Below, piece by piece: positions 1-64,000 of a stretch of DNA of 64,000 nt. The notes under the pieces are model-generated. The model did not search any database and was not told where the DNA came from. It saw only the letters and a list, made by a program, of their open reading frames with translations. Numbering within the stretch: the first letter of the stretch is position 1; the number at the start of each line of letters is the position of its first letter. The DNA comes from Zoogloea sp. GTDB taxonomy: Bacteria > Pseudomonadota > Gammaproteobacteria > Burkholderiales > Rhodocyclaceae. Location: positions 1 to 64,000 of the forward strand of contig NZ_JAOAUU010000042.1 of the NCBI RefSeq assembly GCF_030157465.1. Reading direction: 5' to 3'. Position numbers and translations under genes: made by a program.

Positions 1-412
1 CCTTGTGAATGCGGGCTCTCGGCTTGGCCGGGCCAAAGATACTGTTCGATCTCTTAAGTGAGGGTGAGTGGCCGCTGCAAGATCTACCATGCGGGCGCGC
101 GGCCCAAGGGCGGGTACGGCATCCAGCCACTCAGTCGGGGTGCCCCCCGACTATGCACACCCGACCGCCAGGCAAGGTCGATGGCGATCGGGTGCTGGTG
201 CATGAGGAAAATAATACAAGGTCGGGTTAGCCCGCAGGGCGTAACCCGACACCAACATGAACATCAATGGCCACGTCTGATGTCGGGTTACGCTGCGCTA
301 ACCCGACCTACCGCAGCTACAACAGCCCCGACAACAGCCCCAACGCGTCGCATCCAGCAATTTCCTCCGGCAACCCGCGCAGACGGGGCCGGACCATAGC
401 GTCAAGACAAGT
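1..412. other. Non-coding left end, no gene recognised
   Basis: No reading frame here resembles a known protein. The stretch holds palindromic DNA: a short hairpin with arms AGTCGGGG (133-140) and CCCCGACT (145-152), and the two GTCGGGTTA palindromes listed separately. The transcription start of the acyl-CoA synthetase gene must lie in its right part, but no convincing promoter was seen. Confidence 0.6.
221..307. repeat. Two REP-like GTCGGGTTA palindromes
   Basis: Copy 1 (221-250) has arms GTCGGGTTA and TAACCCGAC around a 12-base loop. Copy 2 (282-307) has the same arms around CGCTGCGC. The copies are separated by about 30 bases. Short palindromes with this core are scattered between genes in many Betaproteobacteria, where they behave like REP elements. 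No associated RAYT transposase is present in the window. They could also form transcript-end hairpins for a gene upstream of the window. Confidence 0.7.
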
Positions 413-424
413 GTGAGGAGACAC

Positions 425-2116
425 ATGAACAAGCCGCTGAGTTACGTCCACGGTGCATCGGACAAACCCCTGATCGGCCAGACCATCGGCCGTTTTTTCG
501 ATGAAGCCTGCGCGCGCCATGCCGGCCACGAAGCGCTGGTGGTGCGCCACCAGAACGTGCGACTGAGCTATGCCGAACTGAAGCTGAAGGTGGATGCGCT
601 GGCCTGCGGGCTGCGCCGGCTGGGGCTCGAGCCCGGAGAGCGGATCGGCATCTGGTCACAGAACAACCTGGAATGGGCGCTGACCCAGTTCGCCACCGCC
701 AAGGCGGGTCTCGTGCTGGTGAACATCAACCCGGCCTACCGGCGCAGCGAACTGGAATATGCGCTGAACAAGGTTGGCTGCCGTGCGCTGATCGTGTCGC
801 CCTCATTCAAGAGCAGCGATTACCTGGCCATGCTGGCCGATCTGGCGCCGGAGCTGGCCCACTGCGAAGCGGGCCTCCTGCGCGCCCATCGCTTGCCCAG
901 CCTCGAAATCGTTGTGCGAATGGGCACCGGGCACACGCCGGGAATGCTCAATTTCGACGACCTTTTCGTGTCGCCCAACCGGGATGAACTCGGCGAGCTT
1001 GAACTCCTGGGCGAGCGCCTGCAGTTCGACGACCCGATCAATATCCAGTTTACGTCCGGCACCACCGGCAGCCCCAAGGGCGCCACGCTGTCGCACCACA
1101 ACATCCTCAACAACGGGTTTTTTGTGGGCGAGGCGATTCGCCTGCGGGAGGGCGACCGGGTGTGCATTCCGGTGCCGCTGTATCACTGCTTTGGCATGGT
1201 GATGGGCAACCTGGGCTGCCTGACCCACGGCGCGACAATGGTTTATCCGGCCGAGGCCTTCGAGCCGCTGGCCGTGCTGCAAACCATTGCCACCGAAAAG
1301 TGCACCGCCACTTACGGCGTGCCGACGATGTTCATCGCGATGCTCGACCACCCGGATTTTGCCGGCTTTGATCTCTCCAGCCTGCGCACCGGCATCATGG
1401 CCGGCAGCCCGTGTCCGACCGAGGTGATGAAGCGCGTCATCGACAAGATGAACATGCGCGAGGTGACCATCGCCTACGGCATGACGGAAACTTCGCCGGT
1501 CAGCTTCCAGAGCGGCACCGACGACTCCATCGAGCGGCGCGTGTCCACCGTGGGCCGGGTGCAGCCTCACTGCGAAGTGAAGATCATCGACAACGAAGGC
1601 CGCATCGTGCCCCGCGGCATGGCGGGCGAACTATGCACCCGCGGCTATTCGGTGATGCTCGGCTACTGGGGCGACGAAGCCAAAACGGCCGAAGCGATCG
1701 GCCGCGGCGGCTGGATGCACACCGGTGATCTGGCGACCCTTGACGATGAAGGCTTCTGCAACATCGTCGGGCGAATCAAGGACATGGTGATTCGCGGCGG
1801 CGAGAACATTTACCCGCGGGAAATCGAGGAGTTTCTGTACCGCCATCCCAAGGTGCTGGATGTGCAGGTGGTCGGCATTCCCGACGAGAAATACGGCGAG
1901 GAGCTGTGTGCGTGGATCATCCTGCGTGAGGGCGCACGCCTCACCGAGGGCGAGGTGCGCGACTTCTGCCAGGGGCAGATCGCCCACTACAAGATTCCGC
2001 GCTATATCCGCTTCGTGGAGAGTTTTCCGATGACGGTGACCGGCAAGATCCAGAAGTTCCAGATCCGCGAGCAGATGAAGCAATCGCTCGGGCTCCGGGA
2101 TGTCGCAAGCGCATGA
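425..2116 (+). CDS. Acyl-CoA synthetase (AMP-forming)
   Basis: Member of the ANL superfamily (about 563 residues). It activates a carboxylic acid to acyl-AMP and then acyl-CoA. The adenylate P-loop [10 protein letters not shown] lies near residue 209, the YGMTETSP motif near 350, the hinge region [16 protein letters not shown] near 448, and the C-terminal catalytic lysine in TGKIQKF near 540. The ATG at 425 is preferred to the upstream GTG at 413 because GAGGAG (415-420) then serves as ribosome binding site. It is followed by a hydroxymethylglutaryl-CoA lyase gene only 14 bases on, so both probably work in branched-chain or fatty acid catabolism. The substrate chain length cannot be read from sequence; medium- or short-chain acids are likely. 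Confidence 0.9.
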
Positions 2117-2130
2117 AGGAGGTTTTAGCG

Positions 2131-3072
2131 ATGAATCCGGTTGCGCACATGCCGAAGCAGGTCCGCATTGTCGAGATGGGCCCCCGCGACGGCCTGCAGA
2201 ACGAGAAGCAGCTTGTCGACACCGAAACCAAGGTCGAGCTGATTGCGCGCCTTGGCGCGGCCGGGCTCAAGGCCATCGAGGCCACGTCCTTCGTGTCGCC
2301 CCGCTGGGTGCCGCAGATGGGCGACAACGCCGAGGTGATGGCCCGCATCCTGCGCCTGCCGGGCGTGGCTTACCCGGTGCTCACGCCCAACCTGCAGGGC
2401 TTCGAGGCCGCGCTGGCGGCGGGGGCCACCGAAGTGGCGGTGTTTGGTGCGGCCTCCGAGTCCTTCAGCCGCAAGAACATCAACTGCAGCATTGCCGAAT
2501 CGCTGACCCGCTTCGAGCCGGTGATGCTGGCCGCCAAAGCCGCCGGCGTGCGGGTGCGCGGCTATGTGTCGTGCGTGCTCGGCTGCCCCTACGAGGGCGA
2601 AATTGCCCCCGACGCGGTGGCCGGCGTGGCCGCCACGCTGTTTGAAATGGGCTGTTTCGAGGTGAGTCTGGGCGACACCATCGGCACCGGCACGCCCGGC
2701 AAAACCCGGCGCATGCTCGATACGGTGGCCCGCCGGGTACCCATCGACAAGCTTGCCGGGCATTACCACGACACCTACGGCCAGGCCATGGTCAACATCT
2801 ACGCCTCGCTGGAGGCCGGCGTGGCGGTGTTCGATACTGCGGTGGCGGGCCTTGGTGGCTGCCCCTACGCGGCGGGCGCCTCGGGCAACGTGGCAACCGA
2901 GGACGTGGTATACATGCTCGACGGCCTCGGCATCGAAACTGGCATCGATCTGGATGCGCTGGTGGACACCGCGGGCTGGATCAGCGAACGCCTGGGCCGC
3001 GCCCCCGCCTCGAAGGTGGCGCGGGCGGTCCTCGCCAAACGCGGCCTCGCCCGGGCTGGCGGAAAGGTTTAG
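2131..3072 (+). CDS. mvaB: Hydroxymethylglutaryl-CoA lyase
   Basis: Cleaves 3-hydroxy-3-methylglutaryl-CoA to acetoacetate and acetyl-CoA, the last step of leucine catabolism. The 313-residue protein is a DRE-TIM metallolyase: [10 protein letters not shown] near the N-terminus carries the catalytic Arg-Asp, HYHDTYGQA carries metal-binding histidines, and [15 protein letters not shown] contains the family's active-site cysteine loop. The start at 2131 follows AAGGAGG (2116-2122); an in-frame ATG at 2113 lies on top of that ribosome site and is unlikely. It probably forms an operon with the preceding acyl-CoA synthetase. No other leucine-degradation genes are nearby in the window. Confidence 0.93.
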
Positions 3073-3123
3073 CGCAATCCGCCGCCAGCTTTTTGAGCGC
3101 ATGGCTTCATGCGCTTCGGCGCT

Positions 3124-6100
3124 TCAAGCCTTCACGGCTTCGAGCAAGTCTTTCACCGCTGACACGCGCATCTTCAGATCCGGGGTGGCGATCTTGCGCA
3201 CCAGCTTGTCCGGGCCGGACATCTTCGTGTTCCGGTCCTTCTGGATCAGCATGATGACCTTTACCGGGTCGATGCTGGCGTTGGGGCCGAACTGGACGCT
3301 GATCTGGCTTTCGGAGGCGTCCATCTTGGCGACGCCGTAGGGCTTGACCAGCATGCGCAGGCGGTGGGTTTCGAGCAGCGTCCTGGTTTGCGCCGGCATT
3401 TCGCCGAAGCGGTCGATGAGTTCTTCCTGAATGTCGCGCAGCTCGTCTTCGCTTTCGCAGTTGGCAAGGCGCTTGTAGAGGGTGAGGCGTTCCTGCACGT
3501 CGCTGCAGTAGTCGTTGGGCAGCAGTGCGGGGGCGTGGAGGTTGATTTCCGACACGACTTCCAGCGGCTGGCTGAGGTCGGGCTCCTTGCCCTGCTGCAG
3601 GTCGCGCACGGCGCGCTTGAGCATTTCGGTGTAGAGGCTGACGCCGACCTGCTGGATTTCGCCGGATTGATTTTCGCCGAGCACTTCGCCGGCGCCGCGA
3701 ATCTCCAGATCCTGCATCGCCAGGTAAAAGCCGGAGCCCAGCTCTTCCATCATGGTGATCGCTTCGAGGCGTTTCTGGGCCTGGGCGGTGGGCTTGGCGT
3801 TGGCGTCGGTGAGCAGGTAGGCGTAGGCCTGGTGGTGCGAGCGCCCGACGCGGCCGCGCAGCTGGTGGAGCTGGGCAAGGCCGAAGCGGTCGGCCCGGTT
3901 GATCAGGATGGTGTTGGCGGTCTGGATGTTGATGCCGGTCTCAATGATTGTGGTGCACAGCAGCAGGTTGGCCTTCTGCGTGGTGAAGTCGCGCATCACG
4001 CGCTCCAGCTCACGCTCGGGCAACTGGCCGTGGCCGATGACGATGCGCGCTTCGGGCAGCAGCTCTTCCAGCGATTCCCGCATGTTTTCGATGGTGTCGA
4101 CTTCGTTGTGCAGGAAGTACACCTGCCCGCCGCGCTTGAACTCGCGGATCACCGCCTCGCGGATGATGCCCTTGCTGAAGCGCTGCACGAAGGTCTTGAT
4201 GGCGAGGCGTTTTTGCGGTGCGGTGGCGATCACCGAAAACTCGCGCAGGCCTTCCAGCGCCAGGCCGAGGGTGCGCGGGATGGGCGTGGCGGTGAGGGTG
4301 AGGATGTCCACTTCGCTCCTCAGCGCCTTGAGGGCTTCCTTCTGGCGGACGCCGAAACGGTGTTCCTCGTCGATGATCACGAGGCCGAGGCGCTTGAAGG
4401 TGACGTCTTTTTGCAGCAGGCGGTGGGTGCCGATGAGGATGTCCACCTTGCCTTCGCCCAGTTGCTGGATGGCGTCGGCCTGCTCCTTGGCGTTCTTGAA
4501 GCGGGAGAGTTCGGCGACCTTGATCGGCCAGTCGGCAAAGCGGTCGGCAAAGGTCTGGTAGTGCTGTTCGGCCAGGAGCGTGGTGGGGCACAGCACAACC
4601 ACCTGTTTGCCGTCGGCCACCGCGATGAAGGCGGCGCGCAGGGCCACTTCGGTCTTGCCGAAGCCCACGTCGCCGCACACCAGGCGGTCCATCGGCCGGC
4701 CGGACTTCATGTCGGCCACCACGGCCTCGATGGCAGCCATCTGGTCGGGTGTTTCCTCGAAGCCGAAGCCGTCGGAGAACGCTTCCAGGTCGTGTTGCTT
4801 GAAGTCGAAGGCGTGACCCTTGCGCGCGGCACGGGTGGCGTACAGGGCCAGCAGTTCGGCGGCGGTGTCGCGCACCTGCTGGGCGGCCTTTTTCTTGGCC
4901 TTTTCCCACTGGCCGGAGCCGAGGGTGTGCAGGTGAACGGCCTCCGGGTCGGCGCCGGCGTAACGGGTGATCACGTGGAGCTGGGACACCGGCACGTAGA
5001 GCTTGTCGTCGTTGGCGTATTCGAGGTGCAGGAATTCGGTGTCGCCTTCGCCCAGGTCCATGTGCACGAGGCCGATGTAACGGCCGATGCCGTGGCTGGA
5101 GTGCACCACCGGGTCGTTGGGCTTGAGTTCGGAAAGGTCGCGCAGCCAGCCTTCCATCGTCGCCGCCTTGCGGCTGTCGCGGCGCGTTCGGGTGCGGGCT
5201 GTGGCGGCGTAGAGCTCGGATTCGGTGACGATGGCGATGCCGGCTTCGGCAAGCACGAAGCCGGCGCCAAGCGGCCCGGTGCCCAGGGCGAGGCGTGCGT
5301 CGCCGGCGACAAAGCTTTCGAAATTGGCGTTGGCGGCGGGCTTGAGGGCGTATTCGGCGAAGTATTCGGCGATGGTTTGCTGGCGGCCGGCGGATTCGGC
5401 CAGCACCAGCACGCGGCCTGGGAAGCCGCTGCAGAAGGCCTTGAAGCGGTGCAGCGGATCACTGGCCTTGCGCTCGACGGAGATGTCGGGGAGCGCCACG
5501 GCCGGGCCTTCGCTGCCGCCTGCGGGCAGGGCCAGGCGGGCGCGGTCCTTCAGGGCGATGAAAAAGGCTTCTTCGGACAAAAAGAGTTCGTCCGGCGCCA
5601 TGATCGGGCGGGTCTTGTCACCGCCGAGCAGCTTGTGACGGCTGCGGGCATCCTTGCCGAAGGCTTCGATGGCGCCGGGCACATCGCGGTGCAAGAAGAT
5701 GGCGGCGCTTTCGGGCAGGTAGTCGAAGAGGGTGGCGGTTTCTTCGAAGAACAGCGGCAGGTAGTACTCGATGCCGGCCGGGGCGATGCCGTTGGAGACG
5801 TCTTTGTACACCATGCAGCGCGATGGATCGCCTTCGAATTTTTCGCGGAAGCGGCCGCGAAAGCGCGTGCGGCCAGGCTCGTCCATCGGAAATTCGCGGG
5901 CCGGCAGGAGGCGTACCTCCTTTACCGGGAACACGGTGCGCTGAGTGTCGGGGTCGAATGTCTTGATGCTCTCGACTTCGTTGTCGAAGAGATCGATGCG
6001 GTAGGGCAGCGCGGCGCCCATCGGGAAGAGATCGACCAGCCCGCCGCGCACGCTGTATTCGCCGGGCGTCATGACCTGGGTGACGTGGGCGTAGCCGGCC

Positions 6101-6579
6101 ACGGTCATCTGCATGCGCAGGCCGTCCACATCGAGCTTGCTGCCTTGCTTGAGAAAGAAGGTGTAGGCGGCCAGGAAGGACGGCGGGGCCAGGCGGTAGA
6201 GCGCCGTTGAGGCCGGCACGAGGGCGATGTCGGCTTCGCCGCGGGTGATTGCGTAGAGCGTGGAGAGGCGCTCGGAGATCAGGTCCTGATGCGGGGAGAA
6301 GCTGTCGTAGGGCAGGGTTTCCCAGTCGGGCAGCAGGTGGGTGGAGAGGCCCGGTGCCAGCCAGGCGATTTCGTCCGACAGGCGCTGGGCATCGAGCGGG
6401 TTGGCGGTGATGACGACCAGCATGCGTCCGCCGCCGGCCAGCCGCGCAATGGCCAGGGCGTCACTCGATCCGGCGAAGGCCGGCAGGTCAAGGCGCTGGC
6501 CGGGCTTGGCCTGGCTGAAGACGTCGAGGGACGGGAGGAGGGCTGACAACTGGGAGCGAAGCGGGCTGGAGGCGGTCAT
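3124..6579 (-). CDS. mfd: Transcription-repair coupling factor Mfd
   Basis: Displaces RNA polymerase stalled at DNA lesions and recruits UvrA for nucleotide excision repair. At 1151 residues it has normal length. The N-terminal UvrB-like module, the RNA-polymerase-interacting domain around the HSSHGIGRYIGL segment, and the superfamily-2 translocase are all visible: Walker A GDVGFGKTE near residue 636, DEEHRFG near 736, and the RGRVGRS motif further on. It ends with the TRCF C-terminal domain. It is transcribed towards the hydroxymethylglutaryl-CoA lyase gene. A hairpin between the two stops (3097-3114) has no T-run on either side, so it is not a clear terminator. Confidence 0.97.
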   Translation of the reverse strand: MTASSPLRSQLSALLPSLDVFSQAKPGQRLDLPAFAGSSDALAIARLAGGGRMLVVITANPLDAQRLSDEIAWLAPGLSTHLLPDWETLPYDSFSPHQDLISERLSTLYAITRGEADIALVPASTALYRLAPPSFLAAYTFFLKQGSKLDVDGLRMQMTVAGYAHVTQVMTPGEYSVRGGLVDLFPMGAALPYRIDLFDNEVESIKTFDPDTQRTVFPVKEVRLLPAREFPMDEPGRTRFRGRFREKFEGDPSRCMVYKDVSNGIAPAGIEYYLPLFFEETATLFDYLPESAAIFLHRDVPGAIEAFGKDARSRHKLLGGDKTRPIMAPDELFLSEEAFFIALKDRARLALPAGGSEGPAVALPDISVERKASDPLHRFKAFCSGFPGRVLVLAESAGRQQTIAEYFAEYALKPAANANFESFVAGDARLALGTGPLGAGFVLAEAGIAIVTESELYAATARTRTRRDSRKAATMEGWLRDLSELKPNDPVVHSSHGIGRYIGLVHMDLGEGDTEFLHLEYANDDKLYVPVSQLHVITRYAGADPEAVHLHTLGSGQWEKAKKKAAQQVRDTAAELLALYATRAARKGHAFDFKQHDLEAFSDGFGFEETPDQMAAIEAVVADMKSGRPMDRLVCGDVGFGKTEVALRAAFIAVADGKQVVVLCPTTLLAEQHYQTFADRFADWPIKVAELSRFKNAKEQADAIQQLGEGKVDILIGTHRLLQKDVTFKRLGLVIIDEEHRFGVRQKEALKALRSEVDILTLTATPIPRTLGLALEGLREFSVIATAPQKRLAIKTFVQRFSKGIIREAVIREFKRGGQVYFLHNEVDTIENMRESLEELLPEARIVIGHGQLPERELERVMRDFTTQKANLLLCTTIIETGINIQTANTILINRADRFGLAQLHQLRGRVGRSHHQAYAYLLTDANAKPTAQAQKRLEAITMMEELGSGFYLAMQDLEIRGAGEVLGENQSGEIQQVGVSLYTEMLKRAVRDLQQGKEPDLSQPLEVVSEINLHAPALLPNDYCSDVQERLTLYKRLANCESEDELRDIQEELIDRFGEMPAQTRTLLETHRLRMLVKPYGVAKMDASESQISVQFGPNASIDPVKVIMLIQKDRNTKMSGPDKLVRKIATPDLKMRVSAVKDLLEAVKA

Positions 6580-6631
6580 GCGGGCGCGTGCTGCAGGAGA
6601 AACAAGGGGCGGATTATAAGGCGCCGGGGGA

Positions 6632-7399
6632 TCAGGCCCGGTCTACTTGAAAGCGTTCGACGACGCGGCCGGATTCAAGGCCGACATCGTTCCAGGTGGA
6701 TTCGGTGACGTGCATCCAGCCGTGGCGGTCGCGGGTGATGACCGTGGAGCAGCGGGTGCCGTAGCCGGGGGCGCGGATGAAGGCGCTGGAGAGCATGCGT
6801 TCCCAGGCAAGGCTGACGCCGGTGCGAGGCAGCGCTGCGTCGGGAGCGGGGCGGTCGTCGCGCAGGAGTTCGCGCAGTGGGGTGTCGTCGGGCAGGGCCC
6901 GCAGCGCGCGGGCAAGGCGGGATTTGCCGGCCGTGACCTTGGGCCAGGGCGTGTCGAGCAGATGATTGGAGAGGGCGTAGATGCCGGGCTCGAGGATGCG
7001 CGCGCTGCCGCTGGCGCTTTCGTAGATGCCGAGGCTGTTGCCATCCGAAACAAACAGGTTGAAGGCGTTGTAGCGCGGGCCTTGCGTTTGCAGCCGCGCG
7101 AGGGCCGCGGCGGTGCTTTCGCCGCCGGTGAGAAAATCCGCCACCAGCGCCCCCCGTGACGGCGCATCGTTGCGGTTGCGCGGGGGATCGCGAAAGTTGG
7201 TCAGCCCGGCGAAGCGGCCATCGCGGGCGAGGCCGAGCCAGGTGCCGCCGGCTTCGAGGTCACGACCGGCAAAAACGTTTTTTGCATCCTTCCACCAGGC
7301 GGCTTCGGCCGCCGGCCGGGCGAAGAACTCGTCCCGGTTGGCGGCCACCACCAGCGGGTAGTCCGGATGCACCCGCCAGGCGACGAGAATCAGGCACAT
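6632..7399 (-). CDS. NRDE (TANGO2-like) family protein
   Basis: A 255-residue protein starting with MCLILVAW and carrying the Asn-Arg-Asp-Glu signature (AANRDEFF) that names the NRDE/TANGO2 family. The invariant cysteine at position 2 suggests an N-terminal nucleophile-like fold. The start at 7399 is chosen because family members begin exactly at MCLI; the longer upstream frame lies inside the neighbouring gene. It overlaps the end of the DUF4936 gene by 10 bases, which points to translational coupling. The biochemical role is not established; haem trafficking has been proposed for TANGO2 relatives. Confidence 0.85.
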   Translation of the reverse strand: MCLILVAWRVHPDYPLVVAANRDEFFARPAAEAAWWKDAKNVFAGRDLEAGGTWLGLARDGRFAGLTNFRDPPRNRNDAPSRGALVADFLTGGESTAAALARLQTQGPRYNAFNLFVSDGNSLGIYESASGSARILEPGIYALSNHLLDTPWPKVTAGKSRLARALRALPDDTPLRELLRDDRPAPDAALPRTGVSLAWERMLSSAFIRAPGYGTRCSTVITRDRHGWMHVTESTWNDVGLESGRVVERFQVDRA

Positions 7400-7680
7400 G
7401 CGACGAAACGTTCGGTGTGGCGGCTGCCACCTTCGTCGATGAAGCGCAGGACGCCGTGCCTGGCGATCGCCTGCTCCAGCGCCGCATCGAAGGCGGGCAC
7501 ATCGGTGACGTTCTCGTAGATTTCCATCCACGTCCACGGATCGTCCGCCTTGCGCAGGAAGCGCCCGGTGATGCCGGTTTGCTCGCCTACGTCGGCCTGC
7601 AGGTTATGCAGCGTCCGGGCCAGATCGGCCTCGAGGCCGATCCGCACGGGGTAGTAGATGTAGTAGTGGGACAGTGCCAC
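7390..7680 (-). CDS. DUF4936 family protein
   Basis: A 96-residue cytoplasmic protein with the MALSHYYIYYPV opening and WMEIYENV core typical of DUF4936, a small ferredoxin-fold-like family found mainly in Betaproteobacteria. No catalytic residues can be assigned. It sits between the ygfZ-like gene (9 bases upstream) and the NRDE gene (10-base overlap), so the three are very likely one transcript. The ygfZ neighbour hints at a link to iron-sulfur cluster or redox maintenance, but that is only inference from context. Confidence 0.8.
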   Translation of the reverse strand: MALSHYYIYYPVRIGLEADLARTLHNLQADVGEQTGITGRFLRKADDPWTWMEIYENVTDVPAFDAALEQAIARHGVLRFIDEGGSRHTERFVACA

Positions 7681-7689
7681 GCCGCAACC

Positions 7690-8724
7690 TCAGCCGAGCG
7701 CGTAGGGCAAGGGCAGGAAGCCGAGGGCCGGGCCGGCGGGCGAGCCGAGGTGGGCCTGGCCAGCGTCGGCGCTGGAGGTTTGCAGCACGACGAGGGCGTC
7801 AAAACCGCTTTCGGGTGCCGGCGCGACACTCACCACCTTGCCGGCCGACTGTTCGCCGAAATCGGGGGCGAACACGTCGGAGCCGACGGCAGGCGGGGTG
7901 TCCACATCCACATGAACCCGGTACATGCGCTTCTTGAGCTTGCCCAGGTAATGGGTGCGGGCAACGATTTCCTGGCCCGGGTAGCAGCCCTTGTTGAAGC
8001 TGACGCCGCCGATGAGATCGAAGTTGAGCATCTGGGCGACGAACTCCTCCTGCACCGGCAATGTGACGCCCGGCAGGCCCGCCGTGATGTCCAGCCACTG
8101 CCAGGCGCTGGTGCCGGCCGGAAGCGCGCCGGCGGCGACGAATTTTTCCCACAGTGTGGCGGCTTCGGAAAGCGGGGCCGACACGATGAAACGGGCGCCA
8201 TCAAGGCGCACGACAGTCGCGACGCCACCTGCCGTTGCCCGCTCGGCGCCCGGAATGTGGAGGCCGGCGGCTTCGAGCGCTGCGCCTGCCTGCGGGCCGG
8301 CAAGGCCGATCAGCACGCTGTCGGCGCTGTCGTCCATCAGCCTGGCCTTGGAGCGCAGGATGTACATGGAGAGTTTCTTGAGCATCGCCAGGTGCACGTC
8401 GGCCGACAGCGTGAGCAGGTAGTCGGCGCCTTCGCGCCACAGCAGGATGCTGGCCAGCATGCGGCCCTTGGGGCTGTTGAAGCTGGTGAGCTGGGCCTCG
8501 TTGGGGCCGAGCTTCTTCACGTCATTGGAAAACAGGTTGTGCAGGAGCGCGCCGGCATCCTCGCCGGTGGCGCGGATCGCGCCGAGGTGCACAAGCGGCA
8601 CCACCACGGTGCCCTCTGCGGCGCGGACGACATCCTGCCGCGCGTCATCATGGAACTTCACCGAAGCGCCATCCGTAAAAAGTGCGCCTTGGTCGGCGAG
8701 AAGGGATTGCCAGGTTGCATTCAT
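7690..8724 (-). CDS. ygfZ: YgfZ/GcvT-like folate-binding protein
   Basis: A tetrahydrofolate-dependent protein needed for the assembly or repair of some iron-sulfur enzymes. The 344-residue product has the GcvT-like fold and the diagnostic KGCYPGQEIVAR motif, with its conserved cysteine, in the C-terminal half. The start at 8724 (MNATWQ) matches the normal N-terminus of the family; the frame extends further upstream but into the region divergent from mltG. It is the first gene of a minus-strand group with the DUF4936 and NRDE genes. The sequence TATAAT lies on the minus strand around 8772-8777, without a good -35 box. Confidence 0.9.
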   Translation of the reverse strand: MNATWQSLLADQGALFTDGASVKFHDDARQDVVRAAEGTVVVPLVHLGAIRATGEDAGALLHNLFSNDVKKLGPNEAQLTSFNSPKGRMLASILLWREGADYLLTLSADVHLAMLKKLSMYILRSKARLMDDSADSVLIGLAGPQAGAALEAAGLHIPGAERATAGGVATVVRLDGARFIVSAPLSEAATLWEKFVAAGALPAGTSAWQWLDITAGLPGVTLPVQEEFVAQMLNFDLIGGVSFNKGCYPGQEIVARTHYLGKLKKRMYRVHVDVDTPPAVGSDVFAPDFGEQSAGKVVSVAPAPESGFDALVVLQTSSADAGQAHLGSPAGPALGFLPLPYALG

Positions 8725-8913
8725 CTGTGGTCGGAGTCCTGTCGCAAAAACGAGTCCAAAAGCGGTTTGCGTTATTATAAGGGGCTGTGCTGCCGCAGCC
8801 TTGCCGGCTCGCCGACGGGTGATCGACCCATCTGGCCAGCGCCGCATTGTAGCGGCAGATTTACCCGTCTTCTTTCACCCCATTCGTTCGTTCCGGACGC
8901 GCCAAGTTCCCTG

Positions 8914-9915
8914 ATGAAGCGCCTGTTTTCCCGTTTTTTCATCCTGGCCCTCCTTGGCATCGCCTGTCTTGCCGGTGCACTGGCGTGGTTTGCCTGGCAG
9001 CCGATTGCCCTCCGGGAGAGTCCGCTCGACTTCACCATCGAGCCCGGCTCGACGATGAAACAGGTGGCCCGCCAGGTGGCGGACGCCGGTATCGATGTAG
9101 AGCCCTTTGCGCTGGTCATGCTGGCCCGCGTGACCCGCAAGGCCAACTGGATCAAGGCCGGCAGCTATGAGGTGGAGGCAGGCCTCACGCCGCTGGCGCT
9201 GCTCGCCAAGCTCACCCGCGGCGATGTCACCCAGGCCGAACTGGCCCTGATCGAAGGCTGGAACTTCCGCCAGTTTCGCGCCGCGCTGGATCGCCATCCT
9301 GATTTGCGCCACGACACCGTCGACCTTTCCGACATCGAAATTCTCCAGCGCCTCGGCGTCGATGCCTCCCACCCGGAGGGGCTGTTCTTCCCCGATACCT
9401 ATCTTTTTGCAAGACGCTCCAGCGATCTCGATGTGCTGCGCCGCGCCTACCATAACCAGCAGAACGTACTCGCCCGGGAGTGGGCCCGCCGCGCCGGAGG
9501 ACTGCCCTACCGGGATCCCTACGAGGCGCTGATCATGGCTTCGATCGTCGAAAAGGAAACCGGCCAGGCCGCCGACCGCCCGATGGTCGCCTCGGTGTTC
9601 GTCAATCGCCTGCGCAGCGGCATGCTGCTGCAAACCGACCCAACCGTGATCTACGGCCTCGGGGCTGACTTTGACGGCGACATCAAAAAGCGCGACCTGC
9701 TCGCCGACACGCCTTACAACACCTACATCCGGCGCGGCCTGCCGCCAACGCCCATCGCCATGCCCGGCACCGCAGCACTGCGCGCGGCGCTCAATCCGCC
9801 GGCCACCGATTACCTTTATTTTGTTGCCCGCGGCGATGGCTCCAGTGCCTTCTCGCGCAACCTCGACGAACATAACCGGGCAGTTGCCCGCTACATCCGG
9901 AAACGCCAGCCGTGA
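8914..9915 (+). CDS. mltG: Endolytic murein transglycosylase MltG
   Basis: Inner-membrane lytic transglycosylase (YceG family) that cuts nascent glycan strands and sets their length. The 333-residue protein starts with a basic stretch and one membrane helix (about residues 8-26), followed by a LysM-like region and the catalytic segment [11 protein letters not shown], whose first Glu is the catalytic residue. The ATG at 8914 is chosen because the longer frame runs back across the divergent ygfZ gene. Its stop overlaps the GTG of tmk (GTGA), opening a tightly packed operon mltG-tmk-holB-pilZ-tatD-ankyrin that is conserved in Betaproteobacteria. Confidence 0.93.
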
Positions 9916-10526
9916 AATCCCGCTTCATCACCTTTGAAGGCATCGACGGCGCAGGCAAAAGCAGCCAGATCGCTGCCGCCGTGGCCCTGATCGAGTCCAA
10001 AGGCATCGAGGTCGTGCAAACCCGCGAGCCGGGCGGCACGCCCCTTGGCGAAAAACTGCGCGAGCTGCTGCTTCACGAACCGATGCACCTTGAAACCGAG
10101 GCCATGCTGATGTTCGCGGCCCGTCGCGAGCATCTGGCCGCGCTGATCGAACCGGCACTCGCCGTTGGTAAATGGGTGGTTTCCGACCGTTTCACCGACG
10201 CCACCTATGCCTATCAGGTTGGCGGTCGCGGGCTGGATGAAGCGCGTTTCGCTGCACTGGAGCAATGGGTTCATCCCCACCTGCAACCCGATCTCACGCT
10301 GATCTTCGATCTCGACCCCGCCGTCGCCGCCCGGCGTCTCGCCGGAACCGGCAACGCGCCCGACCGTTTCGAGCGGGAAAAAACCGATTTCTTCGAACGT
10401 GTTCGCGCCGCCTATCTGCGCAGGGCTGCCGTTGACCCCGGCCGGGTAAGGGTCATCGATGCCAGCCAGACTCCGGATGAAATCAGGAATCAGCTCGAAC
10501 AAATAATTTCAAAGGTTTGTTTTTAA
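9912..10526 (+). CDS. tmk: Thymidylate kinase
   Basis: Phosphorylates dTMP to dTDP for DNA synthesis. The 204-residue protein has the P-loop [11 protein letters not shown] near the N-terminus, the [11 protein letters not shown] loop carrying the substrate-binding Arg, and the [11 protein letters not shown] segment. The GTG start at 9912 overlaps the mltG stop by four bases and there is no other reasonable start. Its TAA overlaps the ATG of holB by one base (TAATG), so translation of the two is probably coupled. Confidence 0.95.
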
Positions 10527-11587
10527 TGGTTTTTGAATGGCAAACCGGGCTCTGGAGGCGCGTAATCGACAGCGCCGGCCGCATGCCGCACGCACTGCTT
10601 CTAGCCGGCCCGGCAGGCGGCGGCAAGCGGGTCTTCGCCGAAACCCTGGCGGCCCGCGTGCTGTGCAGTCAGCCAGGCCCCGAGGGTTACGCCTGTGGGG
10701 TTTGCGAAGACTGTGTGTGGCGTCTTTCGGGCAACCATCCAGACCTGATCAGGGTGATTCCGGAAGCCGACCGTGAGGATCGTGACGACACGGCAGGTGA
10801 TAAGCCCGAAGGCGGCAAGGCCGCCAGCCGGCAGATCGTCATTGAGCAGATTCGCGACCTGCAACAAACCCTGACCACCGGCGGACATCGCGGCGGGCAA
10901 CGAGTTGCCATTGTGGATCCGGCCGAAGCGATGAACCTCTTTACCGCCAACGCACTTCTCAAATTACTTGAAGAGCCAACAACCAACGTATTGTTTTTGC
11001 TGATCTCATCGGCACCAAAACGCCTTCTTCCAACGATCCGAAGCCGCTGCCAGACCTGGGCATTCCCGCGTCCGCCGGCTGAAGCCGCCGCCCGTTGGCT
11101 GGTCGAGCGCAAAGTGCCCGACGCCGCTGCGCTGCTGGCTTTTTCGGGTGGCATGCCCCTCGCGGCGGCTGATCTTGCCGAAGGCGGCGGGGCGGCGGCC
11201 CGCAAACGTTTTGTGGATGACATCGCCAGCCTGCCTGGCAAGGCGCCATTGCGGCTTGCCAGTGAGTGGGAAAGCTGGCTGAAGAGCAAGGACTCACTGG
11301 CCAGCGGTTTCGACATGCCCACCCTCGTAGTCTGGCTGCAGCGCTGGGTATCCGACCTGGTGAGCCTTCGCCTTGGTGGGCCGGTGCGCTTCTTTCCCGG
11401 GCAACATGGCATCCTGCAAGGGCTTTCCGCGCGCCTGTCTGTAGACGCTGCACTCGGCTGCTACAATGAAATAACCCAGTCGCGCCGGGTTTCCCAGCAT
11501 CCGCTCAACGCGCGGCTTTTTCTCGAGGACATGCTTTTGCGGTATGCCCGATGTCTCCAGGCTGCCGCCCCGGCGATGCGTAAATGA
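10526..11587 (+). CDS. holB: DNA polymerase III subunit delta'
   Basis: Clamp-loader subunit of the replicative polymerase. The 353-residue protein has the P-loop-like segment AGPAGGGKR, a zinc-binding cysteine cluster that ends in CGVCEDC, and the sensor region around NALLKLLEEP and RSRCQTW typical of delta'/gamma subunits. The P-loop deviates from the consensus GKT/S, as is usual for delta'. The ATG at 10526 overlaps the tmk stop; an in-frame TTG nine bases upstream would lie inside tmk. The gene ends in ATGA shared with the PilZ gene. Confidence 0.93.
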   Translation: MVFEWQTGLWRRVIDSAGRMPHALLLAGPAGGGKRVFAETLAARVLCSQPGPEGYACGVCEDCVWRLSGNHPDLIRVIPEADREDRDDTAGDKPEGGKAASRQIVIEQIRDLQQTLTTGGHRGGQRVAIVDPAEAMNLFTANALLKLLEEPTTNVLFLLISSAPKRLLPTIRSRCQTWAFPRPPAEAAARWLVERKVPDAAALLAFSGGMPLAAADLAEGGGAAARKRFVDDIASLPGKAPLRLASEWESWLKSKDSLASGFDMPTLVVWLQRWVSDLVSLRLGGPVRFFPGQHGILQGLSARLSVDAALGCYNEITQSRRVSQHPLNARLFLEDMLLRYARCLQAAAPAMRK

Positions 11588-11952
11588 ACGATTCCCTCAA
11601 GCGTCCCGTACAGGCACGGCCCAGTGTCCTGTCGCTCAACATCAGTTCCAAGTCGGCGCTCTACGCGGCCTACATGCCCTTTCTCAAGAATGGCGGAATC
11701 TTTCTGCCGACCAGCCGCGATTACAAGCTGGGTGACGAGATTTTCATGCTGCTGCAGATCATGGACGACCCGACCAAGCATCCGGTAGCCGGCACCATCG
11801 CGTGGATTACGCCGCCCGGTGCCCAGGGGAACAAAACCCAGGGCATCGGGGTCCAGTTTGCCGGGGACGACGCCGGACAGGTATTGCGCAACCGTATCGA
11901 GCAGATTCTGGCTGGCCACCTTGGTTCATCCCGTCCCACCCACACCCTTTGA
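11584..11952 (+). CDS. pilZ: PilZ domain protein
   Basis: A 122-residue stand-alone PilZ protein of the type encoded after holB in Beta- and Gammaproteobacteria, needed for type IV pilus assembly. The beta-barrel core runs from about residue 20 to 110. The RxxxR and D/NxSxxG signatures of c-di-GMP-binding PilZ domains are not evident, which agrees with the non-binding PilZ of Pseudomonas and Xanthomonas. Its start overlaps the holB stop by four bases. Confidence 0.88.
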   Translation: MNDSLKRPVQARPSVLSLNISSKSALYAAYMPFLKNGGIFLPTSRDYKLGDEIFMLLQIMDDPTKHPVAGTIAWITPPGAQGNKTQGIGVQFAGDDAGQVLRNRIEQILAGHLGSSRPTHTL

Positions 11953-12012
11953 TCCTCGACCTGGGGCTTGTGCCCGAACGTCAAAAGTCTTTCCTTGCCC
12001 CTTAAGCCCGCA

Positions 12013-12786
12013 ATGCTCGTCGACTCCCACTGCCATCTGGATTTTCCAGAGCTGATCGAAAACGAAGCCGCCGTGCTGGCCCTCATGGCCGACAAAGGCG
12101 TCACTCACGCGCTGTGCGTGAGTGTGAAGCTCGAAACATTGTCCGGCATCATCGGTCTTGCCGAGCGCCACGCGAACCTGTTTGCGTCAGTGGGCGTTCA
12201 TCCGGACAACGCCGACTGCGAAGAGCCCGACGAAGCGCGTCTGCTTGAGCTGGCGGCTCACCCCAAGGTTGTGGCCATTGGCGAAACTGGGCTCGACTAC
12301 TACTGGCACAAGGATGCTCCGGAGTGGCAGCGGGCGCGCTTTCGCACCCACATCCGTGCTGCCCGCCGTTGCAGCAAGCCGCTGATCATCCATACCCGCG
12401 ACTCTGCCGCCGACACCCTGCGCCTGATGCGCGAGGAGGGGGCTGGGGAGCCGGGCGGCGTGATGCACTGTTTCACCGAAACCCGAGAAGTCGCCGAGCA
12501 GGCCCTTGACCTGGGCTTCTACATCTCTTTCTCGGGTATCGTCAGCTTCAAAACCGCCGAATCCCTGCGAGATGTGGCCCGTTTTGTGCCTGCCGACCGC
12601 CTGCTTGTGGAAACGGACGCGCCTTATCTCACCCCCGTGCCTTTTCGGGGAAAAACCAACCAGCCGGCCTATGTTCGCCACGTAGCCGAGGCGGTGGCGA
12701 CTGCCCGCGGCGAAAGCCTCGAGGCGATCGCCGAGATCACCACCCGTAATTTCTTTCAGCTTTTCAAGGACGCAAAACCGTCATGA
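12013..12786 (+). CDS. tatD: TatD family metal-dependent hydrolase
   Basis: Metal-dependent nuclease of the amidohydrolase superfamily (257 residues). The metal ligands are visible: DSHCHLDF at the N-terminus, GETGLDYYW in the middle, HTRDS and MHCFTET further on, and the C-terminal ETDAPYLTP motif. The ATG at 12013 is chosen because all family members start just before the DSHCHLD motif. It follows pilZ after 60 bases and shares ATGA with the next gene. Homologues are implicated in DNA repair and 3'-5' exonuclease activity; the substrate in this organism is unknown. Confidence 0.92.
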   Translation: MLVDSHCHLDFPELIENEAAVLALMADKGVTHALCVSVKLETLSGIIGLAERHANLFASVGVHPDNADCEEPDEARLLELAAHPKVVAIGETGLDYYWHKDAPEWQRARFRTHIRAARRCSKPLIIHTRDSAADTLRLMREEGAGEPGGVMHCFTETREVAEQALDLGFYISFSGIVSFKTAESLRDVARFVPADRLLVETDAPYLTPVPFRGKTNQPAYVRHVAEAVATARGESLEAIAEITTRNFFQLFKDAKPS

Positions 12787-13472
12787 AACCTGTCGCTCGC
12801 ATTCGCTCCGTCTTTCCTGCTGTTTCTGTGCGTGCCCTCGCCGTGGCCCTTGTCAGCCTGCATCTGGCACTGCCTGCGGCAGCCGCTTCGCTGGATGATC
12901 TGCTCAATGCAGCCAAGCTTGGTGATTCCGCTGAAGTGGCCCAGCTGGTCGCTCGCGGCATGGATCCGAACTCCACCGACCAGAGCGGCAACACGCTGCT
13001 GATTCTGGCTGCCCGGGAAGATCAGCCCGCGGTGGTGGCCGAACTGGTGAAGCAGCGCGGCATCAGGCTGGATGCCCGAAACGCTGCTGGCGACAGCGCC
13101 CTGATGCTGGCCAGCCTGCGGGGTCATGCCGGAGTCGTCGATCAACTGCTGAAGGCTGGCGCTGCCTTTGACCATGAGGGCTGGAACCCGTTGCTCTACG
13201 CTGCCTTCGAGGGCCGCGCGGCGATTGCCGGGCTCTTGCTCGACAAGGGCGCAAACCCCAATGCGCTGGCTCCCAACAGGAGCACTCCGCTGATGTTTGC
13301 CGCGCGTAACGGACATGACGAGGTGGTGGCACGCCTGCTCAAGGCCGGTGCAAGCCTTGATCTGGCAAACGATCAGAAAGAAACCGCCGAAAGCTGGGCT
13401 GTTAAATACCGCAACACCGACATCGCCGGAATGATCCAGGCCGAGCGCAAGGTGCGTGCTGCCCGTCGGTGA
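12783..13472 (+). CDS. Secreted ankyrin-repeat protein
   Basis: A 229-residue protein with an N-terminal signal peptide (hydrophobic core about residues 18-35, cleavage near AAAA) followed by about five ankyrin repeats, for example DQSGNTLLILAAREDQP and NRSTPLMFAARNGHDEVV. It should be a periplasmic protein-binding scaffold; the partner is unknown. It is coupled to tatD by a four-base overlap and is the last gene of the mltG operon. Its stop codon abuts the stop of the convergent small membrane-protein gene with no gap. Confidence 0.85.
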   Translation: MKPVARIRSVFPAVSVRALAVALVSLHLALPAAAASLDDLLNAAKLGDSAEVAQLVARGMDPNSTDQSGNTLLILAAREDQPAVVAELVKQRGIRLDARNAAGDSALMLASLRGHAGVVDQLLKAGAAFDHEGWNPLLYAAFEGRAAIAGLLLDKGANPNALAPNRSTPLMFAARNGHDEVVARLLKAGASLDLANDQKETAESWAVKYRNTDIAGMIQAERKVRAARR

Positions 13473-13679
13473 TCAATAGCGCGGATGGCGGGATCCGTAG
13501 CGGCCATTGCCATGACTGAGGCGCCACGGGAGCGAGGGTGCCACCCGGCGCAGTACGGCGGCGCCGACCAGCGCCAGTAGCGCCGGCACCAGGGATTGTT
13601 CACCCTGGCCGCCGGCCAGCAGCACGCCCACAAGTACTCCACTCAACATCAGCATCCGGCAGATCAGGGTTTCCATCAT
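13473..13679 (-). CDS. Small two-helix membrane protein, probably LexA-controlled
   Basis: A 68-residue product with two hydrophobic segments (about residues 7-24 and 29-44) and a basic, Gly/Arg-rich tail. The start at 13679 is supported by AAGGAG a few bases upstream on the minus strand; the next codon is also ATG. A LexA-type box (13777-13792) overlaps a TATAAT -10 element on this strand, giving a leader of about 95 bases. Small hydrophobic SOS proteins are known in other bacteria (TisB and DinQ in E. coli, SidA in Caulobacter), but no homology to them is claimed. That it is a real gene rests on the ribosome site, the promoter and its hydrophobic pattern. Confidence 0.6.
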   Translation of the reverse strand: MMETLICRMLMLSGVLVGVLLAGGQGEQSLVPALLALVGAAVLRRVAPSLPWRLSHGNGRYGSRHPRY

Positions 13680-13776
13680 CGACTCCTTCGCAAAGGTGTT
13701 GGTGCCCGGCAGGGCAGAAGACTGAACGCCTCGTGATCTTGGCCGGTGGCCGATGCTGTCATCGCGTTCTCGATAA

Positions 13777-13792
13777 CTGTAATTATATACAG
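13777..13792. promoter_or_regulatory. LexA (SOS) box
   Basis: The sequence CTGTAATTATATACAG has both perfect half sites of the CTGT-N8-ACAG LexA operator and an AT-only spacer. On the minus strand it covers a TATAAT at 13782-13787, with TTGCAT (13804-13809) 16 bases upstream as a possible -35 box. It therefore should repress the small membrane-protein gene. It also lies 83 bases upstream of the recombinase start, so that gene could be co-regulated. Confidence 0.75.
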
Positions 13793-13874
13793 CACTCGCC
13801 CGTATGCAAGATCTTCGTCGGGCAACGTGCGTCCGCCTGCTGTCGCCCGCAGTTGCCGGGGTAAACTCAGCGCC

Positions 13875-15104
13875 ATGAAAACGTCGTCCGCCATTCCGCA
13901 ATCCCGTGTTGCAATGCCTGTTCCCCTGCGTCCCCTTGACGAGCTGACGATTCCACCGGAACTCGATGGGCGTGCCGGTGACAACCGGGCTGATCCTGCC
14001 CGGCTGCAGATTACCGCCGTCTGCGACGTCGATGCGATCAGGTGTTTTCTCGTCGAGTACGACCGCTCACCCGGTACCTTGCGCATTTACCAGCGGGAGT
14101 GCGAGCGCCTTCTGCTGTGGTCTTTGATCGACTGTGGCAAGCCCTTTTCCAGTCTCAATCGCCAGGATTTCGAGGGCTATCTCAACTTTCTTGCGGATCC
14201 CCAGCCGGCTGCACTGTGGTGCGGCCCCAAAGCCGAGAGGGCAACCGAGAGGTGGCGCCCCTTTGTGGGGCCGCTGAGTGAGAGCGCCGTACTGACCGCC
14301 ATGGCGGCGATCAATTCACTGATGCGCTATCTCGTGGATGCGGGCTACTTGCTCGGCAATCCTCTTGGGTTGATCCGTCAGCGTCGCCGCAAGATGTCTG
14401 CCGAGGCGTCTGGGGCATTGCGCGCCGTGGCCAGCACTGATGAAATCGACAAGATCGAGCGTTTTCTCGACCAGCAGATGTGGAATGCCGTGACCTCGGC
14501 CATTGAGGCCATGCCGCGTGATGCCGGACGGGCGCGCGACGAATACGAGCGGGCGCGCTTCCTTGCTGCAACGCTCTACATGCTGGCGCCCCGTGCCGGC
14601 GAACTGGAGGCTCACCGCATGAACAGCTTTCGCGAAGAGCGCGGACTGTGGTGGTGGCACGTGGTGGGCAAAGGCGGCAAGAAGGCAAAGGTGCCGGTGG
14701 CCGACGACATGCTGCAGGCGCTGATCCGCTACCGTAAATACCTTGGCCTTAGTGCGGTGCCCCGACGTGACGACACGACGCCCATTCTTGTTTCGGTAAA
14801 GGACGGCAGTCCGATCACCGCCCGCCGGCTGAACCAGATTCTCAAGAAGATTTTCAGCGCGGCTGCTGATTTGTTGCCGCCCGACGCGGAGCACAAGAAG
14901 GAAAAGCTGCGCGCGGCGTCAGCCCACTGGGGGCGTCACACGGGCATCACCGCCAAGCTCGACAGCGGCATCGACGAGCGCTTTGTGCAGAAGGATGCGC
15001 GGCATACCGATGCCCGCACGACCCAACGCTATATCCACGAAGAAGAAGAGCGCTGGCACGACGAAGCGCAAAAGCAGCGCCTCCCGTGGGTTGGGCAAAA
15101 GTGA
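13875..15104 (+). CDS. Tyrosine recombinase (phage integrase family)
   Basis: A 409-residue site-specific recombinase. The N-terminal part has a SAM-like core-binding domain (about residues 55-165). The catalytic domain shows the first Arg in APRAGELEAHR near residue 238, the HWGRH box near 351 in place of the usual HxLRH, and the nucleophilic Tyr in TTQRYIHEE near 385. No attachment-site duplication or phage gene is visible nearby, so it is probably a resident chromosomal recombinase. The ATG at 13875 is selected over an upstream start at 13746, since the latter lies across the LexA box and promoter region. A KfrA-like gene follows. Confidence 0.85.
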   Translation: MKTSSAIPQSRVAMPVPLRPLDELTIPPELDGRAGDNRADPARLQITAVCDVDAIRCFLVEYDRSPGTLRIYQRECERLLLWSLIDCGKPFSSLNRQDFEGYLNFLADPQPAALWCGPKAERATERWRPFVGPLSESAVLTAMAAINSLMRYLVDAGYLLGNPLGLIRQRRRKMSAEASGALRAVASTDEIDKIERFLDQQMWNAVTSAIEAMPRDAGRARDEYERARFLAATLYMLAPRAGELEAHRMNSFREERGLWWWHVVGKGGKKAKVPVADDMLQALIRYRKYLGLSAVPRRDDTTPILVSVKDGSPITARRLNQILKKIFSAAADLLPPDAEHKKEKLRAASAHWGRHTGITAKLDSGIDERFVQKDARHTDARTTQRYIHEEEERWHDEAQKQRLPWVGQK

Positions 15105-15151
15105 GGCGCTCTGTTTTCAAGACATATTTCCGGAAAGGCCTCGGAATCGAC

Positions 15152-15175
15152 AAAACGTCATGAATATTACGTTTT
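15152..15175. promoter_or_regulatory. Candidate operator palindrome upstream of kfrA-like gene
   Basis: Arms AAAACGT (15152-15158) and ACGTTTT (15169-15175) flank a 10-base spacer 70-93 bases before the kfrA-like start. The small palindromes CGTATACG (15181-15188) and GCAATTGC (15219-15226) follow. KfrA proteins bind palindromic repeats in their own promoters, so these are candidate autoregulatory sites. This is inferred from position and symmetry only. Confidence 0.4.
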
Positions 15176-15244
15176 CCGGGCGTATACGTATGTTAATGTC
15201 CAAATGTTGCAGTGTTTTGCAATTGCGTAACAAGGGACCGGATC

Positions 15245-16288
15245 ATGGCGCGCAGCAGTAGTGTTTCTTTCGAGGCGGTCGAGCAGATTTGCTTCCAGTT
15301 GCTCTCCCAGGGAGAGAATCCGTCGTTCAACCTGGTTTACGCCGAGCTTGGCAACAAGGGCTCGAGCGAGATCGTTCAGCGCTACATCGATCAGTGGCGT
15401 CGCGAAACCGGCGAGGCCTTTTTCCGCCAGCGGAGCATTCCGGGCATGCCGGACGAACTGGTTTCGGCTGCGGATGTCTTCATGGGCAAGGTGTGGTCCC
15501 TGTCGCTGCAGCACGCCGATCAAATATTTGCGACCCAGCGTCAGGATCTGGAACAGGAGCGCGAAGCTTTTCGCGCCCAGCTCAGGCAGGCCCAGGATCG
15601 GATTCAGCAGTTTGAGGTGGAGGCGGGCGCTGCATCACAGCAGGTCAAGTCCTTCGAACAGGCTGTGCTCAGCCGCGACAGCACCATTGCCGACTTGCGC
15701 AGCCAGGCGCTGGAGTTCCTGCGTCAGCGGGAAGGCCTGGAGAACCGGCTCAAACAGCTTGAAGAAGCGGCCGAAGTGCGTGAGCAGAAATTTGCCGCGG
15801 AGTCCGAGCGACTGACCCGGCTCCTGCAAACCGACCGCGACCGCTACAGCGCATCCTTGAAAGAGGAGCAGGACCGCAGTGCCCAGGAACGCGAAATGTT
15901 GCTGAAGCAGGTCGACCTGGCACGCCAGGAGAAACTCTCCGACATCATCGCCATGCGCCAGCAACTGGCCAACCGGGAAGAGCGGGAAACCCGCCAGCGC
16001 GAGCAGACCGAGGAGGCACGTGCGGCGCTGCGCGAAGCGGTGTCGCGTACGCGCCAGATCGAGACCTCGTTGGCCGCCGCCGAAGGGCGCATCGAACGTC
16101 TGCAGGTTCAGTTGAAGACAGCCAGCGAGGCCGCTCACGGCAAGGAGTCTGCAGTTGCCGCGGCCGAGGCGCGGGCCCGCGCCGTGGAGGAAGTTCGTCT
16201 TGCCGAAACCGCTCGCGCCCAGCGAGCCGAGTCGGCGCTTGCCGAAACGCTGGTTGAGCTTGCGGCGCTGAAGAAACAGATGGCCTGA
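15245..16288 (+). CDS. KfrA-like DNA-binding coiled-coil protein
   Basis: A 347-residue protein with an N-terminal KfrA-type helix-turn-helix domain (about residues 5-110, including FNLVYAELGNKGSSEIVQRYI) followed by a long alanine/glutamate/arginine-rich coiled coil reaching the C-terminus. KfrA on plasmids binds its promoter and forms long polymers that help partitioning; chromosomal relatives are poorly understood. The ATG at 15245 follows a weak AAGGGA site. It lies 140 bases after the recombinase gene in the same direction, an arrangement more typical of plasmids or integrated elements. Confidence 0.8.
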   Translation: MARSSSVSFEAVEQICFQLLSQGENPSFNLVYAELGNKGSSEIVQRYIDQWRRETGEAFFRQRSIPGMPDELVSAADVFMGKVWSLSLQHADQIFATQRQDLEQEREAFRAQLRQAQDRIQQFEVEAGAASQQVKSFEQAVLSRDSTIADLRSQALEFLRQREGLENRLKQLEEAAEVREQKFAAESERLTRLLQTDRDRYSASLKEEQDRSAQEREMLLKQVDLARQEKLSDIIAMRQQLANREERETRQREQTEEARAALREAVSRTRQIETSLAAAEGRIERLQVQLKTASEAAHGKESAVAAAEARARAVEEVRLAETARAQRAESALAETLVELAALKKQMA

Positions 16289-16298
16289 AATGCACGAC

Positions 16299-16337
16299 GC
16301 AGGGTTGCCGCGGCGTCTGCGCTCGCGGCAACCCTGC
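16299..16337. terminator. Perfect hairpin between convergent genes
   Basis: Arms GCAGGGTTGCCGCG (16299-16312) and CGCGGCAACCCTGC (16324-16337) are perfect over 14 bases with an 11-base loop. The hairpin sits between the stops of the kfrA-like and asparagine-synthetase-like genes. There is no T-run on either strand, so it may act as a Rho-assisted or RNA-protecting 3' structure for both transcripts. Confidence 0.6.
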
Positions 16338-16340
16338 CTG

Positions 16341-18140
16341 TCAGGATGACGCCTTGACGGATGGGGCGTGTTGGGACAGCCACTGCCCCAGCATCATCGA
16401 AATCCACACCATTTCGCCGTAATAGCCCGGGAAGGCCGGCAGGTGAGTGGAGAACAGCTCGGAAACGAACTCCCTTCGCAGAATGTTGCGCTCGACCAGA
16501 ATGTCGACGGATGCGCGTGCGAGCTTTTCGAGGGCCGGATTCTTCAATACCCAGTGCCCGAAGGGCAGGCCAAAGCCCTGTTTCTTCTTGGTGATGATTT
16601 CCGGCGGCAGGAAATCCTTCAGGGCTTCCTTGAAGAACCAGCGCAGTTGCAGGCCCTTGAGCTTGTATTCCGGCGGCAGCTTGAGCGAGAAGTCGAGGAG
16701 GTCGTCGTCGATCAGCGGGAAGATGGCGTTGATGCCGGCGAGTCGGGCGCTGCCGATCACTTTGGGAAGATCGTTGTCGGCCAGCGTGAAGCGCCAGTCG
16801 AAGCCGAGCATCTTGTTGACGAGTGCGTGGGCATTGACACCCTGCCAGACGCGGCGCTGGAGACGGATCGGGGCTTCGGTATCCACGCCCGCAAGTAGCG
16901 TGGCGGGGAAGATGTTTTCAATGCCCAGGCGGTAGAGCAGGTTGTACTGTGCGGTTCGGTCGGGCAGGGGGGTGTTGGCCTGCTCGATGTAGCTGGCGGC
17001 CTTGCGCATCAGGGGCAGCTTGCCCAGCGGCGTCTGCATGATGACCGGTTCAAGCAGGCCGCCCTTGATAAGGCCGGGTACCTTTTCGTAGTAACCGAAC
17101 ACGCGTTGCTTGGCGTAGCGGGTGTTGCCGCCGAACAGTTCGTCGCCGCCGTCACCGGCAAACATTTTTTCAAAGCCGTCGTCGTGGGCGAGCTTGGCGC
17201 ACAGGTAGGCCGGAAGCACCGACGAGTTGCCGAAAGGCTGGTCATAGGACGCGGCGACTGCAGGAATGTTGGCGACGAGGTCGTCCGACGTAATGTAATA
17301 GGGCTGGTGTTTGACGCCGAAATGCTTGGCGGCGATCCGGGCGAACTCCATCTCGTCGTAGCCTTCGGCTTCAAAGCCGATCGAATAGGCGGTGACGGGG
17401 TTGCCGCTGCGGCTGAGCATGCCGACGACGGTGGAGCTGTCGGTGCCGCCGGAGAGGAAGGCGCCCACTGGGGTGCCATCCAGCTCGCGCTCGATGGCTG
17501 TCTTGATCAGGTTCTTGAACGAGTCGGCGCTGGTCTTGAAGTCGGCGTCGGAAGGCTCGTCGAAGCGCGGCTGCCACCACGCCGCAAGCTGGGTGCGCTC
17601 CCGGTCGGCCACCAGGCGCGCGCCCGGCTCCAGCCGGAACACACCCTTGAAAATGGTGCCGGGCGCCGGAATGGTGTGGAAGTAGAGATAGTCGAAAATG
17701 CTTTGCGAGTCGAGTTCCCGCTCAAGGGCTGGCACTTCGTTGGCCCTGTCGGCAAAGCTCAGGCGGCGGCCTTCGCTTGCATAGCAGAAGCCGTAAGTGT
17801 TGAAGCGGTCGGAAGCAAAACCGATCTTTCCCTTTGCCGTATCCAGCCAGAGCAGGGCAAAACGCCCTGCGAGCTTGCCGAGGAATTCATCGGGGGCGTC
17901 GCACAGCTGCGGGATCGACGCGGCCCAGCCGTCGCGTTCGATGAGGCCGGCGAGGCCTGCATCACGGATGCGGGGCTGGCCCAGGACGAGCAGGGCCTGA
18001 TGGTTGCGGGCAAACACACCGATACCGGCGCCGCCCAGTTCGAGCTTAAGCCCGGGCAGCGAGATGCCCTGATCCAGGGAGAGGCGATCGAAGACCAGGG
18101 TCCGGTCGAGATTGTCGAAATCAATAAAGCCGCGAATCAT
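16341..18140 (-). CDS. Asparagine synthetase-like protein without the glutaminase cysteine
   Basis: A 599-residue protein of the AsnB family. The C-terminal ATP-pyrophosphatase domain is intact, with PP-loop LSGGTDSSTV near residue 232 and downstream FAGDGGDELFGG. The N-terminal half keeps the Ntn-hydrolase outline (for example FLGKLAGRFALLWLD) but begins MIRGFIDFD and lacks the Cys-2 nucleophile needed to hydrolyse glutamine. It could therefore use free ammonia or another amine, as beta-lactam synthetase-type relatives do. The start at 18140 is the first Met of the Ntn-like domain; a further 40 codons upstream look non-coding. No biosynthetic partner genes are adjacent, so the product is unknown. 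Confidence 0.8.
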   Translation of the reverse strand: MIRGFIDFDNLDRTLVFDRLSLDQGISLPGLKLELGGAGIGVFARNHQALLVLGQPRIRDAGLAGLIERDGWAASIPQLCDAPDEFLGKLAGRFALLWLDTAKGKIGFASDRFNTYGFCYASEGRRLSFADRANEVPALERELDSQSIFDYLYFHTIPAPGTIFKGVFRLEPGARLVADRERTQLAAWWQPRFDEPSDADFKTSADSFKNLIKTAIERELDGTPVGAFLSGGTDSSTVVGMLSRSGNPVTAYSIGFEAEGYDEMEFARIAAKHFGVKHQPYYITSDDLVANIPAVAASYDQPFGNSSVLPAYLCAKLAHDDGFEKMFAGDGGDELFGGNTRYAKQRVFGYYEKVPGLIKGGLLEPVIMQTPLGKLPLMRKAASYIEQANTPLPDRTAQYNLLYRLGIENIFPATLLAGVDTEAPIRLQRRVWQGVNAHALVNKMLGFDWRFTLADNDLPKVIGSARLAGINAIFPLIDDDLLDFSLKLPPEYKLKGLQLRWFFKEALKDFLPPEIITKKKQGFGLPFGHWVLKNPALEKLARASVDILVERNILRREFVSELFSTHLPAFPGYYGEMVWISMMLGQWLSQHAPSVKASS

Positions 18141-18554
18141 GGGTGTGCAGCGCCTTCGGAGGAGTTGGGCCGAGCGATCGGAAAAAGCTGATGCAGCGTC
18201 CGGCGTGTTGATTGAGGTTTGGACAAGGGTAGCCGCTCCCGGAAACGCCGGCGCGAACATAATGTTGTCGGCGCGCGGGCGGTTGTTTGCCGGAAACGAT
18301 CTGCCAGGCTGGCGAGGTATCTTGAGCCGACTTGGTTAAGGGCCGAATACATTGCCGCCGGATACGGCAAGCGCGCAAAATACGTCCCGCGAGCCCCATT
18401 TTCAGGGCCCGCGAAGGGTAGCAAATGATCATGATGTTGGCACGGTCATGTAACCACATTTGTGAATTACTGCAGTGGCAGCTGCCGTGCTGCCGCATGC
18501 TCCGCAAGGATCGCCGCCGACGGCGCTTCATCTTCCACCCGTGCCGCGCGGGCC
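18141..18554. other. Non-coding spacer between divergent genes
   Basis: About 400 bases upstream of both the asparagine-synthetase-like gene and argF. No frame resembles a protein and no clear promoter could be assigned. GC-rich inverted segments around 18470-18500 are too imperfect to call. Confidence 0.5.
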
Positions 18555-18643
18555 ATGACTGTACAAGAAGCCCGTTTTGAATTAGGATCATGCGTCTAAT
18601 ACGGGATCTAAAACGGCGGCGTGAGCTGCCGTTTCGCCTTTTT
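18555..18643 (+). promoter_or_regulatory. Possible transcription attenuator upstream of argF
   Basis: Two mutually exclusive RNA foldings are visible. Segment 1 (18571-18585) pairs with CTAATACGGG (18596-18605) as a bulged stem. A terminator-like stem then has arms AAACGGCGGC (18611-18620) and GCTGCCGTTT (18625-18634), one G-U pair and the GNRA tetraloop GTGA, followed by CGCCTTTTT. Alternatively CCGTTTT (18572-18578) can pair with AAAACGG (18610-18616) and break the terminator. A 14-codon frame (ATG 18555, TAA 18597-18599) ends exactly at segment 2; it contains one Arg codon and no good ribosome site. Regulation of argF by attenuation is an inference. Confidence 0.45.
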
Positions 18644-18736
18644 GCCGACGGGACTTTTCGAGTTCCGGGCGTGGCGCGCGGTATGTCAGACCCGGCCTCA
18701 TCGGGTCCGACAGAACCATAACCAAGAACGAGTGCC

Positions 18737-19669
18737 ATGAACGCACCGAGACACTACTTACAGTTCAAAGATTTTTCTCGCGCCGAGTACGACTACCTTT
18801 TCTCCCGCACGCGGTGGATCAAGGACAGGTTCAAGCGGTACGAGCCTCATCACCCGCTGTTCGACCGGACGCTGGTGATGATTTTCGAGAAAGCCAGCAC
18901 GCGCACGCGCCTGTCCTTCGAGGCAGGCATGCAGCAGCTCGGCGGATCGGCCATCTATCTCAACACCCGCGATTCGCAGCTTGGGCGCGGTGAGCCCGTC
19001 GAGGATGCCGCCCAGGTGATCTCGCGGATGAGCGACATCGTGATGATCCGCACCTTCGAGCAGTCGATCATCGAGCGTTTCGCCGAATATTCCCGCGTGC
19101 CGGTGATCAACGGACTGACGAACGAATACCACCCGTGCCAGATCCTGGCGGACATCTTCACCTTCATCGAACACCGCGGCCCGATCCAGGGCAAGACGGT
19201 GGCGTGGGTGGGGGATTCCAACAACGTCTGCAACACCTGGCTGCAAGCGGCCGAGGTGCTGGATTTCCAGGTGCGCGTGTCAACGCCGCCGGGCTACGAA
19301 GTCGAGCCCGAGCGGGCAGGGCTGATCGGTACGGGACACTTCGCCCATTTCGATGATCCGATGGAAGCCTGCCGGGGTGCAGACCTGGTGACTACCGATG
19401 TATGGACCAGCATGGGTTTCGAAGCGGAAAACGAAGAGCGGATGCGCGACTTTGCCGATTGGCAAGTGGACGAGGACATGATGAAGGTTGCCAATCCCGG
19501 CGCCGTCTTCATGCATTGTCTGCCCGCTCACCGGGGTGAAGAAGTGTCCGCGGAAGTGATCGACGGCCCTCAGTCGGTGGTGTGGGACGAGGCGGAAAAC
19601 CGTCTGCACGCGCAGAAGGCGCTGATGGAATTTCTCCTGATTGGCAAGATCGAAGGTGACTGCGCCTGA
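18737..19669 (+). CDS. argF: Ornithine carbamoyltransferase
   Basis: Makes citrulline from ornithine and carbamoyl phosphate in arginine biosynthesis. The 310-residue protein has the carbamoyl-phosphate site [12 protein letters not shown] near residue 50, the [13 protein letters not shown] segment, the ornithine-binding DVWTSMGFE loop and the catalytic [11 protein letters not shown] motif near the C-terminus. The ATG at 18737 gives the usual family length. argG follows after 50 bases in the same direction, so argF and argG probably form one unit downstream of the hairpin at 18611-18634. Confidence 0.96.
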
Positions 19670-19719
19670 GGCGCAGCAATCAATTCAAGACTCATCTACT
19701 CATTTGCAGAAAGCAGGAC

Positions 19720-20949
19720 ATGAGCGAAGTAAATAAGGTTGTACTGGCGTACTCGGGCGGGCTGGATACGTCGGTTATCCTCAAGTGGCTGCAGGATACC
19801 TATCAATGTGAAGTGGTTACCTTCACGGCCGACCTCGGTCAGGGCGAAGAGCTGGAGCCGGCCCGTGCCAAGGCCCTGCAGTTCGGTATCAAGCCGGAAA
19901 ACATCTTCATTGACGATCTCCGCGAAGAGTTCGTCCGGGATTTCGTGTTCCCGATGTTCCGCTGCAACACGGTTTATGAGGGCGAGTACCTGCTCGGCAC
20001 CTCGATTGCACGCCCGCTGATTGCCAAGCGTCAGATCGAAATCGCCCGAGCCACCGGCGCCGAAGCGGTTTCCCATGGCGCGACGGGCAAGGGCAACGAC
20101 CAGGTTCGCTTCGAACTCGGTTACTACGCGCTGATGCCGGGCGTCAAGGTCATTGCCCCGTGGCGCGAGTGGGATCTGCTGTCCCGCGAAAAGCTGCTGG
20201 CCTACGCAGAGAAGAACGGCATCCCCATCGAGATGAAGCACAAGCAGGGTGGATCTCCGTACTCCATGGACGCCAATCTGCTCCACATCTCCTTCGAAGG
20301 CCGTCACCTGGAAGATCCGTCGGCCGAAGCCGAGGAGTCCATGTGGCGCTGGACCGTATCGCCCGAAGCAGCGCCGGATGCCGCTGAGTACCTGGATCTG
20401 GAGTTCGAGAAGGGTGATCTCGTGTCCATCAACGGCACGAAGATGAAGCCGCATGAATTGCTCGCCAAGCTCAACGAGCTGGGTGGCAAGCACGGTATCG
20501 GTCGTCTTGATCTGGTGGAAAACCGCTACGTCGGCATGAAGTCGCGCGGCTGTTACGAAACGCCTGGCGGCACCATCCTGCTTCGGGCTCACCGCGCCAT
20601 CGAATCGATCACCCTTGATCGCGAAGTCGCCCACCTCAAGGACGACCTGATGCCCCGCTACGCCAGCATGATCTACACGGGCTACTGGTGGTCGCCGGAA
20701 CGTCTGGCCCTGCAGGCTCTGATCGACCAGACCCAGCAGACGGTCAACGGCTGGGTTCGCGTCAAGCTCTACAAGGGCAACGTCATCGTCGTTGCGCGCG
20801 ACTCGAAGACCGACTCCCTGTTCGATCCGACCATCGCCACCTTCGAAGACGACCAAGGCGCCTACAACCAGAAGGATGCCCACGGCTTCATCCGGCTGAA
20901 TGCGCTGCGCATGCGCATCGCCGCCAACGCTAAAGCCAAACGGGGCTGA
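19720..20949 (+). CDS. argG: Argininosuccinate synthase
   Basis: Condenses citrulline and aspartate with ATP to argininosuccinate. The 409-residue protein has the N-type ATP pyrophosphatase P-loop [10 protein letters not shown] at the start, the [13 protein letters not shown] segment for citrulline/aspartate binding, and the C-terminal oligomerisation helix. It directly follows argF and is followed after 11 bases by a DUF2788 gene. Confidence 0.97.
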
Positions 20950-20960
20950 TCCAGGCAAGC

Positions 20961-21194
20961 ATGGATCCCAGCGCACCGCTGCTCTTCGGGCTGACCGTCG
21001 CAGAGTTCGAGGATATTTCCCTCAAGCTCTGCGTGGGAGGGCTGATCGCTTACATGATCTTCATCATTGGCCAGCTCGCCTGGGAGTCCAAGGCGGGCAA
21101 GTACGGCGCAATCTGGATGTTTGTTGGCCTTGGAGTCGGGTTCATCGGCTTTGCGGCCAAAAGCATCATCCAGAGACTGCTTGGCATCGAATGA
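20961..21194 (+). CDS. DUF2788 small membrane protein
   Basis: A 77-residue protein with two predicted membrane helices (about residues 25-42 and 50-66). The FEDISLKLC start and the GKYGAIWMFVGLGVG segment are typical of DUF2788, a small family common in Beta- and Gammaproteobacteria. No function is known. It lies between argG and ppnP, all reading in the same direction. Confidence 0.75.
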   Translation: MDPSAPLLFGLTVAEFEDISLKLCVGGLIAYMIFIIGQLAWESKAGKYGAIWMFVGLGVGFIGFAAKSIIQRLLGIE

Positions 21195-21215
21195 CTTTTG
21201 ACCAGAACTGAAAAA

Positions 21216-21539
21216 ATGACCCAATCGACCCAATTCGACGGCGTGTCCGTCGTCAAGCAAGCCAACGTTTACTTTGATGGCAAGTGCGTCAGTCACACTG
21301 TGCTGTTTGCCGATGGCAGCAAGAAGACCATTGGCGTCGTCCTGCCTGCTAGCCTGACCTTCAATACCGGGGAGCCCGAGGTGATGGAAACCGTCGCCGG
21401 CGCCTGCCGCTATCGCCTCAAGGGGGAAACCGAGTGGAAGACCTCGGCCGCCGGGGAAAGCTTCAAGGTGCCGGGTAATTCCAGCTTCGACATTGAAGTG
21501 ATTGGCGAGCCCTACCATTACGTCTGCTACTTCGGCTGA
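21216..21539 (+). CDS. ppnP: Pyrimidine/purine nucleoside phosphorylase PpnP
   Basis: A small cupin-fold enzyme (107 residues) that phosphorolyses several nucleosides to base and ribose-1-phosphate. The sequence matches the family throughout: [26 protein letters not shown], and a C-terminal [17 protein letters not shown]. The ATG at 21216 is preferred to an in-frame TTG at 21198, since the family begins with a few residues before the F-D-G-V segment. The ribosome site is weak. Confidence 0.88.
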
Positions 21540-21553
21540 GCGGGAGCCACGCG

Positions 21554-22039
21554 ATGCCGTCTTTCGATATCACCTCCGAAGTCGATCAGGTTGCTCTGAA
21601 AAATGCTGTTGAAGGCACCAATCGCAAGATTACCGGCCGCTACGACTTCAAGGGTAGCGACGCCCGTGTCGAGCAAAGCGAAAAGCTGCTGACCCTGTTC
21701 GGCGACAGCGACTTTCAGCTTGAGCAGATGCTGGCTTTGCTGCTGCCCGAGATGACCGCCAAGAAGATCGATGTGCGCTGTCTCAAGCATGGCGACGTGC
21801 AGAAGGTTGGCGGCAACAAGGTCAAGCAGGAACTCACGGTGCGTGTCGGTATCGAGCAGGAGCAGTCCAAGGCGATCGTCAAACTCATCAAGGACAGCAA
21901 GCTCAAGGTCCAGGCCAGCATTCAGGGTGAAGCCGTGCGCGTCACTGGCGCTAAGCGCGATCTCCTGCAAGACTGTATTGCCCTGGTGCGCAAGGAAATC
22001 ACCGACTATCCTTTGCAGTACGGAAACTTCAGGGATTGA
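21554..22039 (+). CDS. yajQ: YajQ family nucleotide-binding protein
   Basis: A 161-residue protein beginning MPSFDITSEVD, the hallmark of the YajQ/DUF520 family with its two ferredoxin-like domains. Relatives bind cyclic di-GMP or other nucleotides and influence virulence gene expression in Xanthomonas and Pseudomonas. It is of normal length and includes the conserved GRYDFKGSDAR and VRVTGAKRDLLQD segments. It follows ppnP by 14 bases. Confidence 0.92.
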   Translation: MPSFDITSEVDQVALKNAVEGTNRKITGRYDFKGSDARVEQSEKLLTLFGDSDFQLEQMLALLLPEMTAKKIDVRCLKHGDVQKVGGNKVKQELTVRVGIEQEQSKAIVKLIKDSKLKVQASIQGEAVRVTGAKRDLLQDCIALVRKEITDYPLQYGNFRD

Positions 22040-22048
22040 TCTCCGGCC

Positions 22049-22237
22049 ATGAACCTCGCATCTGTCGCCTCGACATCCCAAGTGCACACCCAGGACGCGG
22101 TATCGGTCGCAATGTTGCGCAAGGTGCTGGACCTGCAGCAGTCCAGTGCCGCGCAGATGATTGCGGGGCTTCCGCAGCCCGCACAGGCGCCAGATCCAGC
22201 CGCGACGGTAGGCAGGACGATCAATACTTACGCTTGA
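22049..22237 (+). CDS. YjfB-like putative motility protein
   Basis: A 62-residue protein whose VSVAMLRKVLDLQQSSAAQMI core matches the YjfB (putative motility protein) family found in Firmicutes and Proteobacteria. No membrane helix or signal peptide is present. It follows yajQ by 9 bases and precedes a strong terminator, so it is the last gene of this unit. Its role is unknown. Confidence 0.7.
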   Translation: MNLASVASTSQVHTQDAVSVAMLRKVLDLQQSSAAQMIAGLPQPAQAPDPAATVGRTINTYA

Positions 22238-22253
22238 GCATGCCTCTTGTTCG

Positions 22254-22292
22254 CCATGAAAAAACCAGCTCAAGGGCTGGTTTTTTCATGGC
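22254..22292. terminator. Bidirectional intrinsic terminator
   Basis: Arms CCATGAAAAAACCAGC and GCTGGTTTTTTCATGG flank a short loop, giving a 16-base perfect stem with A- and T-runs on both sides. It ends the yjfB-like transcript. Confidence 0.85.
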
Positions 22293-22370
22293 TGCGCGTC
22301 TTGATTCTGAGGACGGCGGGGAAGATGGCTATGGCAAAATACCTGAGCGTCCTCCTACTTCTCCAGGCAA

Positions 22371-23042
22371 ATGGCGACTTCATTTCACGGATTAATTCAA
22401 CGCTGCTGTTGCGGCTTGATCATGGCTTGCCTGTCTAATGCCTCCGCAGCGACCGATGTTGCGCTGGCCGGGGTTTTTCCCGGGAAGGCGCTGCTTGTCA
22501 TCAACGGTGGCGCACCCAGGGCGATCAATGTGGGAACTACCACGCAGGAAGGCGTTCGAATCGTTGCCGTAGAAGGGGATGGCGCTACGCTTGATTTCGA
22601 CGGTCGCCGTCACAGGCTTTTTGTCGGTGAGCGTGCCGTTAACATCATCAGTAGCGCCGGGGCGGCAGGTGGCGCGCCCGTGGTTGCCATTCAACCTGAT
22701 GGACGCGGTCAGTACAGATCAACGGGCGCGGTGAATGGCGCATCAATGCTCTTCATCATTGATACAGGAGCGACTTTCGTTTCCCTCGGACGCAGTGATG
22801 CGCTTAAGGCAGGGGTCGATTTCACGAAGGGAGAGCCGGCCTTGATGCAAACAGCCAACGGGGTGGCTCGCGCTTGGCGCGTTTCGCTGGATACCGTTCG
22901 GATTGGTGACGTCACTCTTCGCAATGTCGACGGAGTTGTTCACGCCAACGACATGCCCATTGCTCTGCTCGGGATGAGCTTTCTCAATCGTATGGAAATG
23001 CGTCGTGATGGTTCATCTCTTTTGCTGAAGCAGCGCTATTGA
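22371..23042 (+). CDS. Retropepsin-like aspartic protease
   Basis: A 223-residue exported protein with an N-terminal hydrophobic signal segment and a C-terminal single-domain aspartic protease (TIGR02281 type). The active site FIIDTGATFVSL lies near residue 127, and the second hallmark LLGMSFLNR near the C-terminus. Such proteins dimerise like retroviral proteases. The substrate is unknown. A second Met at codon 18 is possible, but starting there would remove most of the signal segment. Confidence 0.85.
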   Translation: MATSFHGLIQRCCCGLIMACLSNASAATDVALAGVFPGKALLVINGGAPRAINVGTTTQEGVRIVAVEGDGATLDFDGRRHRLFVGERAVNIISSAGAAGGAPVVAIQPDGRGQYRSTGAVNGASMLFIIDTGATFVSLGRSDALKAGVDFTKGEPALMQTANGVARAWRVSLDTVRIGDVTLRNVDGVVHANDMPIALLGMSFLNRMEMRRDGSSLLLKQRY

Positions 23043-23054
23043 TAGATCAAATCC

Positions 23055-23660
23055 ATGAAAACTGCAGCTTCGACAGATAGGGTTCCCACTGCAGAATGGC
23101 TGAGAAAGCGCTTTGCTGCGCAGCCTGCTTGTGACTCGCCGCAGGAGGAGGGCGTTCCGGCCGGCCCGCTGACGCCGGCGGCGGTCTTGGTTCCGATCGT
23201 TTTGCACGAGCCCGAACCTACGGTTCTATTGACCCGGCGCACGGATCATCTTCACCATCATCCAGGGCAGGTCAGCTTTCCGGGGGGGCGGGTGGAGGCG
23301 CAAGATCGCTCGCCCATAGAAACCGCGCTGCGGGAAACGGAAGAGGAGATATCGCTCAGGCGCGGTCACATCGAGCTTCTCGGCTGTCTCCCCTGCTATC
23401 GAACCGTTACCGGCTTCGAGATCACGCCGGTAGTCGGTCTCGTCACGCCGCCATTCGAGCTTGCCCTGGATGCGTTCGAAGTGGCGGAAGCGTTTGAGGT
23501 TCCGCTTTCATTTCTGCTCAACACCATGAATCACCAGCGGCATTCCGTGGACGTGCAGGGAGTCCGCCGGGAATATTACGCAATGCCTTACGGGGACTAC
23601 TTTATATGGGGAGCAACGGCGGGCATGCTCGTCAGTCTTCATCGATTCCTGTGTCGTTGA
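23055..23660 (+). CDS. CoA pyrophosphatase (Nudix hydrolase)
   Basis: A 201-residue Nudix enzyme of the NudL/CoA pyrophosphatase group, which cleaves coenzyme A to phosphopantetheine and 3',5'-ADP. The Nudix box reads GGRVEAQDRSPIETALRETE followed by EEISL, and the preceding HHPGQVSFPGG segment is characteristic of the CoA-specific subfamily. It starts 12 bases after the protease gene stop. Confidence 0.88.
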   Translation: MKTAASTDRVPTAEWLRKRFAAQPACDSPQEEGVPAGPLTPAAVLVPIVLHEPEPTVLLTRRTDHLHHHPGQVSFPGGRVEAQDRSPIETALRETEEEISLRRGHIELLGCLPCYRTVTGFEITPVVGLVTPPFELALDAFEVAEAFEVPLSFLLNTMNHQRHSVDVQGVRREYYAMPYGDYFIWGATAGMLVSLHRFLCR

Positions 23661-23751
23661 ACAAACGCCATTTGTGTTGGATCCGTTTGGTGGTATCTTG
23701 GACTGTCCTCAATAGGCCTGAACTACGAGGGCTACCAAAGCCCCCTGACGC

Positions 23752-24681
23752 ATGACCCTGTTTTCGCTGATCGTCGCACTGCTCATAGAGCAACTTCGCC
23801 CGCTTCCCGTTGCGCGTTTCGTCCAGGCGCCGTTACGCGCTTTTGCGCGTTTTCTCGAAGATCGCTTCAATGACGGTGAGGCGCGTCACGGCGCAGTCGC
23901 CTGGTGGGTGGCTATCCTGTCGGCTTGCTTCGCGTCGGCTCTGATTTATTTTGTACTGTGGCATCTTCATCCGGCCTTTGCCCTGATCTTCAATATCCTC
24001 GTGCTCTACCTGACCACAGGATTTCGGCAGGTGAGCCATTTTTTTACCGATATCCAGCTGGCGCTGCAGATGGGGGAGCTTGCCCGTGCCCGTCAGTTGA
24101 TCGGTGAGTGGCGCGGTCGTTCCCACGAGGACTCCAGCTCCAGCGAAGTTGCCCGGCTGGCCATCGAAGAGGCTCTGGTGGCCGCTCATCGCAACGTCTT
24201 CGGAGTCATTCTCTGGTTCATCGTGCTGCCTGGGCCAAGCGGTGCCGTTCTCTACCGACTCGCCCGCTTCTTTGATGATGAGTGGGGCGTTCGTCTGGCG
24301 GGGAGACCGGATTTTGGCAATTTCGGCTCATTCGCCAAAAAAGCATTTTTCGCCCTGGACTGGATCCCCGTACGCCTGACGGCTGCGGCATTTTCGATCG
24401 TCGGTGATTTTGAGGATGGTGTCTATTGCTGGCGTGCGCAGGCAAGCCAATGGAAGGATAAGGCTTCCGGTATACTGCTCGCCAGTGGTGGCGGTGCCTT
24501 GGGCGTTAAGCTCGGAATGCCGATTTTTGAATCGGGTGAAGTGGTTGAACGTCCTGAGATGGGTGTCGGCGATGAAGCTGATGCCGATTTTATGCAGAGC
24601 ACTATCGGTCTTGTCTGGCGTACGCTTGTGCTGGCTTTTATGTTGCTGGCGTTGTTCGGTGTAGCAGGGTGGGGTCGGTAA
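23752..24681 (+). CDS. CobD/CbiB family membrane protein
   Basis: A 309-residue protein with about four membrane helices (for example residues 55-90 and the C-terminal helix near 285-305). It belongs to the CobD/CbiB family, whose founding members attach aminopropanol to adenosylcobyric acid. Betaproteobacterial members like this one are usually not linked to other cobalamin genes, and none occur in the window, so activity in cobalamin synthesis is uncertain. It is followed after 29 bases by the thiolase gene. Confidence 0.8.
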   Translation: MTLFSLIVALLIEQLRPLPVARFVQAPLRAFARFLEDRFNDGEARHGAVAWWVAILSACFASALIYFVLWHLHPAFALIFNILVLYLTTGFRQVSHFFTDIQLALQMGELARARQLIGEWRGRSHEDSSSSEVARLAIEEALVAAHRNVFGVILWFIVLPGPSGAVLYRLARFFDDEWGVRLAGRPDFGNFGSFAKKAFFALDWIPVRLTAAAFSIVGDFEDGVYCWRAQASQWKDKASGILLASGGGALGVKLGMPIFESGEVVERPEMGVGDEADADFMQSTIGLVWRTLVLAFMLLALFGVAGWGR

Positions 24682-24710
24682 TTTCGTAGCAATTGAGAGG
24701 AGGAATACAG

Positions 24711-25895
24711 ATGGCTAGTCGTGACGTTGTGGTTTTGAGCGCAGTTCGTTCCGCTGTCGGCGCCTTTGGTGGCTCCCTGGCCGATTTCGAAGCCAGTGAA
24801 CTGGCCGGGATCGTGATGAAGGAGTCGGTTGCCCGTTCTGGTGTCGATCCTCAGTTGATCAACTACGTTACCGTCGGCAACTGTATGCCAACTGACGGTC
24901 GCTACGCTTATGTGTCCCGCGTTGCTTCCATTCAGGCCGGCCTGCCGATGGAGTCCGTAGCGATGCAGGTTAGCCGTCTATGCTCATCCGGCCTTCAAGC
25001 TATCGTGACCACGGCCCAAAACATTCTGCTGGGCGACGCGGACTACGGTATCGGCGGTGGTGTGGAGGTCATGTCCAAGGCGGCTTACTTGATGCCTTCG
25101 CTGCGCAATGGTGCCCGCATGGGTGACACCAAGGCCATCGACAGCATGGTTGCCGTGCTGACCGACCCGTTTGGCGTCGGCCACATGGGTATTACTGCCG
25201 AAAACCTGGCTGCCAAGCACGGTTTTACCCGTGAACAGCAGGATGCTTTCGCCGTTGAGTCCCAGCGCCGTGCTGCTGCTGCCATTGACGAAGGCCGCTT
25301 CAAGTCCCAGATTGTTCCGATTGTCAAGCAGACCCGCAAGGGTGATGTAGTGTTTGACACCGATGAGCACGTGAAGCGCGGTACCTCCATGGAGTCGCTG
25401 GCCAAGATGAAGCCGGCCTTCAAGAAGGATGGCACCGTTACTGCCGGCAATGCTTCCGGTATCAACGATGCTGCGGCATTTTTCGTGCTGGCAGATGCTA
25501 CAACGGCCGTGAATTCCGGCTACAAGCCCATGGCTCGTCTGGTTTCGTACGCCATTGCCGGCGTACCTAACGACATCATGGGTGAAGGTCCGATCCCGGC
25601 GACGATCCTGGCCCTTAAAAAGGCGGGTTTGACCCTCGATCAGATCGATGTGATCGAGTCCAACGAAGCATTTGCCGCCCAGGCTCTGACTGTTTCCAAG
25701 GTTCTGGGTCTGGATCCGGCCAAGACCAATCCGAACGGTGGTGCCATTGCTCTCGGCCACCCTGTTGGTTGCTCGGGTGCCTTCATTGCCACCAAGGCTA
25801 TTTACGAGCTGCAGCGCACTGGCGGTCGTTATGCCCTGGTGACGATGTGTATCGGTGGTGGGCAAGGCATCGCAACCATCTTCGAGCGCATCTGA
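24711..25895 (+). CDS. Acetyl-CoA acetyltransferase / beta-ketothiolase (BktB-like)
   Basis: A 394-residue thiolase. The nucleophilic Cys is in RLCSSGLQA near residue 90, the active-site His in GGAIALGHPVG near 350, and the second Cys in MCIGGGQG near 380. It resembles BktB-type ketothiolases, which condense acetyl-CoA with acetyl- or propionyl-CoA for polyhydroxyalkanoate synthesis and also act in degradation. The ATG at 24711 follows GAGGAGG. The codons here are less GC-rich at third positions than in flanking genes, which may reflect high expression. A strong terminator follows. Confidence 0.92.
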   Translation: MASRDVVVLSAVRSAVGAFGGSLADFEASELAGIVMKESVARSGVDPQLINYVTVGNCMPTDGRYAYVSRVASIQAGLPMESVAMQVSRLCSSGLQAIVTTAQNILLGDADYGIGGGVEVMSKAAYLMPSLRNGARMGDTKAIDSMVAVLTDPFGVGHMGITAENLAAKHGFTREQQDAFAVESQRRAAAAIDEGRFKSQIVPIVKQTRKGDVVFDTDEHVKRGTSMESLAKMKPAFKKDGTVTAGNASGINDAAAFFVLADATTAVNSGYKPMARLVSYAIAGVPNDIMGEGPIPATILALKKAGLTLDQIDVIESNEAFAAQALTVSKVLGLDPAKTNPNGGAIALGHPVGCSGAFIATKAIYELQRTGGRYALVTMCIGGGQGIATIFERI

Positions 25896-25980
25896 TTTCA
25901 TTCGCATGAAAGAAGCTCCGCAGCAGGGCGCAACGCTGTCCGTTTAAGGTTTCGTTGCTCCCCTGATGGTCAGTCAAAGA

Positions 25981-26012
25981 AACCGGAACCTTAAACAGGT
26001 TCCGGTTTTTTT
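25981..26012 (+). terminator. Intrinsic terminator after thiolase gene
   Basis: The stem AACCGGAACC / GGTTCCGGTT with loop TTAAACA is perfect over 10 bases and is followed by a T-run. It lies 86 bases after the thiolase stop. Confidence 0.88.
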
Positions 26013-26430
26013 ATGTCTTTCGCTGAGGGTTTGTGAGTGCTGCCTGGATGATCGCCGGGTCGCCAGATAGCCGCTGGATGTGCTGATGTGGCATCTCCCT
26101 TCGATTGGATGCAAACGGCTACGGCACGGTTGGCGCCAATACGTATTTAGGCGCGGTCGCCGTTCCACTGGTCCACACGGTCGTCCTGATCGATGCAGGC
26201 AAGGGATTGTCGTCCGAGTTTGACGATGGCCGGATGGGCTTGGTGGTGCCGACTTCGAAGCTGTTCTGCATCTCCGGATGCGTACGCGAGAACGGAGGCG
26301 GGCATCGGGACACATCTGCTACGGTCACGGCATGGTTCTGAACACGCTTCGGGGGCGGCGGATCTGCCGGTAATGCCGGGTCGATGCATGGATTTGAACT
26401 CGAGTGAATGGCGAGATAAAGACCATATAA
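26013..26430. other. Unassigned intergenic stretch
   Basis: About 420 bases with several short open frames on both strands, including a 78-codon frame at 26105-26341 on the plus strand. None resembles a known family, none has a good ribosome site, and no strand shows clear coding bias. It may be a decayed gene or plain spacer. Confidence 0.4.
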
Positions 26431-26435
26431 ATTGC

Positions 26436-26465
26436 TTGCCAGGTGGGTGTGTTTTCCAATACAAT
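26436..26465 (+). promoter_or_regulatory. Promoter of rpsT
   Basis: TTGCCA (26436-26441) and TACAAT (26460-26465) each match the sigma-70 consensus at five of six positions, with an 18-base spacer. The start of transcription would fall about 32 bases before the rpsT ATG. Confidence 0.7.
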
Positions 26466-26503
26466 CCAAGGCTTCACTGCATTTATTTCAGGATTACTAC
26501 AAG

Positions 26504-26782
26504 ATGGCCAATTCGGCACAAGCCCGTAAGCGCGCCCGTCAAGCTGTTAAGGCCCGCGCCCTCAACATGAGCCTGCGTTCGCGTCTGCGTACCGCCATCA
26601 AGGCCGTCCGCAAGGCGATCGGCGTTGGTGACAAGCAAGTGGCTCAGCAGGTGTTTGTCTCTTCTCAGCGCACGATCGACAGCATTGCTGACAAGAAAAT
26701 CATTCACAAGAACAAGGCTGCACGCCACAAGAGCCGTCTGTCCTCCGCTATCAAGGGGATGGGCGCAGCTGTTGCTGCCTAA
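26504..26782 (+). CDS. rpsT: 30S ribosomal protein S20
   Basis: A 92-residue, Lys/Arg/Ala-rich helical protein that binds 16S rRNA early in 30S assembly. It begins [14 protein letters not shown] and includes the [13 protein letters not shown] motif typical of S20. The ATG at 26504 matches the conserved N-terminus. It is monocistronic, lying between its own promoter and a terminator. Confidence 0.97.
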
Positions 26783-26790
26783 GTTGCACT

Positions 26791-26861
26791 AACCAAGCGG
26801 ATGAGCTCAAGTCGAGCTCTTGCGTTGGTTTAAAAAAGGATCGCATCGCGGTCCTTTTTTT
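26791..26861 (+). terminator. Terminator after rpsT
   Basis: The main stem has arms AAAAAAGGA and TCCTTTTTT around TCGCATCGCGG (26832-26861), ending in a T-run. A larger imperfect hairpin pairing AACCAA with TTGGTT (26791-26830) precedes it. Confidence 0.8.
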
Positions 26862-27061
26862 GTTGGTGCGCCCAGCACGGGCGTGCTCATCTACAGCCTG
26901 AACTCACGTGCCGGGTGGGGTGGAAGGCGAGCGGCCGGATAGTTTGGCTGCTGCCTCCTGCTTGATCGCCTTCGCTTCGCCCCATTGATCTAGTCGGCGC
27001 CTGATGAACACAAATCAAGCTTGTTTCGTGACAGGTTTTGAGATGTTCCGTTCAATCCTGC

Positions 27062-27091
27062 TTGACACTCCGTTTTTTCGCGCGTTATATA
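27062..27091 (+). promoter_or_regulatory. Promoter of hupB
   Basis: A perfect -35 box TTGACA (27062-27067) is followed by an 18-base spacer and TATATA (27086-27091). The 200 bases before it (26870-27061) hold no recognisable gene. The resulting leader before the hupB start is about 90 bases. Confidence 0.72.
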
Positions 27092-27190
27092 TTTAAAAGG
27101 TAGCAGGCGCCTGCAGATTTGCCAAAATGCCGCGCCAGTACTGGATGCCGGAATTTTCTGTTTGTTAATTTCCGTGACGAGGGGGCGAGT

Positions 27191-27463
27191 GTGAACAAAT
27201 CTGAATTGATTGACCATATAGCTGCTGACGCTGAAATTTCCAAGACTGTTGCAGGTCGGGTGCTGGATGCTGCAATCTCTGCCGTGACGCAGACGTTGAC
27301 GAATGGCGGCAGCGTGACATTGGTCGGCTTTGGCACATTCCATGTGGGCAGGCGCGAAGCTCGAACGGGCAGAAACCCAAGGACTGGCGCGGCGATCAAG
27401 ATCAAGTCAGCCAAGATTCCGAAATTTAGACCTGGCAAAGCATTGAAAGATGCGCTAAACTAA
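27191..27463 (+). CDS. hupB: HU family DNA-binding protein
   Basis: A 90-residue nucleoid protein that bends and compacts DNA as a dimer. It starts (GTG) [11 protein letters not shown] and has the [21 protein letters not shown] beta-arm region, split here by its Pro tip, and the C-terminal [12 protein letters not shown]. The GTG at 27191 is chosen over an in-frame upstream start because the HU family begins exactly at M-N-K-S-E-L. It stands just upstream of two tRNA genes, an order common in Betaproteobacteria, although lon is not in front of it here. Confidence 0.94.
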
Positions 27464-27500
27464 TTGCCTCTTGATTGCGAAGTATTTCGAGCGATCGGAC

Positions 27501-27576
27501 GGGTGCTTAGCTCAGTCGGTAGAGCGTCGCCCTTACAAGGCGAATGTCGGCGGTTCGACCCCGTCAGCACCCACCA
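27501..27576 (+). tRNA. tRNA-Val (anticodon TAC)
   Basis: The acceptor arm GGGTGCT pairs with AGCACCC. The D loop contains AGCTCAGTCGGTAGAGC, the anticodon loop CCTTACAAG shows TAC, and the T arm contains GGTTCGACCCC. The 3' CCA is encoded. Confidence 0.97.
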
Positions 27577-27602
27577 CTTCCGCGAGAAGTGAGTCGTACT
27601 TT

Positions 27603-27679
27603 GGAGTGGTAGTTCAGTTGGTTAGAATACCGGCCTGTCACGCCGGGGGTCGCGGGTTCGAGTCCCGTCCACTCCGCCA
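27603..27679 (+). tRNA. tRNA-Asp (anticodon GTC)
   Basis: The acceptor arm GGAGTGG pairs with CCACTCC, followed by discriminator G and encoded CCA. The anticodon loop CCTGTCACG shows GTC, and the T arm contains GGGTTCGAGTCCC. It lies 26 bases after tRNA-Val, so both are probably processed from one transcript. Confidence 0.97.
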
Positions 27680-27726
27680 ATATTTACGTTGTAATTCGAT
27701 CGCTGTAATTCGATAGTTGCAACGAG

Positions 27727-27751
27727 AAAAAGCCACTTACGTGGCTTTTTT
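27727..27751 (+). terminator. Terminator after the tRNA genes
   Basis: AGCCAC and GTGGCT flank a TTAC loop, with A's before and a T-run after. It should end the hupB/tRNA or tRNA transcript. Confidence 0.85.
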
Positions 27752-27786
27752 GCTTTATAGAATTTATTACTGTCCGGACGGAGTGT

Positions 27787-27849
27787 GGAAGGCTTGTTTC
27801 AAGCCTTTCCTGCATGTAGACTCCAACGAGCCTGATGTGGGGTCTACAT
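27787..27849 (+). other. Two adjacent hairpins of unknown function
   Basis: The first (27787-27810) pairs GGAAGGCTTG with CAAGCCTTTCC. The second pairs ATGTAGACTCC (27814-27824) with GGGGTCTACAT (27839-27849) with one G-T mismatch. They lie between two terminators and before ppiD. A small structured RNA ending at the terminator at 27941 is possible, but no promoter is clear. Confidence 0.35.
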
Positions 27850-27940
27850 TGATCTGATTCGAGCCGCTAGAGCAACGCAAACGAGTTGATCCGGCCTGTA
27901 TCGCAGAGCTCAGCTTTGCCTTTACACCAGCAAATGACGA

Positions 27941-27966
27941 GAGGCGAACGAGAGTTCGCCTCTTTT
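27941..27966 (+). terminator. Intrinsic terminator just upstream of ppiD
   Basis: GAGGCGAAC and GTTCGCCTC flank a GAGA loop and are followed by TTTT. It stands only 53 bases before the ppiD ATG, so it either ends a short upstream transcript or controls read-through into ppiD. Confidence 0.75.
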
Positions 27967-28018
27967 GCGTTTTCAACCAGTAAATCGCCAGCCTGTCAGC
28001 AGCAACTGAGGATTCAGC

Positions 28019-29923
28019 ATGTTCGACGCCGTACGCAACAACAAGAAGATCGTCCAGGGATTCCTGCTACTGATCACACTTCCTTTCGCGTTCTGGGGGG
28101 TGGATTCGTACGTCAAAAATATGTCGGGAGGTGACGATCTTGCCACTGTCGCCGGCACGCCGATTCAGCAGGCCGAATTCCAGCAGGCGCTGCGCGAGCA
28201 GCAGGAGAGGCTGCGCGGCTCGCTCGGGGCGAACTTCAACCCTGCGATGATGGAAACCACCGAGGCGCGGAGGGCTGTCCTCGAAAACCTGGTCAATCAG
28301 CGTTTGCTTGCAATCGACGCCTCCAAAATGCACCTCGCGGTTTCGGACGAGCGGGTCCGTGACACGATCGTCAGCATCCCAGCCTTCCAGGACAACGGCC
28401 ATTTTTCACAGCCGCGCTATGAGGCTGTCCTCAAGTCGCAAGGCATGGTGCCCCAGGTCTTTGAGTCGAGCCTGCGTCGCGATCTCGCGCTGCAGCAGGT
28501 GCTCGGCGCCGTCGCTGAAGGGGTAATGGTTTCACGTGCGTCGGTAGAGCAGGTTTACGCGGTTCAGTTCGAAGAGCGGGTCGTGAGTGAGGTCCAGCTG
28601 GCTGCTCAGCAGTTCGCATCTGCCGTCAAGCTGCCGGACGATGCTGCACAGAAATACTACGAGACGAATCGTAAGCAGTTCGAGTTGCCAGCCCAGGTTC
28701 GTGCTGAATACATTGTTCTCAGCAAGGAGGCCGTTGCCGATCAGCTTGTGGTTGGCGACGCAGATATTCGCAAGGAGTACGACGCGCATCCGGAGCGCTT
28801 CCGTCAAGGCGAGGAGCGGCGGGCCAGCCATATCCTGATCCAGGCCGACAAGGGTGCCGGAGACGCGGTGATCAAGTCTGCGCGTGAAAAGGCGGAGGCC
28901 ATTCTCAAGCAGATCAAGGCAAATCCTGCCGATTTCGCGAAGCTGGCCAAGGAAAACTCGCAGGATCCGGGCTCGGCGGAGAAGGGGGGCGATCTGGGCT
29001 TTTTCCCGCGTGGCGCGATGGTGAAGGCGTTTGAAGATACGGCTTTCGGTCTTTCCCGCGAAGGCGAAGTTTCCGATGTCGTCCAGTCCGATTTCGGTTT
29101 TCACATCATCAAGCTGACTGGCGTGAAGGCCGAGATGCTGCGTCCGTTCGGTGAAGTCAGGAACGAAATCGCCGCGGAACTCAAGCGTACCGAGGCCGCA
29201 CGAAAGTTTGCCGAGCTGGTCGATGGCTTTACCAATACCGTCTATGAGCAGTCGGACAGCCTCAAGCCGGCTGCTGAAAAGTACAAACTGGCGGTGACGA
29301 CCACCGACTGGATTGGCCGCAGCGGCAAGGCGCCTGCGCCTTTCGACAATGAAAAGCTTGTTTCCGAGCTGTTTTCGGACGATGCCGTAAAAAACAAGCG
29401 CAATACCGCTTCGATCGACGTTGGCAACGGCACGTTGGTGTCGGCGCGGGTGAGTGAATTCAAGCCGGCGACGCTTCGCCCGTTCGAGGAGGTCAAGGCC
29501 GCCATCGAAAAGGGCCTGATCACTGACGAAGCGGTAAAGCTTGCTGAAAAGGATGGCGAAGCCAAGCTGGCCCTGCTGGCCAAGGGCGAGGCTGTCAATC
29601 TGCCGTGGAGCGCGCCGCGTTCGATGCAGCGGGGCGACCAGAGCCTGCCGCGCGAGGCTGTTCGCGCAGTTTTCCGTGCTGCGGGAGACAAACTGCCGAG
29701 TTATGCCGGCGCGAGGATTCCGGGTGGCGGCTATGGCCTGTTCCGTATCGAGAAGCTGACTCGCCCGGTTGCCAAGCAAGACGATCCGCGTCTGAACGCC
29801 ATCAAGCAGCAATACACGCGTGTGCTCGCCGAGCAGGATTTCTCGGCGTATCTCTCCATGCTGCGCAAGCGCTACGACGTCAAGGTGAATGAGGCGGCGC
29901 TTGAGGTCTCGAAGGACAAGTAA
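28019..29923 (+). CDS. ppiD: Periplasmic folding chaperone / peptidyl-prolyl isomerase PpiD
   Basis: A 634-residue inner-membrane-anchored periplasmic chaperone. One N-terminal membrane helix (about residues 13-30, ending FWGVDSY) is followed by a SurA-like N-terminal chaperone domain and one parvulin domain around residues 265-365 (ASHILIQADKG ... GGDLGFFPRGAMVKAFEDTAF ... QSDFGFHIIKLTG). It assists outer-membrane and secreted protein folding near the Sec translocon. The position after hupB and tRNA genes is typical of the group. Confidence 0.93.
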   Translation: MFDAVRNNKKIVQGFLLLITLPFAFWGVDSYVKNMSGGDDLATVAGTPIQQAEFQQALREQQERLRGSLGANFNPAMMETTEARRAVLENLVNQRLLAIDASKMHLAVSDERVRDTIVSIPAFQDNGHFSQPRYEAVLKSQGMVPQVFESSLRRDLALQQVLGAVAEGVMVSRASVEQVYAVQFEERVVSEVQLAAQQFASAVKLPDDAAQKYYETNRKQFELPAQVRAEYIVLSKEAVADQLVVGDADIRKEYDAHPERFRQGEERRASHILIQADKGAGDAVIKSAREKAEAILKQIKANPADFAKLAKENSQDPGSAEKGGDLGFFPRGAMVKAFEDTAFGLSREGEVSDVVQSDFGFHIIKLTGVKAEMLRPFGEVRNEIAAELKRTEAARKFAELVDGFTNTVYEQSDSLKPAAEKYKLAVTTTDWIGRSGKAPAPFDNEKLVSELFSDDAVKNKRNTASIDVGNGTLVSARVSEFKPATLRPFEEVKAAIEKGLITDEAVKLAEKDGEAKLALLAKGEAVNLPWSAPRSMQRGDQSLPREAVRAVFRAAGDKLPSYAGARIPGGGYGLFRIEKLTRPVAKQDDPRLNAIKQQYTRVLAEQDFSAYLSMLRKRYDVKVNEAALEVSKDK

Positions 29924-30221
29924 TACAGCGTATCGGGTCCTGGCTGCAGCGGCACGGCCGGGCAGCCAGGATCCGGTTCCTTGTGCGTGTGACACCTAAC
30001 GGCGTCTTGCCTTTGGCCCTTACTCCGGCTGTCGCCGTAAATCCCTTCAGGCCCTGCGGATCACGCAAGGCCCATGCCTCTGCCAATCTGTGTCCAGGGC
30101 GTCCGCGCCCGGCGCAGAGTCGTCATCAAGCCCGTCCGTGCATAAAAATCCTGTCTCGACAAGTTGCTGGCTGAAGTCCTGAAGGCTTGTCTTCGGCCAC
30201 TTTGTGCCGTTGCTCGTAGTG
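29924..30221. other. Convergent spacer with a hairpin
   Basis: CCTGGCTGC (29939-29947) and GCAGCCAGG (29962-29970) form a 9-base stem 15 bases after the ppiD stop, without a T-run. The rest of the roughly 300-base spacer before cusA shows no gene. Confidence 0.5.
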
Positions 30222-33200
30222 TCAGGCCGGGCCGCTTTTTGCGCTGTGCTGCAGTTGCCATTGTTTGGTCAGCGCATAGATCGCCGGGATCACGGCGAGG
30301 GTCAGGAGGGTCGACGAGATCATTCCGCCAACCATCGGGGCGGCGATGCGGCTCATGACTTCGGAGCCGGTGCCGGTTCCCCACATGATGGGCAGCAGCC
30401 CGGCGGTGATTGCGACGACGGTCATCATCTTCGGGCGAACCCGCTCGACGGCGCCTTCCATCACCGCCTGGTAGAGATCGGCGGGGCCGGGCGTGCGTCC
30501 GCTGGCCAGGCACTTTGCCCTGGTGGCTTCCCAGGCATGGTCGAGATAAATCAGCATGATCACGCCGGTTTCGGCGGCCACGCCTGCCAGCGCGATGAAG
30601 CCGACCGCCACCGCAACCGACAGGTTGTAGTCCAGCAGCCACATCAGCCAGATTCCGCCGACCAGCGCAAAGGGCACCGAGAGCATCACGATCAGGGTTT
30701 CGGTGAGACGCCGGAAATTGAGATAGAGCAGCAGGAAGATGGTGAGCAGGGTGATCGGGATGACGATCTTCATCTTTGCGGCGGCGCGCTCCATGAACTC
30801 GAACTGGCCGCTCCAGCTCACGTAGTAGCCCGGCGGAAACTTCACCTTTTCGGCCACTGCCTTTTTGGCCTCGGCCACGTAGCCGCCGATGTCGCGGCCG
30901 CGGATATCCACGTAGATGTAAGCGGAAAGCAGCGCGTTTTCGGTGCGAATGCCCGGCGTGCCTTTGGCGATCTCGACCTTGGCCAGTTGCCCGAGGGGTA
31001 GCATGGCGCCGCCCATGACGGGCACCAGCACTTCGCGGGCGATTTGTTCGGGGCTGGCGCGCAGTTCGCGCGGGTAGCGCACGCTGACGCCGAAGCGCTC
31101 GCGGCCTTCGACGGTGGTGGTCACCATCTCGCCGCCAAGGGCGCTGCCGATCACGTCCTGAAGTTCGCCAACCGTCAGGCCGTAGCGGGCCAGCTGGGTG
31201 CGGTCGGGTTCGATGTTCAGATAGAAGCCGCCGGTGATGCGCTCGGCGAAGGCGCTGCTGGTGCCCGGCACCGTTTTGACGACGGCTTCGATCTCCCGGG
31301 CGAGTTTTTCCATCTCATCCAGATCCTTGCCGAAAACCTTGATGCCGATCGGGGTGCGGATGCCGGTGGACAGCATGTCGGTGCGGGCCTTGATCGGCAT
31401 CGTCCAGGCGTTGGCTACGCCGGGAAACTGCAGTGCCTTGTCGAGTTCTGCGATGAGCGTGTCGGTCGTCATGCCCGGGCGCCATTCCTCTTGGGGCTTG
31501 AGGTTGATGGTGGTTTCAAACATCTCGGTCGGGGCGGGGTCGGTGGCCGTGTTGGCGCGGCCGGCCTTGCCCAGAACCGATGCGACTTCCGGAAAACTCT
31601 TGATGATCTTGTCCTGTGTCTGCAGCAGCTCGGCGGCCTTGGTCATCGACATGCCGGGCAGGGAGGTGGGCATGTAGAGCAGGGTGCCTTCGTTGAGGGT
31701 CGGCATGAACTCCGAGCCCAGGCGTGAGGCCGGGTAGATCGACGCAAGCAGCGACAGCACGGCCAGCAGGATGGTGAGTTTTTTCCAGCGCATCACCGCG
31801 GCGATGATGGGCCGGTAGAGCCGGATCAGCACGCGATTCACCGGGTTGCGGGCTTCCGGCATGATCCGGCCGCGGATGAACAGCATCATCAGTACCGGAA
31901 CCAGCGTTACCGACAGGATTGCGGCGCCGGCCATGGAGAAGGTTTTTGTCCAGGCCAGCGGCGAGAACAGGCGACCTTCCTGGCCTTCGAGCGCAAAGAC
32001 CGGCATGAACGAGACGGTGATGATCAGCAGCGAGAAGAACAGCGCCGGGCCCACTTCCCGGCAGGCGGCCAGCATGGCGTCCAGGCGATCCCGGGGCGAG
32101 TGCGATTCGGGCAGGCGTTCGAGGTGCTTGTGGGCGTTTTCTATCATCACGATGGCGGCGTCGATCATCGCGCCGATGGCGATCGCGATGCCGCCCAGGC
32201 TCATCAGGTTGGAGCTCATGCCCAGCAGGTGCATGGCGCTGAAGGCCATCAGTACGCCCACCGGCAGCATCAGGATCGCCACCAGCGCGCTTCGCACATG
32301 CATCAGAAAGACCACGCACACCAGGGCGACGATGATCGATTCTTCGATCAGGGTGCCCTTGAGGGTTTCGATGGCCCGGTGGATGAGTTCGGAGCGGTCG
32401 TAAACCGTTTGCACCGTGACGCCCGGCGGCAGGCCGGGGCCGATTTCCTCGATACGGGCTTTCAGGTTGTGGATGACTTCGAGTGCGTTTTCGCCATAGC
32501 GGGCCATGGCGATGCCGGAGACCACTTCGCCTTCACCGTTCAGTTCGGTCAGCCCGCGGCGCTCGTCCGGCGCCAGCTCGACCCGCGCGATGTCGCGTAT
32601 CAGCACCGGCGTGCCGCGTTCGGCCTTCACTACCAGCAGTTCGATGTCGTCCCGGCCGCGCAGGTAGCCCTTGCCGCGCACCATGTATTCGGTTTCGGCC
32701 ATTTCCACCACGCGGCCGCCCACGTCGCGGTTGGAGTCGCGGATGACCTGGGCGACCTTCATCAGCGGAATGCCGTAGGCGCGCAGTTTGGCCGGATCGA
32801 CGGTGACCTGGTAAGTCTGCACAAAGCCGCCGATGGAGGCCACTTCGGCAACGCCGTGGGTCTTGGTGAGCGGGTAGCGCACGTACCAGTCCTGGAGGGT
32901 GCGCAGCTCGGCAAGGGTTTTGTCTTTGGCGATGAGGGCGTACTGGTACACCCAGCCCACGCCGGTGGCGTCCGGCCCGATCTGCGGTGTGACGCCTTTG
33001 GGCATCCGCCCGGAGGCGAAGTTGAGGTACTCCAGCACCCGCGAGCGGGCCCAGTAGATGTCTGTTCCGTCCTCGAAAATCACATAGACGAAGGACGCGC
33101 CGAAAAACGAAAAGCCGCGCACCACCCGGGATTTGGGCACTGCCAGCATCGCCGTGGTGAGCGGATAGGTCACCTGATCTTCCACCACCTGCGGCGCCTG

Positions 33201-33365
33201 GCCGGGGTATTCGGTGTAGACGATGACCTGCACGTCGGAGAGATCCGGCAGCGCGTCGATCGGGGTGCGCAGCACGGCGATGATGCCGGCGACGATGACG
33301 AAGAGGGTGGCCAGCAGGACGAGGAAACGGTTCCTGCCTGACCAGTCGATCAGCTTGCCGAGCAT
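30222..33365 (-). CDS. cusA: Cu(I)/Ag(I) efflux RND pump CusA
   Basis: A 1047-residue inner-membrane proton antiporter of the heavy-metal RND family, exporting monovalent copper and silver through a CusCBA tripartite channel. It has twelve membrane helices in the usual RND pattern. The DALPDLSDVQVIVYTEYPGQ-type segment, the LGGIAIAIGAMIDAAIVMIE region in helix 4 with its charged relay residues, and the Met-rich motifs PGMSMTKAAEL and TMPIKARTDMLSTGIRTP identify the Cu/Ag rather than the Co/Zn/Cd branch. It is the last of five minus-strand copper genes, 12 bases after cusB. Confidence 0.93.
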   Translation of the reverse strand: MLGKLIDWSGRNRFLVLLATLFVIVAGIIAVLRTPIDALPDLSDVQVIVYTEYPGQAPQVVEDQVTYPLTTAMLAVPKSRVVRGFSFFGASFVYVIFEDGTDIYWARSRVLEYLNFASGRMPKGVTPQIGPDATGVGWVYQYALIAKDKTLAELRTLQDWYVRYPLTKTHGVAEVASIGGFVQTYQVTVDPAKLRAYGIPLMKVAQVIRDSNRDVGGRVVEMAETEYMVRGKGYLRGRDDIELLVVKAERGTPVLIRDIARVELAPDERRGLTELNGEGEVVSGIAMARYGENALEVIHNLKARIEEIGPGLPPGVTVQTVYDRSELIHRAIETLKGTLIEESIIVALVCVVFLMHVRSALVAILMLPVGVLMAFSAMHLLGMSSNLMSLGGIAIAIGAMIDAAIVMIENAHKHLERLPESHSPRDRLDAMLAACREVGPALFFSLLIITVSFMPVFALEGQEGRLFSPLAWTKTFSMAGAAILSVTLVPVLMMLFIRGRIMPEARNPVNRVLIRLYRPIIAAVMRWKKLTILLAVLSLLASIYPASRLGSEFMPTLNEGTLLYMPTSLPGMSMTKAAELLQTQDKIIKSFPEVASVLGKAGRANTATDPAPTEMFETTINLKPQEEWRPGMTTDTLIAELDKALQFPGVANAWTMPIKARTDMLSTGIRTPIGIKVFGKDLDEMEKLAREIEAVVKTVPGTSSAFAERITGGFYLNIEPDRTQLARYGLTVGELQDVIGSALGGEMVTTTVEGRERFGVSVRYPRELRASPEQIAREVLVPVMGGAMLPLGQLAKVEIAKGTPGIRTENALLSAYIYVDIRGRDIGGYVAEAKKAVAEKVKFPPGYYVSWSGQFEFMERAAAKMKIVIPITLLTIFLLLYLNFRRLTETLIVMLSVPFALVGGIWLMWLLDYNLSVAVAVGFIALAGVAAETGVIMLIYLDHAWEATRAKCLASGRTPGPADLYQAVMEGAVERVRPKMMTVVAITAGLLPIMWGTGTGSEVMSRIAAPMVGGMISSTLLTLAVIPAIYALTKQWQLQHSAKSGPA

Positions 33366-33377
33366 TGCGGTGCTCCG

Positions 33378-34931
33378 TCAGTGGCCGGCGTGCGGCGTGG
33401 GTGCGGTGCTGCGGGGGCTGACCGAGGTGATGACCCACTCGCCCGGCTGGCGTTCGACGAACTCCACCGTCACCTTCGCGCCGGGCGCAAGGCTGCTTTG
33501 CTGGGTGGGGTTGGCCAGTTTGAACTCCATGCTCATGGCTGGCCATTTGAGGCTGGCTACCGGGCCGTGTTCGAGCATCACCGTGCCGGCCTGGGTGTCG
33601 AGGCTTTCGACGGTGGCGTCCACCCGGTGTCCGGAGCCTTTTGCCACGGGGGGCGTCTGGCCGGGCGCTTCAAAGCCGCCGAGCGCGGCTTTCAGATTGC
33701 TTTCGGCGTCGATCAGGAAGTTGGCTGCAACGACGACATCCTCGCCAACCTTCACGCCCTCAAGAACCTGCACGTGGTTGTCGCCGCGGGCGCCGAGCTT
33801 GACCTCCCGCGGCGCAAAGCGGCCTTCGCCCTCGGCGACGAGCACGATCCGGCGTGTGCCGCTGTCGATCACTGCGGATGTCGGCACCGTCACCACCTGC
33901 CCCTTGCCACCCACCGGAATGTCGACCCGGGCGAACATCGCCGGCTTGAGCAGCAGGCCCGGATTGGCCAGTTCGATGCGCACCGCCACCGTGCGGGTTT
34001 CGGCGTTGAGGGTGGGATACACATAGCCGATGCGGCCCTCGAAAACCTTGTCCGGATAGGCGTCGATGCGCACGCGGGCGGTGGCGCCGCTGTGCACGAG
34101 GCCGATGTCCTGTTCGACAACATCCGCCACAACCCACACGCGGGAGAGGTCGGCAATCTGGTAGAGGCTTTCGCCGGGCATGAAGCGCATGCCTTGCAGG
34201 GCTTTCTTTTCGGTCACGATGCCGGCCACCGGAGAGCGGAAGCTGAGCGTGCGTCGCGTAGCCCCGGACTTGGCCAGGGCGCGGATCTGCTCGTCGGAGA
34301 CATCCCAGTTGCGAAGGCGCATCAGGGCGGATTCGGCGAGCTGCTTCATGCCGGCCTGCGCTTCGCTACCGGCATTTTTAAGGGCGGCGACGCCTTCGGC
34401 GGCGATCGCGTATTCCCGCTGGGCGGAGACCAGTTCCGGGCTGTAAACGTCAAACAGCGCCTGGCCTTTGGCAACCGGCTGGCCGGTGATGTTCACGTGC
34501 AGGCGTTCCACATAGCCTTCGAACTTGGGCGTGATGGTGTAGATGCGCTGCTCGTCGGGCTCGACGCGGCCGGTGGCGCGCACCTGCTTGTCGAGGCTGC
34601 GCAGTTCGGCCTTTTCGGTGCGCACGCCGAGCTTCTGGATTTTTTCGGTGCTGATGCGCAAGGTGCCGGCCGCCGCGGGTTCTTCGCTGGTCTCGCCTTC
34701 GTACACCGGGATGTATTCCATCCCCATCGGGTCTTTCTTTGGAGTTGGCGATGTATCCGCCAGGCCCATGGGGTTGCGGTAATACAGCAGTTTGGGCGCC
34801 GGCTTGCCGCCATCGGTCTGAGCGCTGGCGGCAGTTTGCTCCTGGGCCGGGTGCTGGCCGAACCAGTATCCGCCGGCTGCGCCGGCCACGGCGAGGGCAA
34901 GGCCGGCGGCCAGGGCTGTGGCGGGTTTCAT
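33378..34931 (-). CDS. cusB: Efflux adaptor CusB with fused CusF-like C-terminal domain
   Basis: A 517-residue periplasmic membrane-fusion protein. It has an N-terminal membrane/signal segment (residues 1-22), a heavy-metal-binding segment YYRNPMGLADTSPTPKKDPMGM, hairpin, lipoyl and beta-barrel domains, and an extra C-terminal domain of about 80 residues resembling CusF. That domain has HGPVASLKWPAMSMEF, containing the His, Trp and two Met of the CusF Cu(I)/Ag(I) site. The fusion would tether the metallochaperone to the pump. The start at 34931 overlaps the cusC stop (ATGA). The upstream frame extension lies inside cusC and is ignored. Confidence 0.92.
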   Translation of the reverse strand: MKPATALAAGLALAVAGAAGGYWFGQHPAQEQTAASAQTDGGKPAPKLLYYRNPMGLADTSPTPKKDPMGMEYIPVYEGETSEEPAAAGTLRISTEKIQKLGVRTEKAELRSLDKQVRATGRVEPDEQRIYTITPKFEGYVERLHVNITGQPVAKGQALFDVYSPELVSAQREYAIAAEGVAALKNAGSEAQAGMKQLAESALMRLRNWDVSDEQIRALAKSGATRRTLSFRSPVAGIVTEKKALQGMRFMPGESLYQIADLSRVWVVADVVEQDIGLVHSGATARVRIDAYPDKVFEGRIGYVYPTLNAETRTVAVRIELANPGLLLKPAMFARVDIPVGGKGQVVTVPTSAVIDSGTRRIVLVAEGEGRFAPREVKLGARGDNHVQVLEGVKVGEDVVVAANFLIDAESNLKAALGGFEAPGQTPPVAKGSGHRVDATVESLDTQAGTVMLEHGPVASLKWPAMSMEFKLANPTQQSSLAPGAKVTVEFVERQPGEWVITSVSPRSTAPTPHAGH

Positions 34932-36193
34932 AGGTCTTCTCCGAGGATGCGTTCGATTTCGGCAAGGCTCATCCGGGCTTCGGCCTGGGCCTTGAGACTG
35001 GCCTGGCGCGCCAGGCGAATCTGCCGTTGAGCGTCGAGCAGGGTGGCGAAATCGACCTTGCCGTTTTCGTAGCCGGCGAGCGCCGCCCGGAAGGCGAGCT
35101 CGGTCTGGGGCAGCAGGCTGCTGGTGGTGAGGGTTTCGGTGCGACGGGCCGCATTGAAGGCCGAGAGATTGCCGGACAGCTCGCCCAGCACTTGGTTGGC
35201 AGTGGCGTCGCGGCGGGATCGGGCCGCCGACAGCATGGCTTCCGCTTCGCGCTCCTGCGCCCGGCGGGTGCCCTGCTGCAGCGGCAGGTTGAGTTCCAGC
35301 ATCAGCTCCCATTCCTTTACCGAGCCCTGGTACTGGATGGGTGACACGCCGAGGGTGAAATCCGGGTAGCGGTTCTTGTACGTGAGTTCGCGCGTTTTTT
35401 CGGCGGAACGCAGGCGGGCCTCGTCAGCGAAAAGCTGGGGGTTACGCGAGCGCACCCGCTCTTCCAGGGCGGTGGGGTCGAGGCTGGCCGGCGCCGGCAG
35501 GGGGCGCAACTGGCCAGGTGCATCCAGGGGCGCGGAGGCAGGGCGGGCAAGGAGGGCGTTGATGCGTGCCTGCAACTGCCGGCTTTCGGCGTCGAGCGCG
35601 ATGAGTTCGCCGCGCATGCCGGTTTGCTCCACCTGGGCGCGTATCACGTCCTGCTGGGCCGCGAGGCCGCCGGCGTAGCGCACCTGCGCGATCTTCTCGA
35701 GACGCAGCATCAGGTCGAGGATTTCCCGCGTGAGCTGTTCGCTGCGGTAAACGTACTGAAACCGGGCATGGGCGGCCTTGATGCGGGCGGCGAGTTCGGC
35801 CCAGCTTCCAGTGGCCCGGCCTTCGGCGCCGCTGGCTTCGAGTTCGGCAATCTCCCGCTTCAGCTCGCGCTTGCCGAGCCAGGGCAGATCCTGCATGACG
35901 AGATAGCGGGTGCTGCCCACGCGGGCCGGCAGCAGCGTGGCGTTTTGCTCGCCCATGCGTGTGATGTCGCGCAGTTCGGTGCGCAGCCTGGGGTCGGGCA
36001 GGGCGCCGGCCGGCACCACGCGCTCGGCGGCGGCGTCGGCCTCGAAACGCATCGCGGCGTATTCCGGGTTGCGGCTGCGGGCGTAGTCGAGCAGCGATTC
36101 GACGTTTGCGCCGAGGGCTGGCTCCTGGGCCCGGGACAGCACACACCAGGCACCGAGCACGGCCAGGGCTCCGCATTTCAGGTATTTCTTCAT
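34928..36193 (-). CDS. cusC: Outer-membrane efflux protein CusC (TolC family)
   Basis: A 421-residue outer-membrane factor with a signal peptide ending near SRAQ and two outer-membrane-efflux-protein repeats of long helices (for example LTREILDLMLRLEKIAQVRYAGG). No lipobox cysteine follows the signal peptide, unlike E. coli CusC. It forms the exit duct for CusBA. Its last codons overlap the cusB start by four bases. Confidence 0.9.
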   Translation of the reverse strand: MKKYLKCGALAVLGAWCVLSRAQEPALGANVESLLDYARSRNPEYAAMRFEADAAAERVVPAGALPDPRLRTELRDITRMGEQNATLLPARVGSTRYLVMQDLPWLGKRELKREIAELEASGAEGRATGSWAELAARIKAAHARFQYVYRSEQLTREILDLMLRLEKIAQVRYAGGLAAQQDVIRAQVEQTGMRGELIALDAESRQLQARINALLARPASAPLDAPGQLRPLPAPASLDPTALEERVRSRNPQLFADEARLRSAEKTRELTYKNRYPDFTLGVSPIQYQGSVKEWELMLELNLPLQQGTRRAQEREAEAMLSAARSRRDATANQVLGELSGNLSAFNAARRTETLTTSSLLPQTELAFRAALAGYENGKVDFATLLDAQRQIRLARQASLKAQAEARMSLAEIERILGEDL

Positions 36194-36223
36194 GATTGCC
36201 CCCGCGTGCCTGTGATGCCCGGA

Positions 36224-36562
36224 TCAGGGGCGTTCGATGTGCACCAGCGTCATGGCGCCGTTTATCTGTTCCGCCATGAAACGGATCTTGTCGCCTTCCT
36301 TGAGTTTGTCGATCCAGGCTGCGTCCTTGACGCGGAAGGCCATGGTCATCGCCGGCATTCCGTTGGGCAGGGGGCCGTGGGAGACGGTAATGCGGCCCGT
36401 GGGCTTGTCCACCTTTTTGACAAGGCCGTCGGCCATCTGCATGGAGGGTTCGCCCTGCGTTGCATGTGTTTTAGTGTGACCGGCGTGGTCGTTGGCGGCA
36501 AAGGCCGAAGCGGAAACGGTGGCGATCATCGCGGCGAAGACCGGTGCGAGAGGGAAGCGCAT
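36224..36562 (-). CDS. cusF: CusF-like periplasmic copper-binding protein, Trp replaced
   Basis: A 112-residue secreted protein with a signal peptide (cleavage near AFA-AND), a His-rich start and a CusF OB-fold domain. The metal-site segment reads HGPLPNGMPAMTMAF. The His and the two Met of CusF are present, but the Trp that caps the metal in E. coli CusF is Met here. The CusF domain fused to CusB keeps the Trp, so the two may differ in metal affinity. It lies 30 bases upstream of cusC in the same direction. Confidence 0.85.
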   Translation of the reverse strand: MRFPLAPVFAAMIATVSASAFAANDHAGHTKTHATQGEPSMQMADGLVKKVDKPTGRITVSHGPLPNGMPAMTMAFRVKDAAWIDKLKEGDKIRFMAEQINGAMTLVHIERP

Positions 36563-36595
36563 GAGTGTGCTCTTTCTTGAGGGGTTGATCCGGAT

Positions 36596-37033
36596 TCAGT
36601 GACGGGCAAATACGCTGCTGGAGCCATTGGCGCTGATCAGCAGGGTCTCGTAGGGCATGGGTTTGGCGCTCTCCATGCCGGGAGAGCCCGGGGGCATCGA
36701 GGGCACGGCGAGCCCGATCGCCTTTGGCTTGTCCTTCAGCAGACGTCTTACATCCGCGGCCGGAACATGCCCCTCGACAAGGTAGTTGCCGATGCGGGCG
36801 GTGTGGCAGGAGCCATAGGTTTCGGGCATGCCAAGGCGTGCCCGTTGTGCCGGAACGTCTTCCACGTTGTGGGATTTGACCTCGAAGCCTTCGCTGCGCA
36901 GGTGTTCGACCCATTTTGTGCAGCAGCCGCAATAGGGGCTCTTGTACACATCAACCTGCACGCCTGTGCCCGCCAGGGCCGCACTTGCCGTGAGGGCCAG
37001 CAGGGACGTCAGGATAAGGGGGCGTAGCTTCAT
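36596..37033 (-). CDS. DUF411 periplasmic metal-binding protein
   Basis: A 145-residue secreted protein with a cleaved signal peptide (near ALA-GTG) and the DUF411 core: YKSPYCGCCTKW near residue 34 supplies a CxCC metal/thiol site, and YGSCHTARIGNYLVEGHVPA the second conserved part. DUF411 proteins are frequently found with copper resistance genes and are proposed to bind copper. It is the first gene of the minus-strand copper unit, divergent from cusR. Confidence 0.85.
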   Translation of the reverse strand: MKLRPLILTSLLALTASAALAGTGVQVDVYKSPYCGCCTKWVEHLRSEGFEVKSHNVEDVPAQRARLGMPETYGSCHTARIGNYLVEGHVPAADVRRLLKDKPKAIGLAVPSMPPGSPGMESAKPMPYETLLISANGSSSVFARH

Positions 37034-37098
37034 GGTGATTCCTCGTCGGATCGGGATGGCCCATTCTGGCTGTGGTCTCTCGACAGGAAGCTGTCGTG

Positions 37099-37120
37099 AA
37101 GATTACTTTTTTGTAATCTT
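37099..37120. promoter_or_regulatory. Candidate CusR binding box
   Basis: Perfect inverted repeat with arms AAGATTAC and GTAATCTT around TTTTTT. The ATTAC-N6-GTAAT geometry matches the binding sites of the CusR/HprR response regulators of E. coli. It sits in the divergent gap between the DUF411 gene and cusR, the natural place to control both units. A second small palindrome CGACAG/CTGTCG (37081-37096) is adjacent. Confidence 0.68.
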
Positions 37121-37183
37121 TTTGGGCGCAGGAAAGGTTTGGGCGACACTTGTGCCCGTGATTCCGGGCGCAGAGAGGCCGTG

Positions 37184-37867
37184 ATGAAGATTTTGATTGT
37201 CGAGGACGAACCCAAAACGGGTGATTACCTCAAGCAGGGTCTCGTCGAGGCGGGTTTCAGCGTGGATCTTGTGCGTGATGGCATGGACGGGCTGCATCTC
37301 GGCATGACCGAAACCTACAATCTGATGGTGCTCGACGTGATGTTGCCGGGGCTCGACGGCTGGCGCGTGCTGCAGGCCCTGCGCAAGGCGGGCAAGGAGA
37401 TGCCGGTGCTGTTCCTGACCGCCAGGGACAGCGTGGACGACCGGGTCAAGGGGCTGGAACTCGGCGCCGACGATTACCTCGTCAAGCCCTTCGCCTTTTC
37501 GGAGCTGCTGGCCAGGGTGCGCACGCTGCTGCGCCGGGGCACCCGGAACAAAGAACTGGATGCCCTGCAGGTGGCCGACCTGGAACTGGACCTGCTGCGC
37601 CGACGGGTGACCCGCGCCGGCCGGCGGATCGACCTGACGGCCAAGGAGTTCGCCCTTCTTGAACTCTTGCTGCGCCGGCATGGCGAGGTGCTGCCGCGTT
37701 CGCTGATCGCATCCCAGGTGTGGGACATGAACTTCGACAGCGACACCAACGTGATCGAAGTGGCCGTGCGGCGCCTGCGCGCCAAGATCGACGACGGCTT
37801 CGAGCCGCGTCTGATCCGCACCGTGCGCGGCATGGGCTATGTGCTGGAGGATCCGGCGTGTCCTTAG
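37184..37867 (+). CDS. cusR: Copper-responsive response regulator CusR
   Basis: A 227-residue OmpR/PhoB-family regulator. The receiver domain has the acidic pair in [11 protein letters not shown], the phospho-acceptor Asp in [13 protein letters not shown] near residue 51 and the conserved Lys in [11 protein letters not shown]. The C-terminal winged helix ends ... [26 protein letters not shown]. The ATG at 37184 matches the family N-terminus MKILIVEDE. The end overlaps the cusS GTG start, so kinase and regulator are coupled. Confidence 0.93.
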
Positions 37868-39273
37868 TTCGCCGCCAGTCGCTTACCTTGCGGTTGACGC
37901 TGCTGTTTGCGGCGGCGTCCACGGTGGTGCTGCTGATCCTCGGTCAGATTGTCGTCCGATCGGTGGAAGGGCATTTCGAGGAGCAGGACATGGCCGAGCT
38001 TGGCGGCAAGCTTGAGCTGACCCGCCATCTGCTGGAGCGCGTTCGCTCGGCGGGCGAATGGGATGGGCTGCCGCAACTGCTCGACGATGCGCTGATCGGC
38101 CATCACGGCATGGCGATTGCGGTGCGCGGGCCGGACGGCCGGATGCTGTTCGCGGCTCACGGGGTGTCGTTCACGCCACCGCTGATCGAGCGGGCCGGGC
38201 CTGCCGGACAGCCGCAGGTGTGGCGCTCGGACGACAACGTGGATTTTCGCGGCATCGTCGGCGAGGCGCGCACCGGCATGGCCAATGCGCCGCCGGCCTT
38301 CGTGGCGGTGGCCATCGACATTTCCCACCACCGCAGCTTCATGGATGCGTTCATGCGCACGCTGTGGCTGGTTGTTCTGGCCGCCTCGCTGGCAACCGGC
38401 CTGCTTGGCTGGTTTGTAGCGCGGCGGGGGCTGGCGCCGCTGCGCGACATGCGCCGCAAGGCCGCCGAGGTCAGCGCCCAGCGCCTCGACCAGCGCCTGT
38501 CGGTGGAGGCCGTACCGGTGGAGCTGGCCGAACTGGCCGAGTCGCTCAACGACATGCTGGCCCGGCTGGAGGAATCCTTCCGGCGGCTGTCGGATTTTTC
38601 ATCCGACCTGGCCCACGAACTGCGCACACCGGTCAGCAACCTGATGACCCAGACCCAGGTTGCGCTCTCCCGCAGCCGCACGGCGGAGGCTTACCGTGAT
38701 GTGCTCGAATCCAATGCCGAGGAGTTCGAGCGTTTGTCGCGCATGATTTCCGACATGCTTTTTCTGGCCAAGGCCGACAACGGCTTGATCGTGCCTGGCC
38801 GCGAAAGCTTCGATCTCGCCGACGAGGTGGCGGCGCTGTTCGATTTTTATGGCGCGCTCGCCGAAGAAAGCGGTGTAAGCCTGCGCCAGGCCGGTTCGGC
38901 GCCGCTGGTGGCCGACCGGCTCATGCTGCGCCGCGCCATCGGCAACCTGCTTTCCAACGCGCTGCGCTACACGCCGGCAGGGGGCGAAATCGTCGCGACG
39001 GCCCGCCTGGGTCACGATGATTCAGGCGCCACCACGGCTCGCCTCTCCATTGAAAACACAGGTGAGCCGATTCCGCCGGCCCACCTTGCGCGGCTTTTCG
39101 ACCGCTTTTACCGCGTGGATGCAGCCCGCCGGAATTCCGGTGACGGCGCGGGGCTTGGCCTTGCGATCACCCGCTCGATTCTGCGAGCCCACGGCGGTGA
39201 CATCGAAGGGCGAGCCGGGGCGCAGAGCAATGTTTTCGAGATGTGGATTCCGGTTTTGAAGAACACTGTTTAG
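37858..39273 (+). CDS. cusS: Heavy-metal sensor histidine kinase CusS
   Basis: A 471-residue sensor kinase. Two membrane helices (about residues 12-32 and 165-185) bracket a periplasmic sensor, followed by HAMP, a HisKA domain with [12 protein letters not shown] (phosphorylated His) near residue 255, and an HATPase domain with N and G boxes ([23 protein letters not shown]). The GTG at 37858 overlaps the cusR stop by ten bases; the longer upstream frame is inside cusR. Its TAG overlaps the convergent dnaE2 stop by three bases. Confidence 0.92.
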
Positions 39274-42200
39274 TGAAAATCCCGGCTGCGGGTGGCGAGG
39301 TGGCCGAGCAGGGCGGAGCGGTCGACCACCCGTTTGGCGTGCAGGTGGACCACGCAGCCCTGGCGGGTGATCTGGCCGTAGATGCCGAGCAGGGTGGCGC
39401 CAAGGAGGATGCGTCGTTCGGCTTCAAGGAGTTCGGGCCGCACGATCACGTTGACCCAGCCGGTTTCATCTTCGAGGGTGACGAACATTGTGCCCTTGGC
39501 GGTGCCGGGGCGCTGGCGGCAGGTGACGATGCCGGCGCAGCGGGCCAGCTTGCGGTCGGGGCTGTCGGCAATCTCGGCAGCACTCAAAAAACGTTCGGCC
39601 GCAAGCAGGCCGCGCAGAAAGCTGAGGGGATGCCGACCGAGGCTGAAGCCCAGGCGGGCGTAATCGGCAACGAGATCCTGGGTTTCGGCCGGCGCGGCAA
39701 GGGCCGGAGGCGTGTCGGGAATCGGCGCAGCGTGGAGCATGCCGGGCGCGGCCTGGCTGCCGGCCGCGGCCCACAGGGCCTGGCGCCGGTGCCCGGCCAG
39801 GCTGGACAGTGCTCCGGCCCCGGCCAGCACGCGCAGCTCGGTGGTGGATAGCCCGGCGCGGCGGGCCAGTTCATCGACCGACCCAAAGGCGCCAAGCCGG
39901 CGCGCTGCGGCAATGCGTTCGGCGGCCTGCGGGTTGAAGCCCTTGACCAGCCGCAGGCCGAGGCGGGCCGCGGGGCGGGTGGGATCTGCTGGCGCGGGCG
40001 TAAGCCCGCAGGCCCAGTCGCTGGCCTGCACGTCCACGGGCAATACATCGACGCCGTGGCGACGGGCATCCTGGATGAGTTGCGACGGGCCGTAAAAACC
40101 CATCGGCTGGCTGTTGAGCAGCCCGCACAAAAACGCCGCCGGCTCGAAGCACTTGAGCCATGCGGACACATACACCAGCAGTGCAAAGCTGGCCGCGTGG
40201 GATTCCGGAAATCCGTAGCTGCCGAAACCCTGGATCTGGCGGCACAGGGCCTCGGCAAAATCCCGCTCGTAGCCCCGATCGAGCATGCCGGCGGTGAGTT
40301 TTTCCTGGTAGCGCAGCAAATCGCCCTTGCGACCCCAGGCGCCCATGGCGCGGCGCAACTGGTCGGCCTCGCCGGCGCTGAAACCGGCGGCCACCATGGC
40401 CAGCTGCATCACTTGTTCCTGGAAAATCGGCACGCCGTGGGTGCGCCGCAGCACGGGCTCGATCTCCGGGCGGGGATAGACGATGGGCTCGTGGCGGGCG
40501 ATTTTCTCGCGGGCGTCGAGGTAGGGATGGACCATGCCGCCCTGGATCGGTCCCGGTCGCACGATGGCCACCTCCACCACCAGATCGTAATAGCAGCGCG
40601 GCCTGAGGCGCGGCAGCATGCTCATCTGGGCGCGGGATTCCACCTGAAAGACGCCCATGGCGTTGGCGGCGCAGAGCATGTCGTACACCGCGGGTACTTC
40701 GCGGGGAATGTCGGCCACCGCGAAGGGCTGGCCGCGCCAGCGGGAGACGAGCTGCAGGCTGCGGCGGATCGCCGACAGCATGCCGAGGGCCAGCACGTCC
40801 ACCTTGAGCAGGCCCAGGGTTTCGATGTCGTCCTTGTCCCACTGGATGACCGTGCGGCCTTCCATGGCGGCGTTTTCGACGGGCACCAGTTCGGCCAGCG
40901 GCCCGCGTGAGATCACAAAGCCGCCCACGTGCTGGGACAGGTGGCGAGGAAAGCCGATGATTTCGTTGGCCAGTTCAAGCAGCAGGCGCACCTGCGGGCT
41001 GTCCGGGTCGAGGCCGGCTTCGCGGATGCGCTCGGGGGCCACCTGGCGACCGTCCCACCAGGCGAGGCGCCGGGTGAGCTGATCGAGCTGGCCGGCGTCG
41101 AAGCCCAGCGCCCGGCCCACGTCACGCAGGGCGCTCCTGGGGCGGTAGCGGATCACCGTGGCGGCCAGCGCAGCGCGCTCGCGGCCGTATTTGGTGTAGA
41201 TGTACTGGATGACTTCTTCGCGCCGGTCGTGCTCGAAATCCACGTCGATATCGGGGGGCTCGTTGCGCTCGCGGGAGATGAAGCGCTCGAAGAGCAGGCT
41301 GGCTTCGCCGGGGTCGACTTCCGTTACACCCAGCGCGTAGCACACCACCGAGTTGGCCGCCGAGCCGCGCCCCTGGCACAGGATGCCCCGGCTGCGGGCA
41401 AAACGGACGATGTCCTCGACGGTGAGGAAGAAGGCTTCGTAGTTCAGCTCTGCAATCAGGGCGAGTTCCTTTTCCACCTGGGTCAGGACGCCTGAGGGCA
41501 CCTGCGGGTGCCCATCGGGGCCGGGCGGATAACGACGGCGCAGCCCGTGGCCGACCAGCGCCCGCAGGTGGGAGGCCGGCGTGGCCTTGGGCGGCACGAT
41601 TTCCTGCGGGTATTCGTAGCGCAGCTCGGCCAGCGAGAAATGGCAGCGTTCGGCGATGGCGAGGGTTTGGGCGAGCCACTCGGGCGGGTGGCGGCGGGCG
41701 AGGATTTCGCGGGGCTGCAGGCGCTGCTCGCCGTTGGCGGCGAGCAGGTAGCCGGCGTCGTCGAGGGTGACCCGGTGGCGCAGGGCGGTGAGGACATCGG
41801 CCAGGCGCCTGCGCGAGGCATCGTGCATCAGCGGTGCGCAGGTGGCGGCAACCGGGATGCCGGCGGATTCCGCTGCGGCCTTGATCTGGCGGCGCCGGGC
41901 GGCGTCGTCCGGCCCCAGGTGGAGCGGGGCGGCGAGCCAGCAGGCGTCGGGAAAGCGCTCGGCCAGCCAGCGGGCGTCGGCGGCGAGGGCGTGCGGATCG
42001 GGATCGATGAGCTCTGGCGGCACCAGCAGCGCCAGGCAGCCGGGCAGGCCATGGGCGAGGTCGAGGCGGTTGAGGCGATAGCTGCCCTTGTCGGCCGCCC
42101 GTCGCCCGCGGGTGACGAGGCTTGAGAGCTGCCCGTAGGCGGCGCGGTCGGTGGCCAGCAGCACCAGCGTTGGCCCGTCTTCAAGCCGGATGCTGCTGCC

Positions 42201-42422
42201 GATGATCAGCTTTGGGGCATCCGGCTTGTGGCGCCACGCCGCGTAGGCCCGCACCACGCCGGCCAGCGAGCATTCGTCGGTGATGGCCAGGGCGCTGTAG
42301 CCAAGGCTTGCCGCCTGCTCGAGCAGTTCTTCCGGGTGGGATGCGCCGGTGAGAAAGCTGAAGCAGGAGCGGGCGTAGAGCTCGGCAAAACGGGGTGCAG
42401 GAGGATGCGGATCAGCGGACAT
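39270..42422 (-). CDS. dnaE2: Error-prone DNA polymerase DnaE2 (ImuC)
   Basis: A 1050-residue C-family polymerase used in SOS-induced mutagenic lesion bypass. The PHP domain is at the N-terminus (CFSFLTGASHPEELLEQ, AITDEC), the polymerase Asp residues are in PDIDVDFEHDRREE near residue 392, and a helix-hairpin-helix and OB domain end the protein. The length and the short N-terminus favour DnaE2 over replicative DnaE1. A LexA-type box ends 8 bases before the start codon. The usual partners imuA and imuB are not next to it. No ribosome site lies before the ATG. Confidence 0.92.
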   Translation of the reverse strand: MSADPHPPAPRFAELYARSCFSFLTGASHPEELLEQAASLGYSALAITDECSLAGVVRAYAAWRHKPDAPKLIIGSSIRLEDGPTLVLLATDRAAYGQLSSLVTRGRRAADKGSYRLNRLDLAHGLPGCLALLVPPELIDPDPHALAADARWLAERFPDACWLAAPLHLGPDDAARRRQIKAAAESAGIPVAATCAPLMHDASRRRLADVLTALRHRVTLDDAGYLLAANGEQRLQPREILARRHPPEWLAQTLAIAERCHFSLAELRYEYPQEIVPPKATPASHLRALVGHGLRRRYPPGPDGHPQVPSGVLTQVEKELALIAELNYEAFFLTVEDIVRFARSRGILCQGRGSAANSVVCYALGVTEVDPGEASLLFERFISRERNEPPDIDVDFEHDRREEVIQYIYTKYGRERAALAATVIRYRPRSALRDVGRALGFDAGQLDQLTRRLAWWDGRQVAPERIREAGLDPDSPQVRLLLELANEIIGFPRHLSQHVGGFVISRGPLAELVPVENAAMEGRTVIQWDKDDIETLGLLKVDVLALGMLSAIRRSLQLVSRWRGQPFAVADIPREVPAVYDMLCAANAMGVFQVESRAQMSMLPRLRPRCYYDLVVEVAIVRPGPIQGGMVHPYLDAREKIARHEPIVYPRPEIEPVLRRTHGVPIFQEQVMQLAMVAAGFSAGEADQLRRAMGAWGRKGDLLRYQEKLTAGMLDRGYERDFAEALCRQIQGFGSYGFPESHAASFALLVYVSAWLKCFEPAAFLCGLLNSQPMGFYGPSQLIQDARRHGVDVLPVDVQASDWACGLTPAPADPTRPAARLGLRLVKGFNPQAAERIAAARRLGAFGSVDELARRAGLSTTELRVLAGAGALSSLAGHRRQALWAAAGSQAAPGMLHAAPIPDTPPALAAPAETQDLVADYARLGFSLGRHPLSFLRGLLAAERFLSAAEIADSPDRKLARCAGIVTCRQRPGTAKGTMFVTLEDETGWVNVIVRPELLEAERRILLGATLLGIYGQITRQGCVVHLHAKRVVDRSALLGHLATRSRDFH

Positions 42423-42429
42423 GTGTTGA

Positions 42430-42445
42430 CTGTATAAATAAACAG
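42430..42445. promoter_or_regulatory. LexA (SOS) box upstream of dnaE2
   Basis: CTGTATAAATAAACAG has perfect CTGT and ACAG half sites with an AT-only spacer. It lies 7-23 bases upstream of the dnaE2 ATG on the minus strand, overlapping AT-rich sequence that could be the -10 element. The RNA would then have almost no leader. Confidence 0.85.
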
Positions 42446-42524
42446 TCTTTCAGGCAAGTCCGCTGAGATGTGGAAAGTAAAAGTGGATGTGGCGCGGAGC
42501 GTGGAAGGCTACGCGCCGGGTGGG

Positions 42525-44351
42525 TCAGGCCCGGTTGCGCCGGTTTGCCGCGAAGAGCGCCAGCGCGAGGATGCCGGTGAGGCTGGCGAGATCGGTGGCC
42601 CCGCCCCCTCCGCCGCCGCCCGAGGACGGGGCGGATGCAACGGTGATGCTGGTGTCGGCGCTGGCCGTGCGCCCGATCGCGTCTGTGATCGTCAGCCGGA
42701 TCGTGTAGCTGCCGGCCGAGGTGGCGGTGAAGGTGGTGCTTGCTGCCGCAGGCGAGCCGAAGCTGCCAGTGGCCGGCCCGCTGATCTGGATCCACTGCCA
42801 GCTCACGGGCGACACGTTGGAAGCTGCGGTGAGGGTGATTGCCGTATTGACGACGGGGGCTGCGGATACCGTGATGCCGGCTGTGGGTTCGAGGGCCAGC
42901 GTGACGGCGGCGGCGGTATTGAGCATGCCGGCTCCGCAGGTAGTGGTGGTGCAGTTGCACTGGTCGTCAGTCGACACGGCGGGGCAGGTGGGCAGGGTGG
43001 CATCGACCGGAAAGGCGGTGGCTGCGCGTTTGATGCGTGCCATCAGCTCGGATTCGCTGAGCAGGGGATTGGCCGCCAGCATCAGCGCGGCCGTGCCCGA
43101 TACCAGCGGCACGGCAAAGCTGGTACCGATCGTTACGTCGTAGGCGCCGGTGTAGCCGTTGCCGAGGGGGCCGTTCAGGCCCTGGTTGGTGGCATTGACG
43201 AAGGGAAACAGGCAGGGCTGGCCGGTAAGGATGTTGACGCAGTTGCCGGCTGGGGCGCTGATGCCGACCTCGGGGCCGAAGCTCGAATAGCCCACCTTGG
43301 TGCCCATGTGGCGGATGCCGGCGACGCCGAGGACGCCCGCGCAGTTGGCGGGCTCTTCGACCGGGCCGGTTTCGTTGCCGGCAGCAGCCACGATCAAGGT
43401 GCCCGCCGCCCTGATTTCGGCGACGACGCTGGTGTAAGCGGCGCTGCAGGTGCCTTCACCGGCCAGGCTCAGGTTGATGACGCGCGCTGGATTCGGGTTG
43501 GCGGGCAGGCCCGGCACCGCAAGGCCGGCGGCCCAGCGCATGCCGGCGATGATGTCCGAGTCGTAGCCACCACATTTGCCGAGGGCGCGAATCGGCAGGA
43601 TGCGGGTGGCGCCGCCCATGCCGGCGATGCCGCGGGAATTGTTGGCTTCTGCGGCGACGATGCCGGCAACCTGGGTGCCGTGCCACGAGCTGTCGTGGGT
43701 TGCAAAGCTGCCGCCGCACATGGCGCGCAGGGTGGCGTTGGCGAGATCGGAGGTGGACAGATAGTCGCCGGGATCCGAGGCGTCGCTGTCACGGCCGGGC
43801 TGGCCGTCGCCGGAATTGAGGTCGTCGAGCACGAAGTCGTAGCCCGGCAACAGTTTGGCGGTCAGATCCTCATGCTCGAAACGCACGCCGGTATCCACCA
43901 CCGCAACCACCACGTTGCTGGCGCCGGAGGTGATGTCCCACGCCGCCTGGGCGTTGGTGGCGGCGGGCTGGGTGGGGCTGGCTGCCTGCAAGTACCACTG
44001 GTGGCTGAACAGCGGATCATTGGGCAGGGCCTTGGCCCGCTTGATGCGGTCGGGCACCGCGTATTCCACGTCGTATTCTCTGGACAGCCTGCTTGCCAGG
44101 GCCTCGGAGCTGATGCCGCTGGCGCGCATTACCTGGAGTTCGGGCGAGGGCTGGCCGAGCATTTTTGCCGTGATGCCGATGCGCTCTCCGAGGCTTTGCA
44201 TCCGGCTTGCGGCCTGGATCTGCTTGAGCGGTGACCCGGCCTTGAGCTTGACGATGACCCGCGCCTCGGGGGCCTCCACGGCTGCGGCAGGGCCGGCGAG
44301 CAGCGCACCCAGCCCCAGCAGGGCTGCGTAAAGTGTGAGACCGGTTTTCAT
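42525..44351 (-). CDS. Secreted S8 (subtilisin-type) serine protease with GlyGly-CTERM-like tail
   Basis: A 608-residue exported protease. Signal peptide residues 1-23, then its own I9-like propeptide ending VEYAVPDRIKRAKAL, then the catalytic domain: Asp in AVVDTGVRFEHEDL near residue 152, His in SWHGTQVAGIVAA near 223, Ser in GTSFAVPLVSGTAA near 410. A following Ig-like/PKD-like segment of about 80 residues is linked by SSGGGGGGG to a hydrophobic helix and NRRNRA at the C-terminus. That arrangement resembles the GlyGly-CTERM sorting signal processed by rhombosortases. The start at 44351 overlaps the stop of the small secreted-protein gene by three bases (ATGA). Confidence 0.87.
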   Translation of the reverse strand: MKTGLTLYAALLGLGALLAGPAAAVEAPEARVIVKLKAGSPLKQIQAASRMQSLGERIGITAKMLGQPSPELQVMRASGISSEALASRLSREYDVEYAVPDRIKRAKALPNDPLFSHQWYLQAASPTQPAATNAQAAWDITSGASNVVVAVVDTGVRFEHEDLTAKLLPGYDFVLDDLNSGDGQPGRDSDASDPGDYLSTSDLANATLRAMCGGSFATHDSSWHGTQVAGIVAAEANNSRGIAGMGGATRILPIRALGKCGGYDSDIIAGMRWAAGLAVPGLPANPNPARVINLSLAGEGTCSAAYTSVVAEIRAAGTLIVAAAGNETGPVEEPANCAGVLGVAGIRHMGTKVGYSSFGPEVGISAPAGNCVNILTGQPCLFPFVNATNQGLNGPLGNGYTGAYDVTIGTSFAVPLVSGTAALMLAANPLLSESELMARIKRAATAFPVDATLPTCPAVSTDDQCNCTTTTCGAGMLNTAAAVTLALEPTAGITVSAAPVVNTAITLTAASNVSPVSWQWIQISGPATGSFGSPAAASTTFTATSAGSYTIRLTITDAIGRTASADTSITVASAPSSGGGGGGGATDLASLTGILALALFAANRRNRA

Positions 44352-44674
44352 CGCAAATCCTTTTTTTGATCGAGATCCAGGTGCCGGATGGAAGGGTCTG
44401 CCCTGAGTGCCGCAATGGCCTTGCTGCAGGCCGGATCGTCGGCAGCACAAAGCAGCTGGTAGGCGTGGCTGCGCTCAGAGATCGACGACACGAAATTCAC
44501 CCTGGCGCCGCTCGTGTTTTTGAGCGCGGTGAGGGTGGCGGGCGCGGGGCCGTCGGTGGGGTCGGCAAAGCCGATGATCACCTGGAGCGGGTGCTGCGCC
44601 TGCCCGGTTCCGGCGCAGGCCGGGGCGCCGAGCACCGCGGCTGCGACGAGTGCCAGCCAGCCGGTTTTTATCAT
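44348..44674 (-). CDS. Small secreted propeptide-like (I9-like) protein
   Basis: A 108-residue protein with signal peptide MIKTGWLALVAAAVLGAPA, then VIIGFADPTDGPAPA, and a C-terminal AIAALRADPSIRHLDLDQKK. The beginning (V-I-I-x-F) and end (L-R-A-D-P-S-I-x-x-L-x-x-D) match the layout of subtilisin propeptides/I9 inhibitors, although no catalytic domain follows. It is translationally coupled to the S8 protease gene. It may be a separate folding chaperone or inhibitor for that protease. Family assignment is by eye and tentative. Confidence 0.65.
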   Translation of the reverse strand: MIKTGWLALVAAAVLGAPACAGTGQAQHPLQVIIGFADPTDGPAPATLTALKNTSGARVNFVSSISERSHAYQLLCAADDPACSKAIAALRADPSIRHLDLDQKKDLR

Positions 44675-44687
44675 CGGGAGCGGGGGC

Positions 44688-44936
44688 TCAGCGCGGCGGG
44701 CCGGGGCGGCGCGATTTGGCGGGTGCCTCATCGACCGGCTTGCTGTACTGCTTGAACACCCGCTTGGCGTCCTGCTCGGCGCGCAGCTGGGTGCACAGGG
44801 TGGGATCGTCATCGTGTTCGCTGAAATAGCCGTCGGCCTGGGCGCGCATCACCAGTTTGATGGCAGCCGCTTCGCTCAGCCCGAAGCGCTCGAAAATCAG
44901 GGTTGTTACTTCGTCCAGGTGTTCTTCGTAAGTCAT
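44688..44936 (-). CDS. Small hypothetical protein
   Basis: An 82-residue, acidic, cytoplasmic protein beginning MTYEEHLDEVTTLIFERFGLSE. No known domain is recognised. The N-terminal half looks like a helical pair with a DGYFSEHDDD acidic patch; the C-terminus is basic and Pro-rich. It lies 13 bases upstream of the I9-like gene in the same direction, so it may belong to the protease operon. Confidence 0.6.
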   Translation of the reverse strand: MTYEEHLDEVTTLIFERFGLSEAAAIKLVMRAQADGYFSEHDDDPTLCTQLRAEQDAKRVFKQYSKPVDEAPAKSRRPGPPR

Positions 44937-45075
44937 GGTGCATCCAGTGCAATGCGGGGGCCGGATTTGCCCCGCTTCTCAAGTCGCAAGGATAATGGCT
45001 TTTGCGATCTTTCGTTTCTCGAGTCGTTCTGCAGCTTGTTCTTCAACCCCTTCGTTTAGTCCTTCGAGGCCTCCA

Positions 45076-45876
45076 ATGCGCACCCCGCCCGTCCTGTCCG
45101 CCCTCTACCGCTACCCGGTCAAATCCATGCACGGGCAGTGTCTTGACGTGAGCCCGGTGAGCCCGCAAGGCCTGCCTTTCGACCGCGACTGGATGGTGGC
45201 CGATCCAAATGGCCATTTTGTTACCGGTCGAACCTGGCCAAAACTGGTCACGATCAGCGCAAGGCCCTCGGCCGATGGCGTCAGCCTCTCGGCCCCGGGC
45301 TGTGCCGAACTTTTCGTGCCCAACAGCGCCTTCACCCGGCCCCTTGAAACCAAGGTGTGGGGCGACACTTTTTGTGCCTGGGAGGGCGCTCTTGACGCCG
45401 ACGCCTGGGTTTCGGCCTACATCGGCACCCGCCTCAGGTTTTTATGGACCGGCGCCGAGACGGCCCGCCGGGTCAAGGTCGATCCCGCGGTGCCCCTTGG
45501 CTTCGCCGACGGCTTTCCGCTGCTCCTGATCGGGCAGGCCTCGCTGGACGACCTGTCGGCCAGAATTGGCCGCCCGATGACGATGGAGCGTTTTCGTACC
45601 AACCTGGTGGTGTCCGGCGCGGAGGCCTTTGCCGAAGACGCCTGGAAGCGCATCCGCATCGGCGGCATCACTTTTCGCCTCGCCAAGCCCTGCGAGCGCT
45701 GCGTGTTTACCACCGTCGACCCGCAAACCGGCAGCAAGAGTCTCGACCAGGAGCCCCTGCGCACCCTCGCCAAATACCGCAAGACCCCGGAAGGGGTGAT
45801 TTTCGGGCAGAACGTGATTGCGGAAGGGGCAGGGGAGCTGCGGGTGGGGATGGAGGTTGAGGTGCTGGAGTCTTAG
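45076..45876 (+). CDS. MOSC domain-containing protein
   Basis: A 266-residue protein with an N-terminal MOSC beta-barrel (LYRYPVKSMHG, LPFDRDWMV) and a C-terminal MOSC domain whose conserved Cys lies in LAKPCERCVFTTVD near residue 210. The family includes the molybdenum-cofactor sulfurase C-terminal domain and mARC/YcbX N-hydroxylated-compound reductases. This one lacks the ferredoxin domain of YcbX. Start at 45076 (MRTPPVLSALYRYPVKS) matches the family; upstream codons look non-coding. Confidence 0.87.
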   Translation: MRTPPVLSALYRYPVKSMHGQCLDVSPVSPQGLPFDRDWMVADPNGHFVTGRTWPKLVTISARPSADGVSLSAPGCAELFVPNSAFTRPLETKVWGDTFCAWEGALDADAWVSAYIGTRLRFLWTGAETARRVKVDPAVPLGFADGFPLLLIGQASLDDLSARIGRPMTMERFRTNLVVSGAEAFAEDAWKRIRIGGITFRLAKPCERCVFTTVDPQTGSKSLDQEPLRTLAKYRKTPEGVIFGQNVIAEGAGELRVGMEVEVLES

Positions 45877-46026
45877 TCCAGATGGGTAGATAGGCCCCGG
45901 AATGCGGGCTGGTCGTGCGTTTCGGCACCATTTTCCTTGATGGTGTGGTGTGTTGCTTGACTTCCCGAATGGGGCGGGAGTCGGCATTTCGGTGTTCCGG
46001 AAAAACGTCGTGCGGCCCCCTTTCGG

Positions 46027-46040
46027 TTGATCTTGATCAA
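46027..46040. promoter_or_regulatory. FNR/Anr box
   Basis: TTGATCTTGATCAA is a perfect TTGAT-N4-ATCAA FNR site. A possible -10 element TACATT (46065-46070) would place transcription start near 46076, so the site is centred near -41.5, the class II activating position. It is about 86 bases upstream of the start codon of the seven-haem cytochrome gene, implying induction under low oxygen. Confidence 0.82.
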
Positions 46041-46125
46041 GGGAAGATCAGTTTTGGGTACTGATACATTTTGAAATAAAGAGGGAAGTCGATAATCCGC
46101 CGGGTTAGTAGCCCGAGGAGTTGAC

Positions 46126-47097
46126 GTGTTCAGCACGATAAATAGAAAACTGCGTGGAGCTGTGGCGCTGCTGGCCCTGATGGCTGCGCCGCTGGCCTTC
46201 GCCGACGAACCCCCACCGTCCCCCGAAGAACTCGTAAAGATCCAGGCAGCCAACGGAAAATGCCTGGCCTGCCACTCGGAAGCGGGGCTCAAGAAGCCTC
46301 CGAAGGAAGGGCTGGATCTCAAGAAGCTGCGTAGCCACCTGGTTCATCTGGATACCTACACGGAGTCCGACCACGGCCAGATGGCATGCACCAAGTGCCA
46401 CGGCGACGGCTACGACGAACACCCCCACGAAGCCGACGCCAAGGACAGCCTGAGCGAATGCCAGGACTGCCACGCCCGCAAGGCGATGCGCATCGAACGC
46501 CAGTTCGACAAATCGGTGCACGCCGAGAACCTCAGCGAAACCTTCACCTGCGTCACCTGCCACGACGCGCACACCATGACCCTGGCCGCCAAGTTGCGCG
46601 ATCCGCACAAGATCGTGGCCCAGGACAACAAGATCTGTCTCGATTGCCACGATTCGGATCTGGCCTTTGCGAAGATGGCTCCAGACAAGAAAAAGCGGCC
46701 GCCCATCGACGACATCCATGACTGGCTGCCCAACACCCGCCTGCACTGGAAGGCCGTGCGCTGCATCGAGTGTCACACGCCCACCGAAGACAAGCTCTCC
46801 CTCTCCCACGAGATCCAGAACAAGGACAAGGCCGAGAAGAAGTGCGCCACCTGCCACAGCGCCAACAGCTCGCTCAATGCGCGGCTGTATCGCCATCTGG
46901 CCACCGAGGAGCAGAACAAGTACGGCTTCCTCAACAGCGTGATCCTGAGCAACTCGTATGTGGTGGGCGCTACCCGCAACCCCACTCTCGACATGATCCT
47001 GATCGGCCTGTTTGTCGCCACGCTGGCGGGCGTGATCGGCCACGGCCTCGTGCGCGCCATCATGACCCGTCTGCGCCGGAGAAAAAACCATGACTAA
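46126..47097 (+). CDS. Seven-haem membrane-anchored cytochrome c
   Basis: A 323-residue exported protein with a signal peptide (cleavage near AFA-DEP) and seven CxxCH haem sites: CLACH, CTKCH, CQDCH, CVTCH, CLDCH, CIECH and CATCH. A C-terminal membrane helix (about residues 289-310) followed by RLRRRK anchors it to the inner membrane facing the periplasm. The GTG at 46126 follows GAGGAG (46115-46120). The next gene encodes a cytochrome b that overlaps by 8 bases, so the two probably form a quinone-linked complex. It is not a close match by eye to NapC/CymA; it looks like the multihaem part of CbcL-type enzymes. Confidence 0.85.
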   Translation: MFSTINRKLRGAVALLALMAAPLAFADEPPPSPEELVKIQAANGKCLACHSEAGLKKPPKEGLDLKKLRSHLVHLDTYTESDHGQMACTKCHGDGYDEHPHEADAKDSLSECQDCHARKAMRIERQFDKSVHAENLSETFTCVTCHDAHTMTLAAKLRDPHKIVAQDNKICLDCHDSDLAFAKMAPDKKKRPPIDDIHDWLPNTRLHWKAVRCIECHTPTEDKLSLSHEIQNKDKAEKKCATCHSANSSLNARLYRHLATEEQNKYGFLNSVILSNSYVVGATRNPTLDMILIGLFVATLAGVIGHGLVRAIMTRLRRRKNHD

Positions 47098-47704
47098 TCG
47101 CGTTTACATCCTTCACCTGTGGGTCAGGCTGTGGCACTGGGGCAATGCCCTGGCGATCATCGCCCTGTCGATCACCGGCATCAGCCTGCACTTTTCCGAT
47201 CCGAACCTTCCGCTGGTGGAGTTCTCGCTGGCGGCGCGCATCCACAACGTGGCCGGCGTCATCCTCGCCGGGCTGTGGGTGGTCTTCGTCACTGGCAACA
47301 TCGTCACCGGCAACTGGTGGCAGTACATCCCGAAGCCGCCCGGCATCATCAAGCGCTGCCTGACGCAGATGAAGTACTACGGCAGCGGCATCTTCAAGGG
47401 CGAACCCGAGCCCTATCCGCCGACGCCCGAGGTCAATTTCAACGTCCTGCAGGCGCTCACCTACTGGTCGATCATGTACATGGTGCTTCCGGTGGTGATC
47501 CTGACCGGGCTGGTCTTCCTCTATCCCCAGTTCGCCCCCGACAAGCTCTTCGGGCTCGACGGGCTCCTGCCCATCGCGATGGTTCATTACATCGGCGCAG
47601 CCGTGATCCTGTTGTTCATGGTGAGCCACATCTACCTGGGCACGGTCGGGCCCAAGGTTTCCAGCCTGTTCAAGATGATGATCACCGGCTGGTACGAGCA
47701 CTGA
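47090..47704 (+). CDS. Cytochrome b (b561-like) quinone-interacting subunit
   Basis: A 204-residue integral membrane protein with about four helices. His residues suited to haem b ligation are in LWVRLWHWGNA, ARIHNVAGVIL, MVHYIGAA and VSHIYLG. It matches the cytochrome b561/thiosulfate-reductase cytochrome b fold. It overlaps the seven-haem gene by 8 bases, and the pair likely exchanges electrons between the quinone pool and periplasmic haem proteins. Confidence 0.87.
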   Translation: MTNRVYILHLWVRLWHWGNALAIIALSITGISLHFSDPNLPLVEFSLAARIHNVAGVILAGLWVVFVTGNIVTGNWWQYIPKPPGIIKRCLTQMKYYGSGIFKGEPEPYPPTPEVNFNVLQALTYWSIMYMVLPVVILTGLVFLYPQFAPDKLFGLDGLLPIAMVHYIGAAVILLFMVSHIYLGTVGPKVSSLFKMMITGWYEH

Positions 47705-47756
47705 TTCACGTTCCCCAAACCAATAAGTCGTACGTTGTCCTCAAGGAGAAACCCCC

Positions 47757-48107
47757 ATGAAGTTCCGCGTGATTACCCCCCTGATTTCCGGTCTCTGTGC
47801 CTCCGGGCTGCTGCTGTCTGCCAATGCGCTGGCCTTCGACGCCGACGAAGCGCAGGCCCTGGCCAAGAAGGAAGGCTGCCTCAAGTGCCACGCCGTGGAC
47901 AAGAAGAAGGAAGCCAAGTCCCTGACCGAGATTTCCAAGTCGCTCAAGGGCAAGGCCGATGCCGAAGCCAAACTGCTTCATCACCTCACTTCGGGTGAAA
48001 TGGTGAAGTTCGATGACGGCAAGGAAGAGGAGCACAAGGTCATCAAGACCAAGGACAAGGCCGCGATCAAGAATATGACCGACTGGATCCTGTCCCTCGG
48101 CAAGTAA
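47757..48107 (+). CDS. Monohaem class I cytochrome c
   Basis: A 116-residue secreted protein with signal peptide (cleavage near ALA-FDA), one haem site CLKCH and a Lys-rich body; the distal Met ligand is probably in the SGEMVKFDDG segment. It fits a soluble periplasmic shuttle between the inner-membrane module and the decahaem cytochrome, comparable in role to MtoD. An AAGGAG site precedes the ATG. Confidence 0.87.
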   Translation: MKFRVITPLISGLCASGLLLSANALAFDADEAQALAKKEGCLKCHAVDKKKEAKSLTEISKSLKGKADAEAKLLHHLTSGEMVKFDDGKEEEHKVIKTKDKAAIKNMTDWILSLGK

Positions 48108-48171
48108 GCCGTTCAGCAACGGAGCGCCCGACTTGCAGGGCGCTTCGACAAGCGATGTCAGCAAAAGGGAG

Positions 48172-49172
48172 ATGAAAAAAATGAAATTCCTGCGACAGTT
48201 GTTGGCCTCGTGCGCCTTGCTCGGGGCGCTTGTCGGCACCACGGCCGCCGTGGCTGCCGATGCCCCGTCCACGCCAGGCGCCAAGCCACCCGCCAAGGAT
48301 CTGGTCCTCAAGGGCGACGCCAAGTGCACCACCTGCCACGATGAGTCGGACGAGCCCAAGCTCCTGCACATCGGCAAGACCAAGCATGCACCGTGGCCGA
48401 CGGGCGTACGCCCAGCTGCACCAATTGCCACGGCGACAGCGACCTGCACACCAACAATCCGGCCAAGCTGAAAGAGCGTCCGGCCACGGACCGCAGCTTC
48501 GGCAAAAACTCAAAAACGCCGGTCGAGGCCCGCAACGAATCCTGCATCTCCTGCCACAAGAAGGATGCCAAGCGTTCGCACTGGGAAGGCAGCGCCCACC
48601 AGCGCGCCGACGTGGCCTGCACTTCCTGCCACCAGTTGCACACCGCCAAGGACAAGGTTGCCGACAAGCGCACCCAGCCCGAAGTGTGCTTCACCTGCCA
48701 CAAGGAACAGCGCGCCCAGGTCATGAAGCCCTCCCACCACCCGGTGATGGAAGGCAAGGTTGCCTGCTCGGATTGCCACAACTCCCATGGCTCCATCGGC
48801 CCCAAGCTGGTCAAGCGCGATAGCGTCGTCGAGACCTGCTACACCTGCCACATGGAGAAGCGCGGCCCCTTCGTACACAGCCACGAGCCGGTCAATGAGG
48901 ACTGCGGCAATTGCCACAACCCCCACGGCACCGTTGCCGAAAGCCTGCTGAAAGCCCGGCCACCCTTCCTGTGCCATCAGTGCCACACACCGCATGGTGG
49001 CCAGGTCGCCCAGTTGCGGGGCCAGTTGCCGACCCAGCCGACCATCAACTCGAGCGGCAAGTCCGGCATCAACTACACCCAGGCGCGGGGTTGCATGAAT
49101 TGCCACACCCAGGTGCACGGCAGCAACAACCCAAGCGCAACGAATCCGACACCGCAGTTCAACCTGCGTTGA
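48172..49172 (+). pseudogene. mtrA: MtrA/PioA/MtoA-type decahaem cytochrome, apparent frameshift
   Basis: Ten CxxCH sites are present but in two frames. The first frame (from 48172, or Met 48181) gives a signal peptide and CTTCH, up to KTKHA near 48389. Thereafter the reading continues one base earlier, from about 48393, as VADGRTPSCTNCHGDSD and on with CTNCH, CISCH, CTSCH, CFTCH, CSDCH, CYTCH, CGNCH, CHQCH and CMNCH to the stop at 49172. Restoring one base near 48386-48392 would give one 330-residue decahaem protein of the MtrA/DmsE/PioA family. The defect may be real or a sequencing error. Every other residue looks intact. The protein should plug into the MtrB barrel. Confidence 0.82.
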
Positions 49173-49191
49173 TCGACGAGGGGAAATCATC

Positions 49192-51474
49192 ATGAAAACC
49201 TTGCAAACACGCCCGGGTTTCAGCCTCAAGATTGTTGTGCTGGCCCTCCTTGCCGCCTTCGGTTCGGCCCATGCGGCCGATGACGAGATCGCCGCCCTGA
49301 TCCGTCCCGACAGCAGTGTTTCCATCGGCGCTGCCGGCGTGACGGGCGCCGAGAACGAGCGCAGCTTCTTCGGCCAATACAACGGCCTGCGTCGCCAGGA
49401 CGCCTACCTTCTGCTCGACCTGGACGTCATCAAGCGCGACGACGCCACCGGCACCTGGACCACCTTCCAGGGGCGCAACCTGGGGCTCGATACCCGCGAA
49501 ATTCGCTTCGGCCAGCAAAAGCAGGGCGACTGGAAGTATTCCTTCGAATACGACGAGATGATCCGGCGTGACCCGCGCACCATCAACACCAGCCTTGTCG
49601 GCGCAGGCAGCACCGCGCCGGTGGTCTCCCGGCTGGCTACGGCAGGTAGCGGTTCTGACGTGAACCTCGACCTGAAGCGCAAGAACACCACCATTGCCCT
49701 GGAAAAATGGCTGAGTCCCTCGCTGCAGTTCGAGGCCAGCTTCCGGAACGAGGACAAGAACGGTGCCCGGATGTTCGGCAACGGCATGGCCTGCACCTCG
49801 GGCTCGGCGCCGTCTCCCTTATGCACTACCGGCGTAACCCAATGGGCGCTGCTCATGTTGCCCGAGCCGATCAACTCGAGCACCCAGCAGTTCGACGCCA
49901 AGCTCAACTACGCGAGCGACAAGCTGATGCTGTCGGGGGGCTACTACGGCTCGTTCTACAGCAACCAGTATCAGTCGATGGCGGCAAGCATCAACGGTGA
50001 GCTCAGTAACCCCCTGGGAAACCAGATGGGACTCCCCGGCAACGGGCCCGCGCTGGGCGCCGGTTTGCGGGGCATGTTGCAAAACCCCATCGCGCTGCCG
50101 CCGGACAGTCAGGCGCACCAGTTTTACCTGACGGGCAATTACGCGTTCACACCGACCACCAAGGCCAACTTCAAGTACGCCTACACCCACGCTGCGCAGA
50201 CCGACAATTTCTCCGTGTTCGGCGGCGCGCCCGGTGGCCGCAGCGATCTCGGCGCGAAGGTCGACACCAGCCTGTATCAGCTTGGCCTGACGTCGCGGCC
50301 GATCTCCAAGCTGTCGCTGCTGGCCAATGTCCGCTACGAAGACCGCAACGACAAGACGCCTATCGCCTACTACAACGTCGAAGGCAATCCGGCGACTACG
50401 GCGTTCACCAACGGCAACTATTCACCAAAGCGCCTGAACGGCAAGCTTGAAGGCACTTATCAGCTGCCTGACGGCTACCGGGCGACGCTGGGGTTCAATT
50501 ACGAGTCGCTTGATCGGGGCACCTTTGTCAGCACGAATTCCGTTGCCGGTTTGAGTGGCCTGCGCCAGAAGAGCGAGGAAACCGGCTACAGAATGGAGTT
50601 GCGCCGTTCAATGAGCGAAACCCTGACCGGTGCGATCGGCTATTCCAGCAGCCATCGCAGCGGATCGGCCTGGCTCAAGCCGCTGTCCCTGAGTTGTACC
50701 GGCCTGGGTGGCTTGTCCGATGCAGGCCGGGGCGTCATCGTGGGAGATCCGTCCCTGACCTCGATCACCGGTTGTGCCACCTTCAACAACGGTATCTATG
50801 GGGTCAATAACATCTTCCCCTCTTCGATGACTGACCGGCAGCGGGACAAGATCAAGATGAGCGCCGACTGGGCTGCCACCGACCAGCTGTCGTTGCAGTT
50901 CATGGCCGAGTGGGGGCAGGATAATTTCAGCTCTCCGGGCACCAAGGGCCTGAGAAGCAGCTACATGGGCTTCTATGGTGTGGATGCCGCCTATGCCTTG
51001 TCTGAAAACTGGAGGCTCACGGGCTACTGGTCTCGCGGTGATCAGACCATGCACGTGGATCACAGCACGGGTTACCTGGCTGCGCTGCGCAATCTCAGCG
51101 ACAGTTACGGGTTCGGTGTGATCGGCAAGCCCATGACTCGCCTCCAGGTGGGTGGCGATCTGCTGCTCATCGAGGATAGGGACGAGTACAAGCAAAGCGG
51201 CGGATCGACGGCCAACAACAATCTCCTGGCCAATCTTGGCGGCCTTCCCGACGTCACCTTCCGGCAATTCACACTGAAGCTGTTCGGCAGGTACGATCTG
51301 GACAAGACCTCTGCGGTGCGCATGGACCTGATCCACCAGCAAACCAAACTCAACGAATGGACCTGGGGTTACAACGGAACGCCGTTCGTGTATTCCGACA
51401 ACTCCACGGTTACGTTCAGGCCAAGTCAAAGCGTGACTTACCTCGGCGCAACCTACATCGTCGCGTTGCCGTAA
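49192..51474 (+). CDS. mtrB: MtrB/PioB-family outer-membrane beta-barrel
   Basis: A 760-residue outer-membrane protein with signal peptide (cleavage near AHA-ADD) and alternating hydrophobic/polar strands over its whole length, ending in a strand with aromatic and hydrophobic residues as beta-barrels do. It matches the decahaem-associated outer-membrane proteins (MtrB/PioB/MtoB) that sheath an MtrA-type cytochrome. The directly preceding decahaem gene supports this. No Cys pair near the N-terminus like that of Shewanella MtrB is seen. No outer-surface cytochrome (MtrC/OmcA) gene follows; a strong terminator does. Confidence 0.87.
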   Translation: MKTLQTRPGFSLKIVVLALLAAFGSAHAADDEIAALIRPDSSVSIGAAGVTGAENERSFFGQYNGLRRQDAYLLLDLDVIKRDDATGTWTTFQGRNLGLDTREIRFGQQKQGDWKYSFEYDEMIRRDPRTINTSLVGAGSTAPVVSRLATAGSGSDVNLDLKRKNTTIALEKWLSPSLQFEASFRNEDKNGARMFGNGMACTSGSAPSPLCTTGVTQWALLMLPEPINSSTQQFDAKLNYASDKLMLSGGYYGSFYSNQYQSMAASINGELSNPLGNQMGLPGNGPALGAGLRGMLQNPIALPPDSQAHQFYLTGNYAFTPTTKANFKYAYTHAAQTDNFSVFGGAPGGRSDLGAKVDTSLYQLGLTSRPISKLSLLANVRYEDRNDKTPIAYYNVEGNPATTAFTNGNYSPKRLNGKLEGTYQLPDGYRATLGFNYESLDRGTFVSTNSVAGLSGLRQKSEETGYRMELRRSMSETLTGAIGYSSSHRSGSAWLKPLSLSCTGLGGLSDAGRGVIVGDPSLTSITGCATFNNGIYGVNNIFPSSMTDRQRDKIKMSADWAATDQLSLQFMAEWGQDNFSSPGTKGLRSSYMGFYGVDAAYALSENWRLTGYWSRGDQTMHVDHSTGYLAALRNLSDSYGFGVIGKPMTRLQVGGDLLLIEDRDEYKQSGGSTANNNLLANLGGLPDVTFRQFTLKLFGRYDLDKTSAVRMDLIHQQTKLNEWTWGYNGTPFVYSDNSTVTFRPSQSVTYLGATYIVALP

Positions 51475-51494
51475 GCCGGCTTGTCGTAGCAGTA

Positions 51495-51528
51495 AAAACG
51501 CCCCCCGGTGTGAGCCGGGGGGCGTTTT
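51495..51528. terminator. Terminator after mtrB
   Basis: Arms AAAACGCCCCCCGG and CCGGGGGGCGTTTT with a 6-base loop, with A and T runs at its ends. It serves the mtr operon and the convergent ettA gene. Confidence 0.9.
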
Positions 51529-51556
51529 CATTGGGCAGCCACGCTTGCTCCAAAAA

Positions 51557-53221
51557 TCAGCGTGCGATCGGCTTGTACCGGATGCGCTTGGGCTTGGCAC
51601 CTTCCTCGCCGAGGCGCTTTCTCTTGTCTTCTTCGTATTCCTGGTAGTTGCCGGCGAAGAAAGTCCATTGGGAATCGCCTTCTGCCGCCAGGATGTGGGT
51701 ACAGATGCGGTCCAGGAACCAGCGGTCGTGGGAGATGATCAGCGCGCAGCCGGCAAATTCCAGCAGGGCGTCTTCCAGGGCGCGGAGGGTTTCCACGTCA
51801 AGGTCGTTTGACGGTTCGTCGAGCAGCAGCACGTTGCCGCCATCCATCAGCGTCTTGGCCAGGTGCAGACGGCCGCGTTCGCCACCGGAGAGGTTGCCGA
51901 CGAGCTTCTGCTGGTCGCCGCCCTTGAAGTTGAAGCGGCCGATGTAGGCGCGGCTGGGCATTTCGTACTTGCCGATGGTGAGGATGTCGGCGCCGCCGGC
52001 AAGCTCTTCGAACACGGTCTTGCTGCCGTCGAGGCAGTCGCGGGACTGGTCCACATAGGCGATCTTGACCGTGGGTCCGATCACCACGTCGCCCGTGTCC
52101 GGCTTGTCCTGGCCGGTGATCATCTTGAACAGGGTCGATTTACCGGCACCGTTGGGGCCGATGATGCCGACGATGGCACCGGCCGGAATGCTGAAGTTGA
52201 CCTTGTCCATCAGCAGCTTGTCGCCGAAGCCCTTGGAGACGTCGGTAAACTCGATCACCTTGTCGCCCAGGCGCTCGCCCACGGGGATGAAGATTTCCTG
52301 GGTTTCGTTGCGCTTCTGGTATTCGACGCTGGCCATTTCCTCGTAGCGGGCCAGGCGGGATTTGCTCTTGGCCTGGCGGGCCTTGGGGTTGGAACGCACC
52401 CATTCGAGTTCCTGCTTCATGGCCTTCATGCGGGCGCCTTCCTGCTTGGATTCCTGCTCCAGGCGGGCTTCCTTCTGCTCGAGCCAGCTGGAATAGTTGC
52501 CCTTCCAGGGGATGCCGTGACCGCGGTCGAGTTCAAGAATCCACTCGGCGGCGTTGTCGAGGAAGTAGCGGTCGTGGGTGACGGCCACCACGGTGCCCGG
52601 GAAGCGCACCAGGAATTGCTCCAGCCATTCGACGGATTCGGCGTCGAGGTGGTTGGTGGGTTCGTCGAGCAGCAGCATGTCGGGGCGCGACAGCAGCAGC
52701 TTGCACAGCGCAACGCGGCGCTTTTCACCACCGGACAGGGGGCCGATCTTGGCGTCCCAGGGCGGCAGGCGCAGGGCGTCGGCGGCGATTTCAAGCTGGG
52801 TTTCCACGTCGGCGCCACTGGTGGCGATGATGTTTTCGTACCTGGCCTGGAGTTCGGCCAGCTTGTCGAAGTCGGCATCGGGCTCGGCGTAGGCGGCGTA
52901 CACCTCTTCGAGCTTCTGCTTGGCCTGCATCACTTCGCCGAGGCCGGATTCAACTTCTTCGCGAACGGTTTTTTCGGCGTCGAGCTGCGGCTCCTGGGGC
53001 AGGTAGCCGATGGACATGTTGGGCTGCCATTGCACTTCGCCGTCGTATTCCTTGTCGGCGCCGGCCATGATGCGCAACACGGTGGATTTGCCCGAGCCGT
53101 TGAGGCCGAGCAGGCCGATCTTGGCGCCGGGGAAGAAGGACAGGGATATGTCCTTGATGATCTGACGCTTGGGCGGGACGACCTTGCTGACACGCAGCAT
53201 GGACATGACATATTGAGCCAT
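51557..53221 (-). CDS. ettA: Energy-dependent translational throttle protein EttA
   Basis: A 554-residue ABC-F protein that binds the ribosomal E site and gates elongation by ATP level. Two nucleotide-binding domains have Walker A GLNGSGKST and GPNGAGKST, signature motifs LSGGEKRRV and LSGGERGRL, and Walker B LLLDEPTNHLD and LLLDEPSNDLD. There is no membrane domain. The 'arm' in the first domain, typical of EttA, and the full-length alignment support this paralogue over Uup. Confidence 0.95.
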   Translation of the reverse strand: MAQYVMSMLRVSKVVPPKRQIIKDISLSFFPGAKIGLLGLNGSGKSTVLRIMAGADKEYDGEVQWQPNMSIGYLPQEPQLDAEKTVREEVESGLGEVMQAKQKLEEVYAAYAEPDADFDKLAELQARYENIIATSGADVETQLEIAADALRLPPWDAKIGPLSGGEKRRVALCKLLLSRPDMLLLDEPTNHLDAESVEWLEQFLVRFPGTVVAVTHDRYFLDNAAEWILELDRGHGIPWKGNYSSWLEQKEARLEQESKQEGARMKAMKQELEWVRSNPKARQAKSKSRLARYEEMASVEYQKRNETQEIFIPVGERLGDKVIEFTDVSKGFGDKLLMDKVNFSIPAGAIVGIIGPNGAGKSTLFKMITGQDKPDTGDVVIGPTVKIAYVDQSRDCLDGSKTVFEELAGGADILTIGKYEMPSRAYIGRFNFKGGDQQKLVGNLSGGERGRLHLAKTLMDGGNVLLLDEPSNDLDVETLRALEDALLEFAGCALIISHDRWFLDRICTHILAAEGDSQWTFFAGNYQEYEEDKRKRLGEEGAKPKRIRYKPIAR

Positions 53222-53290
53222 CGGGGTACCTTCGGAGATGCGAAAAAACGAAGGCGCAACTTTACCCGAGTTGGCGGGCGCGGGTTGTGT

Positions 53291-55015
<1,725 letters not shown>

Positions 55016-55106
55016 AGGGCGTGGCCGGGCCGTGGGGAGATGTAATGCGAAGTATGGGGGAGGGGCGGTAAGCTAGGCGCTTCTGTCTTCTGGAAGTCTT
55101 CTTGCC

Positions 55107-55508
55107 ATGCTGTCTTCTTCTCCCCTGACGGCCGGGGTCACGCTGTTGATCGTCCTTTTGATGTTCGGCACCTGTTTTGCCGTGGGCAAGGGCCGCCACC
55201 GCTACGGCGTCAAGGCGCCGTCCGTGACCGGCCACCCGACTTTCGAACGCCTGTACCGGGTGCAGATGAACACCCTCGAATGGACGGCCATGTGCCTGCC
55301 CTGCCTGTGGATTTGCGCTGCCTATGTGAACGATGGCGTCGCTGCCGGGCTGGGCGCCGTGTGGCTGGTCGGGCGCGTCTGGTATGCGATCGGTTACGCA
55401 AAGGAGCCGGCGCTGCGGGCGCGGGGTTTCACGCTTGCCGCGCTGGCCTTCGGGGCCTTGGGGCTGGCGGCGGGCGGTGGCGTGTTGTGGCGTTTGCTGG
55501 GGGCGTGA
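55107..55508 (+). CDS. MAPEG family membrane protein
   Basis: A 133-residue protein with about four membrane helices and the MAPEG-type FERLYRVQMNTLEW segment. MAPEG proteins include glutathione transferases and eicosanoid enzymes; bacterial members often have glutathione transferase or unknown activity. Its TGA overlaps the next start by one base (TGATG), suggesting coupling. Confidence 0.82.
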   Translation: MLSSSPLTAGVTLLIVLLMFGTCFAVGKGRHRYGVKAPSVTGHPTFERLYRVQMNTLEWTAMCLPCLWICAAYVNDGVAAGLGAVWLVGRVWYAIGYAKEPALRARGFTLAALAFGALGLAAGGGVLWRLLGA

Positions 55509-56554
55509 TGATGAAGCTGCGGGCACTTTTTGTTTTGCTTGGCGCAGGCCTCCCGTCCATCGGCCTGGCGGCGCCAGCCTTGCCGGCGCTGGGGTCGGAC
55601 AGCTCGACGCTGACGGTGTCCGGCATTTCGTCGGGCGGTTACATGGCGGTGCAGTTTCAGGTGGCCTACTCAAAGCTGGTGAAGGGCGCGGGAATCATCG
55701 CGGCAGGGCCTTACGATTGCGCCGAGGGCAGCGCCGTGCGTGCGCTCTCCAACTGCATGTCGCCAACCCGCTGGGCGCAGCCGCCTGCGCCCGGTGACGT
55801 CAAGGCGCGCATGGAATCCCGCGCGCGGCTCGATCTGATCGACCCGCCGGCGGCGCTTGCCGACGACAAGGTGTGGGTGCTCACCGGCGGGGCCGACCAC
55901 ACGGTCGAGCGGCCGGTGGTGGATGCGCTGGTGGGCTTCTACAAGGCTTGGGTGCCGGCCGGGTCGATCCGGCTGGTGACGCTGCCTGACGCCGGCCACG
56001 CGATGATTTCGGTCTCGGACACCAAGCCCAACGCCTGCGATACGTCCGAGCCGCCGTATATCAACCGCTGCGGCGATTTCGATGCGCCCGGCGAGTTGCT
56101 CGGCCATCTGCTCGGCAAGCTCAAGCCGAAGTCCGTTCCCGAGCCGGGCCATCTTGTCACCTTCGATCAGCGGCCCTTTACTGGCGGCCTGCCGGCGGAC
56201 ATCAGCATGGGCGAGCAGGGCTTTGCCTACATACCGGCAAGCTGCAGGGCGGGCGGTTGCCGGGTGCACGTGGCCTTTCATGGCTGCAGGCAGGGCGAGG
56301 ACCAGGTCGGCCGGCGCTTTGTCGAAGGTGCCGGCTACAACGCCTGGGCCGAGACGAACCGGCTGGTCGTGCTGTATCCGCAGGCCGTGGCGCGCAACGG
56401 GCTGGCGGCGGGGTCGATGCGCTGGATGTACAACCCCAAGGGCTGCTGGGACTGGTGGGGTTACAGCGCGGTGGACTACGCCACCCGCAACGCCCCGCAG
56501 ATGGTCGCGGTGCGAAAGATGATCGCCCGGCTGGCCGAAGGGGTCGAGCAGTGA
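55508..56554 (+). CDS. Secreted poly(3-hydroxybutyrate) depolymerase-like hydrolase
   Basis: A 348-residue exported alpha/beta hydrolase with a signal peptide (MMKLRALFVLLGAGLPSIGLA) and lipase-box-like VSGISSGGYMAVQ near residue 45 with the nucleophilic Ser; DAGHAMIS likely holds the catalytic His, and VAFHGCRQ the oxyanion hole. It resembles the extracellular PHB depolymerase / esterase group. The ATG at 55508 overlaps the MAPEG stop. The gene end overlaps the GTG start of the sigma-54 activator (GTGA). Cysteines such as in NACDTSEPPYINRCG suggest disulfides. Confidence 0.82.
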   Translation: MMKLRALFVLLGAGLPSIGLAAPALPALGSDSSTLTVSGISSGGYMAVQFQVAYSKLVKGAGIIAAGPYDCAEGSAVRALSNCMSPTRWAQPPAPGDVKARMESRARLDLIDPPAALADDKVWVLTGGADHTVERPVVDALVGFYKAWVPAGSIRLVTLPDAGHAMISVSDTKPNACDTSEPPYINRCGDFDAPGELLGHLLGKLKPKSVPEPGHLVTFDQRPFTGGLPADISMGEQGFAYIPASCRAGGCRVHVAFHGCRQGEDQVGRRFVEGAGYNAWAETNRLVVLYPQAVARNGLAAGSMRWMYNPKGCWDWWGYSAVDYATRNAPQMVAVRKMIARLAEGVEQ

Positions 56555-58164
56555 TCAAAGCCGTCAATACGGATACCGACTCCGAGCGTTCTCCGACGTT
56601 CTGGCGCGAGCAGGAAATGTTGCTGCTCCAGCAGGTCATGGGGCTTGTCGGCAAGAGCCTCGCGCCCGATGTGGTCTTTCGGGAGATCCTCCACTTGATG
56701 TCGGAACTCCTGGGGCTGAACCGCGGGCGCGTGGTGTTGCTCGATGAGGACGGCAAAGCTTGCCGCATTTGTCACGCCTACGGGCTGACACGCGCTGAAG
56801 TTGAGCGGGGCTGTTATCGGCTCGATGAAGGAGTCACGGGTCAGGTCATGTCTTCCGGGCAGCTGATCATCGTTCAGGACATCGATCTTGAGGAGCGTTT
56901 TCTGGCCCGTGCGGTAGAGCGGGCCAAGCTGCCCCAGGGGCCGGTTTCTTTCATAGCCCTGCCGATTCGTTTTGGCGCGGTGACGGCTGGCGTGCTGGCC
57001 TGTCACCGCATCCGAAGGCGCACTCGTTCGCTGGCCGACGATCTGTCGATGTTGCGCATCCTGGCCACCCTGGTTGGCCAGTTGCTGCACCTGCAGTCGA
57101 TGGTCGAGGCGAAGACCCGGGCGCTTGAAGAGCAGAACGAGATTCTGACGCACGCCCTGGAACACGAAGCCGCGCGTTACGGCATCATCGGAACCTCGGC
57201 TCCTTTGCTGCGGGCGATTTCAGAACTGGAACGCGTGTCCGACGCAACCGCGAGTGTGCTGCTGCTTGGCGAATCGGGGACCGGGAAGGAGTTGTTTGCC
57301 CGTGCCCTTCATCTGGCCAGCCCGCGGCGCGACAAGCCTTTCATCAAGGTGAATTGCGCGGCGATACCGGATACCTTGTTCGAGTCCGAGCTGTTCGGCT
57401 ACGAGCGCGGCGCCTTTACCGGCGCGACCAGCACTCGGGAAGGTCTGTTCGAGCAGGCCGACCAGGGCACGATATTCCTCGACGAAATCGGAGAGCTTCC
57501 GCTGTCGATGCAGGGCAAGTTGCTCCGCACCCTGCAGGAAGGGACGATCACCCACCTTGGGGGCAAGCGGGAGTTTCGCATCGACGTCCGTCTCGTTGCG
57601 GCCACCAACCGGGACCTCGAAATGGAGGTGGCGCGGGGGCTGTTTCGGCAGGATCTGTACTACAGGCTCAACGTCATTCCCATCCATCTGCCCTCGCTCG
57701 CAGAGCGCCGTGGCGACATTCGGGCCTTGGCCATCCATTTTCTGAGCCGCACCAACCAGGTCAATCAGCGAAATGTGAACCTGGCGCCGGACGCTTTCGC
57801 GCGTATCGAGGCGCATTCCTGGCCAGGCAACATCCGTGAGCTTGCAAATCTGATTGAACGCATCGTTCTGCTTGCCGAAAAACCCATTCTCGGTGCGGCC
57901 GACATCGAGCGCTTCATGCCGGCGGGTGAGAGTGTGGCTTCGCCGGCAGCAAGGGGGGCGGTGAAGGCAATGACGGAGCCCGTATTTGCGCCCCTCGGTC
58001 TCGTTCGTCCTTATGTCAGCGCGGCCTCCCACTCGGCCGACGAGTTGAGCCAGGCCCTCGAGGCCTGCGGTGGCAACAAATCCCGTGCGGCCCAGATGCT
58101 GGGCCTTACCGGGCGCCAATTTAGCTACAGGTGGCAAAAGCTGGGTCTTGCACCGCTCGGGTAA
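56551..58164 (+). CDS. Sigma-54-dependent activator (GAF-AAA-HTH)
   Basis: A 537-residue enhancer-binding protein of NifA-like layout: N-terminal GAF sensor (about residues 30-185), AAA+ domain with Walker A GESGTGKE near 239, the sigma-54 contact loop GAFTGA near 286 and Walker B FLDEIGEL, and a C-terminal Fis-type helix-turn-helix (SRAAQMLGLTGRQFSYRW) at about 508-527. The GTG at 56551 overlaps the preceding stop. Its likely target is the operon starting at 58423, where a -24/-12 promoter and a large palindrome occur just downstream of this gene. Confidence 0.9.
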   Translation: MIKAVNTDTDSERSPTFWREQEMLLLQQVMGLVGKSLAPDVVFREILHLMSELLGLNRGRVVLLDEDGKACRICHAYGLTRAEVERGCYRLDEGVTGQVMSSGQLIIVQDIDLEERFLARAVERAKLPQGPVSFIALPIRFGAVTAGVLACHRIRRRTRSLADDLSMLRILATLVGQLLHLQSMVEAKTRALEEQNEILTHALEHEAARYGIIGTSAPLLRAISELERVSDATASVLLLGESGTGKELFARALHLASPRRDKPFIKVNCAAIPDTLFESELFGYERGAFTGATSTREGLFEQADQGTIFLDEIGELPLSMQGKLLRTLQEGTITHLGGKREFRIDVRLVAATNRDLEMEVARGLFRQDLYYRLNVIPIHLPSLAERRGDIRALAIHFLSRTNQVNQRNVNLAPDAFARIEAHSWPGNIRELANLIERIVLLAEKPILGAADIERFMPAGESVASPAARGAVKAMTEPVFAPLGLVRPYVSAASHSADELSQALEACGGNKSRAAQMLGLTGRQFSYRWQKLGLAPLG

Positions 58165-58193
58165 CGCTGCCCATTTTTGTGTTTTGACTTTTT

Positions 58194-58240
58194 CGACGCC
58201 TCACAAATTGTTAACAATGTTGACAATTTGTGAGGCGTCG
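58194..58240. promoter_or_regulatory. Perfect 18-base-arm palindrome, likely activator binding site
   Basis: Left arm CGACGCCTCACAAATTGT (58194-58211) and right arm ACAATTTGTGAGGCGTCG (58223-58240) are perfect complements around an 11-base centre. Its centre lies about 120 bases before the -12 element of the sigma-54 promoter, the normal distance for an enhancer site. It is also 30 bases after the regulator's stop, so it could double as a 3' hairpin, though there is no T-run. Confidence 0.75.
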
Positions 58241-58323
58241 GCGCGTTTGGTCTTCGCTGAATTGTGTTCAAAAAATATAAATAGTCGTTTTTTATTAATG
58301 GGTTAAGTAAGAAATAAACACTC

Positions 58324-58339
58324 TGGCACGGGCTTTGCA
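58324..58339 (+). promoter_or_regulatory. Sigma-54 promoter
   Basis: TGGCACGGGCTTTGCA matches the TGGCAC-N5-TTGC -24/-12 consensus, with GG and GC exactly 10 bases apart. It is 84 bases upstream of the osmC-like gene. The AT-rich DNA between it and the palindrome (58262-58320) could take an IHF bend. Confidence 0.9.
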
Positions 58340-58422
58340 ATTGGATAGTCAAGTCCTTCGGTTTTTCGATTGACTGATAGCGACAGCAAACGCTGAACGC
58401 ACGACTACCCAGGAGAAAAGTC

Positions 58423-58983
58423 TTGACCACCGCTACCGCTACCGCCGCCCCCACGACCATCAAGTCCTACCTGCGTCCAATCGACCGGGAGGGGCTGCTG
58501 CAGTTCGCGGCCTCCGGGCGCGACAACCCCGAGCGCAAAGGCACCAACAAGGTCCATACCGTCATGCAGGGGCAATTCCGCTCCTGGAGCTATGTGGGCA
58601 TCCATAACCCGGTCATCGTCGACGAGCCGCTGCACTTGTTCGGAGAGAACACTGCGCCGGCCCCCGGAGAAGTCGTCCTGTCCGCGCTCGGCGGCTGCCT
58701 CAGCGTGGGCATCACCGCGGTAGCCACCTTTCGCCAGGTCAAGCTCTCCCGCCTTGAGGTCTTCATGGAGGCGGATATCGGCAATACCGCAGCCTGGGGC
58801 GCAGGGGGGGCGGATCGCCAACCCGAGCAAATGGGCTTCCAGGAAATCCGGGTCAAGGTGCTCATCGAGGGGGACGCCAGCCGCGAGGTGCTGGACGACA
58901 TCGTGAAACACGCGAACTTCTGTTCGCCGGTGGCCAACACGATGCGCAACCCCATTCCGTTCTCGATCGAACTCACCCACTGA
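58423..58983 (+). CDS. OsmC family protein
   Basis: A 186-residue OsmC/Ohr-fold protein. Two conserved cysteines, in ALGGCLSVG near residue 91 and ANFCSPVANTM near 166, match the peroxidatic/resolving pair of the family. The TTG at 58423 follows AGGAG (58411-58415) at 7 bases, and no ATG is better placed. It is the first gene after the sigma-54 promoter. In its operon it may handle a reactive sulfur or peroxide by-product. Both the role and the substrate are inference. Confidence 0.85.
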   Translation: MTTATATAAPTTIKSYLRPIDREGLLQFAASGRDNPERKGTNKVHTVMQGQFRSWSYVGIHNPVIVDEPLHLFGENTAPAPGEVVLSALGGCLSVGITAVATFRQVKLSRLEVFMEADIGNTAAWGAGGADRQPEQMGFQEIRVKVLIEGDASREVLDDIVKHANFCSPVANTMRNPIPFSIELTH

Positions 58984-59081
58984 GCCCCGGAGGAGGGGGG
59001 CGCGGTGCCGGCACGCAGCGCTGGTGTTCCGGCGCCCTCCCTTTCGACACCCGATACGCCCGCCTCTCCGGAGAACCTGCC

Positions 59082-60224
59082 ATGAACCCTGCTGATGCCA
59101 CCCCTTTGATCTTTGACGCTTCCTGGTCTGACAGCCAGGTCATGGAGCGAGTTACCACCATTGCCGATGGTGCGTTGGCAGACGCGGCCTATCGCATCGA
59201 CCACGAGGGGCACTATCCGCTCGATCTGATGGGTTCCCTTGGCGAGGCTGGCGCCTTCGCCGCTCACCTGGACATGAACGGTGCCCGCTACGGCCTGGCC
59301 CTCGACGCCATGCGGGCAATCAGCCGCCGTTGTGGCTCCACGGGCTTTCTGGCCTGGTGTCACGATGTGTGCGGCTTGTACATGGAGCAATCCGGCAATC
59401 CCGCGCTGACTGGCACCGTGCTCAGGGATCACGCACTCGGCCTCAGTTTTGGCGGCACGGCTTTGTCCAATCCGATGAAGGCACTGGCCGGCATCGAGAA
59501 GATGCTCTTGCGCGCCACGAAGGTGCCTGGTGGCTACAGGGTCAGCGGGGCACTTCCGTGGGTCAGTCATATTGCTCGCGGCCAGTATTGCGGTGCCATC
59601 GCGGGTGTGATGAAAGACGACGGCAGTCGTTCCCACGAGATCATGTTCCTGCTTCGCTTCACCGAGGACGTGGTGCTGCGTCCGTGTCCGGAGTTCTCCG
59701 GAATGGAAGGCACCAGCACCTGGGGGGTGCGTCTCGATGACTACTTCGTTGGCGAGGACACCCTCATCGCGGATCCGGCCAGGCCCTTCATCAGTCGCAT
59801 CCGGGCTGCTTTCGTGCTGCTTCAGGCGGGTATGGCGGTGGGGGTAACCCAGGGGTGCATCGACTCCATGAGGGAGGTCGAGCCGCTCCTCGGGCATGTG
59901 AATCAATACCTGCATGACCGCCCGCAAGAACTCCAGGCCGAGTACGACGAGCTGGGCGCCCGCGTGTCCCGCCTGGCCCTCACGCCCTACGACGGCAGCA
60001 AGGATTACCTGCTCGAAGTGCTCGATGCCCGCACCCAGGGCGCCGAGTTGGCCCTGCGGGCCTCCCAGTCGGCCTTGCTGCACCAGGGGGCTCGCGGTTA
60101 CCTGATGCATTCCGCGCCTCAGCGACGCATCCGCGAAGCCCATTTCATCGCCATCGTCACCCCGGCGATCAAGCACCTGCGCTGGGAAATGGCCCGGCTG
60201 TCGAAAGAGGAGATGCCGGCATGA
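59082..60224 (+). CDS. Acyl-CoA dehydrogenase-like flavoenzyme
   Basis: A 380-residue protein with the acyl-CoA dehydrogenase/flavin monooxygenase fold: N-terminal helical domain, beta domain around residues 130-230, and C-terminal helical domain. The catalytic base of true acyl-CoA dehydrogenases cannot be identified with confidence. The genetic setting, with a rubredoxin system and an anion or sulfonate-type importer and no acyl-CoA ligase, favours a role in oxidising a small organic substrate, as SfnB- or DszC-type members do. It starts 98 bases after the osmC-like gene; its stop overlaps the next ATG by four bases. Confidence 0.8.
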
Positions 60225-61561
60225 ATGCACCCTGGAAGCAGTTTCTGTGTCGTGCCTGCGGATTGATCTACGACGAGGAGAAGGGCGATCCGGATAGCGG
60301 AATAGCACCCGGCACCCGCTTCGAGGACATTCCCGCCGATTGGGTCTGCCCCCTTTGCGGTGTGGTGAAGGCGGATTTCGAGCCCTATGACAATTCGCTT
60401 GCATTGACGGCCACCTGCGCTACCAGCCGGGTGGTGCGCGAGACCGGTATCGTCATCGTGGGGGCTGGCTGCGCCGGCTGGGCCGCGGCGGAGGCCGTGC
60501 GCGCACTGGATGCCCATGTTCCGATCACCATGATCAGCGCCTGCGCCGGTGATCGCTACCACAAGCCGGAGCTCTCCATTGCCCTGAGCCGCGGCGCCAC
60601 GCCCGACAAACTGGTGCGGGAGAAGGCTGCCGACGCGGCGCTCCGTCTGGGCATCCGGCTGCTCAACGATACGGTGGTGGTCGGCCTGTCGCCCGGGCTC
60701 CATCAGATCCGTACCACCCGGGGAAGCTTTCGCTACACCGGCCTGGTGCTGGCACAGGGCGCCCGTCCGGCGGTGCCGGCAGTGCTGCCTGCCGATCTGT
60801 GCTGGAGGATCAACGATCTGGCCAGCTGGAGTGGCCTCAGCCAGCGTCTGCGAGGCCCCGTCAAGCACGTTGCCATCGTCGGGGCCGGCATGGTCGGTTG
60901 CGAGTTGGCAGAAGATTTCGCCCGCTCCGGCCACCAGGTTTCCCTCCTGGACACACAGGCCGCACCGCTGGCCAGCCTCTTGCCGCCGGCCGCCGCCGAG
61001 CGCCTCAAGCACAGCCTGGAAAACCTTGGCGTGCGCTTCCTGGGGGCGGTGCAGGTGGCCGCAGTGACACGCGGAGAGAATGGCCGCAAGCAGATCGTCA
61101 CCGCCTGCGGGCAGATTCTGGAGGCCGACGAGGTGGTTGCCGCCACGGGTCTGGTAACCGACTCACGCATCGCCCGAATCGCCGGACTTGCCTACGAACG
61201 CGGCGTGGTTGTGGATCCCGCCACCCTCAGGAGCAGTGCCCCGGACGTCTATGCCCTGGGCGACTGCATCAGTCTCAACGGCATGCCCTGCCGCTTCATC
61301 GAACCCATTGCCCACCAGGCGAGTGTGCTTGCCCGCGGTGTCCTCGGCCTTGCCGCCCACGAGGGCTACCGCCACCGGCCGCCAGTGATCCGTCTGAAGA
61401 CCCGGCTGCTGCCCGTTGTCATCGAGGGTTTGCCGGTTGCCGGCGGCGAGTGGCGGGTGATCTCGGAGGACGCGGACTTCCTCGCCATGGAGCAGTGGTC
61501 CGCGGGAAGCCTGCAGGCGCGTCTGAATGTGGGCACGCCGCGGCGGCAACTGGCCGCCTGA
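60221..61561 (+). CDS. Rubredoxin-rubredoxin reductase fusion
   Basis: A 446-residue fusion. Residues 1-55 are a rubredoxin with iron ligands C10, C13, C43 and C46 ([23 protein letters not shown]). A linker leads to a FAD/NAD(P)H oxidoreductase with GAGCAGWAA at about 81 and the second dinucleotide motif [14 protein letters not shown] near 218, plus the ALGDC flavin segment near the C-terminus. It would take electrons from NAD(P)H through FAD to its own rubredoxin, and on to an acceptor such as the neighbouring flavoenzyme. The start overlaps the preceding stop by four bases. Confidence 0.9.
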
Positions 61562-61619
61562 GCCGAGGCCGCCCCGCCACACAACACTCATCTTTCCATC
61601 CCGATAGAGGCCCTTGACC

Positions 61620-63017
61620 ATGAAGAACGACACGCTCTACCGCCCGTATTCGGCGGATGTGAACCTGAATGGCTGTTCCTGCGGTCAGCACGCCACTCAG
61701 AACGAGCACAACGCCGACGAAATCCGGGCCCGCCAACTGCGCGGTGGCGACCCGGAAGCCCTGTCCGGCGATTTCATCGAAGCCGCCGCCGTGCGGGCGC
61801 TGTTTCCCGAAGACGCAACGCGCCGTCGCTTCCTCAGAGCCGTAGGCGCGAGCACCGCGATCGCAGCCATCGCCAGTGTGCTGCCCATCTCTGACTTGCA
61901 GGCTGCCGCCCTCGACAAGCCGGGTCCGCTCGAAAAGAAGGATCTGAAGATCGGCTTCATTCCGATTAACTGCGCCACGCCGCTGATCATGGCCGACCCG
62001 ATGGGCTTCTATAAGCAGCAGGGGCTCAATGTCACCCTGCACAAGACCGCGGGCTGGGCGCTGGTTCGCGACCACATGCTCAACGGCGAGCTGGATGCCT
62101 CCCACTTCCTGGCGCCGATGCCGCTGGCCATTGCCATGGGGCTCGGTTCCTCTCCTCAGCCGATGCGCGTAGCGACCATCCAGAATGTCAATGGCCAGGC
62201 CATTACGCTGGCCCTCAAGCACAAGGACAACCGCGACCCGCGCAACTGGAAGGGCTTCAAGTTTGCGATTCCTTTCGAGTTCTCGATGCACAACTTTCTG
62301 CTCCGCTACTACCTGGCCGAGCACGGCCTCGACCCGGACAGGGATGTGCAGCTCCGCGTCACCCCGCCCGCCGAGATGATCGCCAACCTGCGTGCTGGCA
62401 ACATCGACGGCTTTCTGGGCCCCGACCCCTTCAACCAGCGTGCCGTATATGACCAGATCGGCTTCATTCACATCTTGTCCAAGGACATCTGGAATGGTCA
62501 TCCCTGCTGCTCCTTCGGCACTTCAAAAGGTTTCATCGACAAGAACCCCAACACGTTCGCGGCCCTCTACCGTGCCGTGCTGAACGCCGCTGCCATGGCC
62601 CGCAAGCCCGAGAGCCGGGCGGACATCGCCAAGGCCATCGCCGCCCCCAACTATCTCAACCAGCCCGAGACGGTGATTTTTCAGGCCCTCAGCGGCCGCT
62701 TTGCGGATGGCCTGGGTAACGTGCGCAACGAGCCCGATCGGGCCGACTTCGATCCGGTGCCGTGGTATTCGATGGCCACCTGGATGCTGACCCAGATGAA
62801 ACGCTGGGGTTACGTAAAGGGCGAGGTGAATTACAGGGCGCTGGCCGAACAGGTCTTCCTGCTCACCGATGCCCGCCGCCTGATGAAGGAGCTGGGCCAG
62901 CCGGTGGCGGAGCAGCGCATTCATGCCGGCTACCGCAAGTTCAGCGTGATGGGGCGCGAATTCGACCCGGCGCGGCCGGAGCCCTACATCAATGGCTTCG
63001 CCATCAAGCGCACGTGA
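61620..63017 (+). CDS. ABC importer substrate-binding protein (NrtA/SsuA-like) with Tat signal
   Basis: A 465-residue periplasmic binding protein of the nitrate/sulfonate/taurine class, with two-lobed core from about residue 100. Unusually, about 67 residues precede a twin-arginine signal (RRRFLRAVGAST, Arg 68-70), and include NGCSCGQH at 18-24. Tat export implies folding in the cytoplasm, perhaps with a bound cofactor. The ATG at 61620 follows a GAGG site; a TTG two codons upstream is less likely. The ligand could be a sulfonate, nitrate, or a similar small anion. Confidence 0.87.
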   Translation: MKNDTLYRPYSADVNLNGCSCGQHATQNEHNADEIRARQLRGGDPEALSGDFIEAAAVRALFPEDATRRRFLRAVGASTAIAAIASVLPISDLQAAALDKPGPLEKKDLKIGFIPINCATPLIMADPMGFYKQQGLNVTLHKTAGWALVRDHMLNGELDASHFLAPMPLAIAMGLGSSPQPMRVATIQNVNGQAITLALKHKDNRDPRNWKGFKFAIPFEFSMHNFLLRYYLAEHGLDPDRDVQLRVTPPAEMIANLRAGNIDGFLGPDPFNQRAVYDQIGFIHILSKDIWNGHPCCSFGTSKGFIDKNPNTFAALYRAVLNAAAMARKPESRADIAKAIAAPNYLNQPETVIFQALSGRFADGLGNVRNEPDRADFDPVPWYSMATWMLTQMKRWGYVKGEVNYRALAEQVFLLTDARRLMKELGQPVAEQRIHAGYRKFSVMGREFDPARPEPYINGFAIKRT

Positions 63018-63030
63018 GGGAGGCGAAACC

Positions 63031-63900
63031 ATGAAAGCATCTCTCTCCTTGCGCGCCGGCCTGCTCTCAGTCCTGCTGCTGATTCTCCTGGTGGGGATAT
63101 GGCATTTGTCTACGGCCACGAGCCCGGTATCTGGCCGTCCCGCGGTGAGCGGCGCGGTCGATGCCGAGTACGCCGCACTGATGGGCAATGGGCCGGCCGC
63201 GGCCACCGACAAGAAGGTCGACGGCTTTCCGACGCCGTTGCAGTTTCTCCACGTGGCTGCGGACAAGCTTGCCGATCCCTTTTACGACCATGGGCCCAAC
63301 GACAAGGGCGTGGGTATCCAGCTGGCCCATTCACTGGGACGGGTTGCCCTGGGCTACCTGATTGCCCTGGCGGTGGCGGTGCCGCTGGGCTTCGTGATCG
63401 GCATGTCGCCGCTCATGTACCGCGCCCTGGACCCCTTCATCCAGGTGCTCAAGCCGATCTCGCCCCTGGCCTGGATGCCTATCGCCCTCTACACGATCAA
63501 GGACTCCTCGGTGTCCGGCATCTTCGTGATCTTCATCTGCTCGATCTGGCCGATGCTGATCAATACCGCTTTCGGTGTTGCCGGGGTCCGTAAGGATTGG
63601 CTCAACGTAGCCCGCACGCTGGAGGTGAGCCCGCTGCGCAAGGCCTTTCAGGTGATCCTGCCGGCGGCCGCGCCGACCATCATCACCGGAATGCGCATCT
63701 CGATGGGCATCGCCTGGCTGGTGATCGTTGCGGCCGAGATGCTCATCGGTGGTACCGGTATCGGCTACTTCGTATGGAACGAATGGAACAACCTGTCCCT
63801 GGCCAACGTGATCTTCGCGGTGCTGCTGATCGGCCTGGTCGGGATGTTTCTCGATCTGATGTTTGCCCAACTCCAGAAGAAGGTGACCTATGCGGAATAA
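63031..63900 (+). CDS. ABC importer permease (NrtB/SsuC-like)
   Basis: A 289-residue inner-membrane permease with one N-terminal helix and about five more, and the EAA-type loop around residues 200-215 (VARTLEVSPLRKAFQVILPAAAP). It belongs with the preceding binding protein and the following ATPase in one transporter. The ATG at 63031 follows GGAGG; its TAA overlaps the next gene start. Confidence 0.88.
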   Translation: MKASLSLRAGLLSVLLLILLVGIWHLSTATSPVSGRPAVSGAVDAEYAALMGNGPAAATDKKVDGFPTPLQFLHVAADKLADPFYDHGPNDKGVGIQLAHSLGRVALGYLIALAVAVPLGFVIGMSPLMYRALDPFIQVLKPISPLAWMPIALYTIKDSSVSGIFVIFICSIWPMLINTAFGVAGVRKDWLNVARTLEVSPLRKAFQVILPAAAPTIITGMRISMGIAWLVIVAAEMLIGGTGIGYFVWNEWNNLSLANVIFAVLLIGLVGMFLDLMFAQLQKKVTYAE

Positions 63901-64000
63901 GGAAAACGGCAATCCCAAGGTGGGCGCTGCGGGGAAGGCGGCTTCCGCTTTCGTCAAGGTCGAGGGGCTGGGCAAGCGTTACCGGGCCGACCAGCCGCCG
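63890..64000 (+). CDS. ABC importer ATP-binding protein, start only
   Basis: The first 37 codons, ending at the window edge: a basic start followed by AFVKVEGLGKRY, the usual opening of nitrate/sulfonate-type ATPase subunits. The Walker A motif lies beyond the window. The ATG at 63890 overlaps the permease stop by 11 bases. Confidence 0.75.
   Translation, partial: MRNKENGNPKVGAAGKAASAFVKVEGLGKRYRADQPP

Follow-up and report, generated by a model that had tools for sequence, protein, structure and literature searches.

A probable Mto/Mtr-type five-gene electron conduit in Zoogloea with a proposed two-gene inner-membrane module and a putatively exchangeable mtrAB block

The genome of Zoogloea sp. 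(assembly GCF_030157465.1) encodes a set of five genes whose probable role is to conduct respiratory electrons to the outside, with export under anoxia as the favoured mode. The set occupies positions 46126–51474 of the window (the first 64,000 nucleotides of contig NZ_JAOAUU010000042.1) and codes, entirely on the plus strand, for a heptahaem c-type cytochrome, a cytochrome b, a monohaem cytochrome c, a decahaem cytochrome and an outer-membrane barrel; a check of the open reading frames in the window bore out the five consecutive genes and the positions reported in the first-pass annotation. The same order, which that annotation had proposed to look for in relatives, repeats in 14/14 Zoogloea-clade loci and is therefore not due to chance. 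The gene set itself counts as known, since MtrB/PioB, a DmsE-like decahaem protein, a b-type cytochrome and two cytochromes c, of which one carries seven CXXCH motifs, were described in 2021 in a Zoogloea sp. MAG that rose 720-fold on an anode (PMC8258643). The available part of that report, however, assigns the remaining three genes to no family and offers no regulation, quinone argument or allele comparison. New here are a conserved FNR-type site, the finding of no menaquinone route, from which use of a benzoquinone is expected, and an apparent in-place replacement of mtrAB.

The heptahaem cytochrome (46126–47097, plus strand) contains a signal peptide, seven CXXCH motifs and, near its C terminus, a single membrane helix, placed by hydropathy at about residues 286–304. 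Seven histidines outside the CXXCH motifs are invariant in all 74 aligned relatives, which were picked for having seven CXXCH motifs, and would be enough for seven bis-His haems. Among family models the protein exceeds the cut-off only of general multihaem Pfam models, and its structure was predicted with a mean pLDDT of 50.6. Relationship to CymA/NapC/NrfH, defined by a PF03264 score over the cut-off, four haems and an N-terminal anchor, was rejected (19.1 vs 24.1 bits). The cytochrome b gene (47090–47704, plus strand) shares its first 8 bases with the end of the heptahaem gene. Its product scores 82.8 bits against a PF01292 cut-off of 30.1, has histidines 16, 52, 166 and 180 invariant in 64/64 relatives, and is a probable dihaem quinone-site subunit; it falls under the cut-off of NF011582, the PhsC-like thiosulfate reductase cytochrome b (164.2 vs 204 bits), and a PDB search with it gave no match. 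Both the membrane-anchored seven-haem protein and the cytochrome b proposed beforehand are present, and the only NapC/CymA-family protein of the genome lies elsewhere, in what by eye is a nap-like cluster.

The anchored heptahaem cytochrome and the dihaem cytochrome b would together make up a single quinol:cytochrome c oxidoreductase encoded by two genes, a split counterpart of CbcL/MtoC. In CbcL, MtoC and MtrH the multihaem c part and the b-type membrane domain are on one chain, whereas Zoogloea has two genes and so falls outside that class. CbcBA of Geobacter is a quinone oxidoreductase with separate b-type and c-type subunits, CbcA being a heptahaem cytochrome, and the Zoogloea pair resembles it in gene layout; the usual one-piece CbcL/MtoC quinone module appears to be replaced in Zoogloea by a two-gene form. 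Available accounts of CbcBA and CbcL in Geobacter sulfurreducens likewise describe a b-type membrane part and a multihaem c part that exchange electrons with quinone and periplasmic cytochromes, although CbcL carries nine c haems on its single chain. In D. aromatica and G. capsiferriformans mtoC clusters with mtoA, mtoB and mtoD (PMC6295460), so that MtoA, MtoB, MtoD and a CbcL-type inner-membrane module occur together as in Zoogloea, but MtoC is one CbcL-type polypeptide rather than two gene products with seven c haems. One-piece CbcL/MtoC-like fusions occupy the same place in relatives, the heptahaem profile matching their N-terminal half in 15/15 cases and the cytochrome b profile matching the C-terminal half, weakly, in 14/15. 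Among the 82 MtrB open reading frames in the fetched stretches of the family, 39 have a dedicated inner-membrane module within 5.5 kb and 43 do not; these modules comprise 16 CbcL/MtoC-like fusions, 12 heptahaem proteins and 11 NapC/CymA-like proteins, the last called by size and haem count. The conduit with an inner module of its own, as first annotated, is supported, the claim that its inner module is unusual only partly, since dedicated modules are common in the family.

According to the available descriptions, G. sulfurreducens uses menaquinone, whereas no genes of a menaquinone route were found in the Zoogloea genome, so that ubiquinone or another benzoquinone is expected. The gene rquA has been reported in sparse Rhodocyclales (PMC5953543), the accessible text of PMC13386864 does not name Zoogloea, and no publication naming both rhodoquinone and Zoogloea was found in the literature collection searched. 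The heptahaem/cytochrome b complex would accordingly have ubiquinol, or a different benzoquinol, as its electron source.

The monohaem cytochrome c (47757–48107, plus strand) has as its best PDB match 4xxl (E 2.2e-30), which is MtoD of S. lithotrophicus (PMC4412085). It fits a class I monohaem cytochrome c of the MtoD type, with bis-His ligation predicted through H45 and H93; the spacing of these residues, 48, equals that of His47 and His95 in MtoD (PMC4412085), and H93 is kept in 53/53 monohaem proteins near family MtrB genes and in 35/36 of the seed set. The decahaem cytochrome of the MtrA/MtoA/DmsE type (48172–49172, plus strand) lies in two frames (48172 onward and 48393–49172) with one and nine CXXCH motifs, respectively. 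The longer, nine-haem piece scores 268.1 against a TIGR03508 cut-off of 192.2 bits, a score which, as generally among multihaem proteins, is carried in part by the repeated haem motifs, and matches chain A of 6r2q in the PDB (E 2.5e-61); the upstream piece, which holds the tenth motif, alone gives no Pfam match. The MtrB/PioB barrel (49192–51474, plus strand) exceeds the cut-offs of both TIGR03509 (347.4 vs 240.05 bits) and PF11854 (410.4 vs 23), and gave no match in a PDB search. Each of the two proteins is the only one of its kind over the cut-off in the genome, and the matches to both families agree with the MtrAB-type conduit originally proposed.

The surface decahaem OmcA/MtrC, already reported as lacking, is absent from the genome at the TIGR03507 cut-off, and none was seen across the stretches covered for the 14 loci of the Zoogloea clade; two of these stretches begin within 1.2 kb of the operon. 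Zoogloea thus shares the MtrA and MtrB families with the MtrCAB/CymA system of Shewanella, but differs in having neither an MtrC over the cut-off nor a CymA-family protein outside the nap-like cluster. In some relatives a ten-haem protein of MtrC size adjoins the same inner module, and the one tested passes TIGR03507.

The palindrome TTGATCTTGATCAA at 46027–46040, which precedes the first start codon by 99 bp, is taken to be an FNR/ANR-type site by comparison with the consensus. It is the only perfect match in the window, where one further site with one mismatch occurs and chance alone would give 0.73 sites of no more than one mismatch. The site is found at the same place in 13/13 related loci covering that stretch, perfect in six, and in each is the only one with at most one mismatch. 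A hairpin followed by a T run (51494–51528, plus strand), identified by eye after mtrB, is a probable terminator. An FNR-type regulator would probably turn the operon on at low oxygen.

The explanation that we consider reasonably probable is that the set forms a Mto/Mtr-type conduit leading from quinol to the cell surface. From the heptahaem/cytochrome b complex, electrons would reach the surface by way of the MtoD-like monohaem shuttle and, after it, the decahaem protein within the MtrB barrel; the likely use would be the discharge of respiratory electrons onto external acceptors of high potential, and MtrA–MtrB would be an exchangeable block within the conduit. The complex, its quinone, the regulator and the order and direction of the electron steps are what we infer. 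The explanation as a whole is supported by the protein families and ligands, the order in 14/14 loci, the co-occurrence of the heptahaem protein with MtrB, the fusions in the same place, the mtoC clusters, the FNR-type site, the MtrC-type neighbours in relatives, the block exchange, the enrichment of the MAG on an anode (PMC8258643), and the fact that no RuBisCO was found in the genome.

The last two points, together with the MtrC-type genes beside the same inner module in some relatives, speak against a conduit running inward, in which Fe(II), a cathode or a partner cell would supply MtrAB with electrons, MtoD would be their carrier, and the cytochrome pair would reduce ubiquinone with nitrate or oxygen as the final acceptor. 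The absence of MtrC and the MtoD-type bis-His shuttle, whose type was originally found in an Fe(II)-oxidising organism, nevertheless fit uptake as well as export; MtoAB/MtoD has been proposed for Fe(II) oxidation (PMC4412085), reverse operation of CbcBA has been suggested for Seep-SRB2 (PMC10553843), and FNR-type control combined with the nap cluster would suit nitrate-dependent Fe(II) oxidation too. Inward flow is therefore a possibility, albeit a rather doubtful one.

In this very genome the decahaem protein has no single continuous reading frame, a further point against the export reading. The frame slip, implied when the protein was first described as repaired, falls between haem motif 1 (48325–48339) and motif 2 (48417–48431) and is not present in 14/14 related loci, each of which has one open reading frame with all ten motifs. 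With no second MtrA above the cut-off, the conduit might be dead or dying here. However, the assembly is a draft of 174 contigs, and, in comparison with the relatives L077 and L083 carrying the same allele, the remaining coding part of mtrA has dN/dS values of 0.06 and 0.09 and mtrB of 0.18 and 0.28. Both thus look constrained; with the remainder of mtrA under purifying selection, the slip is either of recent origin or a mistake of sequencing or assembly. A decaying conduit is accordingly unlikely.

The heptahaem/cytochrome b pair alone is no marker of extracellular electron transfer (EET), since elsewhere it adjoins molybdenum-enzyme and octahaem genes; of the concern first raised, that the gene order might occur with unrelated functions, only this part applies, the five-gene order being clear of it. 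Within the family, MtrB is present in 15/18 genomes with the heptahaem protein vs 50/181 others (Fisher p 5e-6, a guide only, the genomes being related), and among six Zoogloea genomes four have both and two have neither. That the pair is a general quinol dehydrogenase for several periplasmic reductases, with MtrAB as an incidental neighbour, is quite improbable: it adjoins octahaem proteins in 18, EB_dh-type proteins in 11 and molybdenum enzymes in 6 of 83 tree rows, and could serve more than MtrAB, but besides this co-occurrence 25/27 MtrB-linked rows fall within one supported clade of 29, and the Zoogloea genes are close or overlapping behind one conserved promoter site.

Comparison of two Zoogloea groups gives identities of 36% for MtrB and 65% for MtrA, against 80–86% for the upstream proteins and 96% for the downstream one; these flanking proteins differ no more between the groups than inside each of them. 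The divergent block has its approximate 5′ edge, where between-group DNA identity drops from 83% to 68%, within mtrA and no earlier than the second haem motif (48420–48500), and its approximate 3′ edge, where identity climbs again, just after mtrB (51474–51540). The 5′ edge is similar in the pairs L083/L084 and L077/L073. In the former, the sharpest pair, which depends on one MAG (L084) whose heptahaem open reading frame is in two pieces, the operon upstream of the block is 88–97% and the downstream gene 94–99% identical. Merely fast evolution of mtrAB was rejected, as identity shifts sharply at edges that resemble one another and the flanks stay alike in L083/L084; chimeric assembly as the sole cause was judged unlikely, since both versions occur in records not marked as MAGs (L071 and L083 in group A, L074 and L081 in group B). 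The sequence comparison suggests that the outer-membrane half was swapped between species under an unchanged inner half, and two very different MtrA–MtrB versions appear to circulate in the genus.

More tentatively, and with less confidence than the export conduit itself, MtrA–MtrB may be regarded as a swappable surface cassette, of which two deeply diverged versions are traded by homologous recombination at shared edges while the inner module, promoter site and chromosomal neighbour are kept, perhaps because this brings a new external partner or evasion of barrel-binding phages, with an inner half that works with ubiquinone and so allows EET without menaquinone. If true, swapping is tolerated at the interface between MtrAB and the periplasmic shuttle, a property that the design of EET chassis requires, and matched strain pairs with the same inner half and different MtrAB allow direct tests of acceptor choice or phage sensitivity. 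With a ubiquinone-only EET chain, if true, more organisms would be candidates for EET than are now expected.

All five genes of the proposed conduit were confirmed on the plus strand: a heptahaem cytochrome c (46126-47097), cytochrome b (47090-47704), a monohaem cytochrome c (47757-48107), the decahaem mtrA (48172-49172) and mtrB (49192-51474). The family assignments of the first-pass annotation held in profile searches, MtrB exceeding the TIGR03509 and PF11854 cut-offs and a nine-haem piece of the decahaem protein that of TIGR03508. Cytochrome b exceeded the PF01292 cut-off, the heptahaem protein those of general multihaem models only, and the best solved relative of the monohaem protein was 4xxl, MtoD of Sideroxydans (E 2.2e-30). 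The decahaem gene contains a frame slip between haem motifs 1 and 2. A single ten-haem ORF is present in 14 of 14 Zoogloea-clade loci, and the dN/dS of the window piece is 0.06 and 0.09 against the same-allele relatives L077 and L083 (same-allele L071 and L072 were left out), which points to a slip of recent origin or an error in sequencing.

In 74 heptahaem sequences, whose seven CXXCH motifs are invariant by choice, seven further histidines never vary and would supply the ligands of seven bis-His haems; the membrane helix holds one more, conserved at 96%. Four invariant histidines in 64 cytochrome b sequences suffice for two haems. H93 of the monohaem protein is kept in 53/53 monohaems near family MtrB and 35/36 of a seed set, and no methionine is conserved; the haem of MtoD is reported to be bis-His, bound by His47 and His95, and to have a +155 mV potential (PMC4412085). 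These conserved ligands make a haem carrier plausible for each step from the quinone site to MtrA, with the heptahaem protein and cytochrome b presumably joined as one complex.

The same five-gene order was found, as the first-pass annotation had proposed to check, in 14 loci (L071-L084; record titles 11 Zoogloea and 3 Proteobacteria bacterium) among the 79 distinct loci from the best 80 of 81 heptahaem matches; in L084 the heptahaem ORF is split in two pieces. A subtilase (Peptidase_S8 with a PKD-type domain; 42525-44450, minus strand) lies near the operon in nine of the 15 Zoogloea loci inspected, counting the window, the flank being missing in some others. The window's own draft genome (174 contigs, 4.70 Mb) carries two further multihaem ORFs elsewhere (L228:891-2312 and L227:407-2416), the first encoding 473 aa, in which eight CXXCH were counted by eye, and the second, of 669 aa, adjoining a sulfatase-like gene.

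The 15 Zoogloea loci carry two diverged versions of mtrAB: group A comprises the window, L071, L072, L077 and L083, and group B the other ten. Mean protein identities within A, within B and between groups are 84, 84 and 83% for the heptahaem protein, 86, 89 and 86% for cytochrome b, 84, 81 and 80% for the monohaem protein, 90, 88 and 65% for the decahaem protein, 78, 78 and 36% for MtrB, and 96, 98 and 96% for the ABC-F protein 3' of the operon (14/15 loci). L083 and L084, from different groups, are sisters upstream and downstream of the diverged block; their DNA is 88-97% identical from the heptahaem gene to the start of mtrA, drops to 42-77% between a point within mtrA and the mtrB stop, and is 94-99% identical again after that. 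Identity profiles place the block edges near 48420-48500 and 51474-51540. The mtrA frame slip and the 5' edge are no more than about 170 bp apart (region 48325-48500), which may be coincidence. Within-A identity stays low past mtrB (62-72%), probably a misalignment caused by L071, where ABC-F begins 1.4 kb after mtrB versus about 0.1 kb otherwise. Group A forms one side of a branch in the decahaem and MtrB trees; the upstream DNA tree requires three changes and rejects A as a single clade (delta lnL 183, AU p 6e-35), the ABC-F tree requires two (p 0.013), and in the family MtrB tree the two versions sit in different supported clades. The simplest reading is repeated replacement of mtrAB at its original site through recombination. 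MAGs make up most of these loci; the four records without that label (A: L071, L083; B: L074, L081) include both versions but, as we read them, would on their own require only one event. MtrA and MtrB trees are reported rarely to depart from the concatenated MtrCAB tree, MtrC and the accessory genes being the variable ones (PMC8805035), whereas in Zoogloea it is the conduit that differs and the accessory half that is constant. No paper describing such an exchange in Zoogloea was recognised among the literature listings.

A dedicated inner-membrane module had been considered unusual, which was not borne out. The family survey covered stretches around most full-length MtrB matches (82 different ORFs of at least 600 aa; fragments, G179, G183, a single G071 place and almost every place scoring less than about 235 bits were left out). 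Inner-membrane partners no more than 5.5 kb away were recognised from profile matches, hydropathy, size and the number of haems. Such a module accompanies 39 of the 82: a CbcL/MtoC-like fusion in 16, the heptahaem/cytochrome b pair in 12 and a NapC/CymA-like protein in 11, with none in 43; MtrC-like genes occur near 10 and MtoD-like monohaem genes near 52. For the 61 ORFs flanked by 4 kb or more on either side, the count is 31 with a module and 30 without. Both CymA-like proteins tested exceeded the PF03264 cut-off. The fusions match the heptahaem profile in 15/15 cases (E 4e-20 or better, to which the recurring haem motif contributes) and give weak matches to the cytochrome b profile in 14/15 (E 1e-6 to 4e-3; the remaining one 0.12); one tested exceeded the PF01292 cut-off (35.1 vs 30.1). 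D. aromatica and G. capsiferriformans are reported to carry mtoC together with mtoA, mtoB and mtoD (PMC6295460). The Zoogloea operon thus follows the same plan, except that its module is split over two genes where theirs is a one-piece fusion. A five-gene cluster of the same contents was published in 2021 for a Zoogloea MAG (PMC8258643).

Heptahaem and MtrB occur together in 4/6 genus genomes searched and both are missing from 2/6. In the family sample the heptahaem was found in 19/199 genomes, of which G183 (28% identity) was set aside as weak; MtrB (E 1e-3 or better) is present in 15 of the 18 kept and in 50 of the other 181 genomes (Fisher p 5e-6, for related, non-independent genomes). In two of the 15, G031 and G151, the heptahaem does not adjoin MtrB. 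G031 (Accumulibacter sp. 66-26) carries MtrAB with a CbcL-like fusion (L070) and, on another contig, the pair with a molybdenum enzyme (L117), so both module types coexist there.

The heptahaem tree had 83 rows (the window, four unnamed loci and 78 of the 79 named, the fragment L084 being dropped). Partners within 6 kb were MtrB (27), octahaem (18), EB_dh-type (11), molybdenum enzyme (6) or none of these (21), the last including L131, with an eight-haem ORF missed by the gene caller; several contigs end early. One clade of 29 (SH-aLRT 99, quick tree) holds 25 of the 27 MtrB-linked rows; L121 and L124 stand apart on long branches. In L121 (Noviherbaspirillum denitrificans), MtrAB is followed by a counterpart of the heptahaem protein that has ten haems. 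The pair occurs with a molybdenum enzyme and Fe-S subunit in L103, L104, L112, L116, L117 and L120, most with a TorD-like chaperone. The L103 enzyme is ArrA-like, though under the cut-off (1019.5 vs 1600 bits), and that of L117 remotely so (192 bits; best PhsA, 267 vs 694, also under cut-off); these were the two tested. In 18 loci (L126-L130, L133-L142, L144, L146, L148), from Bacteroidota, Magnetococcales, Chromatiaceae, Calditrichota and others, the pair adjoins an octahaem protein of about 720 aa, which may be an unassigned respiratory reductase; two tested fell far under the TIGR04315 cut-off (86.8 and 75.6 vs 375). An EB_dh-type protein (PF09459 in L112, the one tested) lies directly 3' of cytochrome b in many MtrB-less loci (L099, L102-L104, L107-L110, L112-L114, L122, others). 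The pair serves as a portable quinone module; its presence alone does not prove extracellular electron transfer.

A perfect FNR-type palindrome, a candidate regulatory site, lies 99 bp upstream of the first operon gene; the 64 kb contain one further site, with one mismatch. A site with at most one mismatch occupies the same place in 13/13 related loci holding this stretch (L071, which begins too close to the gene, was excluded), is perfect in 6, and is the only such site in each. Among the other loci scanned, outside Zoogloea, no FNR-type site is common to that place; in four of them (L089, L101, L104, L109) a one-mismatch site occurs at some point in the DNA preceding the heptahaem or decahaem gene. 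Two-component regulators adjoin some clusters outside Zoogloea.

The earlier view that the direction of electron flow cannot be read from sequence was upheld, the evidence pointing both ways. Electron uptake would fit the absence of MtrC here, the MtoD-type shuttle and a nap-like cluster. Against it, a Zoogloea MAG is reported as enriched on an anode (PMC8258643), no RuBisCO was found, and the same module is accompanied by ten-haem MtrC-type genes in the loci of four relatives (L060, L061, L063, L089), the one tested, from L063, exceeding the TIGR03507 cut-off (453 vs 209 bits). On balance, export is somewhat favoured.

The window's own genome, listed as 100% complete, yielded no MenD over the cut-off (best score 81 against 244 bits) and no match to PF02621, which we take to be the marker of the futalosine route (MqnA/MqnD). 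Menaquinone, described as the quinone used by Geobacter and by CymA of S. oneidensis, should on this gene content be absent, leaving ubiquinone or possibly rhodoquinone in use. The ubiquinol potential is given as +100 mV (PMC4412085), and the published Zoogloea anode was poised at +400 mV (PMC8258643); with ubiquinol as donor, the acceptors within reach would be limited to those of fairly high potential.
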